In this document: piece by piece, positions 1 to 42,851 of the stretch
Numbering within the stretch: the stretch's first letter is position 1
How the letters are laid out: every line of letters begins with the position of its first letter
From: Candidatus Gastranaerophilales bacterium
GTDB lineage: Bacteria > Cyanobacteriota > Vampirovibrionia > Gastranaerophilales > Gastranaerophilaceae
Assembly: GCA_944323875.1 (NCBI GenBank)
Contig: CALUUH010000017.1
Span: forward strand, 1 to 42,851
DNA length: 42,851 nucleotides
Direction of reading: 5' to 3'
Notes under the pieces: model-generated
What the model saw: only the letters and a program-made list of their open reading frames with translations
What the model was told of the DNA's origin: nothing
Databases searched by the model: none
Made by a program: the position numbers and the translations under genes

Positions 1-133
1 AGCGTTCCCTTTCGTTTCTTTCCTTACTCTCTTTATCGGATTTTTCATATATTTTCTTTAATTTTCTTACTCTTTTTTTTACATTTTGTAATATTTGTGA
101 TATATATTTTACAAAAGCCCTATAAATAGGACT

Positions 134-183
134 TTTACGCGATTACAATTGCACTATATAATGTAACATTTTGTCAAAAATGT
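134..183 (+). promoter_or_regulatory. Promoter and operator-like palindrome before the FAD oxidoreductase gene
   Basis: A -10 box TATAAT lies at 157-162, with a weak -35 TTTACG at 134-139 and a 17-base spacer. This would start transcription near 169 and give a leader of about 90 bases. The perfect inverted repeat ACATTTT-GTCA-AAAATGT (166-183) sits on the predicted start, where a dimeric repressor could bind. ACATTTTGT also occurs at 81-89. The rest of 1-253 is AT-rich with no gene seen. Confidence 0.5.
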
Positions 184-259
184 ATTCACAATCTATTTTA
201 TTTAGTGTTTGTTTAGGCTATATTCTATTGGTTGAAAAAATCAGATTGGAGATATGATA

Positions 260-1633
260 ATGTATAATGTAGCAATTGTTGGTGCTGGTCCTGCGGGTAT
301 TTTTGCGGCTTTAGAGATTACAAAGCTTAAACCGGACTGGAAGGTCGTTCTTGTTGAAAAGGGACAAAAAATTGAAAATCGCAAGTGTCTTTTGCGTGAA
401 GGATATGAAAAATGTCCGTCCTGTAAAAAATGCGGATTGCTTTGCGGCTGGGGCGGCGCCGGTGCTTTTTCTGACGGTAAATTAACTCTTACGCCTGATG
501 TTGGCGGTCATCTCGTCGACTATATGAGCAGACAAAAGGTCGAAGAACTGATTGACTATGCAGATCATTTATATCTTGATTTCGGGGCTACTGATGAGGT
601 TTTTGGTACTGATATGAAAACTTTTCAGGAGCTTGAAAGACAGGCTGCGCTGGCTGAATTAAAACTTGTTCATTCTCCGGTCAGACACCTTGGAACAGAG
701 AGAAGTCTTGATGTATTAAAAAATATGCAGGATTATCTGGATGAAAGAATTACTATATTAAATAATGTTTCAGCAAAGCACTTAATAGTTGAATGTGAAC
801 AGGTTAAGGGACTTGTGCTGGATAACGGTGAAACAATAAGAGCTGATTATACTATTATTGCTCCGGGGCGTGAAGGTGCAGATTGGTTAACTCATGAATT
901 TGCCGAAAATAAAATCGGTATGGTTAACAATGCGGTCGATGTGGGGGTACGTGTAGAACTTCCGGCTCCGGTATTTCAGCCTTTGACTGATAAACTGTAT
1001 GAATCAAAGCTTGTTTACTACTCTCCTACATTCGGGGATGAAGTCAGAACTTTCTGTATGAATCCGAACGGAGAAGTTGTTCAGGAAAATTATAACGGAA
1101 TAGCAACGGTTAACGGTCACAGTTATGCTGAAAAAACGACTAATAATACAAACTTTGCTTTACTTGTCAGCAAAAAGTTTACTGAGCCGTTTAAAGAGCC
1201 TATCCAATACGGGCAGCATATTGCAAGTCTTGCGAATATGCTGGGCGGCGGTATTCTTGTTCAGCGTTTCGGTGACTTGCTTGAAGGACGTCGTTCTACT
1301 CCGGAAAGAATTAATTCCAGCATAATCAAACCGACTCTTGCCTGTGCAACTCCGGGGGATTTGAGTCTTGTAATCCCTTACAGGCAGATGTTAAGTATCA
1401 TTGAAATGATTTATGCGCTCGACAAAATCGCGCCGGGTACGGCTTCAAGATATACTCTATTATATGGTATTGAAGTTAAATTCTATTCTGCACGTGTTAA
1501 ACTCACAGAAGAATTAGAAACCGAAAATGTTAAAAATCTTTTTGCAATAGGTGACGGCGCCGGTGTAACCAGAGGGCTTATTCAGGCTTCTGCATCAGGT
1601 ATACATGTTGCAAGAACTATTTGCGCAAGATAA
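260..1633 (+). CDS. NAD(P)/FAD-dependent oxidoreductase (COG2509-like)
   Basis: The protein (457 aa) opens with a dinucleotide-binding strand-loop-helix carrying GAGPAG, and ends with a second FAD-contact motif, AIGDGAGVTRGLIQA. A cysteine-rich stretch near residues 37-56 (CPSCKKCGLLC followed by GWGGAGAFSDGKL) is typical of the uncharacterised COG2509 dehydrogenase family and could hold a redox disulfide or metal. The substrate is unknown and the protein is probably cytosolic. An ATG at 254 is also possible, but GGAG at 248-251 lies only two bases from it and eight from the ATG at 260, so 260 is preferred. The histidine kinase gene follows closely but appears to have its own promoter. Confidence 0.85.
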   Translation: MYNVAIVGAGPAGIFAALEITKLKPDWKVVLVEKGQKIENRKCLLREGYEKCPSCKKCGLLCGWGGAGAFSDGKLTLTPDVGGHLVDYMSRQKVEELIDYADHLYLDFGATDEVFGTDMKTFQELERQAALAELKLVHSPVRHLGTERSLDVLKNMQDYLDERITILNNVSAKHLIVECEQVKGLVLDNGETIRADYTIIAPGREGADWLTHEFAENKIGMVNNAVDVGVRVELPAPVFQPLTDKLYESKLVYYSPTFGDEVRTFCMNPNGEVVQENYNGIATVNGHSYAEKTTNNTNFALLVSKKFTEPFKEPIQYGQHIASLANMLGGGILVQRFGDLLEGRRSTPERINSSIIKPTLACATPGDLSLVIPYRQMLSIIEMIYALDKIAPGTASRYTLLYGIEVKFYSARVKLTEELETENVKNLFAIGDGAGVTRGLIQASASGIHVARTICAR

Positions 1634-1638
1634 TTAGT

Positions 1639-1667
1639 TTGTGCTTTTTAACTTCAGGTGTTATAAT
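1639..1667 (+). promoter_or_regulatory. Promoter predicting a leaderless histidine kinase mRNA
   Basis: TTGTGC (1639-1644), a 17-base spacer and a perfect TATAAT (1662-1667) end exactly six bases before the ATG at 1674. With normal spacing the first transcribed base is the A of the start codon. No SD-like sequence lies in front of this ATG. The same geometry recurs at 30278-30306. Confidence 0.55.
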
Positions 1668-1673
1668 TTCAGT

Positions 1674-3467
1674 ATGAGCAGTGCAAAGGTTAGTTTAACA
1701 ACTCAAAACAGATTGATTATTACCGGACTTATATTAAGTACGGTTTTAATCGTTGCGATAGCTGTATTTGCGATATTTAATATACAAAAGAAACTGAATA
1801 TCGGCTATCAGAATTTCGGTCAGGTTATCTCAAAAACTCTGGCTATTGAGAGTGTTGAAATAACCAGAGGGCTGGATATTGAGGCTACCAAGAAAATTTT
1901 AAAAACACATTCTGACAGCATATTAAAAAGTCATAATGATATTATATATATCGAATTTCGTGATTCTGCCGGTAATATAATATATTCAGGTAGAAATCCG
2001 CATAAGGACACGGATAAAGTCCCGAGTATAACTGTAAGTTCGCCGATGATAACGCAGAACGGAACAAATATGGGATCTGTTACTGTCGGGCTTTCGGGAA
2101 ATATCATAAGTGAAATATCAAGCACAACACGCGCTTCATTATTATTTGTTTTTACTGTTGCATGGATTGTATTTGCGTTTGTGATTTTGATAAATACATA
2201 TCTTATAACGCGTGAGCTTCGAATACTGCATGAAGGTGTTTCAAAAATTTCACACGGCGCTTTCGGGTATAAAATTGAGGGCAAGGACGTAAGTTCAGAG
2301 GTCAAAGAGCTTTTTGACGCTTTTAACGATATGTCCGGCAGGCTTCATATTTACGAAGAACAGAATATTGAGCAATTGACTCTTGAGCGTAACAAACTGG
2401 AGGCGGTTTTGTTGAGTATCGCAAACGGTGTTGTTGTATGCGATAATTATGACAATGTTGTCCTTATTAATAATCATGCACAGCAGCTTCTGGAAGTTGA
2501 AGAAGATCAGTTGTTAGACACAAAAATACAGCAGTATATGGATACAGAAGGAAATTTCTGTTTTAAGGATAAAATTGAGGAATTTAAGGATACTCCGCTG
2601 GAGCAAATTCAAAGCAAGCCTATTGTGTTTAATATTGAAATTGACAAGCGTGTTCTTAAATCAATTATTTCCCCTATGTTTACGCGAAATAACGACTATG
2701 TAGGTTATATTATCGTTCTGATTGATGTGACAAAAGAAACCGAAATGGATCAGATGCGTGCGCATTTTATCTCAAATGTTTCCCATGAATTGCGCACACC
2801 GGTTACGGTTTTAAGAAGTTATATTGACACATTATATAATTACGGTGATGAGTTTGATGAAACTACGAAAAAGGAATTTGTTGCAACACTAAATCAGGAA
2901 ATTATCAGATTGAACCAGATGGTTAATGATATTCTGGACTTTTCAAAACTGGAAGCAAACGACAGTGTTGAAAAATCACCGAATAATATAATAGAGCTTG
3001 TTGAGCGCTGTGCAAATCAGGTACAAATTCTTTTGAAAGAGCGAAATCTTAAAATCTCTATTACCAAAGATGAAAATATCCCGACAGCTGTTTTCAATTA
3101 CAACAGCATAGAACGTGCACTCACAAATTATATCTCTAATGCAATAAAATATTCACCTGAGAACGGTGAAATTAAAATCGCAGTTACGACTTTAAACAAC
3201 AATAATGATATTCAGGTTACGGTAACCGATCAGGGATGCGGAATAGCACCTGAATTTCAGAAAAAAGTATTTGACAGATTTTTCCGCGTAGAAAATGATA
3301 CGCATACGGTAAAAGGTACAGGCCTTGGTCTGCATCTGGTAAAAACAACTATAGAAAAGCACCATGACGGACAGGTATTTGTACATTCAGAGCCGGGTAA
3401 AGGTTCTACTTTCGGATTTATTATTCCGGTTGCACCTGTTGATGATAAAATCACAATGGATAAATAA
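1674..3467 (+). CDS. Membrane sensor histidine kinase with HAMP and PAS domains
   Basis: The 597-aa protein has an N-terminal membrane helix (about residues 13-36), an extracytoplasmic sensor region, a second helix (about 155-178), a HAMP linker, a PAS-like domain (about 240-350) and a complete kinase core. The H-box SHELRTP has its phospho-accepting histidine at 371. It is followed by an N-box (NYISNAIKYS), the G1 box DQGCGIA, the F box FDRFF and the G2 box GTGLGL near 548. It resembles the PhoR/WalK group. No response regulator is adjacent, so it is an orphan here. A GTG at 1641 would extend the protein by 11 residues. I prefer the ATG at 1674 because a TATAAT box is placed for leaderless initiation there. 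Confidence 0.9.
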   Translation: MSSAKVSLTTQNRLIITGLILSTVLIVAIAVFAIFNIQKKLNIGYQNFGQVISKTLAIESVEITRGLDIEATKKILKTHSDSILKSHNDIIYIEFRDSAGNIIYSGRNPHKDTDKVPSITVSSPMITQNGTNMGSVTVGLSGNIISEISSTTRASLLFVFTVAWIVFAFVILINTYLITRELRILHEGVSKISHGAFGYKIEGKDVSSEVKELFDAFNDMSGRLHIYEEQNIEQLTLERNKLEAVLLSIANGVVVCDNYDNVVLINNHAQQLLEVEEDQLLDTKIQQYMDTEGNFCFKDKIEEFKDTPLEQIQSKPIVFNIEIDKRVLKSIISPMFTRNNDYVGYIIVLIDVTKETEMDQMRAHFISNVSHELRTPVTVLRSYIDTLYNYGDEFDETTKKEFVATLNQEIIRLNQMVNDILDFSKLEANDSVEKSPNNIIELVERCANQVQILLKERNLKISITKDENIPTAVFNYNSIERALTNYISNAIKYSPENGEIKIAVTTLNNNNDIQVTVTDQGCGIAPEFQKKVFDRFFRVENDTHTVKGTGLGLHLVKTTIEKHHDGQVFVHSEPGKGSTFGFIIPVAPVDDKITMDK

Positions 3468-3487
3468 CAAAATCTTCTGATAAAAAT

Positions 3488-4447
3488 ATGATTAAAAGCA
3501 TCACAAATAATCCTGATAATTCAAATATTCAATATGCTCATAATGCTGCAATAAATGTAGCCGGAACAGCCGGCGGCATTATCGGCGCCCGCATACTCAG
3601 CAGAGCGTCGAGAATACCTGCAATGCCTGTTATTCACAATCTCGTAAAACTGGAACGTTCGGTTTCTGTTGAACACAGCCGAACTATTCTGGATGCTTTA
3701 GAACAGATGAAAAATAACAGTGTTTTAAAGGATACAAATTTTGAAACTAAAATATTTGATAAAGCGACTTTTGAAGATGCGGATATGTCCAAAAAATACC
3801 AGACTGCCATAAGAGTTGACAAGAAGTTGTCTAAATTTATTAAAAGTGATGCCATACGCGCATATATTGCAGGCACATACAGCAAGAGACCTCTATACGC
3901 TATTATTAAAGGAGCAGGAGCAGCGTACGCGGAAGAAAAGAACATGGCATATTTTGCAGATAATTATCTTATTGCAGGCCCGCACGAATACGGGCATGCA
4001 ATTATTCATAATACTAAAGGCACTTTGGGAAAATTTTTATCCAATGCTTATGCCTTTATCGGGCGTCATAGAATTTCTAATAAGGTTTTGATACTGGGCT
4101 TGCTGGCAAGAAATCATAGTGACAAAGATGAAAAAGATTTGAATACTTTTGAAAAAGCCGAAAAGCGGTTTCATAAGTATTTACCGTTTATTACCGGCGC
4201 TTTAAGTATTCCGTGTTTATTCAATGAGGCGCAGGCCTCAATTACCGTCGCAAAGTATATGAAGCCGCTTTTACCGCAAAAAGTGTTTAAACAGATGAAT
4301 AAAGGTAATATTATGGGATTTGCCACTTATGTAATGGCGGCTGCATTAAATATGGGCTGTGTTGCAGCCGGAGTAAAAATTAAAGACGCAACCTGCAATG
4401 CGCTTAAAAAATACTTTTCATCAAAAGAGGAAAATAAGCCTAGTTGA
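3488..4447 (+). CDS. Unknown membrane protein with an HExxH (HEYGH) motif
   Basis: The family is not recognised. The 319-aa product has a glycine-rich hydrophobic segment near residues 20-45 and further hydrophobic stretches near 235-250 and 275-300. HEYGH at residues 166-170, in the hydrophobic setting YLIAGPHEYGHAII, matches the HExxH zinc site of gluzincin and M48/M50-type metalloproteases. A downstream glutamate or aspartate third ligand cannot be assigned with confidence. If active, it would be a membrane-bound zinc peptidase. It follows the histidine kinase by 20 bases and probably shares its transcript. It has no clear SD. Its 3' end overlaps the convergent TPR gene by eight bases. Confidence 0.7.
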   Translation: MIKSITNNPDNSNIQYAHNAAINVAGTAGGIIGARILSRASRIPAMPVIHNLVKLERSVSVEHSRTILDALEQMKNNSVLKDTNFETKIFDKATFEDADMSKKYQTAIRVDKKLSKFIKSDAIRAYIAGTYSKRPLYAIIKGAGAAYAEEKNMAYFADNYLIAGPHEYGHAIIHNTKGTLGKFLSNAYAFIGRHRISNKVLILGLLARNHSDKDEKDLNTFEKAEKRFHKYLPFITGALSIPCLFNEAQASITVAKYMKPLLPQKVFKQMNKGNIMGFATYVMAAALNMGCVAAGVKIKDATCNALKKYFSSKEENKPS

Positions 4448-6032
4448 ATAGCGCATTAATTTTATCAATTATTTCCTGCGGATCCATTTCGTTAGTAACT
4501 TTGTTTATATCCTGCGCTATCTGGTATAATTTTGCCGCCTCAATTTTGTCGCCGGTGATTGTAATTGCGCGCGCAAGATTGAAATGCGCAAGTGCGTAAT
4601 TCGGGTTGCATTCTATGGATTTTTTAAATAATTCTATTGCTTTTTGAACTCTGCCCAAATCATCAAGATAGATTACGCCGAGGTTGTTGTATGCTATATC
4701 ATAATTATTATCATATTCAATTGCCAGCCCGTATTCCTTAATGGCTTCATCAATATCGCCTTTGCCCCAGTAAAGGAAGCCCAAATTACAGTGAATTTTT
4801 GCATTATTCGGGTCTAAATCCAGTGCATTACGATAAACGGCAAGTGCGTTATCTACATCTTCTTTGTCATAAAATGCACTGCCTAAATTAACATATATAT
4901 CTATGTCATTAGGCGTCAAAAGATAAGCACTCTGATAGGAACTTATAGCCGCATCAAGATCTTTTTTGGATTCCTGATAAACATAGCCGAGTGTCTGGTT
5001 TATGATACTTGTCCACTGCTTGCGCGGGTTCAGGGTAACTGCAGTTTGAAAATGCGAAATAGCGCCTTCTAAATCCCCTTTTATATAAAGAATATTCGCA
5101 AGATTTGAATGAACATCCGGCATGTTTGGCATAAGCTGGATTAATTTCAAATAAATTTCAACAGCGCTGTCATAATCCCCCTGTTCTTCGTAAGCCTGAC
5201 AGAGATGTCTGTAGGCCGGAATGTTAAGGCTGTCGAGCCAGATAGCCATTTTGTATTCGGTTATTGCATCATCAAATCTTCCCATTGCGCGGTATAAATC
5301 ACCTAACAGGCAATATAAATTCACCATGCCCGGAGCTTTTTCTATTGCATTTGTGTAAAGTTCAATAGCTTCGTTTAACTGGTTTGTCTGGATGTAAATA
5401 AGACCTTTCCAGAACACAGGTGCAAATTTCAGATAAGATATTGCCCGGAATACGTTATTTATAGCTATTTTATCAAATGGCAATGTCAAAAGTGACAAAA
5501 TATATTCGTATTTTGACATGAACCAGTTTTTAAAACTTCTGTAAGATGAAACTTTGTATAGATTAGATAGAAGAAAATGAGCACAAGAGCTTGAAAAAGG
5601 CGCATATTTAACAGCTTTTTTCGCATTCATTGCCGCTTCTAAAAATCTTGCACGTTTGGTATAGGTTTCGGCAAGCAGATAATAGGCTTTTGCATATTTA
5701 TTGTCTTTTGATATCGCCATATCAAGATAATTAACAGCCTTGTCCAAATCCCCTTTAAAATAATGTGCCTGACCTATCTTAAAGTAAATTTCAGGAGAGT
5801 CTATATAACTTTCTAATGCCCGCTGATATTCAGTTATTGCTTCATCAACATATTGGCATGAGTTATAAATATCAAGATGCCATTCAAGGTATAAATCCCC
5901 TAATCTCACATGCAAATCGGGGTTGGTCGGATCTTCCTGCAAACCAAGCTGGCAAAGTTCAATCGCGTTTTTGACATTGCCGGTTTGCCGTTCTTTATTA
6001 ATCTTTTTTTCCAGTGTTTTTACGTTTGTCAT
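4440..6032 (-). CDS. Tetratricopeptide-repeat protein
   Basis: The 530-aa protein consists almost entirely of 34-residue TPR units, roughly a dozen. Recurrent signatures are A-x-YY-L-A-x-x-Y, the LDPNNAKIHCNLGFLY type, and acidic turns such as GDIDEAI or GDLDKAV. No signal peptide or membrane helix is evident, so a cytosolic scaffold or chaperone role is most likely. The partner cannot be named. Residues about 165-200 break the repeat register and may be a linker. The ATG is at 6032, and the region between it and the divergent synthase gene carries promoters for the latter. The 3' end overlaps the convergent HEYGH gene. Confidence 0.9.
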   Translation of the reverse strand: MTNVKTLEKKINKERQTGNVKNAIELCQLGLQEDPTNPDLHVRLGDLYLEWHLDIYNSCQYVDEAITEYQRALESYIDSPEIYFKIGQAHYFKGDLDKAVNYLDMAISKDNKYAKAYYLLAETYTKRARFLEAAMNAKKAVKYAPFSSSCAHFLLSNLYKVSSYRSFKNWFMSKYEYILSLLTLPFDKIAINNVFRAISYLKFAPVFWKGLIYIQTNQLNEAIELYTNAIEKAPGMVNLYCLLGDLYRAMGRFDDAITEYKMAIWLDSLNIPAYRHLCQAYEEQGDYDSAVEIYLKLIQLMPNMPDVHSNLANILYIKGDLEGAISHFQTAVTLNPRKQWTSIINQTLGYVYQESKKDLDAAISSYQSAYLLTPNDIDIYVNLGSAFYDKEDVDNALAVYRNALDLDPNNAKIHCNLGFLYWGKGDIDEAIKEYGLAIEYDNNYDIAYNNLGVIYLDDLGRVQKAIELFKKSIECNPNYALAHFNLARAITITGDKIEAAKLYQIAQDINKVTNEMDPQEIIDKINALFN

Positions 6033-6051
6033 AATTATCTTTTAAAACTGC

Positions 6052-6125
6052 TTGACATGAAACTTTAATAGCTTCATACTAGACATTGTAAATAATTTGG
6101 ATTAAAAATGCAAGTCGTTTATAAT
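6052..6125 (+). promoter_or_regulatory. Tandem promoters for the citrate/homocitrate-type synthase gene
   Basis: There is a perfect -35 TTGACA at 6052-6057 with a 17-base spacer to CATACT (6075-6080). Downstream, TTGGAT (6097-6102), a 17-base spacer and a perfect TATAAT (6120-6125) form a second candidate. The SD AAGGAG at 6148-6153 precedes the ATG at 6159. Confidence 0.5.
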
Positions 6126-6158
6126 TAATAGTATAATAAAATTCGGCAAGGAGTCAAA

Positions 6159-7469
6159 ATGAAAGAAAACAGAATTTATTTTGTGGATGTTACAAACAGG
6201 GACGGAGTGCAGACTTCCCGCTTAGGTCTGGCAAAGCTGGAAAAAACGATTATTAACTTAATGCTGGATGATATGGGAATAACTCAGTCTGAATTCGGTT
6301 TCCCGACAACTGACCACGAAATAAATTACCTCAATGGCAACCTTGAACTCGTTGAACTCGGCGTAATTTCAAAAACAAAACTTTCAGGCTGGATGAGAAG
6401 TATAGTTCAGGATGTTGAACTTTCATTCAAAAATGTGCCGAAATTGAAGAACATAAATCTTTCGCAATCAACTTCTGAGCAGATGATTAACGGTAAATAT
6501 CAAGGAAAAAAGACACCTGAGGATATGATAGCAATGACTTATGATGCTGTTCAGTGTGCCCGTGCAAAGGGGGCCGGCATAATCGGGGTTAATGCGGAAG
6601 ATGCTTCAAGAAGTGATCTAAAATATCTTATCCGTTATGCAAATAGTGCTAAAAAAGCAGGTGCAGACAGATTTAGATATTGCGATACACTTGGTTATGA
6701 AGATCCAAAGACAACTTACGACAGAATTTATACAATTGCGAAAGAAACCGGCATGTCTGTAGAATTACATTTTCATAATGACCTTGGAATGGCGGTTGCG
6801 TGTTCTGTTATGGGGGCAAAAGCGGCTATAGATGCAGGAGTTGACGCATATATTAATACTGCAATTAACGGTATGGGTGAGCGTGCAGGCAACGCGGATT
6901 TAGTTTCATGCCTCCTTGCAATACTTAAATCAGCAGGATTTAGAGAGCAATACAAGATTGATGAAAATATAGACCTTAGTAAGGCATGGCATATTGCCAA
7001 ATATACATCGTACGCCTTTGGTGTTCCTATTCCTATCAATCAACCGGCTGTTGGTGATAATGCTTTTGCTCATGAATCCGGTATTCACGCAGATGGTGCG
7101 CTTAAAGACAGACGTAATTATGAATTATATGATTTTGAAGAATTAGGACGCGGCGAACCTGAAATTATTGAAACAGGCCGTATGATTACAACAGGTGAAT
7201 ATGGCGGTATTAAGGGTTTCCGTAACGTATATGACAATCTGGAGATAGAATTTAAGGATGAACATGAGGCAAGAAATATCCTTGAACTTGTACGTTTTGC
7301 CAATGTACACACGCAAAAACCTCTTACGACAAGTGAATTAAAATTCATCTACTACTATCCTGATATTGCGGCTAAAATAATGACGGTTTCACCGTACTAT
7401 GAACCGGTTGGTGCGATAAAAGATCGTGTTGACGCACATGTAATAACAAAACCTTGTAAGATTGTATAA
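6159..7469 (+). CDS. Homocitrate/isopropylmalate synthase-family enzyme, possibly Re-citrate synthase
   Basis: The protein (436 aa) is an HMG-lyase-like TIM barrel of the DRE-TIM metallolyase group. The signature DVTNRDGVQTSRLGLAK replaces the usual DTTLRDGEQ. The family metal and substrate motifs ELHFHNDLGMA, NGMGERAGNADL and HESGIHADG follow. It lacks the LeuA C-terminal regulatory domain of about 100 residues, so leucine-feedback 2-isopropylmalate synthase is less likely. From memory, the NRDGVQTSRLG form resembles the anaerobe Re-type citrate synthase (oxaloacetate + acetyl-CoA to citrate), but homocitrate or citramalate synthase cannot be excluded. The SD is strong. The ybaK-like gene starts on the base after its stop codon. 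A LeuC/aconitase-type gene lies 2.4 kb downstream on the same strand. Confidence 0.8.
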   Translation: MKENRIYFVDVTNRDGVQTSRLGLAKLEKTIINLMLDDMGITQSEFGFPTTDHEINYLNGNLELVELGVISKTKLSGWMRSIVQDVELSFKNVPKLKNINLSQSTSEQMINGKYQGKKTPEDMIAMTYDAVQCARAKGAGIIGVNAEDASRSDLKYLIRYANSAKKAGADRFRYCDTLGYEDPKTTYDRIYTIAKETGMSVELHFHNDLGMAVACSVMGAKAAIDAGVDAYINTAINGMGERAGNADLVSCLLAILKSAGFREQYKIDENIDLSKAWHIAKYTSYAFGVPIPINQPAVGDNAFAHESGIHADGALKDRRNYELYDFEELGRGEPEIIETGRMITTGEYGGIKGFRNVYDNLEIEFKDEHEARNILELVRFANVHTQKPLTTSELKFIYYYPDIAAKIMTVSPYYEPVGAIKDRVDAHVITKPCKIV

Positions 7470-7940
7470 ATGAGTATAGAAAAAGTCAGAGAATATTTAA
7501 AAGAATTTAATCGTGAAAAGGATATAATTGAGCTTTCACAGTCCAGTGCTACCGTACCACTCGCGGCGGCTGCACTGGGTGTTGAACCTGCAAGAATTGC
7601 AAAGACTCTTTCATTCAAAGCGGACTCCGGAGCTTTGCTTATTGTGACAGCCGGAGATGCACGTATTGACAATAAAAAATTTAAAAATACCTTTGGGTTT
7701 AAGGCAAAGATGCTCACGTCCGAAGAAGTTATTGAGTATACAGGCCACTCTATCGGAGGCGTATGTCCGTTTGCAATTAACTCTGATGATGTAAAAATTT
7801 ACCTAGATGTTTCTTTAAAACGTTTTACAACTATTTATCCTGCCTGTGGAAGCTCTAATTCCGCCATAGAACTGACCTGTGAGGATTTAGAGAAAATATC
7901 TAAAGCGCTTGATTGGGTTGATATTTGTAATATTTCTTAA
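7470..7940 (+). CDS. YbaK/EbsC-like aminoacyl-tRNA deacylase
   Basis: The 156-aa protein is a single YbaK/prolyl-tRNA-editing domain. It carries the conserved KTLSFKA segment near residue 45, GDARIDNKKF, and the GGVCPFA motif near residue 95. Family members hydrolyse mischarged tRNA, for example Cys-tRNAPro, in trans in the cytosol. The ATG directly abuts the stop codon of the upstream synthase, so the two are translationally coupled. A promoter for the next gene overlaps its last codons. Confidence 0.88.
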   Translation: MSIEKVREYLKEFNREKDIIELSQSSATVPLAAAALGVEPARIAKTLSFKADSGALLIVTAGDARIDNKKFKNTFGFKAKMLTSEEVIEYTGHSIGGVCPFAINSDDVKIYLDVSLKRFTTIYPACGSSNSAIELTCEDLEKISKALDWVDICNIS

Positions 7941-7965
7941 CAATACGTTAAAGTATTACTATAAT
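7937..7965 (+). promoter_or_regulatory. Strong promoter for the coiled-coil protein gene
   Basis: TTAACA (7937-7942, five of six to consensus), a 17-base spacer and a perfect TATAAT (7960-7965) overlap the 3' end of the ybaK-like gene. The spacer contains a small dyad, AATAC-GTTAAA-GTATT (7942-7957). The predicted start is near 7972, leaving a leader of about 37 bases before the ATG at 8009. Confidence 0.6.
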
Positions 7966-8008
7966 TTTGCCGTCTTACATATTAAGGAAAAAAGCAAGGG
8001 AAACGGCT

Positions 8009-9775
8009 ATGGGAATGGCAGCCTCACAAGCACGTTTTTTGGGTTTAACAGCCCGAAAAACAAATCTGGAATATGAAGGACAGCAAGTTAACCAACAACG
8101 AACTGCCCTTTCAAACCAGTCTGCAAATTACTATACTCAATTACTGGGTATGGAAGTTCCTGTCGTACCTTCTGTTGCTGATTATACCAAGACAGTATAT
8201 AGTTTTAACGATGGTTCTTTAGAAAACTCAATCACGTCATTGATTGCCGCCGGTAACGGTATGTATAAGGTTAGTTATTTATCAAGCTGGCAAGATGATT
8301 TTTCAATTGTATCAGGAGGCTTTACGTCCATTGTAAATTCCCAAAACGGCGGTGTGTATTATGTAGGCAAGGATCAGTTAAGACCGCTCGGAGAAGCTTT
8401 TACAAACTCCAAAAGAGCAACAAATGCAAACGGAGAACAGTTCAGATTAACTGACAGTCTGACCTTTACTCAAAACGGACAAACCATTCAGCTTGTTCAG
8501 GCTGATTACAATAAGATTGTTTCTGTTATAGGTAAAGAGCCGCAGCTTAGTGATTACAGCATGGCCGGTCTTGCAGCTGATTACAAACAGACACAATGTT
8601 ATGGATCTGTTTATACTGATAATCCAAGCCGTCAACAGGGGCATATTGAACACAATTTATGTAAATTGATCTGGAATCAGAATACAGTCGGGGAATCAAT
8701 TACCTCATCAAGCGGTGTTACATTGACAAGCAATCGCGCAGCAGGGCTAACATCACTTTGTACCGATTGGGGCACAAGCAACGCTCCGGATGCAACAACC
8801 AGAGCAATTAAAGATAAATTGCAAAATCTTTATCCGGATGTTTATCAGGAAATGATTGATTTATATGTCGATCTTGTATTATATATGAATGATAATCCAT
8901 GCGGAGAATCAGGTTATGAGGTACATGATTATACTTTATCAACAACAAACTATGACCATAACGCTATCACTGCACAAAGTCTGCTTACAAGATGGGAAGA
9001 GTTTTGGACTAAGGTTGAAAATTTGAAGCCGGAAAATCTTTATAATGATGCTCATGCAAAATGGCAGGAAGAATATAACAAGTATGTCGGCAAATACATG
9101 AATGCTGCTGATTATACTGACGTTTATGATGTGGATAATGCATTATTTTATGACGGTCAGGATGAATATCTATCATCTCTTACAAGTGAAGAATTAGATA
9201 AACTTTATGAGGGCGAAAAATATTACGCAACCCAATTAAATGAAATTTATGGTGAACCTAAAAACGGCTGGTATGTAAGATATGTAAAAGATTCTACTTT
9301 AAATAACTACTATCCTGTATTCTATAACGGCGACGATATGGCTGAGGGCATAAGTATAGATAACGGTGATATCTATTCTAATGTAAGAACTTACAAAGTC
9401 GGCTCACGTGAAAGACATACTGAAATCAAATCACAGGATGCAAAATTGGAACAGGATTCTACCGGAAGATTTATAAATATAACTCTTTATGATGACTTGG
9501 GCAACGCAACAACTTATGCATTAACTACAAACACAGTGACAGATCAGGCGGCTTATGATGATGCAATGAACCAGTATGAATATAATAAATACCAGTATGA
9601 TCAATCTATTCAGGAAATCAATGCAAAAATCGAAATTACTCAGTGTGAGGACAAAAAACTTGAATTGCGCCTGAAACAACTTGATACAGAGCAAGACGCA
9701 ATACAAACAGAAATGGATGCTGTACAAAAAGTTATAGAAAAGAATGTTGAATCAACATTTAAAATTTTCGGATAA
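8009..9775 (+). CDS. Lineage-specific protein with coiled coils at both ends
   Basis: No characterised family is recognised. The start MGMAASQARFLGLTARK, followed by an EGQQVNQQRTALSNQ-like helix, is in my recollection a recurrent N-terminal module of Gastranaerophilales proteins. The roughly 588-aa product has an N-terminal heptad-like helix (about 1-50), a long tyrosine- and asparagine-rich central region (about 60-500) without membrane helices, and a C-terminal coiled coil (about 510-580) rich in glutamine, lysine and glutamate. The helix-variable-helix plan resembles exported flagellar or T3SS filament proteins, which is only an analogy. AAGGG at 7996-8000, eight bases upstream, supports the ATG at 8009. 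A TTG at 7967 is possible but lies too near the predicted transcription start. Confidence 0.8.
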   Translation: MGMAASQARFLGLTARKTNLEYEGQQVNQQRTALSNQSANYYTQLLGMEVPVVPSVADYTKTVYSFNDGSLENSITSLIAAGNGMYKVSYLSSWQDDFSIVSGGFTSIVNSQNGGVYYVGKDQLRPLGEAFTNSKRATNANGEQFRLTDSLTFTQNGQTIQLVQADYNKIVSVIGKEPQLSDYSMAGLAADYKQTQCYGSVYTDNPSRQQGHIEHNLCKLIWNQNTVGESITSSSGVTLTSNRAAGLTSLCTDWGTSNAPDATTRAIKDKLQNLYPDVYQEMIDLYVDLVLYMNDNPCGESGYEVHDYTLSTTNYDHNAITAQSLLTRWEEFWTKVENLKPENLYNDAHAKWQEEYNKYVGKYMNAADYTDVYDVDNALFYDGQDEYLSSLTSEELDKLYEGEKYYATQLNEIYGEPKNGWYVRYVKDSTLNNYYPVFYNGDDMAEGISIDNGDIYSNVRTYKVGSRERHTEIKSQDAKLEQDSTGRFINITLYDDLGNATTYALTTNTVTDQAAYDDAMNQYEYNKYQYDQSIQEINAKIEITQCEDKKLELRLKQLDTEQDAIQTEMDAVQKVIEKNVESTFKIFG

Positions 9776-9830
9776 TATGTAAACTTTTTCTTATTTATGT
9801 TAGTATAATGACATAAAATAAGGAGATGTT

Positions 9831-11072
9831 ATGGGATTGACTTTAGCGGAAAAAATAATTTCCAAACATGCCGGCAAAGAAGTGCATGCCGGAGAATTAG
9901 TTATTGCAAATGTTGATGTATGTGCTGTGCAGGACGGAACAGGTCCTTTGACTGTTCAGGAATTTAAGAAACTCGGAAAAGAAAAATTAAACAATCCTGA
10001 GCGAACAATTTTGTTTATAGATCATGCATCACCGAGTCCGCGTAAAGAGCTTTCCAATACACACACAGTATTACGCGATTTTTCCAAAGAATACGGAGCG
10101 GTCTTATCAGATGTTGGAGCAGGCGTTTGTCATCAGCGCCTTGTGGAAACTTTTGTTAATCCTGGAGAAATTTTAGTCGGAGCAGATTCTCACACCTGTA
10201 CCTCAGGCGCCCTCGGGGCTTTTGCAACCGGCATGGGGTCTACTGATATTGCTGTTGCAATGGCTCTTGGCAAAACATGGTTAAAAGTTCCAGCGACCTT
10301 TAAAATAGAAGTAAGCGGGAAATTCAGACCCGGAATTTGCTCAAAAGATTTGATGCTTCACCTTATCGGTATGATAGGTGCTGACGGAGCCACATACAAA
10401 GCTCTTGAATTTTGCGGTGAAACAATAGAAAATATGGAAATGTCTGAACGCTTTACTCTTGCTAATATGGCTGTAGAAGCAGGTGCAAAAGCCGGATTGT
10501 TTGTAGCTGATGAAAAGACAAGAGCCTTTTTGAAGTCACGCGGCCGCGAAGATAAATTCTCAACTCTTGAACCAGATGAGGATGCTGTTTACGAACGCAT
10601 CATAAAAATTAACGCGGAAGATGTTCCGCATACTGTTTCCTGTCCGCATACAGTTGACAACACCAAACCTGTGGAATATTTGAAAGATGTTAAAGTTGAT
10701 CAGGTCTTTGTCGGAACTTGCACAAACGGCCGTATAGAAGATTTACGTATAGTTGCGGATATTTTGAAGGGCAAAAAGGTTAACCCTGATGTCAGAATGC
10801 TTATCTGTCCAGCGTCCAAAGATGTATATTTGCAGGCCTTGGATGAAGGATTAATAACAATATTTGTAGAAGCAAATGCGACAATTTTGCCGCCGGGATG
10901 CGGGCCTTGTGTCGGTGTTCATGCCGGTACTCTTGCTGACGGAGAAGTTTGTCTGGCAACGCAAAACAGAAACTTTCAAGGTCGAATGGGAAATACTAAC
11001 GGATTTATTTATCTGGCATCGCCTTATGTCGCGGCATATACTGCATTAAAAGGGTATATCTGTGCAGATTAG
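9831..11072 (+). CDS. leuC: LeuC/HacA-type aconitase-superfamily hydro-lyase, large subunit
   Basis: The 413-aa protein has the [4Fe-4S] cysteines of the aconitase superfamily in FVGTCTNGRIEDL and GCGPCVGVHAG, plus the substrate-loop motif DSHTCTSGALGAFATGMGSTD. The length matches the short archaeal/HacA type of 3-isopropylmalate dehydratase large subunit. The small subunit (leuD) is not in the window, so the pathway stays open: leucine synthesis, homoaconitase, or aconitase working with the synthase at 6159. The SD AAGGAG precedes the ATG, and TATAAT at 9804-9809 is a likely -10 box. An ECF sigma operon follows after about 100 bases. Confidence 0.85.
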   Translation: MGLTLAEKIISKHAGKEVHAGELVIANVDVCAVQDGTGPLTVQEFKKLGKEKLNNPERTILFIDHASPSPRKELSNTHTVLRDFSKEYGAVLSDVGAGVCHQRLVETFVNPGEILVGADSHTCTSGALGAFATGMGSTDIAVAMALGKTWLKVPATFKIEVSGKFRPGICSKDLMLHLIGMIGADGATYKALEFCGETIENMEMSERFTLANMAVEAGAKAGLFVADEKTRAFLKSRGREDKFSTLEPDEDAVYERIIKINAEDVPHTVSCPHTVDNTKPVEYLKDVKVDQVFVGTCTNGRIEDLRIVADILKGKKVNPDVRMLICPASKDVYLQALDEGLITIFVEANATILPPGCGPCVGVHAGTLADGEVCLATQNRNFQGRMGNTNGFIYLASPYVAAYTALKGYICAD

Positions 11073-11089
11073 AATTTTGCTCTAAAAAA

Positions 11090-11164
11090 TATACTCCTTT
11101 AAGTATATAGCAACGTATGAGTAAATGACTGCTTAAATTCCTTACTATGTATAGTAAGGAGTAT
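11090..11164 (+). promoter_or_regulatory. Foldable leader with competing hairpins that mask the ECF sigma SD
   Basis: Three pairings compete: TATACT (11090-11095) with AGTATA (11102-11107); ATACTCCTT (11091-11099) with AAGGAGTAT (11156-11164), which includes the SD; and CCTTACTAT (11140-11148) with ATAGTAAGG (11151-11159), which also covers part of the SD. All stems are perfect. The 20-base dyad at 11140-11159 could instead be a protein operator, for example for sigma autoregulation. Confidence 0.5.
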
Positions 11165-11168
11165 TCTA

Positions 11169-11765
11169 ATGCCCGAAAAATTGCAGTACAAAAAAATGTC
11201 GACTGAAGAACTGGTTATTCTGTCACAGCAGAATGACCTGAGAGCGTTAGAAGAACTAATCAGGCGTGAGCAGAAAAATATTTTTACAACTTTTTCATAC
11301 CTCTCTCAAAAACGCGAAAATACGGCAGATTTAACTCAAGAGGCGCTTTTGCGGGTAGCAAAGAATATTCATACACTTAAAAATCCAAAAAATTTTAAAA
11401 GCTGGTTAAATCAGATAGTAACCAATCTTTTTTATGATGAACTCAGAAAATTGCAGCGGCGTCCGGAAATACTTTCCATTGATGACGAAGATGCGGAAAA
11501 TCCGGCATTTTCAATAAAGCTGCAGCTGCCTGATAAAAAGTGTAAACCGCATGAAAAATGTGCCTCATCAGAGCTTGAAAAAATGATTAAAAATGCGATA
11601 CAGCAGTTGCCTGAGCCATTTCGAATTGCCATAATCCTGCGCGAACTTCAAGGGTTGAGTTATGAAGAAATAGCCAGCGCAACAAATGCAAGTGTCGGGA
11701 CAGTTAAATCCCGTATTGCACGCGCAAGAGGCAAGCTGCAGGAATGTTTAAGACCTTATATCTAG
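11169..11765 (+). CDS. ECF-type RNA polymerase sigma factor
   Basis: The 198-aa protein has sigma region 2 near residues 20-95 (DLTQEALLRVAKNI, then NFKSWLNQIVTNLFYDELRK) and sigma region 4 near 140-195, with the helix-turn-helix LSYEEIASATNASVGTVKSRIARAR. Region 3 is absent, as in extracytoplasmic-function sigmas. It directs core polymerase to a stress or envelope regulon that cannot be named. The gene directly downstream encodes a zinc-finger anti-sigma with a membrane helix, the classic regulatory partner. The AAGGAG SD lies inside the foldable leader. Confidence 0.92.
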   Translation: MPEKLQYKKMSTEELVILSQQNDLRALEELIRREQKNIFTTFSYLSQKRENTADLTQEALLRVAKNIHTLKNPKNFKSWLNQIVTNLFYDELRKLQRRPEILSIDDEDAENPAFSIKLQLPDKKCKPHEKCASSELEKMIKNAIQQLPEPFRIAIILRELQGLSYEEIASATNASVGTVKSRIARARGKLQECLRPYI

Positions 11766-11775
11766 GAGATAAATT

Positions 11776-12327
11776 ATGCAAAAAGAATTAACTTGTGAAC
11801 AGGTTGGCGCAATAATAACCTTTTATATGGAGGGAAAACTCTCTGACACCTTACAAAAGGCAGTAAAACATCACCTTGAAATTTGTCCTGAATGCAGGGC
11901 TAAATTTGATGAATTACAAAGTATGCTAAAGCGTTTCAGGCAAAATAAATGCGCAAATACACTTGATGATGAGGCTCAAAAACAGTTTAAAAAGAAGCAA
12001 TATGCAGAATTTAGGGCCAATTTGTCCGCATACATAGACAACGAACTTGATGATAAAGAAAACATGAGGATTAAAAAAATTACCATTTCAAATCCAATGG
12101 CGCGCAAAGATCTTGAAGAAATGTATGCTTTTAAAAAACTTTTGCATAATTCTTTTGATAAAACCCGCAGCGATTTAAAATATGATTTTTCTAAAAATGT
12201 ATTAAATCAAATGCATTCACATCCTGCAAATTTCACGACATCATTCAAAAAACTGGCAATTGCCTATTTGATAATGCTGTCGGTAATTATTGCAAGTGCT
12301 CTGTATTTATGGCTGTTATATCTTTAA
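11776..12327 (+). CDS. Membrane anti-sigma factor with zinc-finger domain
   Basis: The N-terminal segment has the zf-HC2/ZAS pattern: Cys7, then HHLEICPECR (histidine, three residues, Cys-x2-Cys). A helical middle domain (about 60-155) follows, then a single C-terminal membrane helix (about 160-182, LAIAYLIMLSVIIASALYLW). This fits an anti-sigma that holds the upstream ECF sigma at the membrane until signalled. AGGAG precedes the ATG, eleven bases after the sigma stop. The helix is at the extreme C-terminus, so almost nothing is exposed outside, and sensing may be cytoplasmic or through the membrane. The 3' end overlaps the convergent gene by 12 bases. Confidence 0.88.
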   Translation: MQKELTCEQVGAIITFYMEGKLSDTLQKAVKHHLEICPECRAKFDELQSMLKRFRQNKCANTLDDEAQKQFKKKQYAEFRANLSAYIDNELDDKENMRIKKITISNPMARKDLEEMYAFKKLLHNSFDKTRSDLKYDFSKNVLNQMHSHPANFTTSFKKLAIAYLIMLSVIIASALYLWLLYL

Positions 12328-12987
12328 ACCGGCGCTTTTGTTAGAAAATTTTATAGAAGCCAGTTTTTGATAATCCGCTATAGAAATACCTTTCGGGTGC
12401 TGTATATTTTCTGTCTGATATTTTTGCATGTGTGCAATTGCTTTTTTCTGTCTTTTGGACGCGTATTCATTACGTAAAATAGGGGTCAATATATTACAGG
12501 AAATAATAGAGCCGACAGTACTTGTTACAACATCAACACCGTTTCTGAATGACTTATAATGATCTGCAAGCGGCCCGAATTTGTCCTGTTCTGCAATATT
12601 GAAGTCTAATTTGCCGACTTTGCCCATTAATTCATTTCGCTCCAAAAAGCTTCTGATTCTTTTTGTTCTGAGTTTTCCTGTGGAAACGAGTTTAGCGCCG
12701 AATTTTTTGAGAGAGTTAGTTAGGAGGTAGAAAGAAAGTATGTTTATAGCCGCATCGGCAATTTCTTGCGGAATAAGGAATGTTTTTTGTTCCGGTGAAA
12801 TTTTGTCGTTGAAAACAACTGCCCCGACCTGTGCAAGAGATGATAAAATCCACCCTAGAGTGCCGGTATGTATGAGCATATTGCCGGGGTTTTCACCATA
12901 ATTCTGGAGCATGTGGACTTTAAAATGAGACCAGTTGTTCGCGACTGTTTTATTTATGTTCTTGAATATGTTAGACAGAGGTGCCAT
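12316..12987 (-). CDS. Unknown membrane protein, second of a pair
   Basis: The family is not named. The 223-aa product has several hydrophobic segments, about residues 38-65 (GNMLIHTGTLGWILSSLAQV), 85-105, and a weaker one near 150-175, separated by basic stretches. A very strong SD (GGAGGTGAT) lies within the end of the upstream gene. The ATG overlaps the upstream stop codon (TAATG), so the two genes are translationally coupled and probably act together at the membrane. It is the last gene of a five-gene minus-strand run that begins with flhB. Confidence 0.75.
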   Translation of the reverse strand: MAPLSNIFKNINKTVANNWSHFKVHMLQNYGENPGNMLIHTGTLGWILSSLAQVGAVVFNDKISPEQKTFLIPQEIADAAINILSFYLLTNSLKKFGAKLVSTGKLRTKRIRSFLERNELMGKVGKLDFNIAEQDKFGPLADHYKSFRNGVDVVTSTVGSIISCNILTPILRNEYASKRQKKAIAHMQKYQTENIQHPKGISIADYQKLASIKFSNKSAGLKI

Positions 12988-13556
12988 TATTTATCACCTC
13001 CAGCCTGAGAAACGAATTTATTTGTCAGCCACTTGGTCAAAGGCGCGTCAATCAGGAAGTTTGAGAACAGCATTACAACAAGGGCAATTACTGTTCCCAT
13101 TGCATTCTGATATTGCTTAAAGGCTTCTGTATTTGCGGAACGTGCGCCTTTAGGGGTAAATAGTGTTTGATATTTTGGTATGCCTTGCCCCGGAATTTTT
13201 GACCAGCCTTTTATTGCTTTTATGCAGCCCTTACGTATAAGATATCCGGTAGCCGTTCCTGCAAGAATTTTGGCAATAGTACGGCAAACAGAGACTTTGC
13301 GGGTCTTTTCGTCAACATCCTTATTCCTTGCATCAATAAACGGCTGTGACATTAAAGCTGTAACACCGAGAATAAGCCTGTTTTCTGCAGATGAAATGTC
13401 GCGTCCTATATCCCCGATTAACTGTACTGTTTTAGGCTTATTAAAAGTCGCATCCGGTAAAAGGTCTAATGCTCCCTGCTCAAAACGCCGGATGTTCTTT
13501 TGAACACCCTTGTATAACGGAGTATTGGTAAATCTACTAACTATTTTATTTATCAC
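12987..13556 (-). CDS. Unknown membrane protein, first of a pair
   Basis: The product is about 189 aa and not recognised. It has a hydrophobic stretch near residues 70-85, another near 95-115 (ILAGTATGYLIRKGC), and a long one near 150-172 (TVIALVVMLFSNFLI). I chose the GTG at 13556 (MINKIVSRF) because GGTGA lies seven bases upstream. A TTG at 13586 would add ten residues. It is coupled by stop/start overlap to the next gene and lies 88 bases after the kinase-like gene. Confidence 0.7.
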   Translation of the reverse strand: MINKIVSRFTNTPLYKGVQKNIRRFEQGALDLLPDATFNKPKTVQLIGDIGRDISSAENRLILGVTALMSQPFIDARNKDVDEKTRKVSVCRTIAKILAGTATGYLIRKGCIKAIKGWSKIPGQGIPKYQTLFTPKGARSANTEAFKQYQNAMGTVIALVVMLFSNFLIDAPLTKWLTNKFVSQAGGDK

Positions 13557-13643
13557 GACACTTTCACCCAAGAATATAAAGCACAAAAATCATGATAATT
13601 GCTAAAATAAACAAATTTGTAAAGTATTGTAAATTAACCGTTT

Positions 13644-14828
13644 CTAAATATTAGTATCTTTACGTAGTGATTTTAAAAGTTCAATTACGTATTGTGCGGA
13701 TACTGAATATTGTCTTATATATTCTTCTTTTTTATTAGGTTTGGGGACATTGGGAACATGGAAATATTTGTTTGTATAGTTGATAAAGTCAATAAATTTT
13801 TGTTCATTAGTATCAAGATTTACTTTTAATGCTGCTGCATATGACTTTTTATCTATAGTTTTTAGTGCGTGTAATAATTTTTCCTGCTGTTGTGGAGAAA
13901 GTAAATCATAGTATTCTCTGAATAGAGTAAAATCACTTATAACCGCTACCATATCAAGATATGAATTTTGATGCTGCGGCTTTGTTTTTGCAAAATAATC
14001 TATTACATTGAGTCTGTTCTTTTCTAAATCCACCATTAAGTTATTCGGGTTCACTGAATCTATTTTGAATCCTATTATTGTATCATGTTTATTTTTAGGT
14101 GTAACATCCAGAGTTTTTATTTGTAATGCTAAATCATTAAATGCTGACTGTTTCATCTCTGAAATTTGAATAACTTTGTTGTAGTATACATTTGCCTGTT
14201 CTTTAGTGACAGGAACAGCCCAATTTATTTCTGTATTCCAGATAGTAGATGACCAATTTTTTATTGAGTGAGGCTCACCTGATACTTTTTTCAAAATCAA
14301 TAGTCTAAAATTATCCGGATGAATCCAGACCGGCTGCCCGAGATTTATATTTTCAGGGAAAATATTCAAAGGTATCTGGTTAGGTTCGATATTTTTTCGG
14401 GGATGTAAAACTTTCAAAACATAATTATCAAGTTCCGGTATATTGTAAACCACTGAATTTGCACCTGTTCCGGTTATATTTTCCTCACGCGGACTATCCA
14501 AAAATTTCAAAAACTTCTCATATTTATTGTTATATGACAGTTCTTTTTGTATATCTTTTGGTAAGGATTTGGCCAGCGGCGTATCAGGAAGTGCCGTAAA
14601 AATTTTTCTTACATTATTTATATTTCTTCTATGAACAAGATAAATTCCTGCTCCGGCAAGCGATAAACCGCTTAGAGCAAAAGCTGTTGTCTTGTATATT
14701 TTTGACGAAGTGTCCTGATGTTTCTGCTCCGGACTAGTCATCCGGTATGCAGCAGATGAATTTTGTCTGTTTTGCACCGGCTGACTACTATTAGTAAAAT
14801 TCACACTCCTAATCGCACTAATTTTCAT
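13644..14828 (-). CDS. Membrane-anchored protein-kinase-like protein
   Basis: The 394-aa protein starts with a Ser/Asn/Gln-rich tail (MKISAIRSVNFTN), then one membrane helix (about 47-66). The rest looks kinase-like. There is a glycine-rich loop G120-TGANSVVY, and a candidate ATP lysine in YVLKVL (K139). A catalytic-loop-like KIDSVNPNNLMVD puts D257 and N262 at the kinase D-x4-N spacing, and a DFG-like DYF carries D277. The HRD histidine is absent, so activity is uncertain and it may be a pseudokinase or an aminoglycoside-phosphotransferase relative. The SD is AGGAG. It lies downstream of FlhB and a FliA-like sigma, so an exported-effector or envelope-signalling role is conceivable but not shown. 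Confidence 0.65.
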   Translation of the reverse strand: MKISAIRSVNFTNSSQPVQNRQNSSAAYRMTSPEQKHQDTSSKIYKTTAFALSGLSLAGAGIYLVHRRNINNVRKIFTALPDTPLAKSLPKDIQKELSYNNKYEKFLKFLDSPREENITGTGANSVVYNIPELDNYVLKVLHPRKNIEPNQIPLNIFPENINLGQPVWIHPDNFRLLILKKVSGEPHSIKNWSSTIWNTEINWAVPVTKEQANVYYNKVIQISEMKQSAFNDLALQIKTLDVTPKNKHDTIIGFKIDSVNPNNLMVDLEKNRLNVIDYFAKTKPQHQNSYLDMVAVISDFTLFREYYDLLSPQQQEKLLHALKTIDKKSYAAALKVNLDTNEQKFIDFINYTNKYFHVPNVPKPNKKEEYIRQYSVSAQYVIELLKSLRKDTNI

Positions 14829-14905
14829 TTAGACTCCTGAATCATTGTAAAAAATATGCAAAAAACTAAAATTATTATTGGTAAAAAATAATTAAAAATC
14901 AAGTA

Positions 14906-15556
14906 TTAATAGCCAAATTGTTCACGTGAATTCAAATATTCTTTAATAGAATTTAAGGAGGCCTGAACAATACGTGTAACACGGGAAGAAGAAAGGCCGA
15001 CCTGTTGGGCAATATCTTTAACCTGCATATTACGGTAAAAGCGGTATTCAACAACAGTTCTTTCTTTAGGCGGCAATTTTGTTATTGCTTCTCTAATCAT
15101 ACGTCCAAGTTCTGTAATTTCTGCATTTTCATCAGGCATTGCATGATTATCTTTGATAAAGTCAAACGGAGAATCATTATCGCTTGCTGCAGCCGCAAGT
15201 CCGTCAATAGACAAAATGGTTTCATAAACTGCTTCGCGGACTTTTGTTTTTTCATCTACTTCGACATCATCGTCATCTGTTTCTTCTTGCTTATGCTTTA
15301 ATGAATACCATTTATAACGTATTCTTAATTCGTTTCTTATTGCCCATCTTACTGCTGTTGCAATGTATGCTGCATTATATTTTTCAAGCTGTTCAGGTGA
15401 TTTGTTTTGAACAAGAGCCTGAATGGCCAGAATACCGATTGATACAAGTTCTTCGTAATCAACCATGTGTGATGGTATACGCCTGTATTCCACACGCGCT
15501 ACTTTTTGGACTATATCAATGTATTCTTGTAATTTGTTTTTATCTTGCATAATCAT
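14906..15556 (-). CDS. FliA/SigF-type sigma-70 factor
   Basis: The 216-aa protein has sigma region 2 near residues 15-85 (HMVDYEELVSIGILAIQALV, then VRWAIRNELRIRYKW). An acidic linker (about 90-105) is followed by a region-3-like segment, and by region 4 near 160-210 with LPPKERTVVEYRFYR and VKDIAQQVGLSSSRVTRI. This is the architecture of FliA/WhiG/SigF group 3 sigmas. It lies 26 bases downstream of flhB and may control the export genes and the kinase-like gene. There is no SD, and TATAAT ends five bases before the ATG, so the message may be nearly leaderless. A second ATG lies two codons in. Confidence 0.87.
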   Translation of the reverse strand: MIMQDKNKLQEYIDIVQKVARVEYRRIPSHMVDYEELVSIGILAIQALVQNKSPEQLEKYNAAYIATAVRWAIRNELRIRYKWYSLKHKQEETDDDDVEVDEKTKVREAVYETILSIDGLAAAASDNDSPFDFIKDNHAMPDENAEITELGRMIREAITKLPPKERTVVEYRFYRNMQVKDIAQQVGLSSSRVTRIVQASLNSIKEYLNSREQFGY

Positions 15557-15582
15557 GATTAATTATAATAATATCATAAGTT

Positions 15583-16659
15583 CTACTTTATTCTACCTTT
15601 ATTTGTAGTATTTTTCAAGTTATAAACAAAAAGGAGAATTTCGGCTACCGCTTTGTACAATTCCGGCGGTATCATCTGGTTTAAATCCACCATTTTGAAT
15701 AGAGCCCTTGCGACCGGTGGATTTTCAATGACCGGAATGGCATGGTCATTTGCGATTTTGATAATTTTTTTTGCGATTAACTCGGTACCTTTTGCAATCA
15801 GCATAGGAGAGGCCATTTCATCAGCCTTGTATTTAAGAGCACAGGCAATATGTGTCGGGTTTGTAACGACGAAATCAGCTTCCGGAACAGCGTCCATCAT
15901 GCCTCTTTGCAGCATTTGCATACGGCGTTGTCTCAGTGCGGCTTTAACATTAGGGTCGCCTTCTGTGTTTTTGTATTCGTCTTTAATTTCTTTAAAAGAC
16001 ATTTTCTGGTCTTTCAAGAACTTCCATTTAGTAACACCGTAATCGGCTGCCGATATAACCAGAAAGGCAATGCAAGCCTGAAATATGAAATCAGTAATCA
16101 GTTTTCCGAACTCTATCATTACTGCAAAATTGTTATCAACTGCAGCCAGCATCAATATGCTTTCAATATGTTTTGTGTAAACACTCCAGCCAATATATCC
16201 TAAGAGTACGACTTTTATAATATTTTTCATTAACTCAAAAAGAGTTTTTATTGACATGATATTTTTAAAATATTTTGTAGGGTTAAGTTTGTCCAATTTA
16301 GGCATCAACGGTGCAGTTGCAACAAGCGGCCCTACCTGAATAAAATCTGCCATAATTGCGACAAACCACGCAAGGAACAGAATTGGACCAATTATCAAAA
16401 ATGTACTTTTTAAAGTAACCAGAAGTATATAACTCATACCGATATTTGATAAATGGGCATTAGGTATTTGTTCATAAAGCAGAGTATAAAGCTGTACGAT
16501 TTGATCCCATACAAAAGGGGCAAGACCGACAATTGCTGAAAAAAGTATAAGCAGAGAAATAGCTGTTGAAAAATCTTTTGATTTTACTACTTGGCCTTCT
16601 TTTCTTGCTTGTTCCAGTTTCCGTGGAGTGGCGTCAAATTGTTTATCTTCATCACCCAT
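15583..16659 (-). CDS. flhB: FlhB/SctU family export-apparatus protein
   Basis: The 358-aa protein starts with the family hallmark DATPRKLEQARKEGQVVKS, has four membrane helices between about residues 30 and 215, and a cytoplasmic domain with KNTEGDPNVKAALRQRR and the self-cleavage motif N267-PTH, followed by IACALKYK. FlhB/SctU is the substrate-specificity switch of flagellar and injectisome type III export and splits between Asn and Pro. No other flagellar or T3SS gene is in the window, so which machine it serves is unknown. AAGG lies before the ATG, and a minus-strand TATAAT (16683-16688) is a likely -10 box. A FliA-type sigma follows. Confidence 0.92.
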   Translation of the reverse strand: MGDEDKQFDATPRKLEQARKEGQVVKSKDFSTAISLLILFSAIVGLAPFVWDQIVQLYTLLYEQIPNAHLSNIGMSYILLVTLKSTFLIIGPILFLAWFVAIMADFIQVGPLVATAPLMPKLDKLNPTKYFKNIMSIKTLFELMKNIIKVVLLGYIGWSVYTKHIESILMLAAVDNNFAVMIEFGKLITDFIFQACIAFLVISAADYGVTKWKFLKDQKMSFKEIKDEYKNTEGDPNVKAALRQRRMQMLQRGMMDAVPEADFVVTNPTHIACALKYKADEMASPMLIAKGTELIAKKIIKIANDHAIPVIENPPVARALFKMVDLNQMIPPELYKAVAEILLFVYNLKNTTNKGRIK

Positions 16660-16719
16660 AGCGCTACCTTTTTCTTACTGGTATTATAGCATAAAAGATA
16701 GTAGTAAATACAAAAATTC

Positions 16720-16770
16720 AATATAAAAGCTCCAAATCAGATTTGTGTCTTGATTTGGAGCTTTTATATT
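16720..16770. terminator. Bidirectional hairpin terminator with a 20-bp perfect stem
   Basis: AATATAAAAGCTCCAAATCA (16720-16739) is fully complementary to 16751-16770, around an 11-base loop. A/T runs on both arms allow termination of the minus-strand gene that ends at 16792, or of anything arriving on the plus strand. It insulates flhB from the gene cluster to its right. Confidence 0.85.
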
Positions 16771-16776
16771 GTTATA

Positions 16777-16804
16777 ATTAATCATTAATCATTAATCATT
16801 AATC
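16777..16804. repeat. Heptamer tandem repeat ATTAATC x4
   Basis: Four exact copies of ATTAATC run head to tail. They cover the stop codon and last codons of the small secreted-protein gene and end next to the terminator at 16720-16770. This resembles the short tandemly repeated heptamers known from filamentous cyanobacteria. Confidence 0.85.
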
Positions 16805-17112
16805 AATTGATTCCACAATTCTTTTTTCTTTTCAATTTTCTTTTGCTGTGCAGCTCTTGCTTTTTCACGTTCTTTTCTCTGTTTTTCTAATGCTTTTTGG
16901 CGTTCTTGTTGTTTCTTTTGTAATTCTTTTTGACGTTTTGCTTGAGCTTCTTCTCTTGCTTTTTGCTGCTGTTGTAATTGTTTTTCCTTGTCTACAATTT
17001 TTTGAGTGTGTTTTTGAATAAATCTTTCAGTGTAAGTAGACTGTTCTGCAGCCAAAACAGATGTTCCGCCAACAACTGATAACACTAATAATGATGCTAA
17101 TAACTTTTTCAT
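16792..17112 (-). CDS. Small exported protein with a charged coiled coil
   Basis: The 106-aa product has a clear signal peptide (MKKLLASLLVLSVVGGTSVLAA, cleavage near residue 22). It is followed by an almost uninterrupted Lys/Glu/Gln/Arg-rich helix (about 35-100, with QLQQQQKAREEAQAK and similar blocks), likely a single long alpha-helix or coiled coil in the periplasm. No function can be assigned. The SD AAGGAG is well placed. The last codons lie inside a heptamer tandem repeat, so the C-terminus may vary between strains. Confidence 0.75.
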   Translation of the reverse strand: MKKLLASLLVLSVVGGTSVLAAEQSTYTERFIQKHTQKIVDKEKQLQQQQKAREEAQAKRQKELQKKQQERQKALEKQRKEREKARAAQQKKIEKKKELWNQLIND

Positions 17113-17148
17113 AACGCATTCTCCTTTTTAAATCACAATAGAATTGTA

Positions 17149-17847
17149 CTACACTTTTTTATATTTTTCAATAATTTCATCAATACCTTTTTTTGCAATG
17201 TTAAAAATCTGTATCATTTGCGCATGTTCATACGGCTCGCCTTCGGCAGTGGTTTGAAATTCTATGATTTTACCGCTTTGCGTAAGAACGATATTGGCAT
17301 CTACCTGAGCCGAAGAATCTTCTTCATAATTTAAGTCAAGCTTTACTTCACCGTCGACAATGCCTGCGGATATTGCGGCAATAGGCTCAATAATAGGATT
17401 TTCTTTGAGTGTACCATTTTCAATTAATTTTTTTATGGCCTCTCTAAGTGCCAGAAAACCGCCGCAAATACTTGCTGTTCTTGTGCCTCCATCCGCCTGA
17501 ATAACATCGGCGTCAATGGTTATTGTCAAATCCGGCATTTTGGTTAAATCAACACATGCTCTGAGGCTTCTGCCGATAAGTCGCTGAATTTCCTGCGTGC
17601 GTCCGGAAATTTTAGTTCTTTCTCGCTGGCATCTGGTGTTAGGGGCTGACGGAAGAAGTGAGTATTCTGCTGTTATCCAGCCGCGTTTGTCCTCTTTATC
17701 CATCCATTTGGGTTTCCCTTCTTCAACTGATGCTGTTGTTATTACTCTGGTGTCGCCAAATTCCACAAGCACAGAGCCGGGAGCGTGTTTGGTAAAATTG
17801 TTTGTGAATTTTATTTCTCTTAGTTCGTCATTTTTTCTTGTTCTCAT
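17149..17847 (-). CDS. rph: Ribonuclease PH
   Basis: The 232-aa protein has the typical RNase PH length and motifs: an RKNDELR-type start, FGDTRVITTASVEE, GWITAEYSLLPSAPNTR, SGRTQEIQRLIGRSLRA, DVIQADGGTRTASICG and LDLNYEEDSSAQVDANIV. It trims tRNA 3' ends phosphorolytically in the cytosol. It is the distal gene of a minus-strand run with a zinc-ribbon protein and a membrane protein upstream. Confidence 0.95.
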   Translation of the reverse strand: MRTRKNDELREIKFTNNFTKHAPGSVLVEFGDTRVITTASVEEGKPKWMDKEDKRGWITAEYSLLPSAPNTRCQRERTKISGRTQEIQRLIGRSLRACVDLTKMPDLTITIDADVIQADGGTRTASICGGFLALREAIKKLIENGTLKENPIIEPIAAISAGIVDGEVKLDLNYEEDSSAQVDANIVLTQSGKIIEFQTTAEGEPYEHAQMIQIFNIAKKGIDEIIEKYKKV

Positions 17848-17865
17848 ATTTATACTCTCCTTGTG

Positions 17866-18081
17866 TTATTCGTAATCCCACATGTAAATCTGACCGCAAT
17901 ATTTGCATACTGCATGTTGGTTCATAAATTGTAAATCAGGAATAAATTTGAAGCCGTCAACAATAATTTCTATTTCTTTTTTGTTGTTGTAACGCTGTTC
18001 AAAATGTCTTGCCCCTCTGTAGTCAGGCGAAAACATCAGTTCAAATTTATCTACAGATTTACAATTTTTACATATAAACAT
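17866..18081 (-). CDS. Small zinc-ribbon protein
   Basis: The 71-aa product has CKNC near the N-terminus (residues 4-7) and CKYC near residue 60, a two-knuckle zinc ribbon split by about 50 residues. No family is recognised. The gene lies six bases after the stop of the membrane-protein gene, so it is probably cotranscribed with that gene and rph. A weak GAGG lies rather far upstream of the ATG. A nucleic-acid-binding or metal-structural role is likely but unproven. Confidence 0.65.
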   Translation of the reverse strand: MFICKNCKSVDKFELMFSPDYRGARHFEQRYNNKKEIEIIVDGFKFIPDLQFMNQHAVCKYCGQIYMWDYE

Positions 18082-18087
18082 TGTTGT

Positions 18088-19068
18088 CTAGTATTCCTCA
18101 TCATCCTGCATAGCGCGTTTGAGAATATTTTTATCTAATTTTTTCTGAGTTGTTTTTCTTGGCTTTTTTTCCTGAACAGGCGCTTCTTTGAACGCTGCAA
18201 GGTTTTTATACCACAGAGTCCAGGATATACTTCTTAATGGCAGCGTAAAACCAAGTGTGATAAATCCCGTCATATTAGACAAGATGTATTGCGCTATCAT
18301 ATCAGGTGTAATAAGTATATTAAAATTCTGATAGACTGAATTTATTTGATCAAGCGGAAGCGTCATTGCCCAGTTTGCAAATACGCCTGTTAAAAATGTA
18401 TTTAATTTGCAAACTTCAAATAAAACCGTTAATCCGTGGTATACAAGGAATAAAACCAATCCTTGTATAATGAGCAAAACAGCTGTTCTTGCAAAACGGC
18501 CTTTAATGAGTTGCAGGCTTTCTTTGAAACAGTTTATTGCGGAAGTATTTTCGTCAAATGTAAAGACCTGAAATATCAATATAAAGTAAACGAAAAATAT
18601 ACCGCCGAGCACCCAGAATAGCGGGAATGTAGCAAATGCGGTAAAAATTCCGAACAAAATCCATAGCATTATAAAAGTCAGAGTTCTTGATTTAACAACT
18701 GCATTATGCGCCGGAAAATCATATACGCGGCCTGTTGTAACAGCACCTTCGGCCATTGAGTTAAGTGCTCCGTAAGCTACAAGATAATCCCAGAATGCCT
18801 TTAAAAGTATAAGCAGTCCCGGCAGTGCCAGAAGTATTATCACAAGCGTCAGAGAGGACATATTATCAAGAGCAGGATATTTTTCAAGAATGCGGTTTAT
18901 ATTATTGTTGAACCAGAAAGTAAGTCCGAAAATTAATCCTGTACCCAATATTGTTCCAAGTACCGGAAACGCCATATATAAAAGAAATTTATGCAAATTC
19001 ATTGCAAAAATTTTCATGGATTCAAAAAATATCAGCCATACACTTTTATCAGTTTTTGTTCTTGCCAT
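18088..19068 (-). CDS. Multi-pass membrane protein
   Basis: The 326-aa product has about six hydrophobic segments: residues 28-53, 75-93, 127-160 (probably two), 190-215 and 255-280. A lysine-rich C-terminal tail (about 295-326) follows. It resembles the integral-membrane domain found in glycerophosphodiester phosphodiesterases or DUF975-type proteins, without a catalytic domain, so no reaction is assigned. An AGGAGGG SD precedes the ATG at 19068. It diverges from the PHP gene, with 55 bases between them. Confidence 0.75.
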   Translation of the reverse strand: MARTKTDKSVWLIFFESMKIFAMNLHKFLLYMAFPVLGTILGTGLIFGLTFWFNNNINRILEKYPALDNMSSLTLVIILLALPGLLILLKAFWDYLVAYGALNSMAEGAVTTGRVYDFPAHNAVVKSRTLTFIMLWILFGIFTAFATFPLFWVLGGIFFVYFILIFQVFTFDENTSAINCFKESLQLIKGRFARTAVLLIIQGLVLFLVYHGLTVLFEVCKLNTFLTGVFANWAMTLPLDQINSVYQNFNILITPDMIAQYILSNMTGFITLGFTLPLRSISWTLWYKNLAAFKEAPVQEKKPRKTTQKKLDKNILKRAMQDDEEY

Positions 19069-19123
19069 TTTCCCTCCTGTTATATATAATAATTTTATTA
19101 CAAATAAACGTTAAAAAACAACT

Positions 19124-19753
19124 ATGAATTACAAAGATTTGATAAAAACATTTACCGCAGAAGATTACAATACACACAGAGTGAATTTACATATTCACAC
19201 TGATTATTCTGACGGAGAAGCAAAGTTTAGTGATATAATTCAACAGGCAAAGGACAAGCAGTATAAGTATATTGCAATAGCGGATCATAATACATTAAAC
19301 GGTTATTATGAAAACGGAATACCTGAAAATGTTGTTCCGGCCGTGGAATTTGACTGCTGGCATGGATATGTTTTTTTGCACATGCTGGCTTATGGAATAG
19401 ATATCAATAATGAAGAACTGAAAAAATATCTTGCAAAAACAAAGAAAGAAACAGAACTTGATATTGTAAGATTTTTCACTTGCCGCAGAGCGCCGGCACT
19501 GATTAAGGCAATACATGCAGCCGGCGGAATAGCTGTTCTTGCACATCCGGCCTGCTGCTGGTGTCTGAGTCTGGACAGATTTGTTAAAAACTTAACAAAT
19601 CACGGACTGGACGGATTGGAGGTTTACTATCCTTATGAGCGCCATCGCGGAATAATTAAATTCCACAGCAGAGAAACCGTTGATAAGGTCGCTGATAAAT
19701 ACGGACTAATCAAAACAGGCGGCACTGATTTACACGGCAGAGAATTACAATAA
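19124..19753 (+). CDS. PHP-domain metal-dependent phosphoesterase
   Basis: The 209-aa protein shows the PHP metal ligands in order: HIHTDYSDG near residue 24, ADHNTLNGYY near 49, VEFD near 73, LAHPACC near 142 and TGGTDLHG near 200. This is a trinuclear metal phosphoesterase fold. Relatives are phosphatases of nucleotides or 3',5'-bisphosphates, or 5' exonucleases. It is shorter than the usual YciV type (about 280 aa), and the substrate is unknown. No convincing SD is seen before the ATG. A strong terminator follows immediately, so it is monocistronic. Confidence 0.85.
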   Translation: MNYKDLIKTFTAEDYNTHRVNLHIHTDYSDGEAKFSDIIQQAKDKQYKYIAIADHNTLNGYYENGIPENVVPAVEFDCWHGYVFLHMLAYGIDINNEELKKYLAKTKKETELDIVRFFTCRRAPALIKAIHAAGGIAVLAHPACCWCLSLDRFVKNLTNHGLDGLEVYYPYERHRGIIKFHSRETVDKVADKYGLIKTGGTDLHGRELQ

Positions 19754-19786
19754 AAAACGTCAGAATAGGAGATAAACTGACGTTTT
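19754..19786 (+). terminator. Intrinsic terminator after the PHP gene
   Basis: AAAACGTCAG (19754-19763) pairs with CTGACGTTTT (19777-19786) around a 13-base loop, starting one base after the stop codon. The A/T-ended stem could work in both directions. No gene is seen in 19787-19942. Confidence 0.75.
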
Positions 19787-19942
19787 GATAAACAACAATC
19801 ATTTAATGTTAATAACAAGAAAGGATCTCAAACATATTAAAAGCGTAGCACAAGTTTTATAAAAAATCAAGAAACAACATATTTTGTAACAATCTTGCCA
19901 TGCCTTTATTTATCAGGTATTTTAGAAAAGGAGGGCTTTGAC

Positions 19943-20236
19943 ATGAAAAAACGCTGGTATGATATTGATCCTGTAGTTAGCCGCGCAACAGAAATGCTTG
20001 AAAAAGCTGATGAAGAATTGCAGATTATTTGTGCCGAATACGTTATTGACAGACTAAAGGATTTTGATTTTGAAATGTCTCTGGACGATCAGTTTAACTA
20101 CATCATGCGGCGCTGGTATGATAAAAATATCAAGGTTTCTCATGCCATGGAGTATTTGAAACATGCCCCCGAAGATGTCAGACGCGAACTCGCTCTTGAT
20201 ATAATTGAACATATAGAAAAGAATACCGAAAAGTAA
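19943..20236 (+). CDS. Unknown small protein with an internal duplication
   Basis: The 97-aa product is not recognised. Residues 4-38 and 57-91 look like two copies of one unit: both start RWYD, continue with VS-x-A-x-E-x-L, and end in an Ala/Ile-rich helix. It is probably an all-helical cytosolic protein, perhaps a pseudo-dimer. The ATG at 19943 is chosen for its AGGAGG, although an open frame reaches back to 19895. It starts the likely operon that runs through the radical SAM and RNase E/G genes. Confidence 0.75.
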   Translation: MKKRWYDIDPVVSRATEMLEKADEELQIICAEYVIDRLKDFDFEMSLDDQFNYIMRRWYDKNIKVSHAMEYLKHAPEDVRRELALDIIEHIEKNTEK

Positions 20237-20242
20237 GATATT

Positions 20243-20587
20243 ATGGAAAACGAAATTAACCGAAAAGTAATAGATATATTTTCAAGGCATAATAAAGAGC
20301 TTCCGGCCGATACTCCGGAAAAAGTAAAGTATTATGCCGGATTTAACTATGTCCGAATTGATAAAGATAACAACGGAAATAAATTTTCACCGGAACATCT
20401 TTTAAAATACGCACAAAAATGCCACTATATAGTAAGAGTTATGCGCGAATACAAAAATGAAACGGTTTTGTATAACTATGATGTTCCGAATGCAGATTTG
20501 TTTAAGTTTATAAAATCCTTTCAGGAAAACACACTTGACGGCACAATAATTGAGATAGATAAATATTTTCCTGATGATTTAGCGTAG
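20243..20587 (+). CDS. Unknown conserved-looking small protein
   Basis: The 114-aa product has no recognised domain, signal peptide or membrane helix. It is charged and looks like a compact alpha/beta protein, with a central YAGFNYVRIDKD strand-like segment. It starts six bases after the previous stop codon and ends twelve bases before the radical SAM gene, so it is almost certainly cotranscribed. Codon use matches its neighbours. Confidence 0.7.
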   Translation: MENEINRKVIDIFSRHNKELPADTPEKVKYYAGFNYVRIDKDNNGNKFSPEHLLKYAQKCHYIVRVMREYKNETVLYNYDVPNADLFKFIKSFQENTLDGTIIEIDKYFPDDLA

Positions 20588-20599
20588 AATGCGAGTATT

Positions 20600-23146
20600 A
20601 TGAATTGCTTTTTTGAAAAATATCATAATGAATTGTTTAAATGTAATAAACCATACCAGTATGTTGGCGGAGAATTTTTGTCTGCAAATAAAGATTTTGA
20701 CAGTGCAAAAGTCCGATTTGCATTTGCGTTTCCTGACAAATACGAAATCGGCATAAGTAATCTGGGGTTGCGTGTTTTATACAATCAGGTAAATAAGTGC
20801 CCTGATTATATGGCTGATCGTGTTTATGCACCGGAACCGGACTTTAACCCGAAACCGCTTTATGCTCTCGAAAGCAAAAAAGCGCTGAAAGAATTTGATG
20901 CAGTGGGTTTTTCATTGCAGTATGAAATGGCTTATCCGACGGTTTTAAAAATGCTTGAGATGGCCGAAATTCCTTATAAAAATGAAGAAAGAACAGATGA
21001 AGACCCGATAATTATAGCCGGCGGCCCGTGTGCATTTAATCCGCTGCCTGTTCAGGATTTTATTGATGTATTTATGATAGGCGACGGCGAGGACAGTATA
21101 ATTGAAGTTTGTGACATTCTTAAAAAAACAAAAGGAATGCCGCGCAAAGAAAGAATTAAAGCACTGGTTGAGGGGGAAAACAGCGGACGCTGGTCAGCCT
21201 CTGTCGGAGGAAATGTAACAAAAAGAATTGCGCAATTGGATTATGAAAGTGCTCTGACATCTTATCCGATACCGTTTTCATCATCAGTTCATGACAGAGC
21301 CGTTGTTGAAATACGCCGCGGCTGCGGGCGTATGTGCAGATTTTGTCAGCCGGGGCACGTTACGCTTCCTGTACGTGAAAGAAGCGCTGAAGATATAATA
21401 AAAATTGCAAAAGAACTTGTTAAAAATACCGGTTATGATGAATATTCGCTGTTGTCGCTTTCGTCAAACGATTATGCGAGTATAAATGAGGTTATAAAAG
21501 AATTAGCAGTTGATTTTGATGATAAAAAGGTTTCTGTATCTTTGCCGAGCCAGCGCATAGACGGATTTAATCTTGAACTGGCAAATCTTGTCCAGAGTGT
21601 CAGAAAATCCACAATGACACTTGCGCCGGAAGCAGGCAGCCAGCGCCTCAGAAACGTTATAAAGAAAAACATAACAGAAGAACAAATCTTAAACGCTGTT
21701 CTTACTCTGTATGAGAACGGCTGGTCAAGAATTAAATTCTATTTTATCTGCGGGCTTCCGACAGAAACTCTTGCGGATATGGACGAAATGGCCGAATTAT
21801 TAAGTAAAATCCGATACCGTTGTAAACTTTTGAAAAAAGAAAAAGGCCTGAATCACGGAATGGATATTACCTGCACACTGTCTATATTTGTCCCGAAACC
21901 GTTTACACCATTCCAGTGGTGTCCGCAAATGAGTCTTGACGAGGTTACGGAACACATTCACTATTTGAAAGAAAAGACAGATAAGATTAAAGGCGTAAAA
22001 ATCAACTATCATGAAAAATTTGTTTCACAGATAGAAGCTGTTTTGACCCGCGGGGACGAAAGCTTATGTAAATATATTGAGGCGCTTTATAAAAAAGGCT
22101 GTTATCTTGACGCGTGGGGAGAATATTTTGATAAAAAAGTATGGCAGGAAACAGCAGAAGAATGCGGCATTTCGCTCTCAGAACTTGCTGAAAAACAGTA
22201 TGACTTAAACGCAAAATTACCATGGGATTTTATCAATATCGGCGTAGATAAAGAGTGGTTTCAAAAAGAAGCACTATATAGCGGGGCGGTAAAATCTAAC
22301 ACAGATGAAACGGAATTAGCGTCATCTTCATTTGTTCCGACCTGTCAGACCCAATGCGTAAACTGCGGTGTCTGTAAAAATCTTAATACGCACAAAGTAA
22401 TGGCTAAACCTTACAGAGCAAGTGAAAAGGCACAAAACCATAAGGTTGTCTATCACGATCCGCGTACTTGCCCGACAGAAATTCGGGAAACGTTTAAATA
22501 CAGAATAAAGCTGACTAAAACCGGAATTTTGCAATATTTTTCACATCTCGACTGGCAAAATACGTTTTTTAAAGCCGTAGCAAGAACGGATCTGAATGTG
22601 GCATTTTCTCTCGGTTTCAACCCGACAATGAAAATATCAATGGGTGTTGCATTGCCTTTGTTTGTACAGAGTTATTGCGAACTTGTTGATGTTGAACTGT
22701 ATGACGATTTGCCTGAGGACACACTCAAACTAAAGTTGGAGAAAGTTTTGCCAAAAGAAAGCAAAATATTAAGCGTAAACAAAATACCTAAATCCGCTAA
22801 ATCAATTGATACAACTGTTGTTTGGGCGGAATATAAAATTAACATTTTTAATAAATCACTTTACGATTTTGAAGATTTACGCTATAATACAGAAAAGGTT
22901 TTATCTTCTGATGAAATGTATATCGAGAAGAAAAACAAAAAAGGTTTACTTAAAAAAACAGATATAAAACCGTCAATAAAATCCTATAGATTTGAGGACG
23001 AAAATCTGTTCATAGTGTTAAAAACCGGTCAAGGAACAGAAATACCGGCTCTTAGAGCAGATGTGCTGATGAATTTAATCGCGCCGGATGTACCGTTTGA
23101 GATTACACGTACACGCTTCTTTGACGAAAATTTAGAAGAGATTTAA
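20600..23146 (+). CDS. B12-binding radical SAM protein fused to DUF2344 (TIGR03960/TIGR03936-like)
   Basis: The 848-aa protein has an N-terminal cobalamin-binding-like domain (about 20-180), then a radical SAM core with RRGCGRMCRFC, whose Cys242, Cys246 and Cys249 hold the [4Fe-4S] cluster that cleaves SAM. A cysteine-rich linker follows near residues 580-595 (CQTQCVNCGVC), and a C-terminal DUF2344 domain begins near residue 630 (YRIKLTKTGILQYFSHLDW). The exact modification is not known. The gene lies directly upstream of RNase E/G, an arrangement also seen in Clostridia, which suggests a link with RNA or ribosome maturation. Confidence 0.9.
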   Translation: MNCFFEKYHNELFKCNKPYQYVGGEFLSANKDFDSAKVRFAFAFPDKYEIGISNLGLRVLYNQVNKCPDYMADRVYAPEPDFNPKPLYALESKKALKEFDAVGFSLQYEMAYPTVLKMLEMAEIPYKNEERTDEDPIIIAGGPCAFNPLPVQDFIDVFMIGDGEDSIIEVCDILKKTKGMPRKERIKALVEGENSGRWSASVGGNVTKRIAQLDYESALTSYPIPFSSSVHDRAVVEIRRGCGRMCRFCQPGHVTLPVRERSAEDIIKIAKELVKNTGYDEYSLLSLSSNDYASINEVIKELAVDFDDKKVSVSLPSQRIDGFNLELANLVQSVRKSTMTLAPEAGSQRLRNVIKKNITEEQILNAVLTLYENGWSRIKFYFICGLPTETLADMDEMAELLSKIRYRCKLLKKEKGLNHGMDITCTLSIFVPKPFTPFQWCPQMSLDEVTEHIHYLKEKTDKIKGVKINYHEKFVSQIEAVLTRGDESLCKYIEALYKKGCYLDAWGEYFDKKVWQETAEECGISLSELAEKQYDLNAKLPWDFINIGVDKEWFQKEALYSGAVKSNTDETELASSSFVPTCQTQCVNCGVCKNLNTHKVMAKPYRASEKAQNHKVVYHDPRTCPTEIRETFKYRIKLTKTGILQYFSHLDWQNTFFKAVARTDLNVAFSLGFNPTMKISMGVALPLFVQSYCELVDVELYDDLPEDTLKLKLEKVLPKESKILSVNKIPKSAKSIDTTVVWAEYKINIFNKSLYDFEDLRYNTEKVLSSDEMYIEKKNKKGLLKKTDIKPSIKSYRFEDENLFIVLKTGQGTEIPALRADVLMNLIAPDVPFEITRTRFFDENLEEI

Positions 23147-23165
23147 TTATAAAGGATTTTTTATT

Positions 23166-24965
23166 ATGGCTAATGACAAACGTAAAAACGGGAACAACCA
23201 GAGTGTGGCAAATAGTGTTCCTGACAAAAAGATTATCATAGCAGAACGCGATAATATCGCAGCGGTTATGGAAAACGGAAAAGTTACCGATTTCTTTATC
23301 CACAGAGGTGACGTACTTTTAGGTGATGTATATCTTGCGACTGTGGATAATATTTTGCCGAGTATTGATGCGGCATTTGTTGATGTAGGGTCTGATAAAA
23401 TGGGCTTTTTGCATGCAGAAGATATAATGGGCAAAGGCACATTAAAAGAAAAAGTTACACCGAAACAGAAATTAATTGTTCAGGTTGTGAAAGAACCAAC
23501 CGGCCACAAGGGCCCGAGAGTCACTACAGAATTGAGTCTGCCGGGAAGATTTCTTGTATTGATGCCGAATGAACCGGGCGTCAGCATCAGTAAAAAGATT
23601 GAAAATTCAAAAGAAAGAGCAAGATTAAAAGCTATTGTTAACCTGATTAAACCTGTCGGCGTCGGAGTTATTATCCGTACAGAAGCAGAAGGCCAGTCAG
23701 AAGCAGATATTCAGGAAGATTTGGAAATTCTTCTTGAAAAATGGAACAACATCATTACATCAGCAGAAACACTGACTCCGCCAAATCTTTTATACAGAGA
23801 TCAGGATTTGTTATACAGAGTTATCCGTGAAGCTTGTACGGATGATGTAAAAGAAATAATTGTCGATACAGCATTTGCCATGAACAGAGTTCAGAATATT
23901 CTGCAAAACTGGCATATTAACAAAAATGTTCAGGTAACTTTATACAAAGGTACAGAACCGTTGTTAATCGCAACTGATGTTCACAAAGAAATAAAAGCAG
24001 CTTTGCAGACCAAAGTTAATATGCCGTCAGGCGGATATCTGTTTATCCAAACAACAGAAGCTCTAACCGTAATTGATGTTAACAGCGGTAAGTTCACAAG
24101 TTCATCAACTCAGGATGAAACCATTTTGAAAACAAATATAGAAGCAGTGCATGAAATAGCACGCCAGCTTCGTTTGCGTAATATCGGCGGTATGATTATC
24201 ATAGACTTTATTGATATGATGTCCCGTGCTGATAAACTGGCAATGATGGAAGAATTGGAAATTGCACTTGAACCGGACAAAGCAAAACCGCAGGTCGGCC
24301 AGCTTTCGGATCTTGGACTTGTTGAATTAACAAGACACCGTCAGGGACAGAGCCTGTCAGAAATATTTACAAAAAAATGTCCTCATTGTCAGGGCAGCGG
24401 ATATTCAATGGTTGATTTTAATTTTGCAACGCCAACTGCAGAGGGTGAATACCGTGCTAAAGCAGCAAAATTGAAATTGCCGATAAACAGCGGTTTCAAA
24501 AAGAACAAAAATAATAATAACCGCCAGCAGTCAGAACAACAAAACGCTGAACAAAATGTTCAGGAAATAAAACAACCTGCTGTAGAGATAGAGGTTGAAA
24601 ATCCGTCAGAAGCTGCAGTTCAGGAAACAGAACAACGGGAAAATACGAAAAAACGCGGCCGCCGCAACAACAAGCGCGACAAAAAGGTTGTAGTAGAAGA
24701 ATCAATCCCGACAGCAGAAACACTTCTCAAGCCAAATGAAGAAATTAAACCTGTAATCGAAGAACAGCCTGAAAAAGTTGAACAGGCTGCTGAAAATAAT
24801 GTTGAAAATACCGAAACTGTTCCAAATGAAGAACAGCCGGAAAATGCGGCAAAAGCGGAAAAACCAAAGAGAACACGCAGACCAAACCGCGGTTCTTCAA
24901 AATCTTCTAAAAGATCCCGTTCAAAAAAATCAACTGAGACAGATGAGGCAAAAGTTGAATCATAA
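23166..24965 (+). CDS. rng: Ribonuclease E/G
   Basis: The catalytic part (about residues 20-430) has the S1-embedded fold with GDVYLATVDNILPSIDAAFV, the DNase-I-like active site TVIDVNSGKF, DFIDM, and the zinc-link CPHCQGSG (Cys405 and Cys408). The last 160 residues (about 440-599) are a low-complexity Glu/Lys/Gln/Arg tail with arginine-rich patches (KKRGRRNNKR, PKRTRRPNRG), probably a disordered RNA- or protein-binding region as in RNase E. It cleaves single-stranded AU-rich RNA and matures rRNA. The window also encodes RNase Y, so this organism has both main endonucleases. Confidence 0.93.
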   Translation: MANDKRKNGNNQSVANSVPDKKIIIAERDNIAAVMENGKVTDFFIHRGDVLLGDVYLATVDNILPSIDAAFVDVGSDKMGFLHAEDIMGKGTLKEKVTPKQKLIVQVVKEPTGHKGPRVTTELSLPGRFLVLMPNEPGVSISKKIENSKERARLKAIVNLIKPVGVGVIIRTEAEGQSEADIQEDLEILLEKWNNIITSAETLTPPNLLYRDQDLLYRVIREACTDDVKEIIVDTAFAMNRVQNILQNWHINKNVQVTLYKGTEPLLIATDVHKEIKAALQTKVNMPSGGYLFIQTTEALTVIDVNSGKFTSSSTQDETILKTNIEAVHEIARQLRLRNIGGMIIIDFIDMMSRADKLAMMEELEIALEPDKAKPQVGQLSDLGLVELTRHRQGQSLSEIFTKKCPHCQGSGYSMVDFNFATPTAEGEYRAKAAKLKLPINSGFKKNKNNNNRQQSEQQNAEQNVQEIKQPAVEIEVENPSEAAVQETEQRENTKKRGRRNNKRDKKVVVEESIPTAETLLKPNEEIKPVIEEQPEKVEQAAENNVENTETVPNEEQPENAAKAEKPKRTRRPNRGSSKSSKRSRSKKSTETDEAKVES

Positions 24966-25296
24966 TTTATCAAAAAAAAGTATAATATTGAGTTTAGCGG
25001 CACTTGTCCTAATTGTGTCTGCCGGCATGGGGTTTTGTGCAGCTGATACTGTGCAACAAGCCGGTCAGGCATTGCCGCAGACTCAAGTTACTTTTTATTC
25101 AGCTGCAATAAAATTCTTAAAAGCAATGGCCGGAGTCGCGATATCGTCATTTATTATTTATGCCGGTCTTACTATTTATAACAAGTTTTTTGTAAAAACG
25201 CCGCTCGACGGGAATTCTGAGGAAGATGTTCTAAAAACACCGCATTCAACAGACGAGGCTTTGACATTTTTTATTAAAAAGAATAAAATAAAATAA
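24955..25296 (+). CDS. Small membrane/exported protein
   Basis: The product is about 113 aa. It has a signal-like helix near residues 10-30 (SLAALVLIVSAGMGFCAAD), a second membrane helix near 50-75 (AGVAISSFIIYAGLTIYNKF) and a polar tail. The function is unknown. I chose the TTG at 24955, which overlaps the end of the RNase gene by 11 bases and has GAGG six bases upstream. Upstream codons in this frame only mirror the RNase tail. The overlap suggests translational coupling with RNase E/G. Confidence 0.6.
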   Translation: MNHNLSKKSIILSLAALVLIVSAGMGFCAADTVQQAGQALPQTQVTFYSAAIKFLKAMAGVAISSFIIYAGLTIYNKFFVKTPLDGNSEEDVLKTPHSTDEALTFFIKKNKIK

Positions 25297-25308
25297 ACAG
25301 GAGGGGTT

Positions 25309-25539
25309 ATGAACAGAAAAAATGCATTTTCAATAATTGATTTGTTGTTAGGGGCTGTTGTTATATTTGCGTTATTTATGTATTTTCTGCCGTCATTAAA
25401 GAATTACAGCAGACGTCCGATAGATAATAGCGCACCTTCTGTGGAAGAGCAGGTGGATCAGCAAATTCATGACGTACAAAAACTCCGTCAGGAAGCCGAA
25501 GATCAAAACCGCAGAATTTTAGAGCAAATGAATTATTAG
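25309..25539 (+). CDS. Short pilin-like membrane protein
   Basis: The 76-aa product has AFSIIDLLLGAVVIFALFMY directly after MNRKN, a layout like a type IV prepilin N-terminus, but with aspartate where pilins have Glu5 and no glycine before the cleavage site. A short charged coiled-coil tail (about 45-74) follows instead of a globular domain. AGGAGG gives strong translation. It may be a reduced pseudopilin or just a small anchored coiled-coil protein. It follows the previous gene by 12 bases. Confidence 0.65.
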   Translation: MNRKNAFSIIDLLLGAVVIFALFMYFLPSLKNYSRRPIDNSAPSVEEQVDQQIHDVQKLRQEAEDQNRRILEQMNY

Positions 25540-25629
25540 TTAAACTTTCTTTTTTATATCGATTTCATACCCCAAAAAATCAAGGATTTCCTGAACGGTT
25601 TGAAACTTTCTTCCGGCTGTCTTGATGAA
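25540..25629 (-). pseudogene. C-terminal remnant of a small HTH/antitoxin-like protein
   Basis: On the minus strand, an open frame ends at TAA (25540-25542) with the peptide AGRKFQTVQEILDFLGYEID followed by IKKKV. This looks like the last 25 residues of an Xre/HipB-type regulator. The frame has no start codon and runs into a stop at 25630. It abuts a pilin remnant on the other strand, consistent with a deletion joining two partial genes. Confidence 0.5.
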
Positions 25630-25737
25630 TCATCAAATGGCTGGGGTTGCGCTGGCTGGGTTATTGAAAACGGCAATATGGATTACTGGCATTGCTCCGA
25701 TCTTGCATGGGACGGCAAACATAAATGTTCCGATTAG
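25618..25737 (+). pseudogene. C-terminal remnant of a prepilin-type protein
   Basis: The frame reads CLDESSNGWGCAGWVIENGN, then MDYWHCSDLAWDGKHKCSD and a TAG at 25735-25737. The CAGWV/NGNMDY/LxWDGK pattern is what I recall for the C-termini of Gastranaerophilales prepilins. No start codon or pilin N-terminus precedes it. The stop overlaps the 3' end of the convergent panE gene. The frame matches that of the 25309 gene beyond its TAG, but the intervening codons do not read as protein-like. Confidence 0.55.
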
Positions 25738-26678
25738 GCGGAGCACGGAATACGCGTTTTTATATTCTGATTTTCCTGTATAATCTGTATCATTTCATAG
25801 AGCGCATGGTTGTAGGGGGTTGGAATATTATGCTTTTTGCCAAGCCTGATAATAGTGCCCGCAAACATATCAACCTCTGTCGGGCGGCCTGCTTCTACAT
25901 CTTGAAGCATTGAGGTTTTGCCCTCCGGACACATCATCGCAAGCGCCTCAAGGCCGTCTTTTACAAGGTTTTCAGAATTATGTACACCTTCGGCTTTTGC
26001 AATATTCGCAACCTCTTGCATAATCTTTGTCGCAAATTGAACAAAGACTTTGTTCTCTTGCATTTCACCAAAAGTCATTTTTAAAATCGCTGATGGCTGA
26101 TTGGTACTTACATTAAGAACAAATTTGCGCCAGAGGGAATATTTTATGTCAGCCGGAATTTCATATTTTATATGCGCTTTATCAAGAAAATCTTTTACAG
26201 CAAGAACACGTTCATCCAATCCGTTTTCAGAACCGAATACAAGAATGTTGTAGTCATCATGTACTACATTGCGTCCTGTACGTACCGCGCTGTGGCCTAT
26301 AAAATACGAATATAAGACTTTATCACGGCCATAAGCCTGCGCGATTATTTCTTCGCTGGTAACGCCGTTTAAGAGTGACAGAATTATTGTATTGTCGCTG
26401 ATAAAATTTTTAATATTGTTTATAACTTCATTCAGACCGTCGAATTTTGTTGCAATAATTATCAAATCAGCTTTGAAGTTATTATCTGACGGCAAAATAT
26501 AGTTGAAGTTTAATTCTCGTCCGTTAAAAATAATCGGATTTTGTTCATATCTTTTCAATCTGGAGTCATCAACCAGAACTCTAAGGTTATCAGGGCAAAA
26601 TTTTTGTATTTTATCGGCATAAATGCTGCCAACAGCACCTATTCCGCACACTAATATGTTTTTTATTTCTCTTTTCAT
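25734..26678 (-). CDS. panE: 2-dehydropantoate 2-reductase (ketopantoate reductase)
   Basis: The 314-aa protein has an N-terminal Rossmann domain with CGIGAVGSIYADKI for NADPH, and a C-terminal helical ApbA/PanE domain with the family lysine region (LWRKFVLNVSTNQPSAIL near residue 185) and EVDMFAGTIIRLGKKHNIPTP near 280. Family members reduce ketopantoate to pantoate in pantothenate/CoA synthesis. Related ketoacid reductases share the fold, so the substrate is inferred. It is monocistronic on the minus strand. Its end touches a decayed pilin fragment. Confidence 0.88.
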   Translation of the reverse strand: MKREIKNILVCGIGAVGSIYADKIQKFCPDNLRVLVDDSRLKRYEQNPIIFNGRELNFNYILPSDNNFKADLIIIATKFDGLNEVINNIKNFISDNTIILSLLNGVTSEEIIAQAYGRDKVLYSYFIGHSAVRTGRNVVHDDYNILVFGSENGLDERVLAVKDFLDKAHIKYEIPADIKYSLWRKFVLNVSTNQPSAILKMTFGEMQENKVFVQFATKIMQEVANIAKAEGVHNSENLVKDGLEALAMMCPEGKTSMLQDVEAGRPTEVDMFAGTIIRLGKKHNIPTPYNHALYEMIQIIQENQNIKTRIPCSA

Positions 26679-26743
26679 AAACCGATTTTAGCACATTTTT
26701 TTCAGAAAGATATTATCCTTTATATTAATTTAATAAATTAATA

Positions 26744-26860
26744 CGTTAGCGGATTTGCGGACTTGGCGTGAGCCGACAGATGGCGAAACTGTGACGGAAG
26801 GCAGCATTCAGAGCCGTTTAACGCCGCAGAGCAAGACAATCCCATCAGGCGCCGCATAAC
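26744..26860. other. GC-rich islet of unknown origin
   Basis: About 117 bases are clearly richer in GC than the flanks. They are bordered on the left by the AT-rich dyad ATTAATTT-AAT-AAATTAAT (26724-26742). Short open frames cross it on both strands without start signals. It could be a repeat-family member, a mobile-element scar or part of an RNA. It sits between panE and a truncated pilin-like gene. Confidence 0.45.
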
Positions 26861-26936
26861 ATAGCAAATAACAAAAGAATATAAATAATTTTCAAATTTA
26901 ACTCAAATATTCGGACCTCAAAAGGAATACAGTCCA

Positions 26937-27353
26937 ATGACTGTTCAAGAATGTAAACAAGCTATAAAAAATAACCAATTTGGCATTAAAAAATGTGCCG
27001 TACAGCCAGATTCATGGGCAGGGGCTGCAAGAATATGCGGGGGAACTAATAAAATGCCAACATTGGAGCAATTAACTCAATTAGATAGATATTTCTATGA
27101 ATTTCCGGACGATTTATCTGATAAGTCCGAGGTTTCATTGGTTAATGGTTTTCATTTAAAAGAAAAAGAAATTGCCCCATTTGTGGACAAATCACCTTAT
27201 TCTGATGTATCTTTTTCTATATGGTCTAATAAGGAAGATTCTGATAGATTTAGCTATACGCATATGTACTCCGTATTTTTTTCATATACAAGCTTGAGCG
27301 CTAGACATTTTATTACAGAGCTTGCAGTATGTGTAGCTCCTTATAACAAATAA
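26937..27353 (+). CDS. Truncated pilin-type C-terminal (lectin-like) domain protein
   Basis: The 138-aa product matches the C-terminal domain of the prepilin encoded at 31705: DSWAGAARICGGTNKMPT versus YWAGAKKACSDMQMSLPT, QLTQL versus QLAQL, then WSNKE versus WSSEE and LAVCVA versus RAVCIS. The pilin N-terminal helix and any signal peptide are missing, so it cannot be exported by that route. A modest AAGGA lies upstream of the ATG. It is probably a 5'-truncated gene or a silent donor cassette for the intact pilin. Confidence 0.6.
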   Translation: MTVQECKQAIKNNQFGIKKCAVQPDSWAGAARICGGTNKMPTLEQLTQLDRYFYEFPDDLSDKSEVSLVNGFHLKEKEIAPFVDKSPYSDVSFSIWSNKEDSDRFSYTHMYSVFFSYTSLSARHFITELAVCVAPYNK

Positions 27354-27371
27354 TTGTAATGTATAAATTTT

Positions 27372-27686
27372 TTATCGGCATATTATTTGAGTTCCGGACA
27401 CGCTGCAATTGTTGTTTATATAGTACTTTAGTGCATTTTTAAAATCATATTCATCCCTGATCTCATAAATTAGCTCAGCAAGAGAGTCCTCTGTACTAAA
27501 ACTTGAGTACCAGGCTGCTTGGTCGATCATTTTATCAAAGAGGGCATTAAGGTCACTACTTGATGCATTTTTAAGTTTATTAACTATATAGCTTGATGTA
27601 CAATTGCAAGTTCCTTCAGCAAAAACCGGTAATGTAAATATACCTATTACTCCAACAACTAATGACATGACACAAAACTTTTTCAT
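27372..27686 (-). CDS. Small exported protein of unknown function
   Basis: The 104-aa product has a signal peptide (MKKFCVMSLVVGVIGIFTLPVFA, cleavage before EGT). The short mature domain has four cysteines (CNC near the new N-terminus, two more near the C-terminus), suggesting disulfide bonds in the periplasm or outside. AAGGAG is correctly spaced for the ATG at 27686, which is preferred over a start 24 bases further out. No family is recognised. It is convergent with the truncated pilin gene. Confidence 0.7.
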   Translation of the reverse strand: MKKFCVMSLVVGVIGIFTLPVFAEGTCNCTSSYIVNKLKNASSSDLNALFDKMIDQAAWYSSFSTEDSLAELIYEIRDEYDFKNALKYYINNNCSVSGTQIICR

Positions 27687-27818
27687 AAATATTCTCCTTT
27701 TATTTTCCACAAATATATAACGATTTTGCTTGAATTATGTTCAAATTAATTCGCATTAACATTAAAATTATGCTTATTTTGTGATATTCTAATTTTGTAA
27801 TAAACATTGAGGTTAGTT

Positions 27819-28217
27819 ATGTCAAGGCTGCAACAGAGAATAGAGAACTTTAACAGAGCATTTTCCATCTTGTCAGATGCGGTCAGTGCTTACCAGAATA
27901 ATAGTATGAATATTTTAACTCACATGGCTTTAATACAATCTTTTGAAGTTTGTTTTGAGCTTGCCTGGAAAGTATTAAAAGATTATCTCGATTTGAATGG
28001 AGTTAAAGTATACTTACCTAAAGAAGTTATAAAAGAAGCTTTTGCGTCTGAGATTATACCCGATGGGCAGATCTGGATTGACATGTTGAATGCACGTAAT
28101 TCTACATCTCATGAGTATAATTTAGACAAAGTTAACGCAATTATGACAAATATTGCAGAAACTTATTTTGGAGAACTCAGCAGATTTAACAAACAGGTAA
28201 AGGATTTTCATGACTGA
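27819..28217 (+). CDS. HEPN-type toxin (HI0074/HepT-like), module 1
   Basis: The 132-aa all-helical protein belongs to the nucleotidyltransferase substrate-binding family (HI0074, TIGR01987-like). It carries the HEPN RNase motif R93-NSTS-H98-E-Y100, that is RX4HXY, and the family block IIPDGQIWIDML. In characterised HepT/MntA (type VII) systems such proteins are RNase toxins whose motif tyrosine is AMPylated by the partner. The ATG at 27819 has GAGG six bases upstream. It overlaps the partner gene by eight bases. A paralogous module lies at 33520-34228. Confidence 0.85.
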   Translation: MSRLQQRIENFNRAFSILSDAVSAYQNNSMNILTHMALIQSFEVCFELAWKVLKDYLDLNGVKVYLPKEVIKEAFASEIIPDGQIWIDMLNARNSTSHEYNLDKVNAIMTNIAETYFGELSRFNKQVKDFHD

Positions 28218-28512
28218 TTTTGGATTACCGCAAAGAACTATTGATGAATTACTAAACTATTTTTCATCAAAACCTGATATTGAAAAAGTTGTGATATACG
28301 GTTCTCGTGCAAAAGGGAATTATCATAATGGATCAGATATTGATTTTGCTGTATGGTCTGATGACAATAAAAACTTTTTGCACATCGCGTCAGAATTAGA
28401 CGATTTGCCGACTCCATATAAATTTGATGTCACCGACTATAAAACCCTAACACACGAAGGTATGAAAAACAGTATTGACAACGACGGAATTATTTTTTAC
28501 AGACGTAAATGA
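28210..28512 (+). CDS. MNT-type nucleotidyltransferase antitoxin, module 1
   Basis: The 100-aa minimal nucleotidyltransferase has the exact GSX10DXD motif (G31-S32, then D43-I-D45) and a third acidic site near FDVTD. By family analogy it transfers AMP to the HEPN partner and neutralises it. Its ATG lies inside the end of the partner gene (8-base overlap), so the two are cotranslated. LDDLPTPYKFD is shared with the antitoxin of module 2 (LDELPTPYMFD). Confidence 0.87.
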   Translation: MTDFGLPQRTIDELLNYFSSKPDIEKVVIYGSRAKGNYHNGSDIDFAVWSDDNKNFLHIASELDDLPTPYKFDVTDYKTLTHEGMKNSIDNDGIIFYRRK

Positions 28513-28623
28513 CTCTCCGTAGAATAAAAATTTCATATTTTGTAAAAAAGTATTAAAAATACGCAATATTGAGATGAAAAAATCCTTTATATAAGAGTAG
28601 TAGTGGAAAATCGTGTGTAGATA

Positions 28624-29406
28624 ATGGTGTTAGATATAACAAGACCGCTTGGTGTGGGCGGAATTTATACCAATTTTACTCTGAATAGAAGGCGAAATGT
28701 TCCTTTTGCAGGTAGTGCGCAGGAAGATACATTTCAGTATACTTCACTGAATCGTTATGTTAGTGAAAAGGCACTTCAACAGATGATTTCGGCTAACCCT
28801 CAGGTCGCGGCGATTTTGAATACAAGTCAGGTGAATTTGAATATGATGGAACTCAATAAATTACTACAAGGGCATGCTAAAGATACTCAAAATATTGCAA
28901 AAGGTATTATTGAAAATTTGCCGTTCTCACTAAAAAATAATGTTGATGAAAAAGCGGTTACTGATGCCGCATATTTACACGATATCGGTAAAGTCCTTAT
29001 TCCGCCGGAAATTTTGAATAAAAACGGCCGTCTTACTCCGGAAGAAACCGAAATTATGCATAAACATTCCGAATTAGGCTATGAGTTGCTAAAAACAACT
29101 GATATAAACAAAAAAACATTACATCTTATCCGCAATCACCACCAGAATGCCAAGAAAAGCGGATATCCGTTTGTCGGAAAAGATTTCAAGGCTGATTTGA
29201 ATTTACAGATAGTCGCACTGGCCGATAAATTTTCAGCACTTACGGAAGAACGGGTTTATAAATCCGCTATGACGCCGAAACAGGCGCTGACAATTATCTA
29301 TAAAGATGTACAGGAAGAAAAACTTAATCCGCTTGTCTTCAAGGCGCTTGTTAACTACACAAATTCGTCGGCCTTTATACAAAACAATCCTGTAAATCTT
29401 GTGTGA
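28624..29406 (+). CDS. HD-GYP-like phosphohydrolase
   Basis: The 260-aa protein has an unusual N-terminal tail (TRPLGVGGIYTNFTLNRRRN, then VPFAGS) followed by an HD domain with YLHDIGK (H119-D120), H-x-HSELGYELL, and H172-H173 followed six residues later by GYP. The HH-x6-GYP spacing matches HD-GYP c-di-GMP phosphodiesterases, although the usual Asp-Gly before GYP is replaced. No receiver or membrane domain is attached. The N-terminal tail resembles that of the kinase-like protein at 13644. The SD is poor. It is convergent with the ABC permease gene. Confidence 0.8.
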   Translation: MVLDITRPLGVGGIYTNFTLNRRRNVPFAGSAQEDTFQYTSLNRYVSEKALQQMISANPQVAAILNTSQVNLNMMELNKLLQGHAKDTQNIAKGIIENLPFSLKNNVDEKAVTDAAYLHDIGKVLIPPEILNKNGRLTPEETEIMHKHSELGYELLKTTDINKKTLHLIRNHHQNAKKSGYPFVGKDFKADLNLQIVALADKFSALTEERVYKSAMTPKQALTIIYKDVQEEKLNPLVFKALVNYTNSSAFIQNNPVNLV

Positions 29407-30231
29407 TTATTCTTTAACACCGCCTTGCAGAATATCACTGATAAAATATTTTTTGCCGAGTAAAAAGACGCCGATTACCGGTATTGTACAGATAACAGAA
29501 CAGGCAAGAAGTTCGCCCCACAGTGTTATTTCGCGAAAACTGCCTTTATAAATAGCAAGTCCGACCGGAAGTGTGCGCATGCCTTCACTGTTTGTTACAA
29601 TAAGCGGCCACATAAAACTGTTCCACGTCGTGACAAATGTGAAAATTGCAAGCGTTGCAACCGTCGGTAATGCAAGCGGCAGCGCTATTTTGAAAAATGT
29701 GCTAAATAAATTGCAGCCGTCAATTTTTGCGCTTTCTTCCAGATCACGCGGCAGTCCGAGAAAATACTGGCGCATCAAAAACACTCCCAGCCCTCCGAAT
29801 AATGAAGGTAAAATTAATGCCTGATATGTGTCTATCAGATGCATTTCCCGCATAAGAAAAAACAGCGGAATTATATTCACCTGCGGCGGAATAAGCATTG
29901 TTATTAATATAATCAGAAAAAGCCCGTTCCTGAGGGGAAATTTAAGTCTTGCAAATGCGTATCCGGCCATTGCTGCAAACAAAACCTGTCCGATAGTAGA
30001 AATTACTGCAACAATAAGACTGTTTAAAAAATATCTGCTGAGCGGTAATTCAACAAATACATTTTTGTAATTCTGCAAGGTAAGATTTGTGTGGATTAAC
30101 TTGCCGGCTTCCGTAAAAATTGCGTTATCATCAGCAAAAGAGAGGTTTAGCATTGCAAAAAACGGATACAACATACTTATTGCAATTAAAATCAATGTTA
30201 AATATCCTAACGCAACTCTAAATCTTTTCAT
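29407..30231 (-). CDS. Carbohydrate ABC transporter permease (MalG/UgpE type)
   Basis: The roughly 274-aa protein has six membrane helices and the EAA loop EESAKIDGCNLFSTFFKIAL, which docks on the ATPase. NLSFADDN and the C-terminal FLLGKKYFISDILQGGVKE are typical of the MalG/UgpE branch (CUT1 sugar or sugar-phosphate importers). The ATG at 30231 is chosen because AGGGG lies just upstream. The frame remains open to about 30309. Its partner permease, binding protein and ATPase are absent here, so it is an isolated subunit. Confidence 0.88.
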   Translation of the reverse strand: MKRFRVALGYLTLILIAISMLYPFFAMLNLSFADDNAIFTEAGKLIHTNLTLQNYKNVFVELPLSRYFLNSLIVAVISTIGQVLFAAMAGYAFARLKFPLRNGLFLIILITMLIPPQVNIIPLFFLMREMHLIDTYQALILPSLFGGLGVFLMRQYFLGLPRDLEESAKIDGCNLFSTFFKIALPLALPTVATLAIFTFVTTWNSFMWPLIVTNSEGMRTLPVGLAIYKGSFREITLWGELLACSVICTIPVIGVFLLGKKYFISDILQGGVKE

Positions 30232-30277
30232 CTGTCCCCTTTTGATTACAAGCCTCGTCACAATTATAACATAAAAC

Positions 30278-30306
30278 TTGTTTTGCGTGTTTCTTAATTT
30301 TATAAT
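30278..30306 (+). promoter_or_regulatory. Promoter predicting a leaderless iron-sulfur protein mRNA
   Basis: TTGTTT (30278-30283), a 17-base spacer and a perfect TATAAT (30301-30306) are followed by six bases (CAAAGT) and then the ATG at 30313. Transcription would begin on the start codon, and no SD is present. The layout is identical to that of the histidine kinase promoter at 1639-1667. Confidence 0.55.
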
Positions 30307-30312
30307 CAAAGT

Positions 30313-31407
30313 ATGAAAACTCTGAAAGACTTTGCCTCTGATATAAATAAATGTTCCAAATGCGGCTTGTGCCAGTCTGTCTGCCCTGTTTATAAAGAAA
30401 CAGGCAATGACTGCGCTGTCAGCCGCGGAAAATTTGTGATGCTTGACGGGGTTTTGAAAGGCGATTTGAAACTTAATAAAACAATTAACAAATATTTGGA
30501 TTTGTGCCTCAAATGCGGAAAATGCAAGGACTTTTGCCCAAGTAATATTGATGTGTGCAAGATTTTTGAAACCGCAAAGTTTGAATATGTACGTAAAACA
30601 TTTTGGGGAAAATTTATATGGGCACTAGAGTCCAAATATATTTTTGGCAGTTGTTTAAATATCCTTGGCAGGGTGCAAAAGCTTTTGAGCGGCGGACTGT
30701 TTCGCAAACGCTTAAAGGCTTCGCCTGCCGCGAAAAAATTGCGGCTTGTGTATTTTAAAGGCTGTGTTAATAAAGTTTACCCGAAAGTTGAAAATGCGTT
30801 GATGAAAGTGCTTTCCTTCTATGACGATATTGAAATAATAGAAAAGGAATTTTCCTGCTGCGGGCTGCCGTTTTTATCAAGCGGGAATATTGAACGCTTT
30901 GAAGAAGTTAAAAAGCATAATCTTGAATTGCTAAATTGTGATTATGATTATGTTTTGACGGATTGTGCCAGCTGCGAAGATACATTGAAAAGTTACGGGC
31001 TTGAGAAGGTTTTGAATGCCGCCGATTTTATCGCAAAATACCCTAAAAAATTTGTTTTTAAAAAGCCTGTGAAAGTGACTTTCCATAAACCATGCCACTT
31101 GCAGAATATTGATTTTCTGGCAAAAGTTTTAGAAATGTGCGAAAATGTTGAATATATTGAGATGCAGGGAATGGAGGACTGCTGCGGGTTTGCGGGTGAA
31201 TTTGCGATGAAGAATAATAAAATTTCACGCGCAATAGGCAGGAAAAAAGCAAAGAACATTATTGATACGGGGGCTGATTACGTGTTGAGCCTGTGTCCTT
31301 CCTGTACACTTGGACTGCATCAGGGGTTTGCGGCGAACAAGAATTTTAAACATCCTGAAATAAAGAACTTGATTGAATTTCTGGCACAGGCGGACGAAAT
31401 TATTTAG
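30313..31407 (+). CDS. GlcF/GlpC-like (Fe-S)-binding subunit
   Basis: The 364-aa protein has two N-terminal 4Fe-4S ferredoxin motifs (CSKCGLCQSVCP near residue 14, CLKCGKCKDFCP near 66) and two CCG domains, with CCGLPF near 193 and CCGFAGE near 294, plus CASCEDTL and HKPCHLQN. This is the layout of GlcF, GlpC and heterodisulfide-reductase subunits, which pass electrons from an FAD dehydrogenase to quinone or another carrier. No GlcD or GlpA partner is adjacent. Translation appears leaderless. The last eight bases overlap the convergent Xre gene. Confidence 0.87.
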   Translation: MKTLKDFASDINKCSKCGLCQSVCPVYKETGNDCAVSRGKFVMLDGVLKGDLKLNKTINKYLDLCLKCGKCKDFCPSNIDVCKIFETAKFEYVRKTFWGKFIWALESKYIFGSCLNILGRVQKLLSGGLFRKRLKASPAAKKLRLVYFKGCVNKVYPKVENALMKVLSFYDDIEIIEKEFSCCGLPFLSSGNIERFEEVKKHNLELLNCDYDYVLTDCASCEDTLKSYGLEKVLNAADFIAKYPKKFVFKKPVKVTFHKPCHLQNIDFLAKVLEMCENVEYIEMQGMEDCCGFAGEFAMKNNKISRAIGRKKAKNIIDTGADYVLSLCPSCTLGLHQGFAANKNFKHPEIKNLIEFLAQADEII

Positions 31408-31615
31408 ACCAGATTGTATTCAGGTCAATATCTAACGCCTGACATATGCGAATTACAATGACGATAGTCGGGTTAGCTTTTCTGTTCTCTATCATATTTA
31501 AGTATTTGGTAGAAATATCAATTTTTTCCGCCAATTTTTCTTGTGAAATTCTTCTTTGAAGCCTTGCGAGGCGAATGTTGTCAGAAACGACATTTAGAAT
31601 ATCTTTATCATCCAT
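31400..31615 (-). CDS. Small Xre-family transcriptional regulator
   Basis: The 71-aa protein is a single Cro/CI-type helix-turn-helix: RISQEKLAEKIDISTKYLNM followed by IENRKANPTIVIVIRICQAL. It would bind DNA as a dimer. It diverges from the prepilin gene at 31705, whose promoter carries two 12-base direct repeats 20 bases apart, so it is the natural candidate regulator of that pilin. No SD is visible, and TAAAAT lies six bases before the ATG, so its own message may be leaderless. Confidence 0.88.
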   Translation of the reverse strand: MDDKDILNVVSDNIRLARLQRRISQEKLAEKIDISTKYLNMIENRKANPTIVIVIRICQALDIDLNTIWSK

Positions 31616-31632
31616 AATAATATTTTACTTGC

Positions 31633-31684
31633 TTGACAAAATAAAAATATCTAATATAATTCATGATATTGAAATATAATTCAT
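31633..31684 (+). promoter_or_regulatory. Prepilin promoter with paired operator-like repeats
   Basis: A perfect TTGACA (31633-31638), a 16-base spacer and a perfect TATAAT (31655-31660) form a consensus promoter. The 12-mer AATATAATTCAT occurs at 31653-31664 and again at 31673-31684, exactly 20 bases apart (two helical turns), with the first copy on the -10 box. This suits cooperative binding by the divergent Xre repressor. Confidence 0.65.
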
Positions 31685-31704
31685 AAATAAGGAAGGATAT
31701 AACT

Positions 31705-32847
31705 ATGAAAGAGAATTATAGTGCATTCACACTTGCAGAAGGCAGGCCAGCCTGCACCAACACTCTGGAGACCGCTAAAGAAGTACGGTCAACGTCAAGC
31801 CTTGCTATCCTCTCCCGCAAGGGGCGAGGAATGCGCGCCGCTTTCACTTTGGCTGAAGTATTAATCACCCTCGCCGTTATCGGCATCGTGGCTGCAATGA
31901 CTTTACCCGGCTTAATCCAAAACCATAACGAGAAGGCATGGTCTACGGCTAAAGACCTCTGGGAAAAGAAACTCACAGAAACTGTTCGTAGAATGAACAT
32001 TGACGGAGTGATGACAGGGCATGACACGACCGAAGATTTTATGAATACTTTCAAAAACTACATGAAAGTGATTAAGACTTGCGACAACAATGACATTAAC
32101 AAGTGTTACGCTCCTAAAGTAGTGAGAACAGGAAGCGAGTCTGAACCGGAAGAAATCCAAACATCTGATTTAAAGACAGCAGAGAATTTAGGTAACGACT
32201 GGGGCACAAATACAATGAGTTTTGTTGTGGCAGATGGTACAACTGCAATATTTGCATACAATCCTAATTGTGCTTATGCTGACCCGATTGAAGATACAGG
32301 GAGTCAGGTATCCTGCTTAGCATACATGGTAGATGTTAATGGTAAAAAAGGACCGAACAAAGTAACGCAAGATATAGCATTAGTAGGTCAAATTGCACTT
32401 TCAAATTGTGACAATCCTATAGGTGACATGTGCTGGAGTACAGACTTTCAACCGACAGCATTGGATACTACTTTAGAAGAAAACCAACAGTATGATCCAA
32501 ATTTACCATACGGCAGCAACTATTGGGCGGGAGCGAAGAAAGCGTGCTCAGATATGCAAATGAGCTTACCGACAGGAGCACAACTAGCACAATTAGCTAG
32601 TGAATTATATGTAAACTCAAGCGATGGAAGCGAAGTAACAATAGGTGCAAGCGAAGACAAATACAACCTCAAAGTAAAGGACGAATACAAAGATAATCCT
32701 CCTATCACCCTTGGCTACCACTACTGGTCCAGTGAGGAGGGCGGTACGCTTAACGCGCACTTACGGTACTTCTACACTTCCGACAGTTTCTGGCTCAACC
32801 ACAGCAAGATGACCAGCTACTACCGCGCTGTTTGTATATCCAACTAA
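31705..32847 (+). CDS. Mosaic type IV prepilin-like protein with lectin-like C-terminus
   Basis: The 380-aa protein has a prepilin N-terminus, AAFTLAEVLITLAVIG (starting at residue 45), preceded by a second copy of AFTLAE at residues 7-12. The two are separated by an inserted 39-residue block. The C-terminal region (about 270-380) has YWAGAKKACSDM, LPTGAQLAQLA, WSSEE and RAVCIS, a DUF1566/C-type-lectin-like domain. Mature pilins or pseudopilins assemble at the membrane; adhesion is a likely role. Base composition is mosaic: GC-rich ends and an AT-rich middle. AAGGAAGGA supports the ATG at 31705. An internal ATG at 31831 would give a normal short leader. Transcription is probably controlled by the divergent Xre protein. 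Confidence 0.85.
   Translation: MKENYSAFTLAEGRPACTNTLETAKEVRSTSSLAILSRKGRGMRAAFTLAEVLITLAVIGIVAAMTLPGLIQNHNEKAWSTAKDLWEKKLTETVRRMNIDGVMTGHDTTEDFMNTFKNYMKVIKTCDNNDINKCYAPKVVRTGSESEPEEIQTSDLKTAENLGNDWGTNTMSFVVADGTTAIFAYNPNCAYADPIEDTGSQVSCLAYMVDVNGKKGPNKVTQDIALVGQIALSNCDNPIGDMCWSTDFQPTALDTTLEENQQYDPNLPYGSNYWAGAKKACSDMQMSLPTGAQLAQLASELYVNSSDGSEVTIGASEDKYNLKVKDEYKDNPPITLGYHYWSSEEGGTLNAHLRYFYTSDSFWLNHSKMTSYYRAVCISN
31741..31857 (+). repeat. Palindrome-rich 117-base in-frame insertion in the prepilin gene
   Basis: This stretch encodes residues 13-51 and lies between two copies of the AFTLAE codons. It contains the dyads GCAGGC-CA-GCCTGC and CCTC-T-CCC-GCAA-GGG-GC-GAGG, the latter with a GCAA loop, as in REP-type elements. 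It is GC-rich against the AT-rich chromosome and stays in frame, like the protein-coding palindromic elements of Rickettsia. Confidence 0.55.
32701..32847 (+). other. Candidate hypervariable 3' cassette of the prepilin gene
   Basis: The last 48 codons include 27 ending in C, against 12 of the 60 codons before them. Most encode Tyr, His, Ser, Phe, Asp, Leu, Asn, Thr or Arg as NNC, the residue set that adenine mutagenesis of AAC codons yields. They encode the lectin-fold end, WSSEE to RAVCIS. A perfect 11-bp hairpin starts at the stop codon. No template repeat or reverse transcriptase is present in the window. Confidence 0.4.
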
Positions 32848-32867
32848 GGGCTTTGGCCTTAGTTGGA
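32839..32867. repeat. Perfect 11-bp hairpin over the prepilin stop codon
   Basis: TCCAACTAAGG (32839-32849) pairs with CCTTAGTTGGA (32857-32867) around a 7-base loop. It covers the TAA and lacks a T-run, so it is not a simple terminator. Comparable dyads lie just after variable regions in diversity-generating retroelements. Confidence 0.6.
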
Positions 32868-32868
32868 C

Positions 32869-32892
32869 GTGACTAAGTGACTAGGTGATTAA
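32869..32892. repeat. Octamer tandem repeat GTGACTAA/GTGACTAG/GTGATTAA
   Basis: Three head-to-tail 8-base units differ at two positions. They lie between the prepilin 3' hairpin and the terminator at 32902, the same position as the repeats at 16777 and 34302. Confidence 0.75.
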
Positions 32893-32901
32893 GTTTCGTA
32901 G

Positions 32902-32929
32902 GGTGCGTCGTTTGACGCACCGCTTTTTT
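32902..32929 (+). terminator. Intrinsic terminator of the prepilin gene
   Basis: GGTGCGTC (32902-32909) pairs with GACGCACC (32914-32921) around GTTT. GC and a six-T run follow. The GTAGGGTGCGTC...GACGCACC form looks like a dispersed repeat used as a terminator. Apart from promoter-like AT-rich sequence, nothing is seen from here to 33074. Confidence 0.85.
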
Positions 32930-33074
32930 ATAGGATTAAACTGGGAAGCTAGTACTTTTACTATTATTACAATATGTTACGTTATAAGAATCTTTCAGGC
33001 AAATTTTTCCTTTCTCTTGTTTTATTTAATTTATATTGCAAGTGTAGGTTTTCAAAATAAAAAGGAAGTGTGTT

Positions 33075-33497
33075 ATGGAAGTTCAGACAGTGGGTTCTCA
33101 AAATCAGGTACAGTCAAATAAGTCAAAAAATAAGCTCGGGTGGCAAATTGCAGGTACTGCAATCGGTGTTGCAGGCGGGGCTTATGGTGGTTATGCTCTT
33201 GGCGGTCATTTGATGAAAGATGAACTCGCTTTAGCCACAAAAAACACTGATCCAAATGTTATAAAAGAAACTTTGCGTAAGGCTGCTCCGGATCTGTCAG
33301 CCGAAGTTTTTGAGGATTACTGGAAAAAGAATGCAGACCAATTGGCTGAAAAGGCTCAACATACACTTAAAGAAGTTACTAAATTAGTTAAAAAGATTAA
33401 AATCAATGCGGCAGTAATGGGCGCAGCTGTAGGCGGCTTGATAGTCCTTGGCGGCAATGCACTGATAAATAAATTAAATAATAAAAAGGCGGCTTAA
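33075..33497 (+). CDS. Small glycine-zipper membrane protein
   Basis: The 140-aa product has two glycine-rich membrane segments, near residues 27-46 (AGTAIGVAGGAYGGYALGG) and 113-130 (VMGAAVGGLIVLGG), flanking a soluble helical region rich in Lys and Glu. Glycine zippers promote helix packing or membrane insertion. No family or function is recognised. AAGGAAG precedes the ATG. Its stop codon lies within a terminator hairpin, and the second HEPN/MNT module converges on it. Confidence 0.7.
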   Translation: MEVQTVGSQNQVQSNKSKNKLGWQIAGTAIGVAGGAYGGYALGGHLMKDELALATKNTDPNVIKETLRKAAPDLSAEVFEDYWKKNADQLAEKAQHTLKEVTKLVKKIKINAAVMGAAVGGLIVLGGNALINKLNNKKAA

Positions 33498-33511
33498 TCA
33501 ACCGCCTTTTT
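33483..33511. terminator. Bidirectional intrinsic terminator
   Basis: AAAAAGGCGG (33483-33492) pairs with CCGCCTTTTT (33502-33511). The loop contains the stop codon of the glycine-zipper gene. The A-run and T-run on opposite arms serve both this gene and the convergent toxin-antitoxin operon. Confidence 0.88.
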
Positions 33512-33519
33512 GGTAAATA

Positions 33520-33828
33520 TTATTCTCGCTCGTAGAATATTTTTCCAAGAGTTTGTATATTATATTTAAGTTTTTCATTAGTGATCGAGGCAAAACTTAA
33601 TAGGTCAAACATATAAGGTGTAGGCAGTTCGTCAAGTTCAGCCGCGAGATGCCGAATAAACGGGAAATCTATATCTTTACCTATCAGTGCAAAATCAATA
33701 TCTGACGATTTTTTGTGTGTATTGTCGGCTCTTGAGCCGAATATTATAACTTTTTCAATATTATTGTATTTTTTAAAGCACTTTTGTACAAGTATAATAG
33801 TATTTTCATCCAATCCAAATTTACTCAT
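33520..33828 (-). CDS. MNT-type nucleotidyltransferase antitoxin, module 2
   Basis: The 102-aa protein has GSX10DXD at exactly the same residues as module 1 (G31-S32, D43-I-D45). It is clearly paralogous in LDELPTPYMFD and KVIIFGSRA, but diverged elsewhere. By family analogy it AMPylates and neutralises the HEPN partner. Its ATG overlaps the partner gene by eight bases (ATGAGTAA), as in module 1. The C-terminus approaches the bidirectional terminator. Confidence 0.87.
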   Translation of the reverse strand: MSKFGLDENTIILVQKCFKKYNNIEKVIIFGSRADNTHKKSSDIDFALIGKDIDFPFIRHLAAELDELPTPYMFDLLSFASITNEKLKYNIQTLGKIFYERE

Positions 33829-34228
33829 TAAATTTTCCTGTAAAGATAGTGTCTAATTCTTTTAGTGCCGGCATGAATTTGTTAGTAATTTCATCAGCCA
33901 GAGATTTTGCAAAACTTTCATTGTAGGTATGCGAAGTTTTGTTTCTTGCTTCCATCATATCAATCCATATTTGCCCGTCGGGGATTAAATTTCTCAGAAA
34001 AGCGGTTTTAATGGTTTGACGCGGTGTATCTGTTTTTATACCTTCATACTCCAGATAATCTTTCATTGTTTTCCAGGCTAGCTCAAATACTATTTCAAAT
34101 GCCTGAATAAGCGCCATTGTGTATATTTTATTTAATCCGTTTTGCTGTATACAATCATAGGTTTCATTGATATTTACGAGTGCTAATTGAAAATTTTCAA
34201 ATCTTTCGTGCCATCTGATTTTTTGCAT
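33821..34228 (-). CDS. HEPN-type toxin (HI0074/HepT-like), module 2
   Basis: The 135-aa helical protein carries RX4HXY as R95-NKTS-H100-T-Y102 and the block LIPDGQIWIDMMEARN. It resembles the module 1 toxin over its whole length, with many substitutions, so the two modules are old paralogs or separate arrivals. AAGGAG precedes the ATG at 34228. It is the first gene of a two-gene minus-strand operon. Confidence 0.85.
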   Translation of the reverse strand: MQKIRWHERFENFQLALVNINETYDCIQQNGLNKIYTMALIQAFEIVFELAWKTMKDYLEYEGIKTDTPRQTIKTAFLRNLIPDGQIWIDMMEARNKTSHTYNESFAKSLADEITNKFMPALKELDTIFTGKFNE

Positions 34229-34258
34229 AGATACTCCTTACAGGTATATTATAACATA

Positions 34259-34293
34259 AATAAGGCAATGCAAAATTTTCGCATTGCCTTATT
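34259..34293. terminator. Intrinsic terminator after pepA
   Basis: AATAAGGCAATGC (34259-34271) is perfectly complementary to GCATTGCCTTATT (34281-34293) around a 9-base loop. The A/T tails suit termination in both directions. It separates pepA from the toxin-antitoxin operon downstream of it. Confidence 0.88.
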
Positions 34294-34301
34294 TTGTAAC
34301 A

Positions 34302-34336
34302 ACAGTTCACTGTTCACCATTCACAGTTCACAGCTT
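34302..34336. repeat. Degenerate heptamer tandem repeat (ACNNTTC)
   Basis: ACAGTTC, ACTGTTC, ACCATTC, ACAGTTC and then a diverged ACAGCTT run in strict 7-base register. The last unit enters the 3' end of pepA. The position between a gene end and its terminator matches the repeat at 16777-16804. Confidence 0.75.
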
Positions 34337-35725
34337 TATATAATTCAACAGGGTTCTGACGCCGGCACCGGTTGCTCCGGCAATGAGTTCTTTTTGCGGC
34401 TTTTCAAGGTACGCAGTACCTGCAATATCTATGTGCGCCCATTTTACATCTTTTACAAATTCCTGTAAAAATATTCCGGCAGTTGATGCGCCGCCGTATC
34501 TTGAACCTGTGTTTTTCATATCTGCGATGTCTGATTTGAGGCTGTCTTTGTATTCTTTGAACATAGGCAGTTCCCAAAATCTTTCGCCTGAGGATTTTGC
34601 TGTTTCGATTAAGCGGGATATCATATCCTCGTTATTGCCCATGATTCCTGCTGCGTGAGTGCCGAGTGCAACCATGCAGGCACCTGTTAATGTCGCAATA
34701 TCAATTACTTCATCAACGCCGAGTTCACAGGCAAAACACAAAGCATCCGCAAGTGTCAAACGTCCTTCCGCATCTGTATTGTCAACTTCAATGGTTTTGC
34801 CGTTTTTAGCTGTCAGAATGTCACCCGGTTTGTATGAAGACCCTGACGGCATGTTTTCACAGGCTGCAATAATTCCGTGGACTTCCATATCAGGTTTTAA
34901 TTTGTTCAGTGCATGCATTACGGCAAGAACGCAAGCTGCACCTGACATATCGTCTTTCATTGTCAGCATAGAAGCCGGAGGTTTGATGTCAAGTCCGCCT
35001 GAGTCAAAACAGATGCCTTTTCCGATAATTGCAATTTTCTTTTTAGGATTTTTGCCGGTGTATTTCATGTGGATGAATTTTGGCGGTTGAATACTACCTT
35101 GCGCAACGGCAAGATACGCCCCCATTCCCATTCTTTCTATCGCATCTTTGTCGTAGACTTCGGTTGTAACATCTTCCAAATGCCGGGCTATTTCCGCGAG
35201 CTTTGAAGGTGTTGCGTATTGAGCCGGTTCATTGGCAAGATCACGGGCAAATTTCATTGCTTCACCAAATATTATTCCTTCATCTACTGACTCTTGAGAA
35301 AGAGCGCCAAAGGTTATTTCATCAAGATGATGAGGTTTTTCTGATTTATATTTGTCGAAAGCGTAATCTGCAATTAGTGCGCCGATAGCTGCTGATTTTC
35401 CGTAATCACTGTTTATATCTAAGTCAAAGCAAGCTTTTTTTGCTTTGATTTGCTGTAATTTTTTAACAGCTTTTGCAACGGCTTCGCAAACCTTATTCCC
35501 GTCTAATTCTTCTTTTTTACCAAGACCGACAATCAGAATTTTATCGGCCGGAATTTTACCATATGTGTGCAAAAGATAAGTTTGACCGAATTTTCCGTCA
35601 AAGCCGTCTTTGTCTACAGCATAAGTATTTGCAAGTTCCTGTGATGTTTTTTCGCCTTCAAACTGGCTGATTACAAGAACTTCTGTCTGCTGTTCTTGTA
35701 CGTTTTGTGAAACTTTTATTTCCAT
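34328..35725 (-). CDS. pepA: Leucyl aminopeptidase (M17, PepA)
   Basis: The 465-aa protein has the M17 catalytic domain in its C-terminal two thirds. It includes the metal-binding IGKGICFDSGGLDIKP, MKDDMSGAACVLAV, and the hallmark NTDAEGRLTLADAL. The N-terminal domain is smaller and variable, as usual. It forms hexamers and removes N-terminal residues, especially leucine, with two metal ions in the cytosol. It is monocistronic with an AGGAGA SD. Its final codons lie in a tandem repeat. Confidence 0.95.
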   Translation of the reverse strand: MEIKVSQNVQEQQTEVLVISQFEGEKTSQELANTYAVDKDGFDGKFGQTYLLHTYGKIPADKILIVGLGKKEELDGNKVCEAVAKAVKKLQQIKAKKACFDLDINSDYGKSAAIGALIADYAFDKYKSEKPHHLDEITFGALSQESVDEGIIFGEAMKFARDLANEPAQYATPSKLAEIARHLEDVTTEVYDKDAIERMGMGAYLAVAQGSIQPPKFIHMKYTGKNPKKKIAIIGKGICFDSGGLDIKPPASMLTMKDDMSGAACVLAVMHALNKLKPDMEVHGIIAACENMPSGSSYKPGDILTAKNGKTIEVDNTDAEGRLTLADALCFACELGVDEVIDIATLTGACMVALGTHAAGIMGNNEDMISRLIETAKSSGERFWELPMFKEYKDSLKSDIADMKNTGSRYGGASTAGIFLQEFVKDVKWAHIDIAGTAYLEKPQKELIAGATGAGVRTLLNYIKL

Positions 35726-35876
35726 TTTCTCTCTCCTTTTACCTCTTTATTATAGCACTTTTGTCAATAGTTGTAAATTGTAATTTTTATGTATCAAAAT
35801 CTTAATTGCTACTATACAAAAATTCATTTATATGCTATGCTATTTACAAATGTAGTAGGTAAATATTTTTGGATAT

Positions 35877-35952
35877 ATATGCAATAAAGAAAAATATTTA
35901 AAAAGAGCTTTGAATATACTCGATAGGTTAAATGTATCGAGCTATTGCATAT
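35877..35952 (+). promoter_or_regulatory. Structured 5' leader of the RNase Y gene
   Basis: ATATGCAATA (35877-35886) pairs with TATTGCATAT (35943-35952), closing a 76-base element. Inside it, CTCGATA (35919-35925) pairs with TATCGAG (35935-35941) around a 9-base loop. All stems are perfect. The element ends 36 bases before the ATG of rny. It could be an autoregulatory or ligand-sensing leader. It does not match a riboswitch class I recognise. Confidence 0.5.
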
Positions 35953-35988
35953 TATTAAAAAATAGAAAAGGATAAGGTAAAAAACTTT

Positions 35989-37509
35989 ATGGACTTTTTA
36001 TTGATTATCGCGATTATTGTGGTAATAGCTTTGATCGCAATGCTGTATGTCCAGCAATCCAAAATGAAAAACGTGCTTACAAGCACAGAAAAAGACCGTT
36101 TGGCTCTGGAGGAGAAAGAAAAAATCCTTTTAAAAGAAGCAAAAATCAAAGCAATCGAGGAGCTTCAGGATGACAGAGAAAAACTGAACGAAGAAGAAAG
36201 AGAACGCAGGCAGGAGCTTGCAAGATTGGAACAAAAACTCGCAAAACGCGAAGATATGCTTGAAGATAAAATTCAGGAATATACTGACAAAGATCTTCAA
36301 GTTCAGCGTAAACTTGATGAACTTCTTGAAAAAGAAGATTATCTTGCAGAAATAGTTCAAAAACAAACAACCGAATTGGAAAGAATTTCCGGCATGTCCG
36401 CAGAGGATGCAAAAAACATGCTCTTAGACCAGTTAAAACACGACCTTGCGCAGGAGCAACTGCAGCTTATCAGAGAAAATGAAGCTAAAATAAAAGAATC
36501 CGCGCTGGAAAAATCTAAAGAAATTCTTTCAACAACAATGCAAAGATGTATGATAGAGCAGGTGGTAGAAACAACGGTTTCCGTTGTGGCTCTGCCTAAT
36601 GACGATATGAAAGGCCGTATAATCGGACGTGAAGGACGTAACATACGTGCGCTGGAAACCCTTACCGGTGTTGATTTAATCATTGATGATACTCCGGAAG
36701 CCGTTGTATTATCAAGTTTTGACCCTGTAAGACGTGAAATAGCAAAACTTGCACTTGAAAAATTAATCGTTGACGGCCGTATTCACCCTGTCCGTATTGA
36801 AGAAATGGTTGAAAAAGCCCGTGAAGAAATTGAAAGAAAAATATGGGATGAAGGTGAAAGCGCCGCTGTTGATATGGGTATAATGGGACTTAACAAAGAG
36901 TTGATAAAAACTCTCGGCCGCCTGTACTATAGAACAAGTTACGGTCAAAATGTTTTGAAGCACTCACTGGAAGTCGGTCATATTGCAGGCATGCTGGCTG
37001 CTGAACTGGGCGCAAATGTAGCTGTTGCAAAACGCGCAGGACTTTTGCACGATATCGGTAAGGCTGTTGATCAGACTCAGGAAGGCACTCATATTCAACT
37101 CGGTGTTGAGCTTGCTCTGAGATACGGTGAAAAACCGGAAGTAATTCATGCAATAGAAGCGCACCATGATGACGTTGTGGCAAACACTATTGAGGCTGTT
37201 CTTGTAAAAGTTGCCGATGCAATTTCTGCAGGACGTCCGGGCGCAAGACGCGACACCCTTGAAATTTACATCAAGCGCCTGCAAAAGATTGAAGAAATCG
37301 TCAACAGTTATGAAGGCATCAAGCAGTCATTCGCTGTTCAGGCCGGACGTGAAGTCCGCATTATTGTTGAGGCTGAAAAGTTTGACGATCTTGCTTCTCA
37401 AAAGCTGGCGCGCGATATTGCAAAACGTATTGAAGATGAACTGGATTATCCGGGACAAATTCGCGTTACTGTAGTCAGAGAATTCAGAGCAACTGAAATC
37501 GCTAAGTAA
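35989..37509 (+). CDS. rny: Ribonuclease Y
   Basis: The 506-aa protein shows all RNase Y parts in order: an N-terminal membrane helix (about 3-22), a long coiled coil (about 30-190), a KH RNA-binding domain with [15 protein letters not shown] near residue 210, and an HD domain with LLHDIGK (H354-D355). It is a membrane-bound endonuclease that starts mRNA decay. The AAGGATAAGG region provides the SD. The next gene is ymdB, the order known from Bacillus. Confidence 0.95.
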
Positions 37510-37519
37510 AATAAAATTA

Positions 37520-37549
37520 TGTGAGCGGTATTTTAAAATACTGCTCACA
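37520..37549. terminator. Hairpin between rny and ymdB
   Basis: The sequence from TGTGAGC to GCTCACA is self-complementary for 15 bp with one G-U pair, followed by ATTTTAC. The T-run is weak, so it may be a partial attenuator or an mRNA-processing or stability element inside the operon rather than a full stop. Confidence 0.6.
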
Positions 37550-37572
37550 ATTTTACAAAAGGAATAAGAAAA

Positions 37573-38424
37573 ATGTCAGGTGATGAAACATTAAAAATAT
37601 TATTTTTCGGAGATTTGGTCGGTAAACCCGGACGCTATGCGGTCAGGGATTTTTTGGCTGATCCGAAAGCTTTTATCCCTGATGCCGATTATGATTTTGA
37701 TAATGTTTTCTGTATTGCCAATGTTGAAAACGCATCCCACGGGTTTGGATTGACTGATAAAAATTACCACGATATTGAGTCTTACGGAATTGACTGTATG
37801 ACGTCAGGCAACCATATCTGGGATAAAAAAGAGATTTTTAACTATATTGATAAAGCTGACAAGCTTGTCCGTCCTTTTAATTATCCGCCGGAAACAAAAG
37901 GCGCGGGAAGTCGTATTTTTGAGTTTAACGGTATAAAAATAGGCGTGATAAATGCACTGGGGCGCGTATTTATGGCTCCTGTTGATTCACCATGGCAGGG
38001 TGTATTGGATGAAATAAAACGATTAAAAGAAATCACCCCTGTTGTAATAGTAGATTTTCATGCAGAAGCAACCGCTGAAAAAATATGTTTTGCCCGTCAC
38101 TGTGCGGAACTCGGTGTCAGCGCTTTTTTCGGTACGCATACTCATGTGCAGACCGCTGATGAACAGATTTTAAACGGAATGGCATATATTACGGACGCCG
38201 GTTTTTGCGGCGCTTATGAAAGTGTTATCGGAATGGATTACGCCACTTCTTTAACAAGATTTACAACCTGCGTGCCTGAACGTTACGATGTAGCAGACAG
38301 CTCTGTTACCCAGTTAAATGCTGTTGAAGTTGATATTAATCCTTCCGTGGGGCAAGCTGTTGCTATAAAAAGAGTTTTTTGTTTTATAGATAAGAATGAT
38401 AAGGAAGAAAGGCATGAAGAGTGA
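37573..38424 (+). CDS. ymdB: YmdB-family metallophosphodiesterase
   Basis: The 283-aa protein fits the TIGR00282/YmdB family, with FFGDLVGKPGR, CIANVENASHGFGLT, MTSGNHIWDKKEI, VDFHAEATAEK and GTHTHVQTADEQIL, which hold two metals. Characterised members hydrolyse cyclic nucleotides such as 2',3'-cAMP, a product of RNA breakdown. A tight location behind rny supports a joint role in RNA turnover. AAAGGAA precedes the ATG. It overlaps the next gene by 11 bases. Confidence 0.92.
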   Translation: MSGDETLKILFFGDLVGKPGRYAVRDFLADPKAFIPDADYDFDNVFCIANVENASHGFGLTDKNYHDIESYGIDCMTSGNHIWDKKEIFNYIDKADKLVRPFNYPPETKGAGSRIFEFNGIKIGVINALGRVFMAPVDSPWQGVLDEIKRLKEITPVVIVDFHAEATAEKICFARHCAELGVSAFFGTHTHVQTADEQILNGMAYITDAGFCGAYESVIGMDYATSLTRFTTCVPERYDVADSSVTQLNAVEVDINPSVGQAVAIKRVFCFIDKNDKEERHEE

Positions 38425-39268
38425 TTTACACATCCATACGCTGTATTCTGACGGTGTATTCTCGCCGGAAAAAATAGTGGATACTGCAATTGATGTCGGG
38501 CTGCAAGCCATTGCCCTGACAGATCACGACAATATTCTGTCGTATCAGGTCGCGAAAGACTATATGAAAAAAGCAAATCTTGAAGATAAATTAGAAGTAA
38601 TTCAAGGTATTGAGGTTAACACTTTATATAAAAATTATGAAGTACATATTCTCGGATACTTTATGGATACGGAAAACGATGATTTTCAGGAACTGTTAAG
38701 ACTGCAGCAGCAGGCCAGAATAAATCAAACCAAAGAAATAATAGCTTTGCTTGCTAAAAAAGAAGGCATAAAGATAAAATTTGAAGATATCAAAAAACAG
38801 GTTGCAGAAGGCGGAAGCATAGGGCGTCCGCATATTGCTAAAGCAATAACCAATGCCGGAGGCACAGGAAGTGTTATAGAAGCATACTCAAAATATATTC
38901 ATGACGACTCACCTGTGTATGTTGCAAGAAAAACTGTTTCTCCGCAAGATGCTGTGGAGGTTATTTATGAAGCAGGCGGTGTACCTGTTATTGCGCATCC
39001 GCACGATATTGACATTGCAGAAGAATTAATTAAAGATTTAATGAATTACGGTCTGAGAGGAATTGAAGCCTATCACAGAAAACATTCTCCGGCCTGCGTT
39101 GAATATTTTTCTTCAATGGCTGAGAGATTGGGCTTGATTGTAACAGGCGGCTCTGATTTCCACGCTCCGAATATAATGAACGGGCAGGTTATCTTAGGTA
39201 AAAACTTTGTACCGGAATGGATTTATGATCAGTTAATAAAAGAAAAAAAACGAATTGATATGGCGTAA
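38414..39268 (+). CDS. PHP-domain phosphoesterase (YciV/RNase AM-like)
   Basis: The 284-aa protein has the full YciV/TrpH architecture: SDLHIHTLYSDG, LTDHDN, GIEVNT, an inserted domain with GRPHIAKAI near residue 140, VIAHPHD and TGGSDFHAPN. Family members are 3',5'-nucleotide bisphosphatases or 5'-3' exoribonucleases. The ATG at 38414 follows AGAAAGG within the end of ymdB, implying coupled translation. Third gene of the RNA-turnover operon. Confidence 0.88.
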   Translation: MKSDLHIHTLYSDGVFSPEKIVDTAIDVGLQAIALTDHDNILSYQVAKDYMKKANLEDKLEVIQGIEVNTLYKNYEVHILGYFMDTENDDFQELLRLQQQARINQTKEIIALLAKKEGIKIKFEDIKKQVAEGGSIGRPHIAKAITNAGGTGSVIEAYSKYIHDDSPVYVARKTVSPQDAVEVIYEAGGVPVIAHPHDIDIAEELIKDLMNYGLRGIEAYHRKHSPACVEYFSSMAERLGLIVTGGSDFHAPNIMNGQVILGKNFVPEWIYDQLIKEKKRIDMA

Positions 39269-39270
39269 TT

Positions 39271-39912
39271 ATGGCGAAAAATAAGTTTTGGAAAACAGAA
39301 TATTCAATAACATTGTTAGTGCTTTTTGCAGTAATAATGCTTTTTATGCCAATGTCTATCCAAAATAAAACTCAGGCGCTCTATATTTCACGCTGGAATG
39401 AGCGCTATAACCGGCTGGATTACATGTTTTCTGTTATAAATACTCATATCTCCGATGATATCATAAAGAGTTACAAAGAAGCAAAAACTTCCGCGCAAAA
39501 GGAAAAGTTTCTTCTGGCTTTGATAAAACCTTATTTGCGTATTGATACAGAAAAAAATCCGCCTAAACGTTATAAACCGCGTTACATGAATAATGCGAAA
39601 GTATATAAAGGTCAAACTTATTATTTTGATGAATTTTATTTTGCCGAAAAAAATTCAATAATCGGGATAAAAGATGTAAAAAAGGTTCATCCAAACGATC
39701 CGATATTCCTTTTGATGTTTGATATAAACGGTCTTTTGCCGCCAAACCGCTGGGGCAAAGATATTTTTGGCGTAAATATATATGATGACGGCAAAATAGA
39801 TGCTTTTGGCAGTGATTTACCAATGGAGAAACTTAAACAGGACTGTTCTCTGGAAGGTACAGGACTAAGCTGTTCATATTATTACAAGATAGGCGGAGGA
39901 TTTGATGAGTAG
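39271..39912 (+). CDS. Membrane-anchored pilin-like protein
   Basis: The 213-aa product has one N-terminal membrane helix (about 12-32, SITLLVLFAVIMLFMPMS), then an extracytoplasmic domain. The segment FDINGLLPPNRWGKDIFGVN and a Cys pair near the C-terminus resemble the globular end of this lineage's prepilins. The canonical prepilin cleavage motif is lacking, so it is a degenerate pseudopilin or an unrelated membrane protein. It starts two bases after the PHP gene and overlaps the LOG gene by eight bases, so it is part of the operon. Confidence 0.65.
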   Translation: MAKNKFWKTEYSITLLVLFAVIMLFMPMSIQNKTQALYISRWNERYNRLDYMFSVINTHISDDIIKSYKEAKTSAQKEKFLLALIKPYLRIDTEKNPPKRYKPRYMNNAKVYKGQTYYFDEFYFAEKNSIIGIKDVKKVHPNDPIFLLMFDINGLLPPNRWGKDIFGVNIYDDGKIDAFGSDLPMEKLKQDCSLEGTGLSCSYYYKIGGGFDE

Positions 39913-40498
39913 CATTAAAAACGTATGCGTATTTGCTTCATCCTGCGATTATCTGGACAAATCATATTATTCGGCGGCTGCAGAATTGGGAGAATTGCTA
40001 GCCAAAAACAATATGAATATGGTATATGGCGGAAGTTCACTTGGTATGATGTGGGCTTGTGCTTCTAAGGTTAAAGAGAACGGCGGCAAAATATTCGGAG
40101 TGATGCCTGAAAGACTTTACAATATGGGAGTTTCAACGGATGAATGTGTAGAACTTACCGTAACTCCCTGTATGCGCACGCGTAAAGCAAAAATGGATGA
40201 AATGTCTGACGCTGTTGTTGCTTTAGCCGGCGGATTCGGGACACTGGAAGAATTATCCGAAATGATTGTGCAAAAACAACTAGGATATAACAGTAAGGCA
40301 ATTGTTATTCTTAATACAAATGGTTTTTATGATAATCTTTTGAATTTTTTTGATGATATTTGTAAAAAGAATTTTGCAAAAGTTGACGCCGGAGGGCTTT
40401 ACTATGTAGCTGACACTCCGCAAGAAGCAATAGAATATTTGAAAAATTACAAATGTGAATTTAGAGCACTTACGCGGGAAGATTTATACACACGTTAG
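39905..40498 (+). CDS. LOG-family phosphoribohydrolase
   Basis: The 197-aa protein is a LOG/TIGR00730 Rossmann-like enzyme. It has VFASSCDYLDKSYY, YGGSSLGMMWACAS, GVMPERLY, and the active-site block MRTRKAKMDEMSD followed by ALAGGFGTLEEL. The usual PGGxGTxxE is AGGFGTLEE here, a proline-to-alanine change. Family members release the base from nucleoside 5'-monophosphates. GGAGG supports the ATG at 39905. It overlaps the upstream pilin-like gene and ends the operon. Confidence 0.9.
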   Translation: MSSIKNVCVFASSCDYLDKSYYSAAAELGELLAKNNMNMVYGGSSLGMMWACASKVKENGGKIFGVMPERLYNMGVSTDECVELTVTPCMRTRKAKMDEMSDAVVALAGGFGTLEELSEMIVQKQLGYNSKAIVILNTNGFYDNLLNFFDDICKKNFAKVDAGGLYYVADTPQEAIEYLKNYKCEFRALTREDLYTR

Positions 40499-40563
40499 CC
40501 GTTCAATGTTTTTACGAATTTATAAATCAATCGTGTTAAATCTTCATCTTCATTAATTAACTC

Positions 40564-40594
40564 ATAGGCGGCCGCTTGAAAAGCGGCCGCCTAT
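40564..40594. terminator. Very GC-rich bidirectional terminator
   Basis: ATAGGCGGCCGCTT (40564-40577) pairs perfectly with AAGCGGCCGCCTAT (40581-40594) around GAA. Each arm contains GCGGCCGC. It separates the convergent LOG-family and apt genes. The stem is exceptionally GC-rich for this chromosome. Confidence 0.85.
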
Positions 40595-40617
40595 AATATT
40601 TCTTTATAAATTTCCAA

Positions 40618-41151
40618 TTAATATTTCACCATAGAAACGATTTTTGGCGCATCTGTAAGCTTTTCACGGCCGTTTAAATCTTCCAGTTCGATAAGGAAGG
40701 CTATACCAACGAGGTTTGCACCTGTTTTTTTAATTAGTTTGCAGGCCGCTTCTGCAGTTCCGCCTGTTGCAAGTAAATCATCAACAATTAACACATTTGC
40801 ACCTTGAGGAAATGCATCTTTATGCACTTCAATGGTGTCTGTGCCATATTCAAGCTCGTAACTTTGTGAATAAGTTTCTGCCGGAAGCTTGTGCGGCTTT
40901 CTGATAGGAACAAAGCCTGCTTTCATTTTGTATGCCATTGGCATTCCGAATATAAATCCGCGGCTTTCTATACCTGCGACGTAGTCGATTTTTGTATCCT
41001 TAAATTGTTCGCATAAGTAGTCTACCATAACCGGCAAAGTTTTGGCATCTTTCAGCGCTGTTGTTATATCTCTGAATATAATTCCTTCTTTTGGAAAATC
41101 AGGGATAGATCTTATTTTATTTTTCACATCAATAACTGCTTGAGTTGTCAT
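40618..41151 (-). CDS. apt: Adenine phosphoribosyltransferase
   Basis: The 177-aa protein has the Apt signature: IPDFPKEGIIFRDITTALKD at the start, YVAGIESRGFIFG, PIRKPHKLP, and the PRPP loop VLIVDDLLATGGTA. It makes AMP from adenine and PRPP in the cytosol. Its ATG overlaps the stop codon of the glycosyltransferase gene (TAATG), so the two unrelated genes share a transcript. Confidence 0.96.
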   Translation of the reverse strand: MTTQAVIDVKNKIRSIPDFPKEGIIFRDITTALKDAKTLPVMVDYLCEQFKDTKIDYVAGIESRGFIFGMPMAYKMKAGFVPIRKPHKLPAETYSQSYELEYGTDTIEVHKDAFPQGANVLIVDDLLATGGTAEAACKLIKKTGANLVGIAFLIELEDLNGREKLTDAPKIVSMVKY

Positions 41152-42560
41152 TATCGTTCTCCTTTTTCAGCTAGTACTTGTTTTAGTTTTTCAGTATATT
41201 CTTTTGTGTAATTTTTTGTTTTTTCCAGTTCTTTTCTTATGAAAGCCTTAATACTTGCTTCTTCTTCAAGAACAAGTCCGTGGGCTGTTTTTCCCCAGTT
41301 CATATCCTTTTTCATAAACAGGATTTTGAAACAAATAAATAATACGAGCGGGAACCATATAATAAAAAGATAAATTGAAGTTTCCAACGCTTCAAATGTC
41401 GCGTCAAGACGCGGCATGAAGTCATATCGCCTCAATGCGTACCGTGCGGCAAGAAAAAATCCGAAACCGATTATGCATCCGATGAATATAGATGAATATA
41501 AGGTATGCGGTGAGGCATCTCTTAGTATAACTTTTGATCCTCTTATCAAAATTTCTATCAAGAACCACATTGGCATGATAAATTCTGATATATAAGCAAC
41601 CATGTCAATTTTGGCAACAGGAGACATATCTCTTGAACGTAGTGCAGCCCCTGAGTATTCAAGATATCTTCTTATTGTACCTTCCAGCCAGCGTCTGCGT
41701 TGACGGAATAAAGGCTTTATATAAGTAATACCTTCTTCATAAACAACTGCGTCAAGACAAAATCTTATATCCCATCCTTTTATGTGAAGTCTTGTTGACA
41801 TGTCAAGATCGTCTACAATTGTATAATTGTTCCAGCCATTGATACTTTCTATTGCCTGACGTTTAATTAATTCTCCGTTTCCGCGGAGTTCTACTGCCCC
41901 TTTAACAGAATCACGACTAACCTGAAAATGCGCGTCCATAGTGTATTCATTATTCTGGCAGCGGGTTAATAAATTTTGATTTTTGTTCCGTATAACTTTT
42001 CTGGCCTGAACAGCCCCGACATCTTTAGGTTCAAGATGCGGGATCATTTTGGTCAAAAAGTCAGGATCAACCGTTGCATCTGCATCAAATACAAGTATAG
42101 CTTCGCCTTTTGCAAGCTTAAATGCATCATTGAGCACTGCAGATTTTCCTGGAAAAGCATCGGGTGTACGAATCAGTGCAGTAACTTTTTCATATTTTTG
42201 TTCAAGTGATTTTATAATACTTGCAGTGTTGTCTGTACTGCGGTCATCTATTACTATAATTTCAAAGTTTTCATAATCCAGCTTGAGAATGTTTTCAATA
42301 GTAGCTGTTATAACACTTTCTTCATTGTGTGCCGGTATCAAAATTGATACAAAAGGTTTGTAATCAGGGTTAACAATCTGCGGATATTTGGAAAGCTGTC
42401 TTGTTTTAATTTTATACGCAAGGTTGGAGAGGCTTGCATATATAAACATGCATGCGCATAAAAAAGCCAGCCCCCAGACTGTATTAAAATAGCTTTGGAA
42501 AATGTATATAAAGACTCCCAAACCAAATACTATTGTGAATAATATCAATCTCTCTTTCAT
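41151..42560 (-). CDS. Processive family 2 glycosyltransferase (PgaC/BcsA-like)
   Basis: The 469-aa membrane enzyme has two N-terminal helices (about 5-45), then a GT2 domain with SILIPAHNEE, VIDDRSTDN, FDADATVDPDF, VDDLDMSTRL and the processivity motif QRRRWLEGT. C-terminal helices follow (about 320-420). This is the layout of N-acetylglucosamine or cellulose/hyaluronan-type synthases that extend and export a polysaccharide. No accessory synthase gene is nearby, so the polymer is unknown. Confidence 0.9.
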   Translation of the reverse strand: MKERLILFTIVFGLGVFIYIFQSYFNTVWGLAFLCACMFIYASLSNLAYKIKTRQLSKYPQIVNPDYKPFVSILIPAHNEESVITATIENILKLDYENFEIIVIDDRSTDNTASIIKSLEQKYEKVTALIRTPDAFPGKSAVLNDAFKLAKGEAILVFDADATVDPDFLTKMIPHLEPKDVGAVQARKVIRNKNQNLLTRCQNNEYTMDAHFQVSRDSVKGAVELRGNGELIKRQAIESINGWNNYTIVDDLDMSTRLHIKGWDIRFCLDAVVYEEGITYIKPLFRQRRRWLEGTIRRYLEYSGAALRSRDMSPVAKIDMVAYISEFIMPMWFLIEILIRGSKVILRDASPHTLYSSIFIGCIIGFGFFLAARYALRRYDFMPRLDATFEALETSIYLFIIWFPLVLFICFKILFMKKDMNWGKTAHGLVLEEEASIKAFIRKELEKTKNYTKEYTEKLKQVLAEKGER

Positions 42561-42729
42561 ATTTTTTGTTCTTTACTCCCATGTGGAACATTCCTCTAAC
42601 ATTGTACCAAAAACGCCTGAAAAAAGCTCTTTTTCTATAATATTCTTAACTTTTTGTATAAAATATACACATTTATACTCTGTTTGGATGTTTTATAAGG
42701 TAAATATATGTAAAGATAGGTTAAAATAC

Positions 42730-42757
42730 TTGCAAAATAAAGATATTTAGATATAAT
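42730..42757 (+). promoter_or_regulatory. Promoter of the HU gene
   Basis: TTGCAA (42730-42735), a 16-base spacer and a perfect TATAAT (42752-42757) lie 33 bases before the ATG at 42790. The SD AAAGGAG is well placed. The rest of the 42561-42789 gap holds no visible gene. Confidence 0.65.
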
Positions 42758-42789
42758 AAGTTATGTACAAATAGGAAAGGAGTTTTATT

Positions 42790-42851
42790 ATGAACAAAGA
42801 AGAATTAGTACAAGAAGTAGCTAAGAAAGCTAATGTAACTCAAAAAGATGC
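42790..42851 (+). CDS. hup: HU-family DNA-binding protein (5' end only)
   Basis: The visible start MNKEELVQEVAKKANVTQKD matches the first helices of HU/IHF histone-like proteins (family length about 90 aa). The window ends after 20 codons, so the DNA-binding arms are not seen. The strong promoter and SD fit the abundant expression expected for HU. Confidence 0.8.
   Translation, partial: MNKEELVQEVAKKANVTQKD

Follow-up and report, generated by a model that had tools for sequence, protein, structure and literature searches.

A covarying RNA leader tied to the ribonuclease Y gene in a clade of Gastranaerophilales, with a probable role in adjusting RNase Y levels

Genes and predicted expression signals at the rny locus

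The window considered here, that is, the whole stretch of 42,851 nucleotides that was analysed, carries the ribonuclease Y gene rny on the + strand (35989-37509, AUG start; TIGR03319, E 1.1e-197), and the named near relatives of this gene are largely "Candidatus Gastranaerophilales" MAGs. RNase Y is a KH-domain membrane endonuclease. Upstream of rny, in divergent orientation, lies a leucyl aminopeptidase gene, and directly after it a metallophosphoesterase gene (37573-38424, +), which reaches 237.9 bits with TIGR00282, just below the curated cut-off of 254.15, and which we take to be ymdB-like. The same window also encodes an RNase E/G (23166-24965, +).

Two motifs upstream of rny are likely to form its promoter. 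An extended -10, TGC-TATGCT (35833-35841, +), has the form TGnTAnnnT in 43/43 relatives, and a -35-like hexamer, TATACA (35813-35818, +), is assigned its putative promoter role by the conserved spacing: in 42 of the 43, TATACAA or TATGCAA precedes the -10 by exactly 17 bp. Based on these motifs, transcription is predicted to start near 35848, which would give rny a leader of about 141 nt. A start beyond 35900, which would be at odds with the folded, possibly self-controlling leader proposed in a first-pass annotation of this DNA, is thus not what the promoter motifs predict. In many relatives, a CTACTA-like sequence at TATACA and a TAGTAG at the transcript start bracket the promoter as an inverted pair (35810-35860), a possible operator. 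At the other end of the leader, the Shine-Dalgarno region (35966-35977, +) is conserved in the alignment. AAGGU and ACUUU (35974-35988) can form a small hairpin over a second Shine-Dalgarno copy, and this hairpin is predicted in several relatives too.

The leader folds into a three-way junction

The segment 35877-35952 has a minimum free energy of -20.9 kcal/mol, compared with a mean of -8.13 for shuffled sequences (z -5.34; 0/200 shuffles equally good). The 10-bp closing stem and the 7-bp hairpin described in the first-pass annotation are both exact. The former, here P1, pairs 35877-35886 (AUAUGCAAUA, +) with 35943-35952 (UAUUGCAUAU, +), and the latter, P3 (35919-35941, +), pairs 35919-35925 with 35935-35941 and presents the loop UAGGnUAnAUGUA. 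A further AU-rich hairpin that the annotation lacked, P2 (35894-35917, +), pairs 35894-35902 with 35909-35917, and with this extra arm the segment becomes a three-way junction.

Single-sequence folds predict that P1 extends outward into a helix, P0, in which 35864-35875 (+), with an invariant U run, would pair with 35953-35964 (UAUU.AAAAAUA, +), the latter ending just 5' of the Shine-Dalgarno region. The 5' end of the leader (35848-35863, +) is predicted to be single-stranded; it carries a conserved GAUGUAGUAG-like sequence in the alignment, and its mean pairwise identity is 76%, compared with 47% at four-fold sites.

The stems covary in relatives and the P3 loop is conserved

For the comparison with relatives, we used a MAFFT alignment (A1) of 43 leaders selected from 68 rny upstream regions, from which duplicates, near-identical rows, a leader with a long insert (L061) and non-matching leaders were excluded. 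The first 42 candidates came from a regular expression that included the loop motif, and the rest were added with a less strict expression or manually; conservation of the loop within A1 is therefore partly selected, while stem covariation is nearly free of that selection.

RNAalifold recovered the same three helices from A1 independently, with two-sided changes somewhere in 11 of the 23 pairs. Across the 43 leaders, standard pairs make up 97.0% of paired cells, and two-sided changes were counted in 67 cells, compared with a mean of 15.7 after shuffling (0/500 shuffles reached 67) and 8-26 when the partners were slid. P1 is paired in 99.5% of cells, with two-sided changes at 2/10 pairs, and P3 in 99.4%, with two-sided changes at 5/8 pairs, including wholesale swaps among C-G, U-A and G-C; the 5-bp consensus core of P2 is paired in 87.9%. 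The compensatory changes for which the first-pass annotation had suggested looking are thus present in both P1 and P3. Mean pairwise identity runs from 95% in the P1 5' strand through 88% in the P3 loop, to which the selection just described contributes, to 50% in P2, the four-fold sites of the same genes giving 47%. The loop is unchanged in 30 distinct aligned hairpins (L051, in which it is lost, excluded).

Two leaders depart from the common form. A long additional hairpin replaces P2 in L061 (2315-2496), with P1 and the P3 loop retained, which indicates that the P2 site tolerates insertions; in L051 (2361-2490), the conserved loop is gone, whereas P1 is retained, as is the P3 stem for the most part. 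As for P0, its four U-A pairs are invariant and its remaining pairs are kept in 26-40 of the 43 rows, with almost no two-sided change, so that covariation does not speak for this helix and the invariant pairs are neutral on its existence. We treat P0 as a predicted helix, drawn from the invariant U-A pairs and the folding model.

The palindromes might also be read as DNA operators rather than as RNA structure, given that P3 is an interrupted dyad in the DNA and that the CTACTA/TAGTAG pair surrounds the promoter in many rows. Against this, G-U pairs, which favour pairing in RNA, are frequent (28/43 and 32/43 rows at two P1 positions and 20/43 at one P3 position), and P3 is located some 75 nt into the predicted transcript; we consider operators an extremely improbable account of the stems.

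A different question is raised by the loop itself, in which AGG-n-UAn-AUG could start a short upstream ORF with translation coupled to rny. The loop AUG is invariant in the 30 aligned hairpins (again with L051 excluded), and in 44 of 48 leaders the stop of the short ORF precedes the rny start. In these 48 leaders, however, the ORF is 1-123 codons long and falls in all three frames relative to rny, and the codons within the stem vary along with the base pairing. Attenuation by an upstream ORF or leader peptide was rejected because neither length nor frame is conserved, and coupling of this kind appears improbable.

The RNA is found upstream of rny and of no other gene

A covariance model built from the relatives' leaders (R1) was used to search 146 genomes of the family, a search that is independent of the A1 selection for genomes outside A1. 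With adjacency to rny counted by eye rather than by script, R1 at E <= 0.01 matched 88/146 genomes; the match directly precedes rny in 87 of them and sits at a contig end in the remaining one, with none elsewhere. At E <= 1, 90/146 genomes matched: in 88, the match borders rny on its upstream side, in G071 it sits at a contig end and in G083 (E 0.16) elsewhere; second, weak matches away from rny were found in two genomes (E 0.26 and 0.92). When 117 genomes from the phylum were searched, matches came from 48 members of the family and, weakly, from one other genome (E 0.04).

The loop motif occurs once in the window's own genome, at 35924-35936. Five relatives together have it in the rny leader and at four more sites in all, the reversed pattern being found at eight, and G015 has one extra loop-motif site compared with none for the reversed pattern. 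Reuse of the P3 loop in other mRNAs was rejected, as the extra sites are few and, by eye, only those in rny leaders fold as P3. The R1 matches beside rny, together with the single occurrence of the motif in its own genome, mark the element as a single-gene device, and we conclude that a conserved, covarying RNA leader is tied to rny alone, in a single clade of gut bacteria whose genomes are of the Gastranaerophilaceae type.

The E. coli rne 5' UTR element is known in Rfam as rne5. Neither rne5 nor any other Rfam family matched the window at gathering thresholds, and nothing relevant appeared up to E 5, which bears out the first-pass impression that the leader matches no recognised riboswitch; at the loci of 13 relatives, the Rfam search returned nothing but a tRNA elsewhere. 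A search of the open-access literature, with subscription papers and preprints outside its scope, found no description of such an rny leader. The family of rny leaders thus appears to be new.

These results also bear on whether the leader could be a small-molecule riboswitch, for which a compact junction with a conserved loop would be suitable. The element sits on rny alone, the sole neighbour in 87/87 mapped cases at E <= 0.01, with no Rfam match, no terminator and no Shine-Dalgarno switch seen; a riboswitch was therefore rejected as the leading idea, and we regard it as very improbable.

The leader is predicted to leave the ribosome site open

Averaged over the 43 leaders, the predicted unpaired fraction of the Shine-Dalgarno region is 0.50 with the leader and 0.55 without it, and the predicted accessibility of the AUG is 0.47 and 0.48, respectively. 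No intrinsic terminator was predicted on the + strand of the leader. Sequestration of the Shine-Dalgarno region was rejected, as its predicted accessibility is hardly altered by the leader, and so was transcription attenuation, given the lack of a + strand terminator. Taken together, these predictions make control through mRNA lifetime likelier than hiding of the ribosome site.

The leader might act on the mRNA without any feedback, by stabilising the rny 5' end or by serving as an insulator or ribosome stand-by site. The long stem stops a few nucleotides before an open Shine-Dalgarno region, as a stabiliser or stand-by site would have it, but simple protection needs no invariant loop with covarying flanks and need not be confined to rny. 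We assign this reading a small but appreciable probability.

Putative near-cognate rny starts in most of the order

infC uses near-cognate start codons, as does pcnB. We examined 80 further rny upstream regions (L142-L221), from genomes without an R1 match or with weak or unsampled ones, and in 64 of them AUC (34), AUU (18) or AUA (12), here summarized as AUH, stands at start-codon distance after a Shine-Dalgarno sequence that is usually GAGG. The commonest context is AGGACAAUH, and such putative starts occur in six of the seven sampled families of the order. By a strict definition, under which the stretch between the preceding stop and the sixth codon after the AUH has no in-frame ATG, GTG or TTG, 32 of these loci are strict and 15 near-strict, and 17 are ambiguous, with an in-frame ATG, GTG or TTG close by. 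The 16 regions without the AUH motif comprise nine R1-matched loci (L201, L214-L221) and those of G126, G029, G035, G069, G043, G150 and G155. The GAGGNNNAGGACAATH motif was found at rny in 6/10 genomes tried, eight of the ten having AUH starts, with one match elsewhere.

As a positive control, infC was readable in 11/20 genomes, and 6 of the 11 have no canonical in-frame start before the conserved N-terminus. As a negative control, the downstream TIGR00282-type gene was scanned at 26 loci, AUH loci included; its conserved motif was located in 14, and in 13 of these an in-frame ATG precedes it, L051 having GTG only. The structured leaders have ATG in 43/43 cases and the AUH motif in 0/43. From these sequence patterns, rny across most of the order seems to start at AUC, AUU or AUA, like infC, and its start-codon annotation in the order is probably wrong. 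In the AUH genera, the R1 scores of the leaders are weak; the best of them, located where a leader would be expected, has 19.4 bits (E 0.22). Deep homology with the structured leaders was set aside on these scores, which are only suggestive of a shared leader architecture.

One clade combines the structured leader with AUG

rny was found in 96/98 genomes of the order and in 0/48 genomes of the same class outside it, and the nearest sequences beyond belong to Clostridia and other Firmicutes, with about 53-61% identity. RNase E/G was found in 56/60 genomes of the class, the window's included. Replacement of RNase E by RNase Y is therefore wrong, both enzymes being present; RNase Y was added to RNase E. 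One genome (G159, contigs C34 and C38) has two full-length rny genes, of which one resembles that of family f1 (82%) while the other is divergent (64%); contamination may be the reason.

In a quick tree of 59 RNase Y proteins, computed with the first 60 alignment columns omitted and with SH-aLRT support only, the structured leader and the AUG start are both placed in a single clade, which comprises 23 rows (SH-aLRT 99). At least four changes of start type are needed on this tree and at least two of leader type, the second leader change being the G029 row, whose rny lies within the structured-leader clade without an R1 match; this row (g25) is labelled leader-less, yet four other g25 genomes match R1 (G063, G089, G110 and G129). 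Leader and AUG coincide once only on this tree, so that their exchange for the near-cognate start would be a single event. Such an exchange is suggested by the distribution of the two types on the tree and is not a statistical result.

Discussion

The leader probably adjusts the amount of RNase Y. What fits the observations best is, we infer, a cis-acting governor of rny alone that operates after transcription. Elements of this kind on nuclease genes most commonly follow a logic of feedback by the encoded enzyme, and by analogy autogenous control by RNase Y is a plausible mechanism, and the likeliest one. RNase Y would dock on P3 and cut single-stranded AU-rich RNA beside the stem, in the 5' segment or the U run; excess RNase Y would thus lead to a cut leader and to rny mRNA opened to decay. 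Judging from the tree, the leader may have taken over from an older brake, the near-cognate AUC, AUU or AUA start still kept by most of the order. The explanation as a whole, a cis-acting rny governor that works autogenously through RNase Y and succeeds a near-cognate start brake, has in our view an even chance of being right.

Its evolutionary part can be stated on its own. In most of the order, the near-cognate start would throttle initiation of RNase Y synthesis, as for IF3, and one clade, which includes the window, would have swapped this brake in a single step for AUG together with a feedback RNA of its own, whose recognition loop stands before no other gene. We put this forward tentatively and lean slightly against it.

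The explanation as a whole is weakened by the G029 rny without a match inside the clade, by the lost loop of L051 and by the single occurrence of the exchange. The main doubt about autogenous control concerns the loop, as an invariant loop is more readily explained by a reader that binds RNA than by a nuclease of loose specificity. In the B. subtilis study, RNase Y is described as having little sequence specificity (PMC10303841), a poor fit with such a loop, and another protein, RNase E included, could be the reader. The leader would then be read by a different nuclease or a protein that binds RNA, RNase E being the prime candidate, so that one endonuclease would control the other. RNase E/G is indeed encoded in the same window, and the Synechocystis enzyme cleaves its own 5' UTR inside a stretch of six uridines (PMC10989929), the rny leader having an invariant run of at least four U. 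This U run, however, is predicted to be paired in P0, and the most conserved unpaired part of the leader is the P3 loop rather than the U run. Control by RNase E or another such protein is, in our estimate, unlikely, and autogenous control through RNase Y stays the preferred mechanism.

Overproduction of decay endonucleases has to be avoided, and for the two major ones, RNase E and RNase Y, feedback on the enzyme's own mRNA has been reported. If the proposal holds, RNase Y would have a defined, covarying RNA element devoted to it, a sharp substrate for asking how an enzyme described as having low sequence preference recognises its own message. It would also mean that evolution has swapped one expression brake for another on a single gene, in a manner readable across the families of the order, with two unrelated control devices exchanged on one RNA-decay gene.

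Comparison with known systems

The closest precedent is rny of B. subtilis, where RNase Y autoregulates by cutting its own transcript in the 5' UTR and the early part of the ORF (PMC10303841). The first-pass annotation had held that self-control of RNase Y through its leader would be new; autoregulation through the mRNA was already published for B. subtilis, and what appears to be new is the RNA family and the proposed start-codon exchange around it. The two leaders are alike in being long and AU-rich, with 164 nt there (PMC10303841) and about 141 nt predicted here, and in that control runs through the gene's own mRNA in B. subtilis, as we propose here. They differ in that cleavage of the B. 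subtilis transcript is spread over many sites in the 5' UTR and about the first 100 nt of the ORF, and the sections of PMC10303841 consulted describe neither a junction nor a loop that is conserved, whereas the present leader has a defined covarying structure.

The 5' UTR element of E. coli rne is likewise a conserved structured leader on the gene of a decay endonuclease and is used there for feedback; it serves another enzyme, and the rny leader is without an Rfam match. In the RNase E feedback element, the stem-loop is bound without cleavage, as summarized in PMC10303841. The rne 5' UTR of Synechocystis belongs to the same phylum and also to a decay endonuclease gene. The enzyme there is RNase E instead of RNase Y; it cleaves the leader of its own mRNA where this is rich in U, and premature termination is involved (PMC10989929), whereas no terminator was seen in the rny leader.

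Finally, infC and pcnB encode products that act on RNA or on initiation and are held low by an AUU, AUC or AUA start, the infC of S. aureus having AUA (PMC13009471), and rny in most of the order looks alike. The difference is that the putative near-cognate start belongs to the rny of the relatives, whereas the window's own rny starts with AUG.
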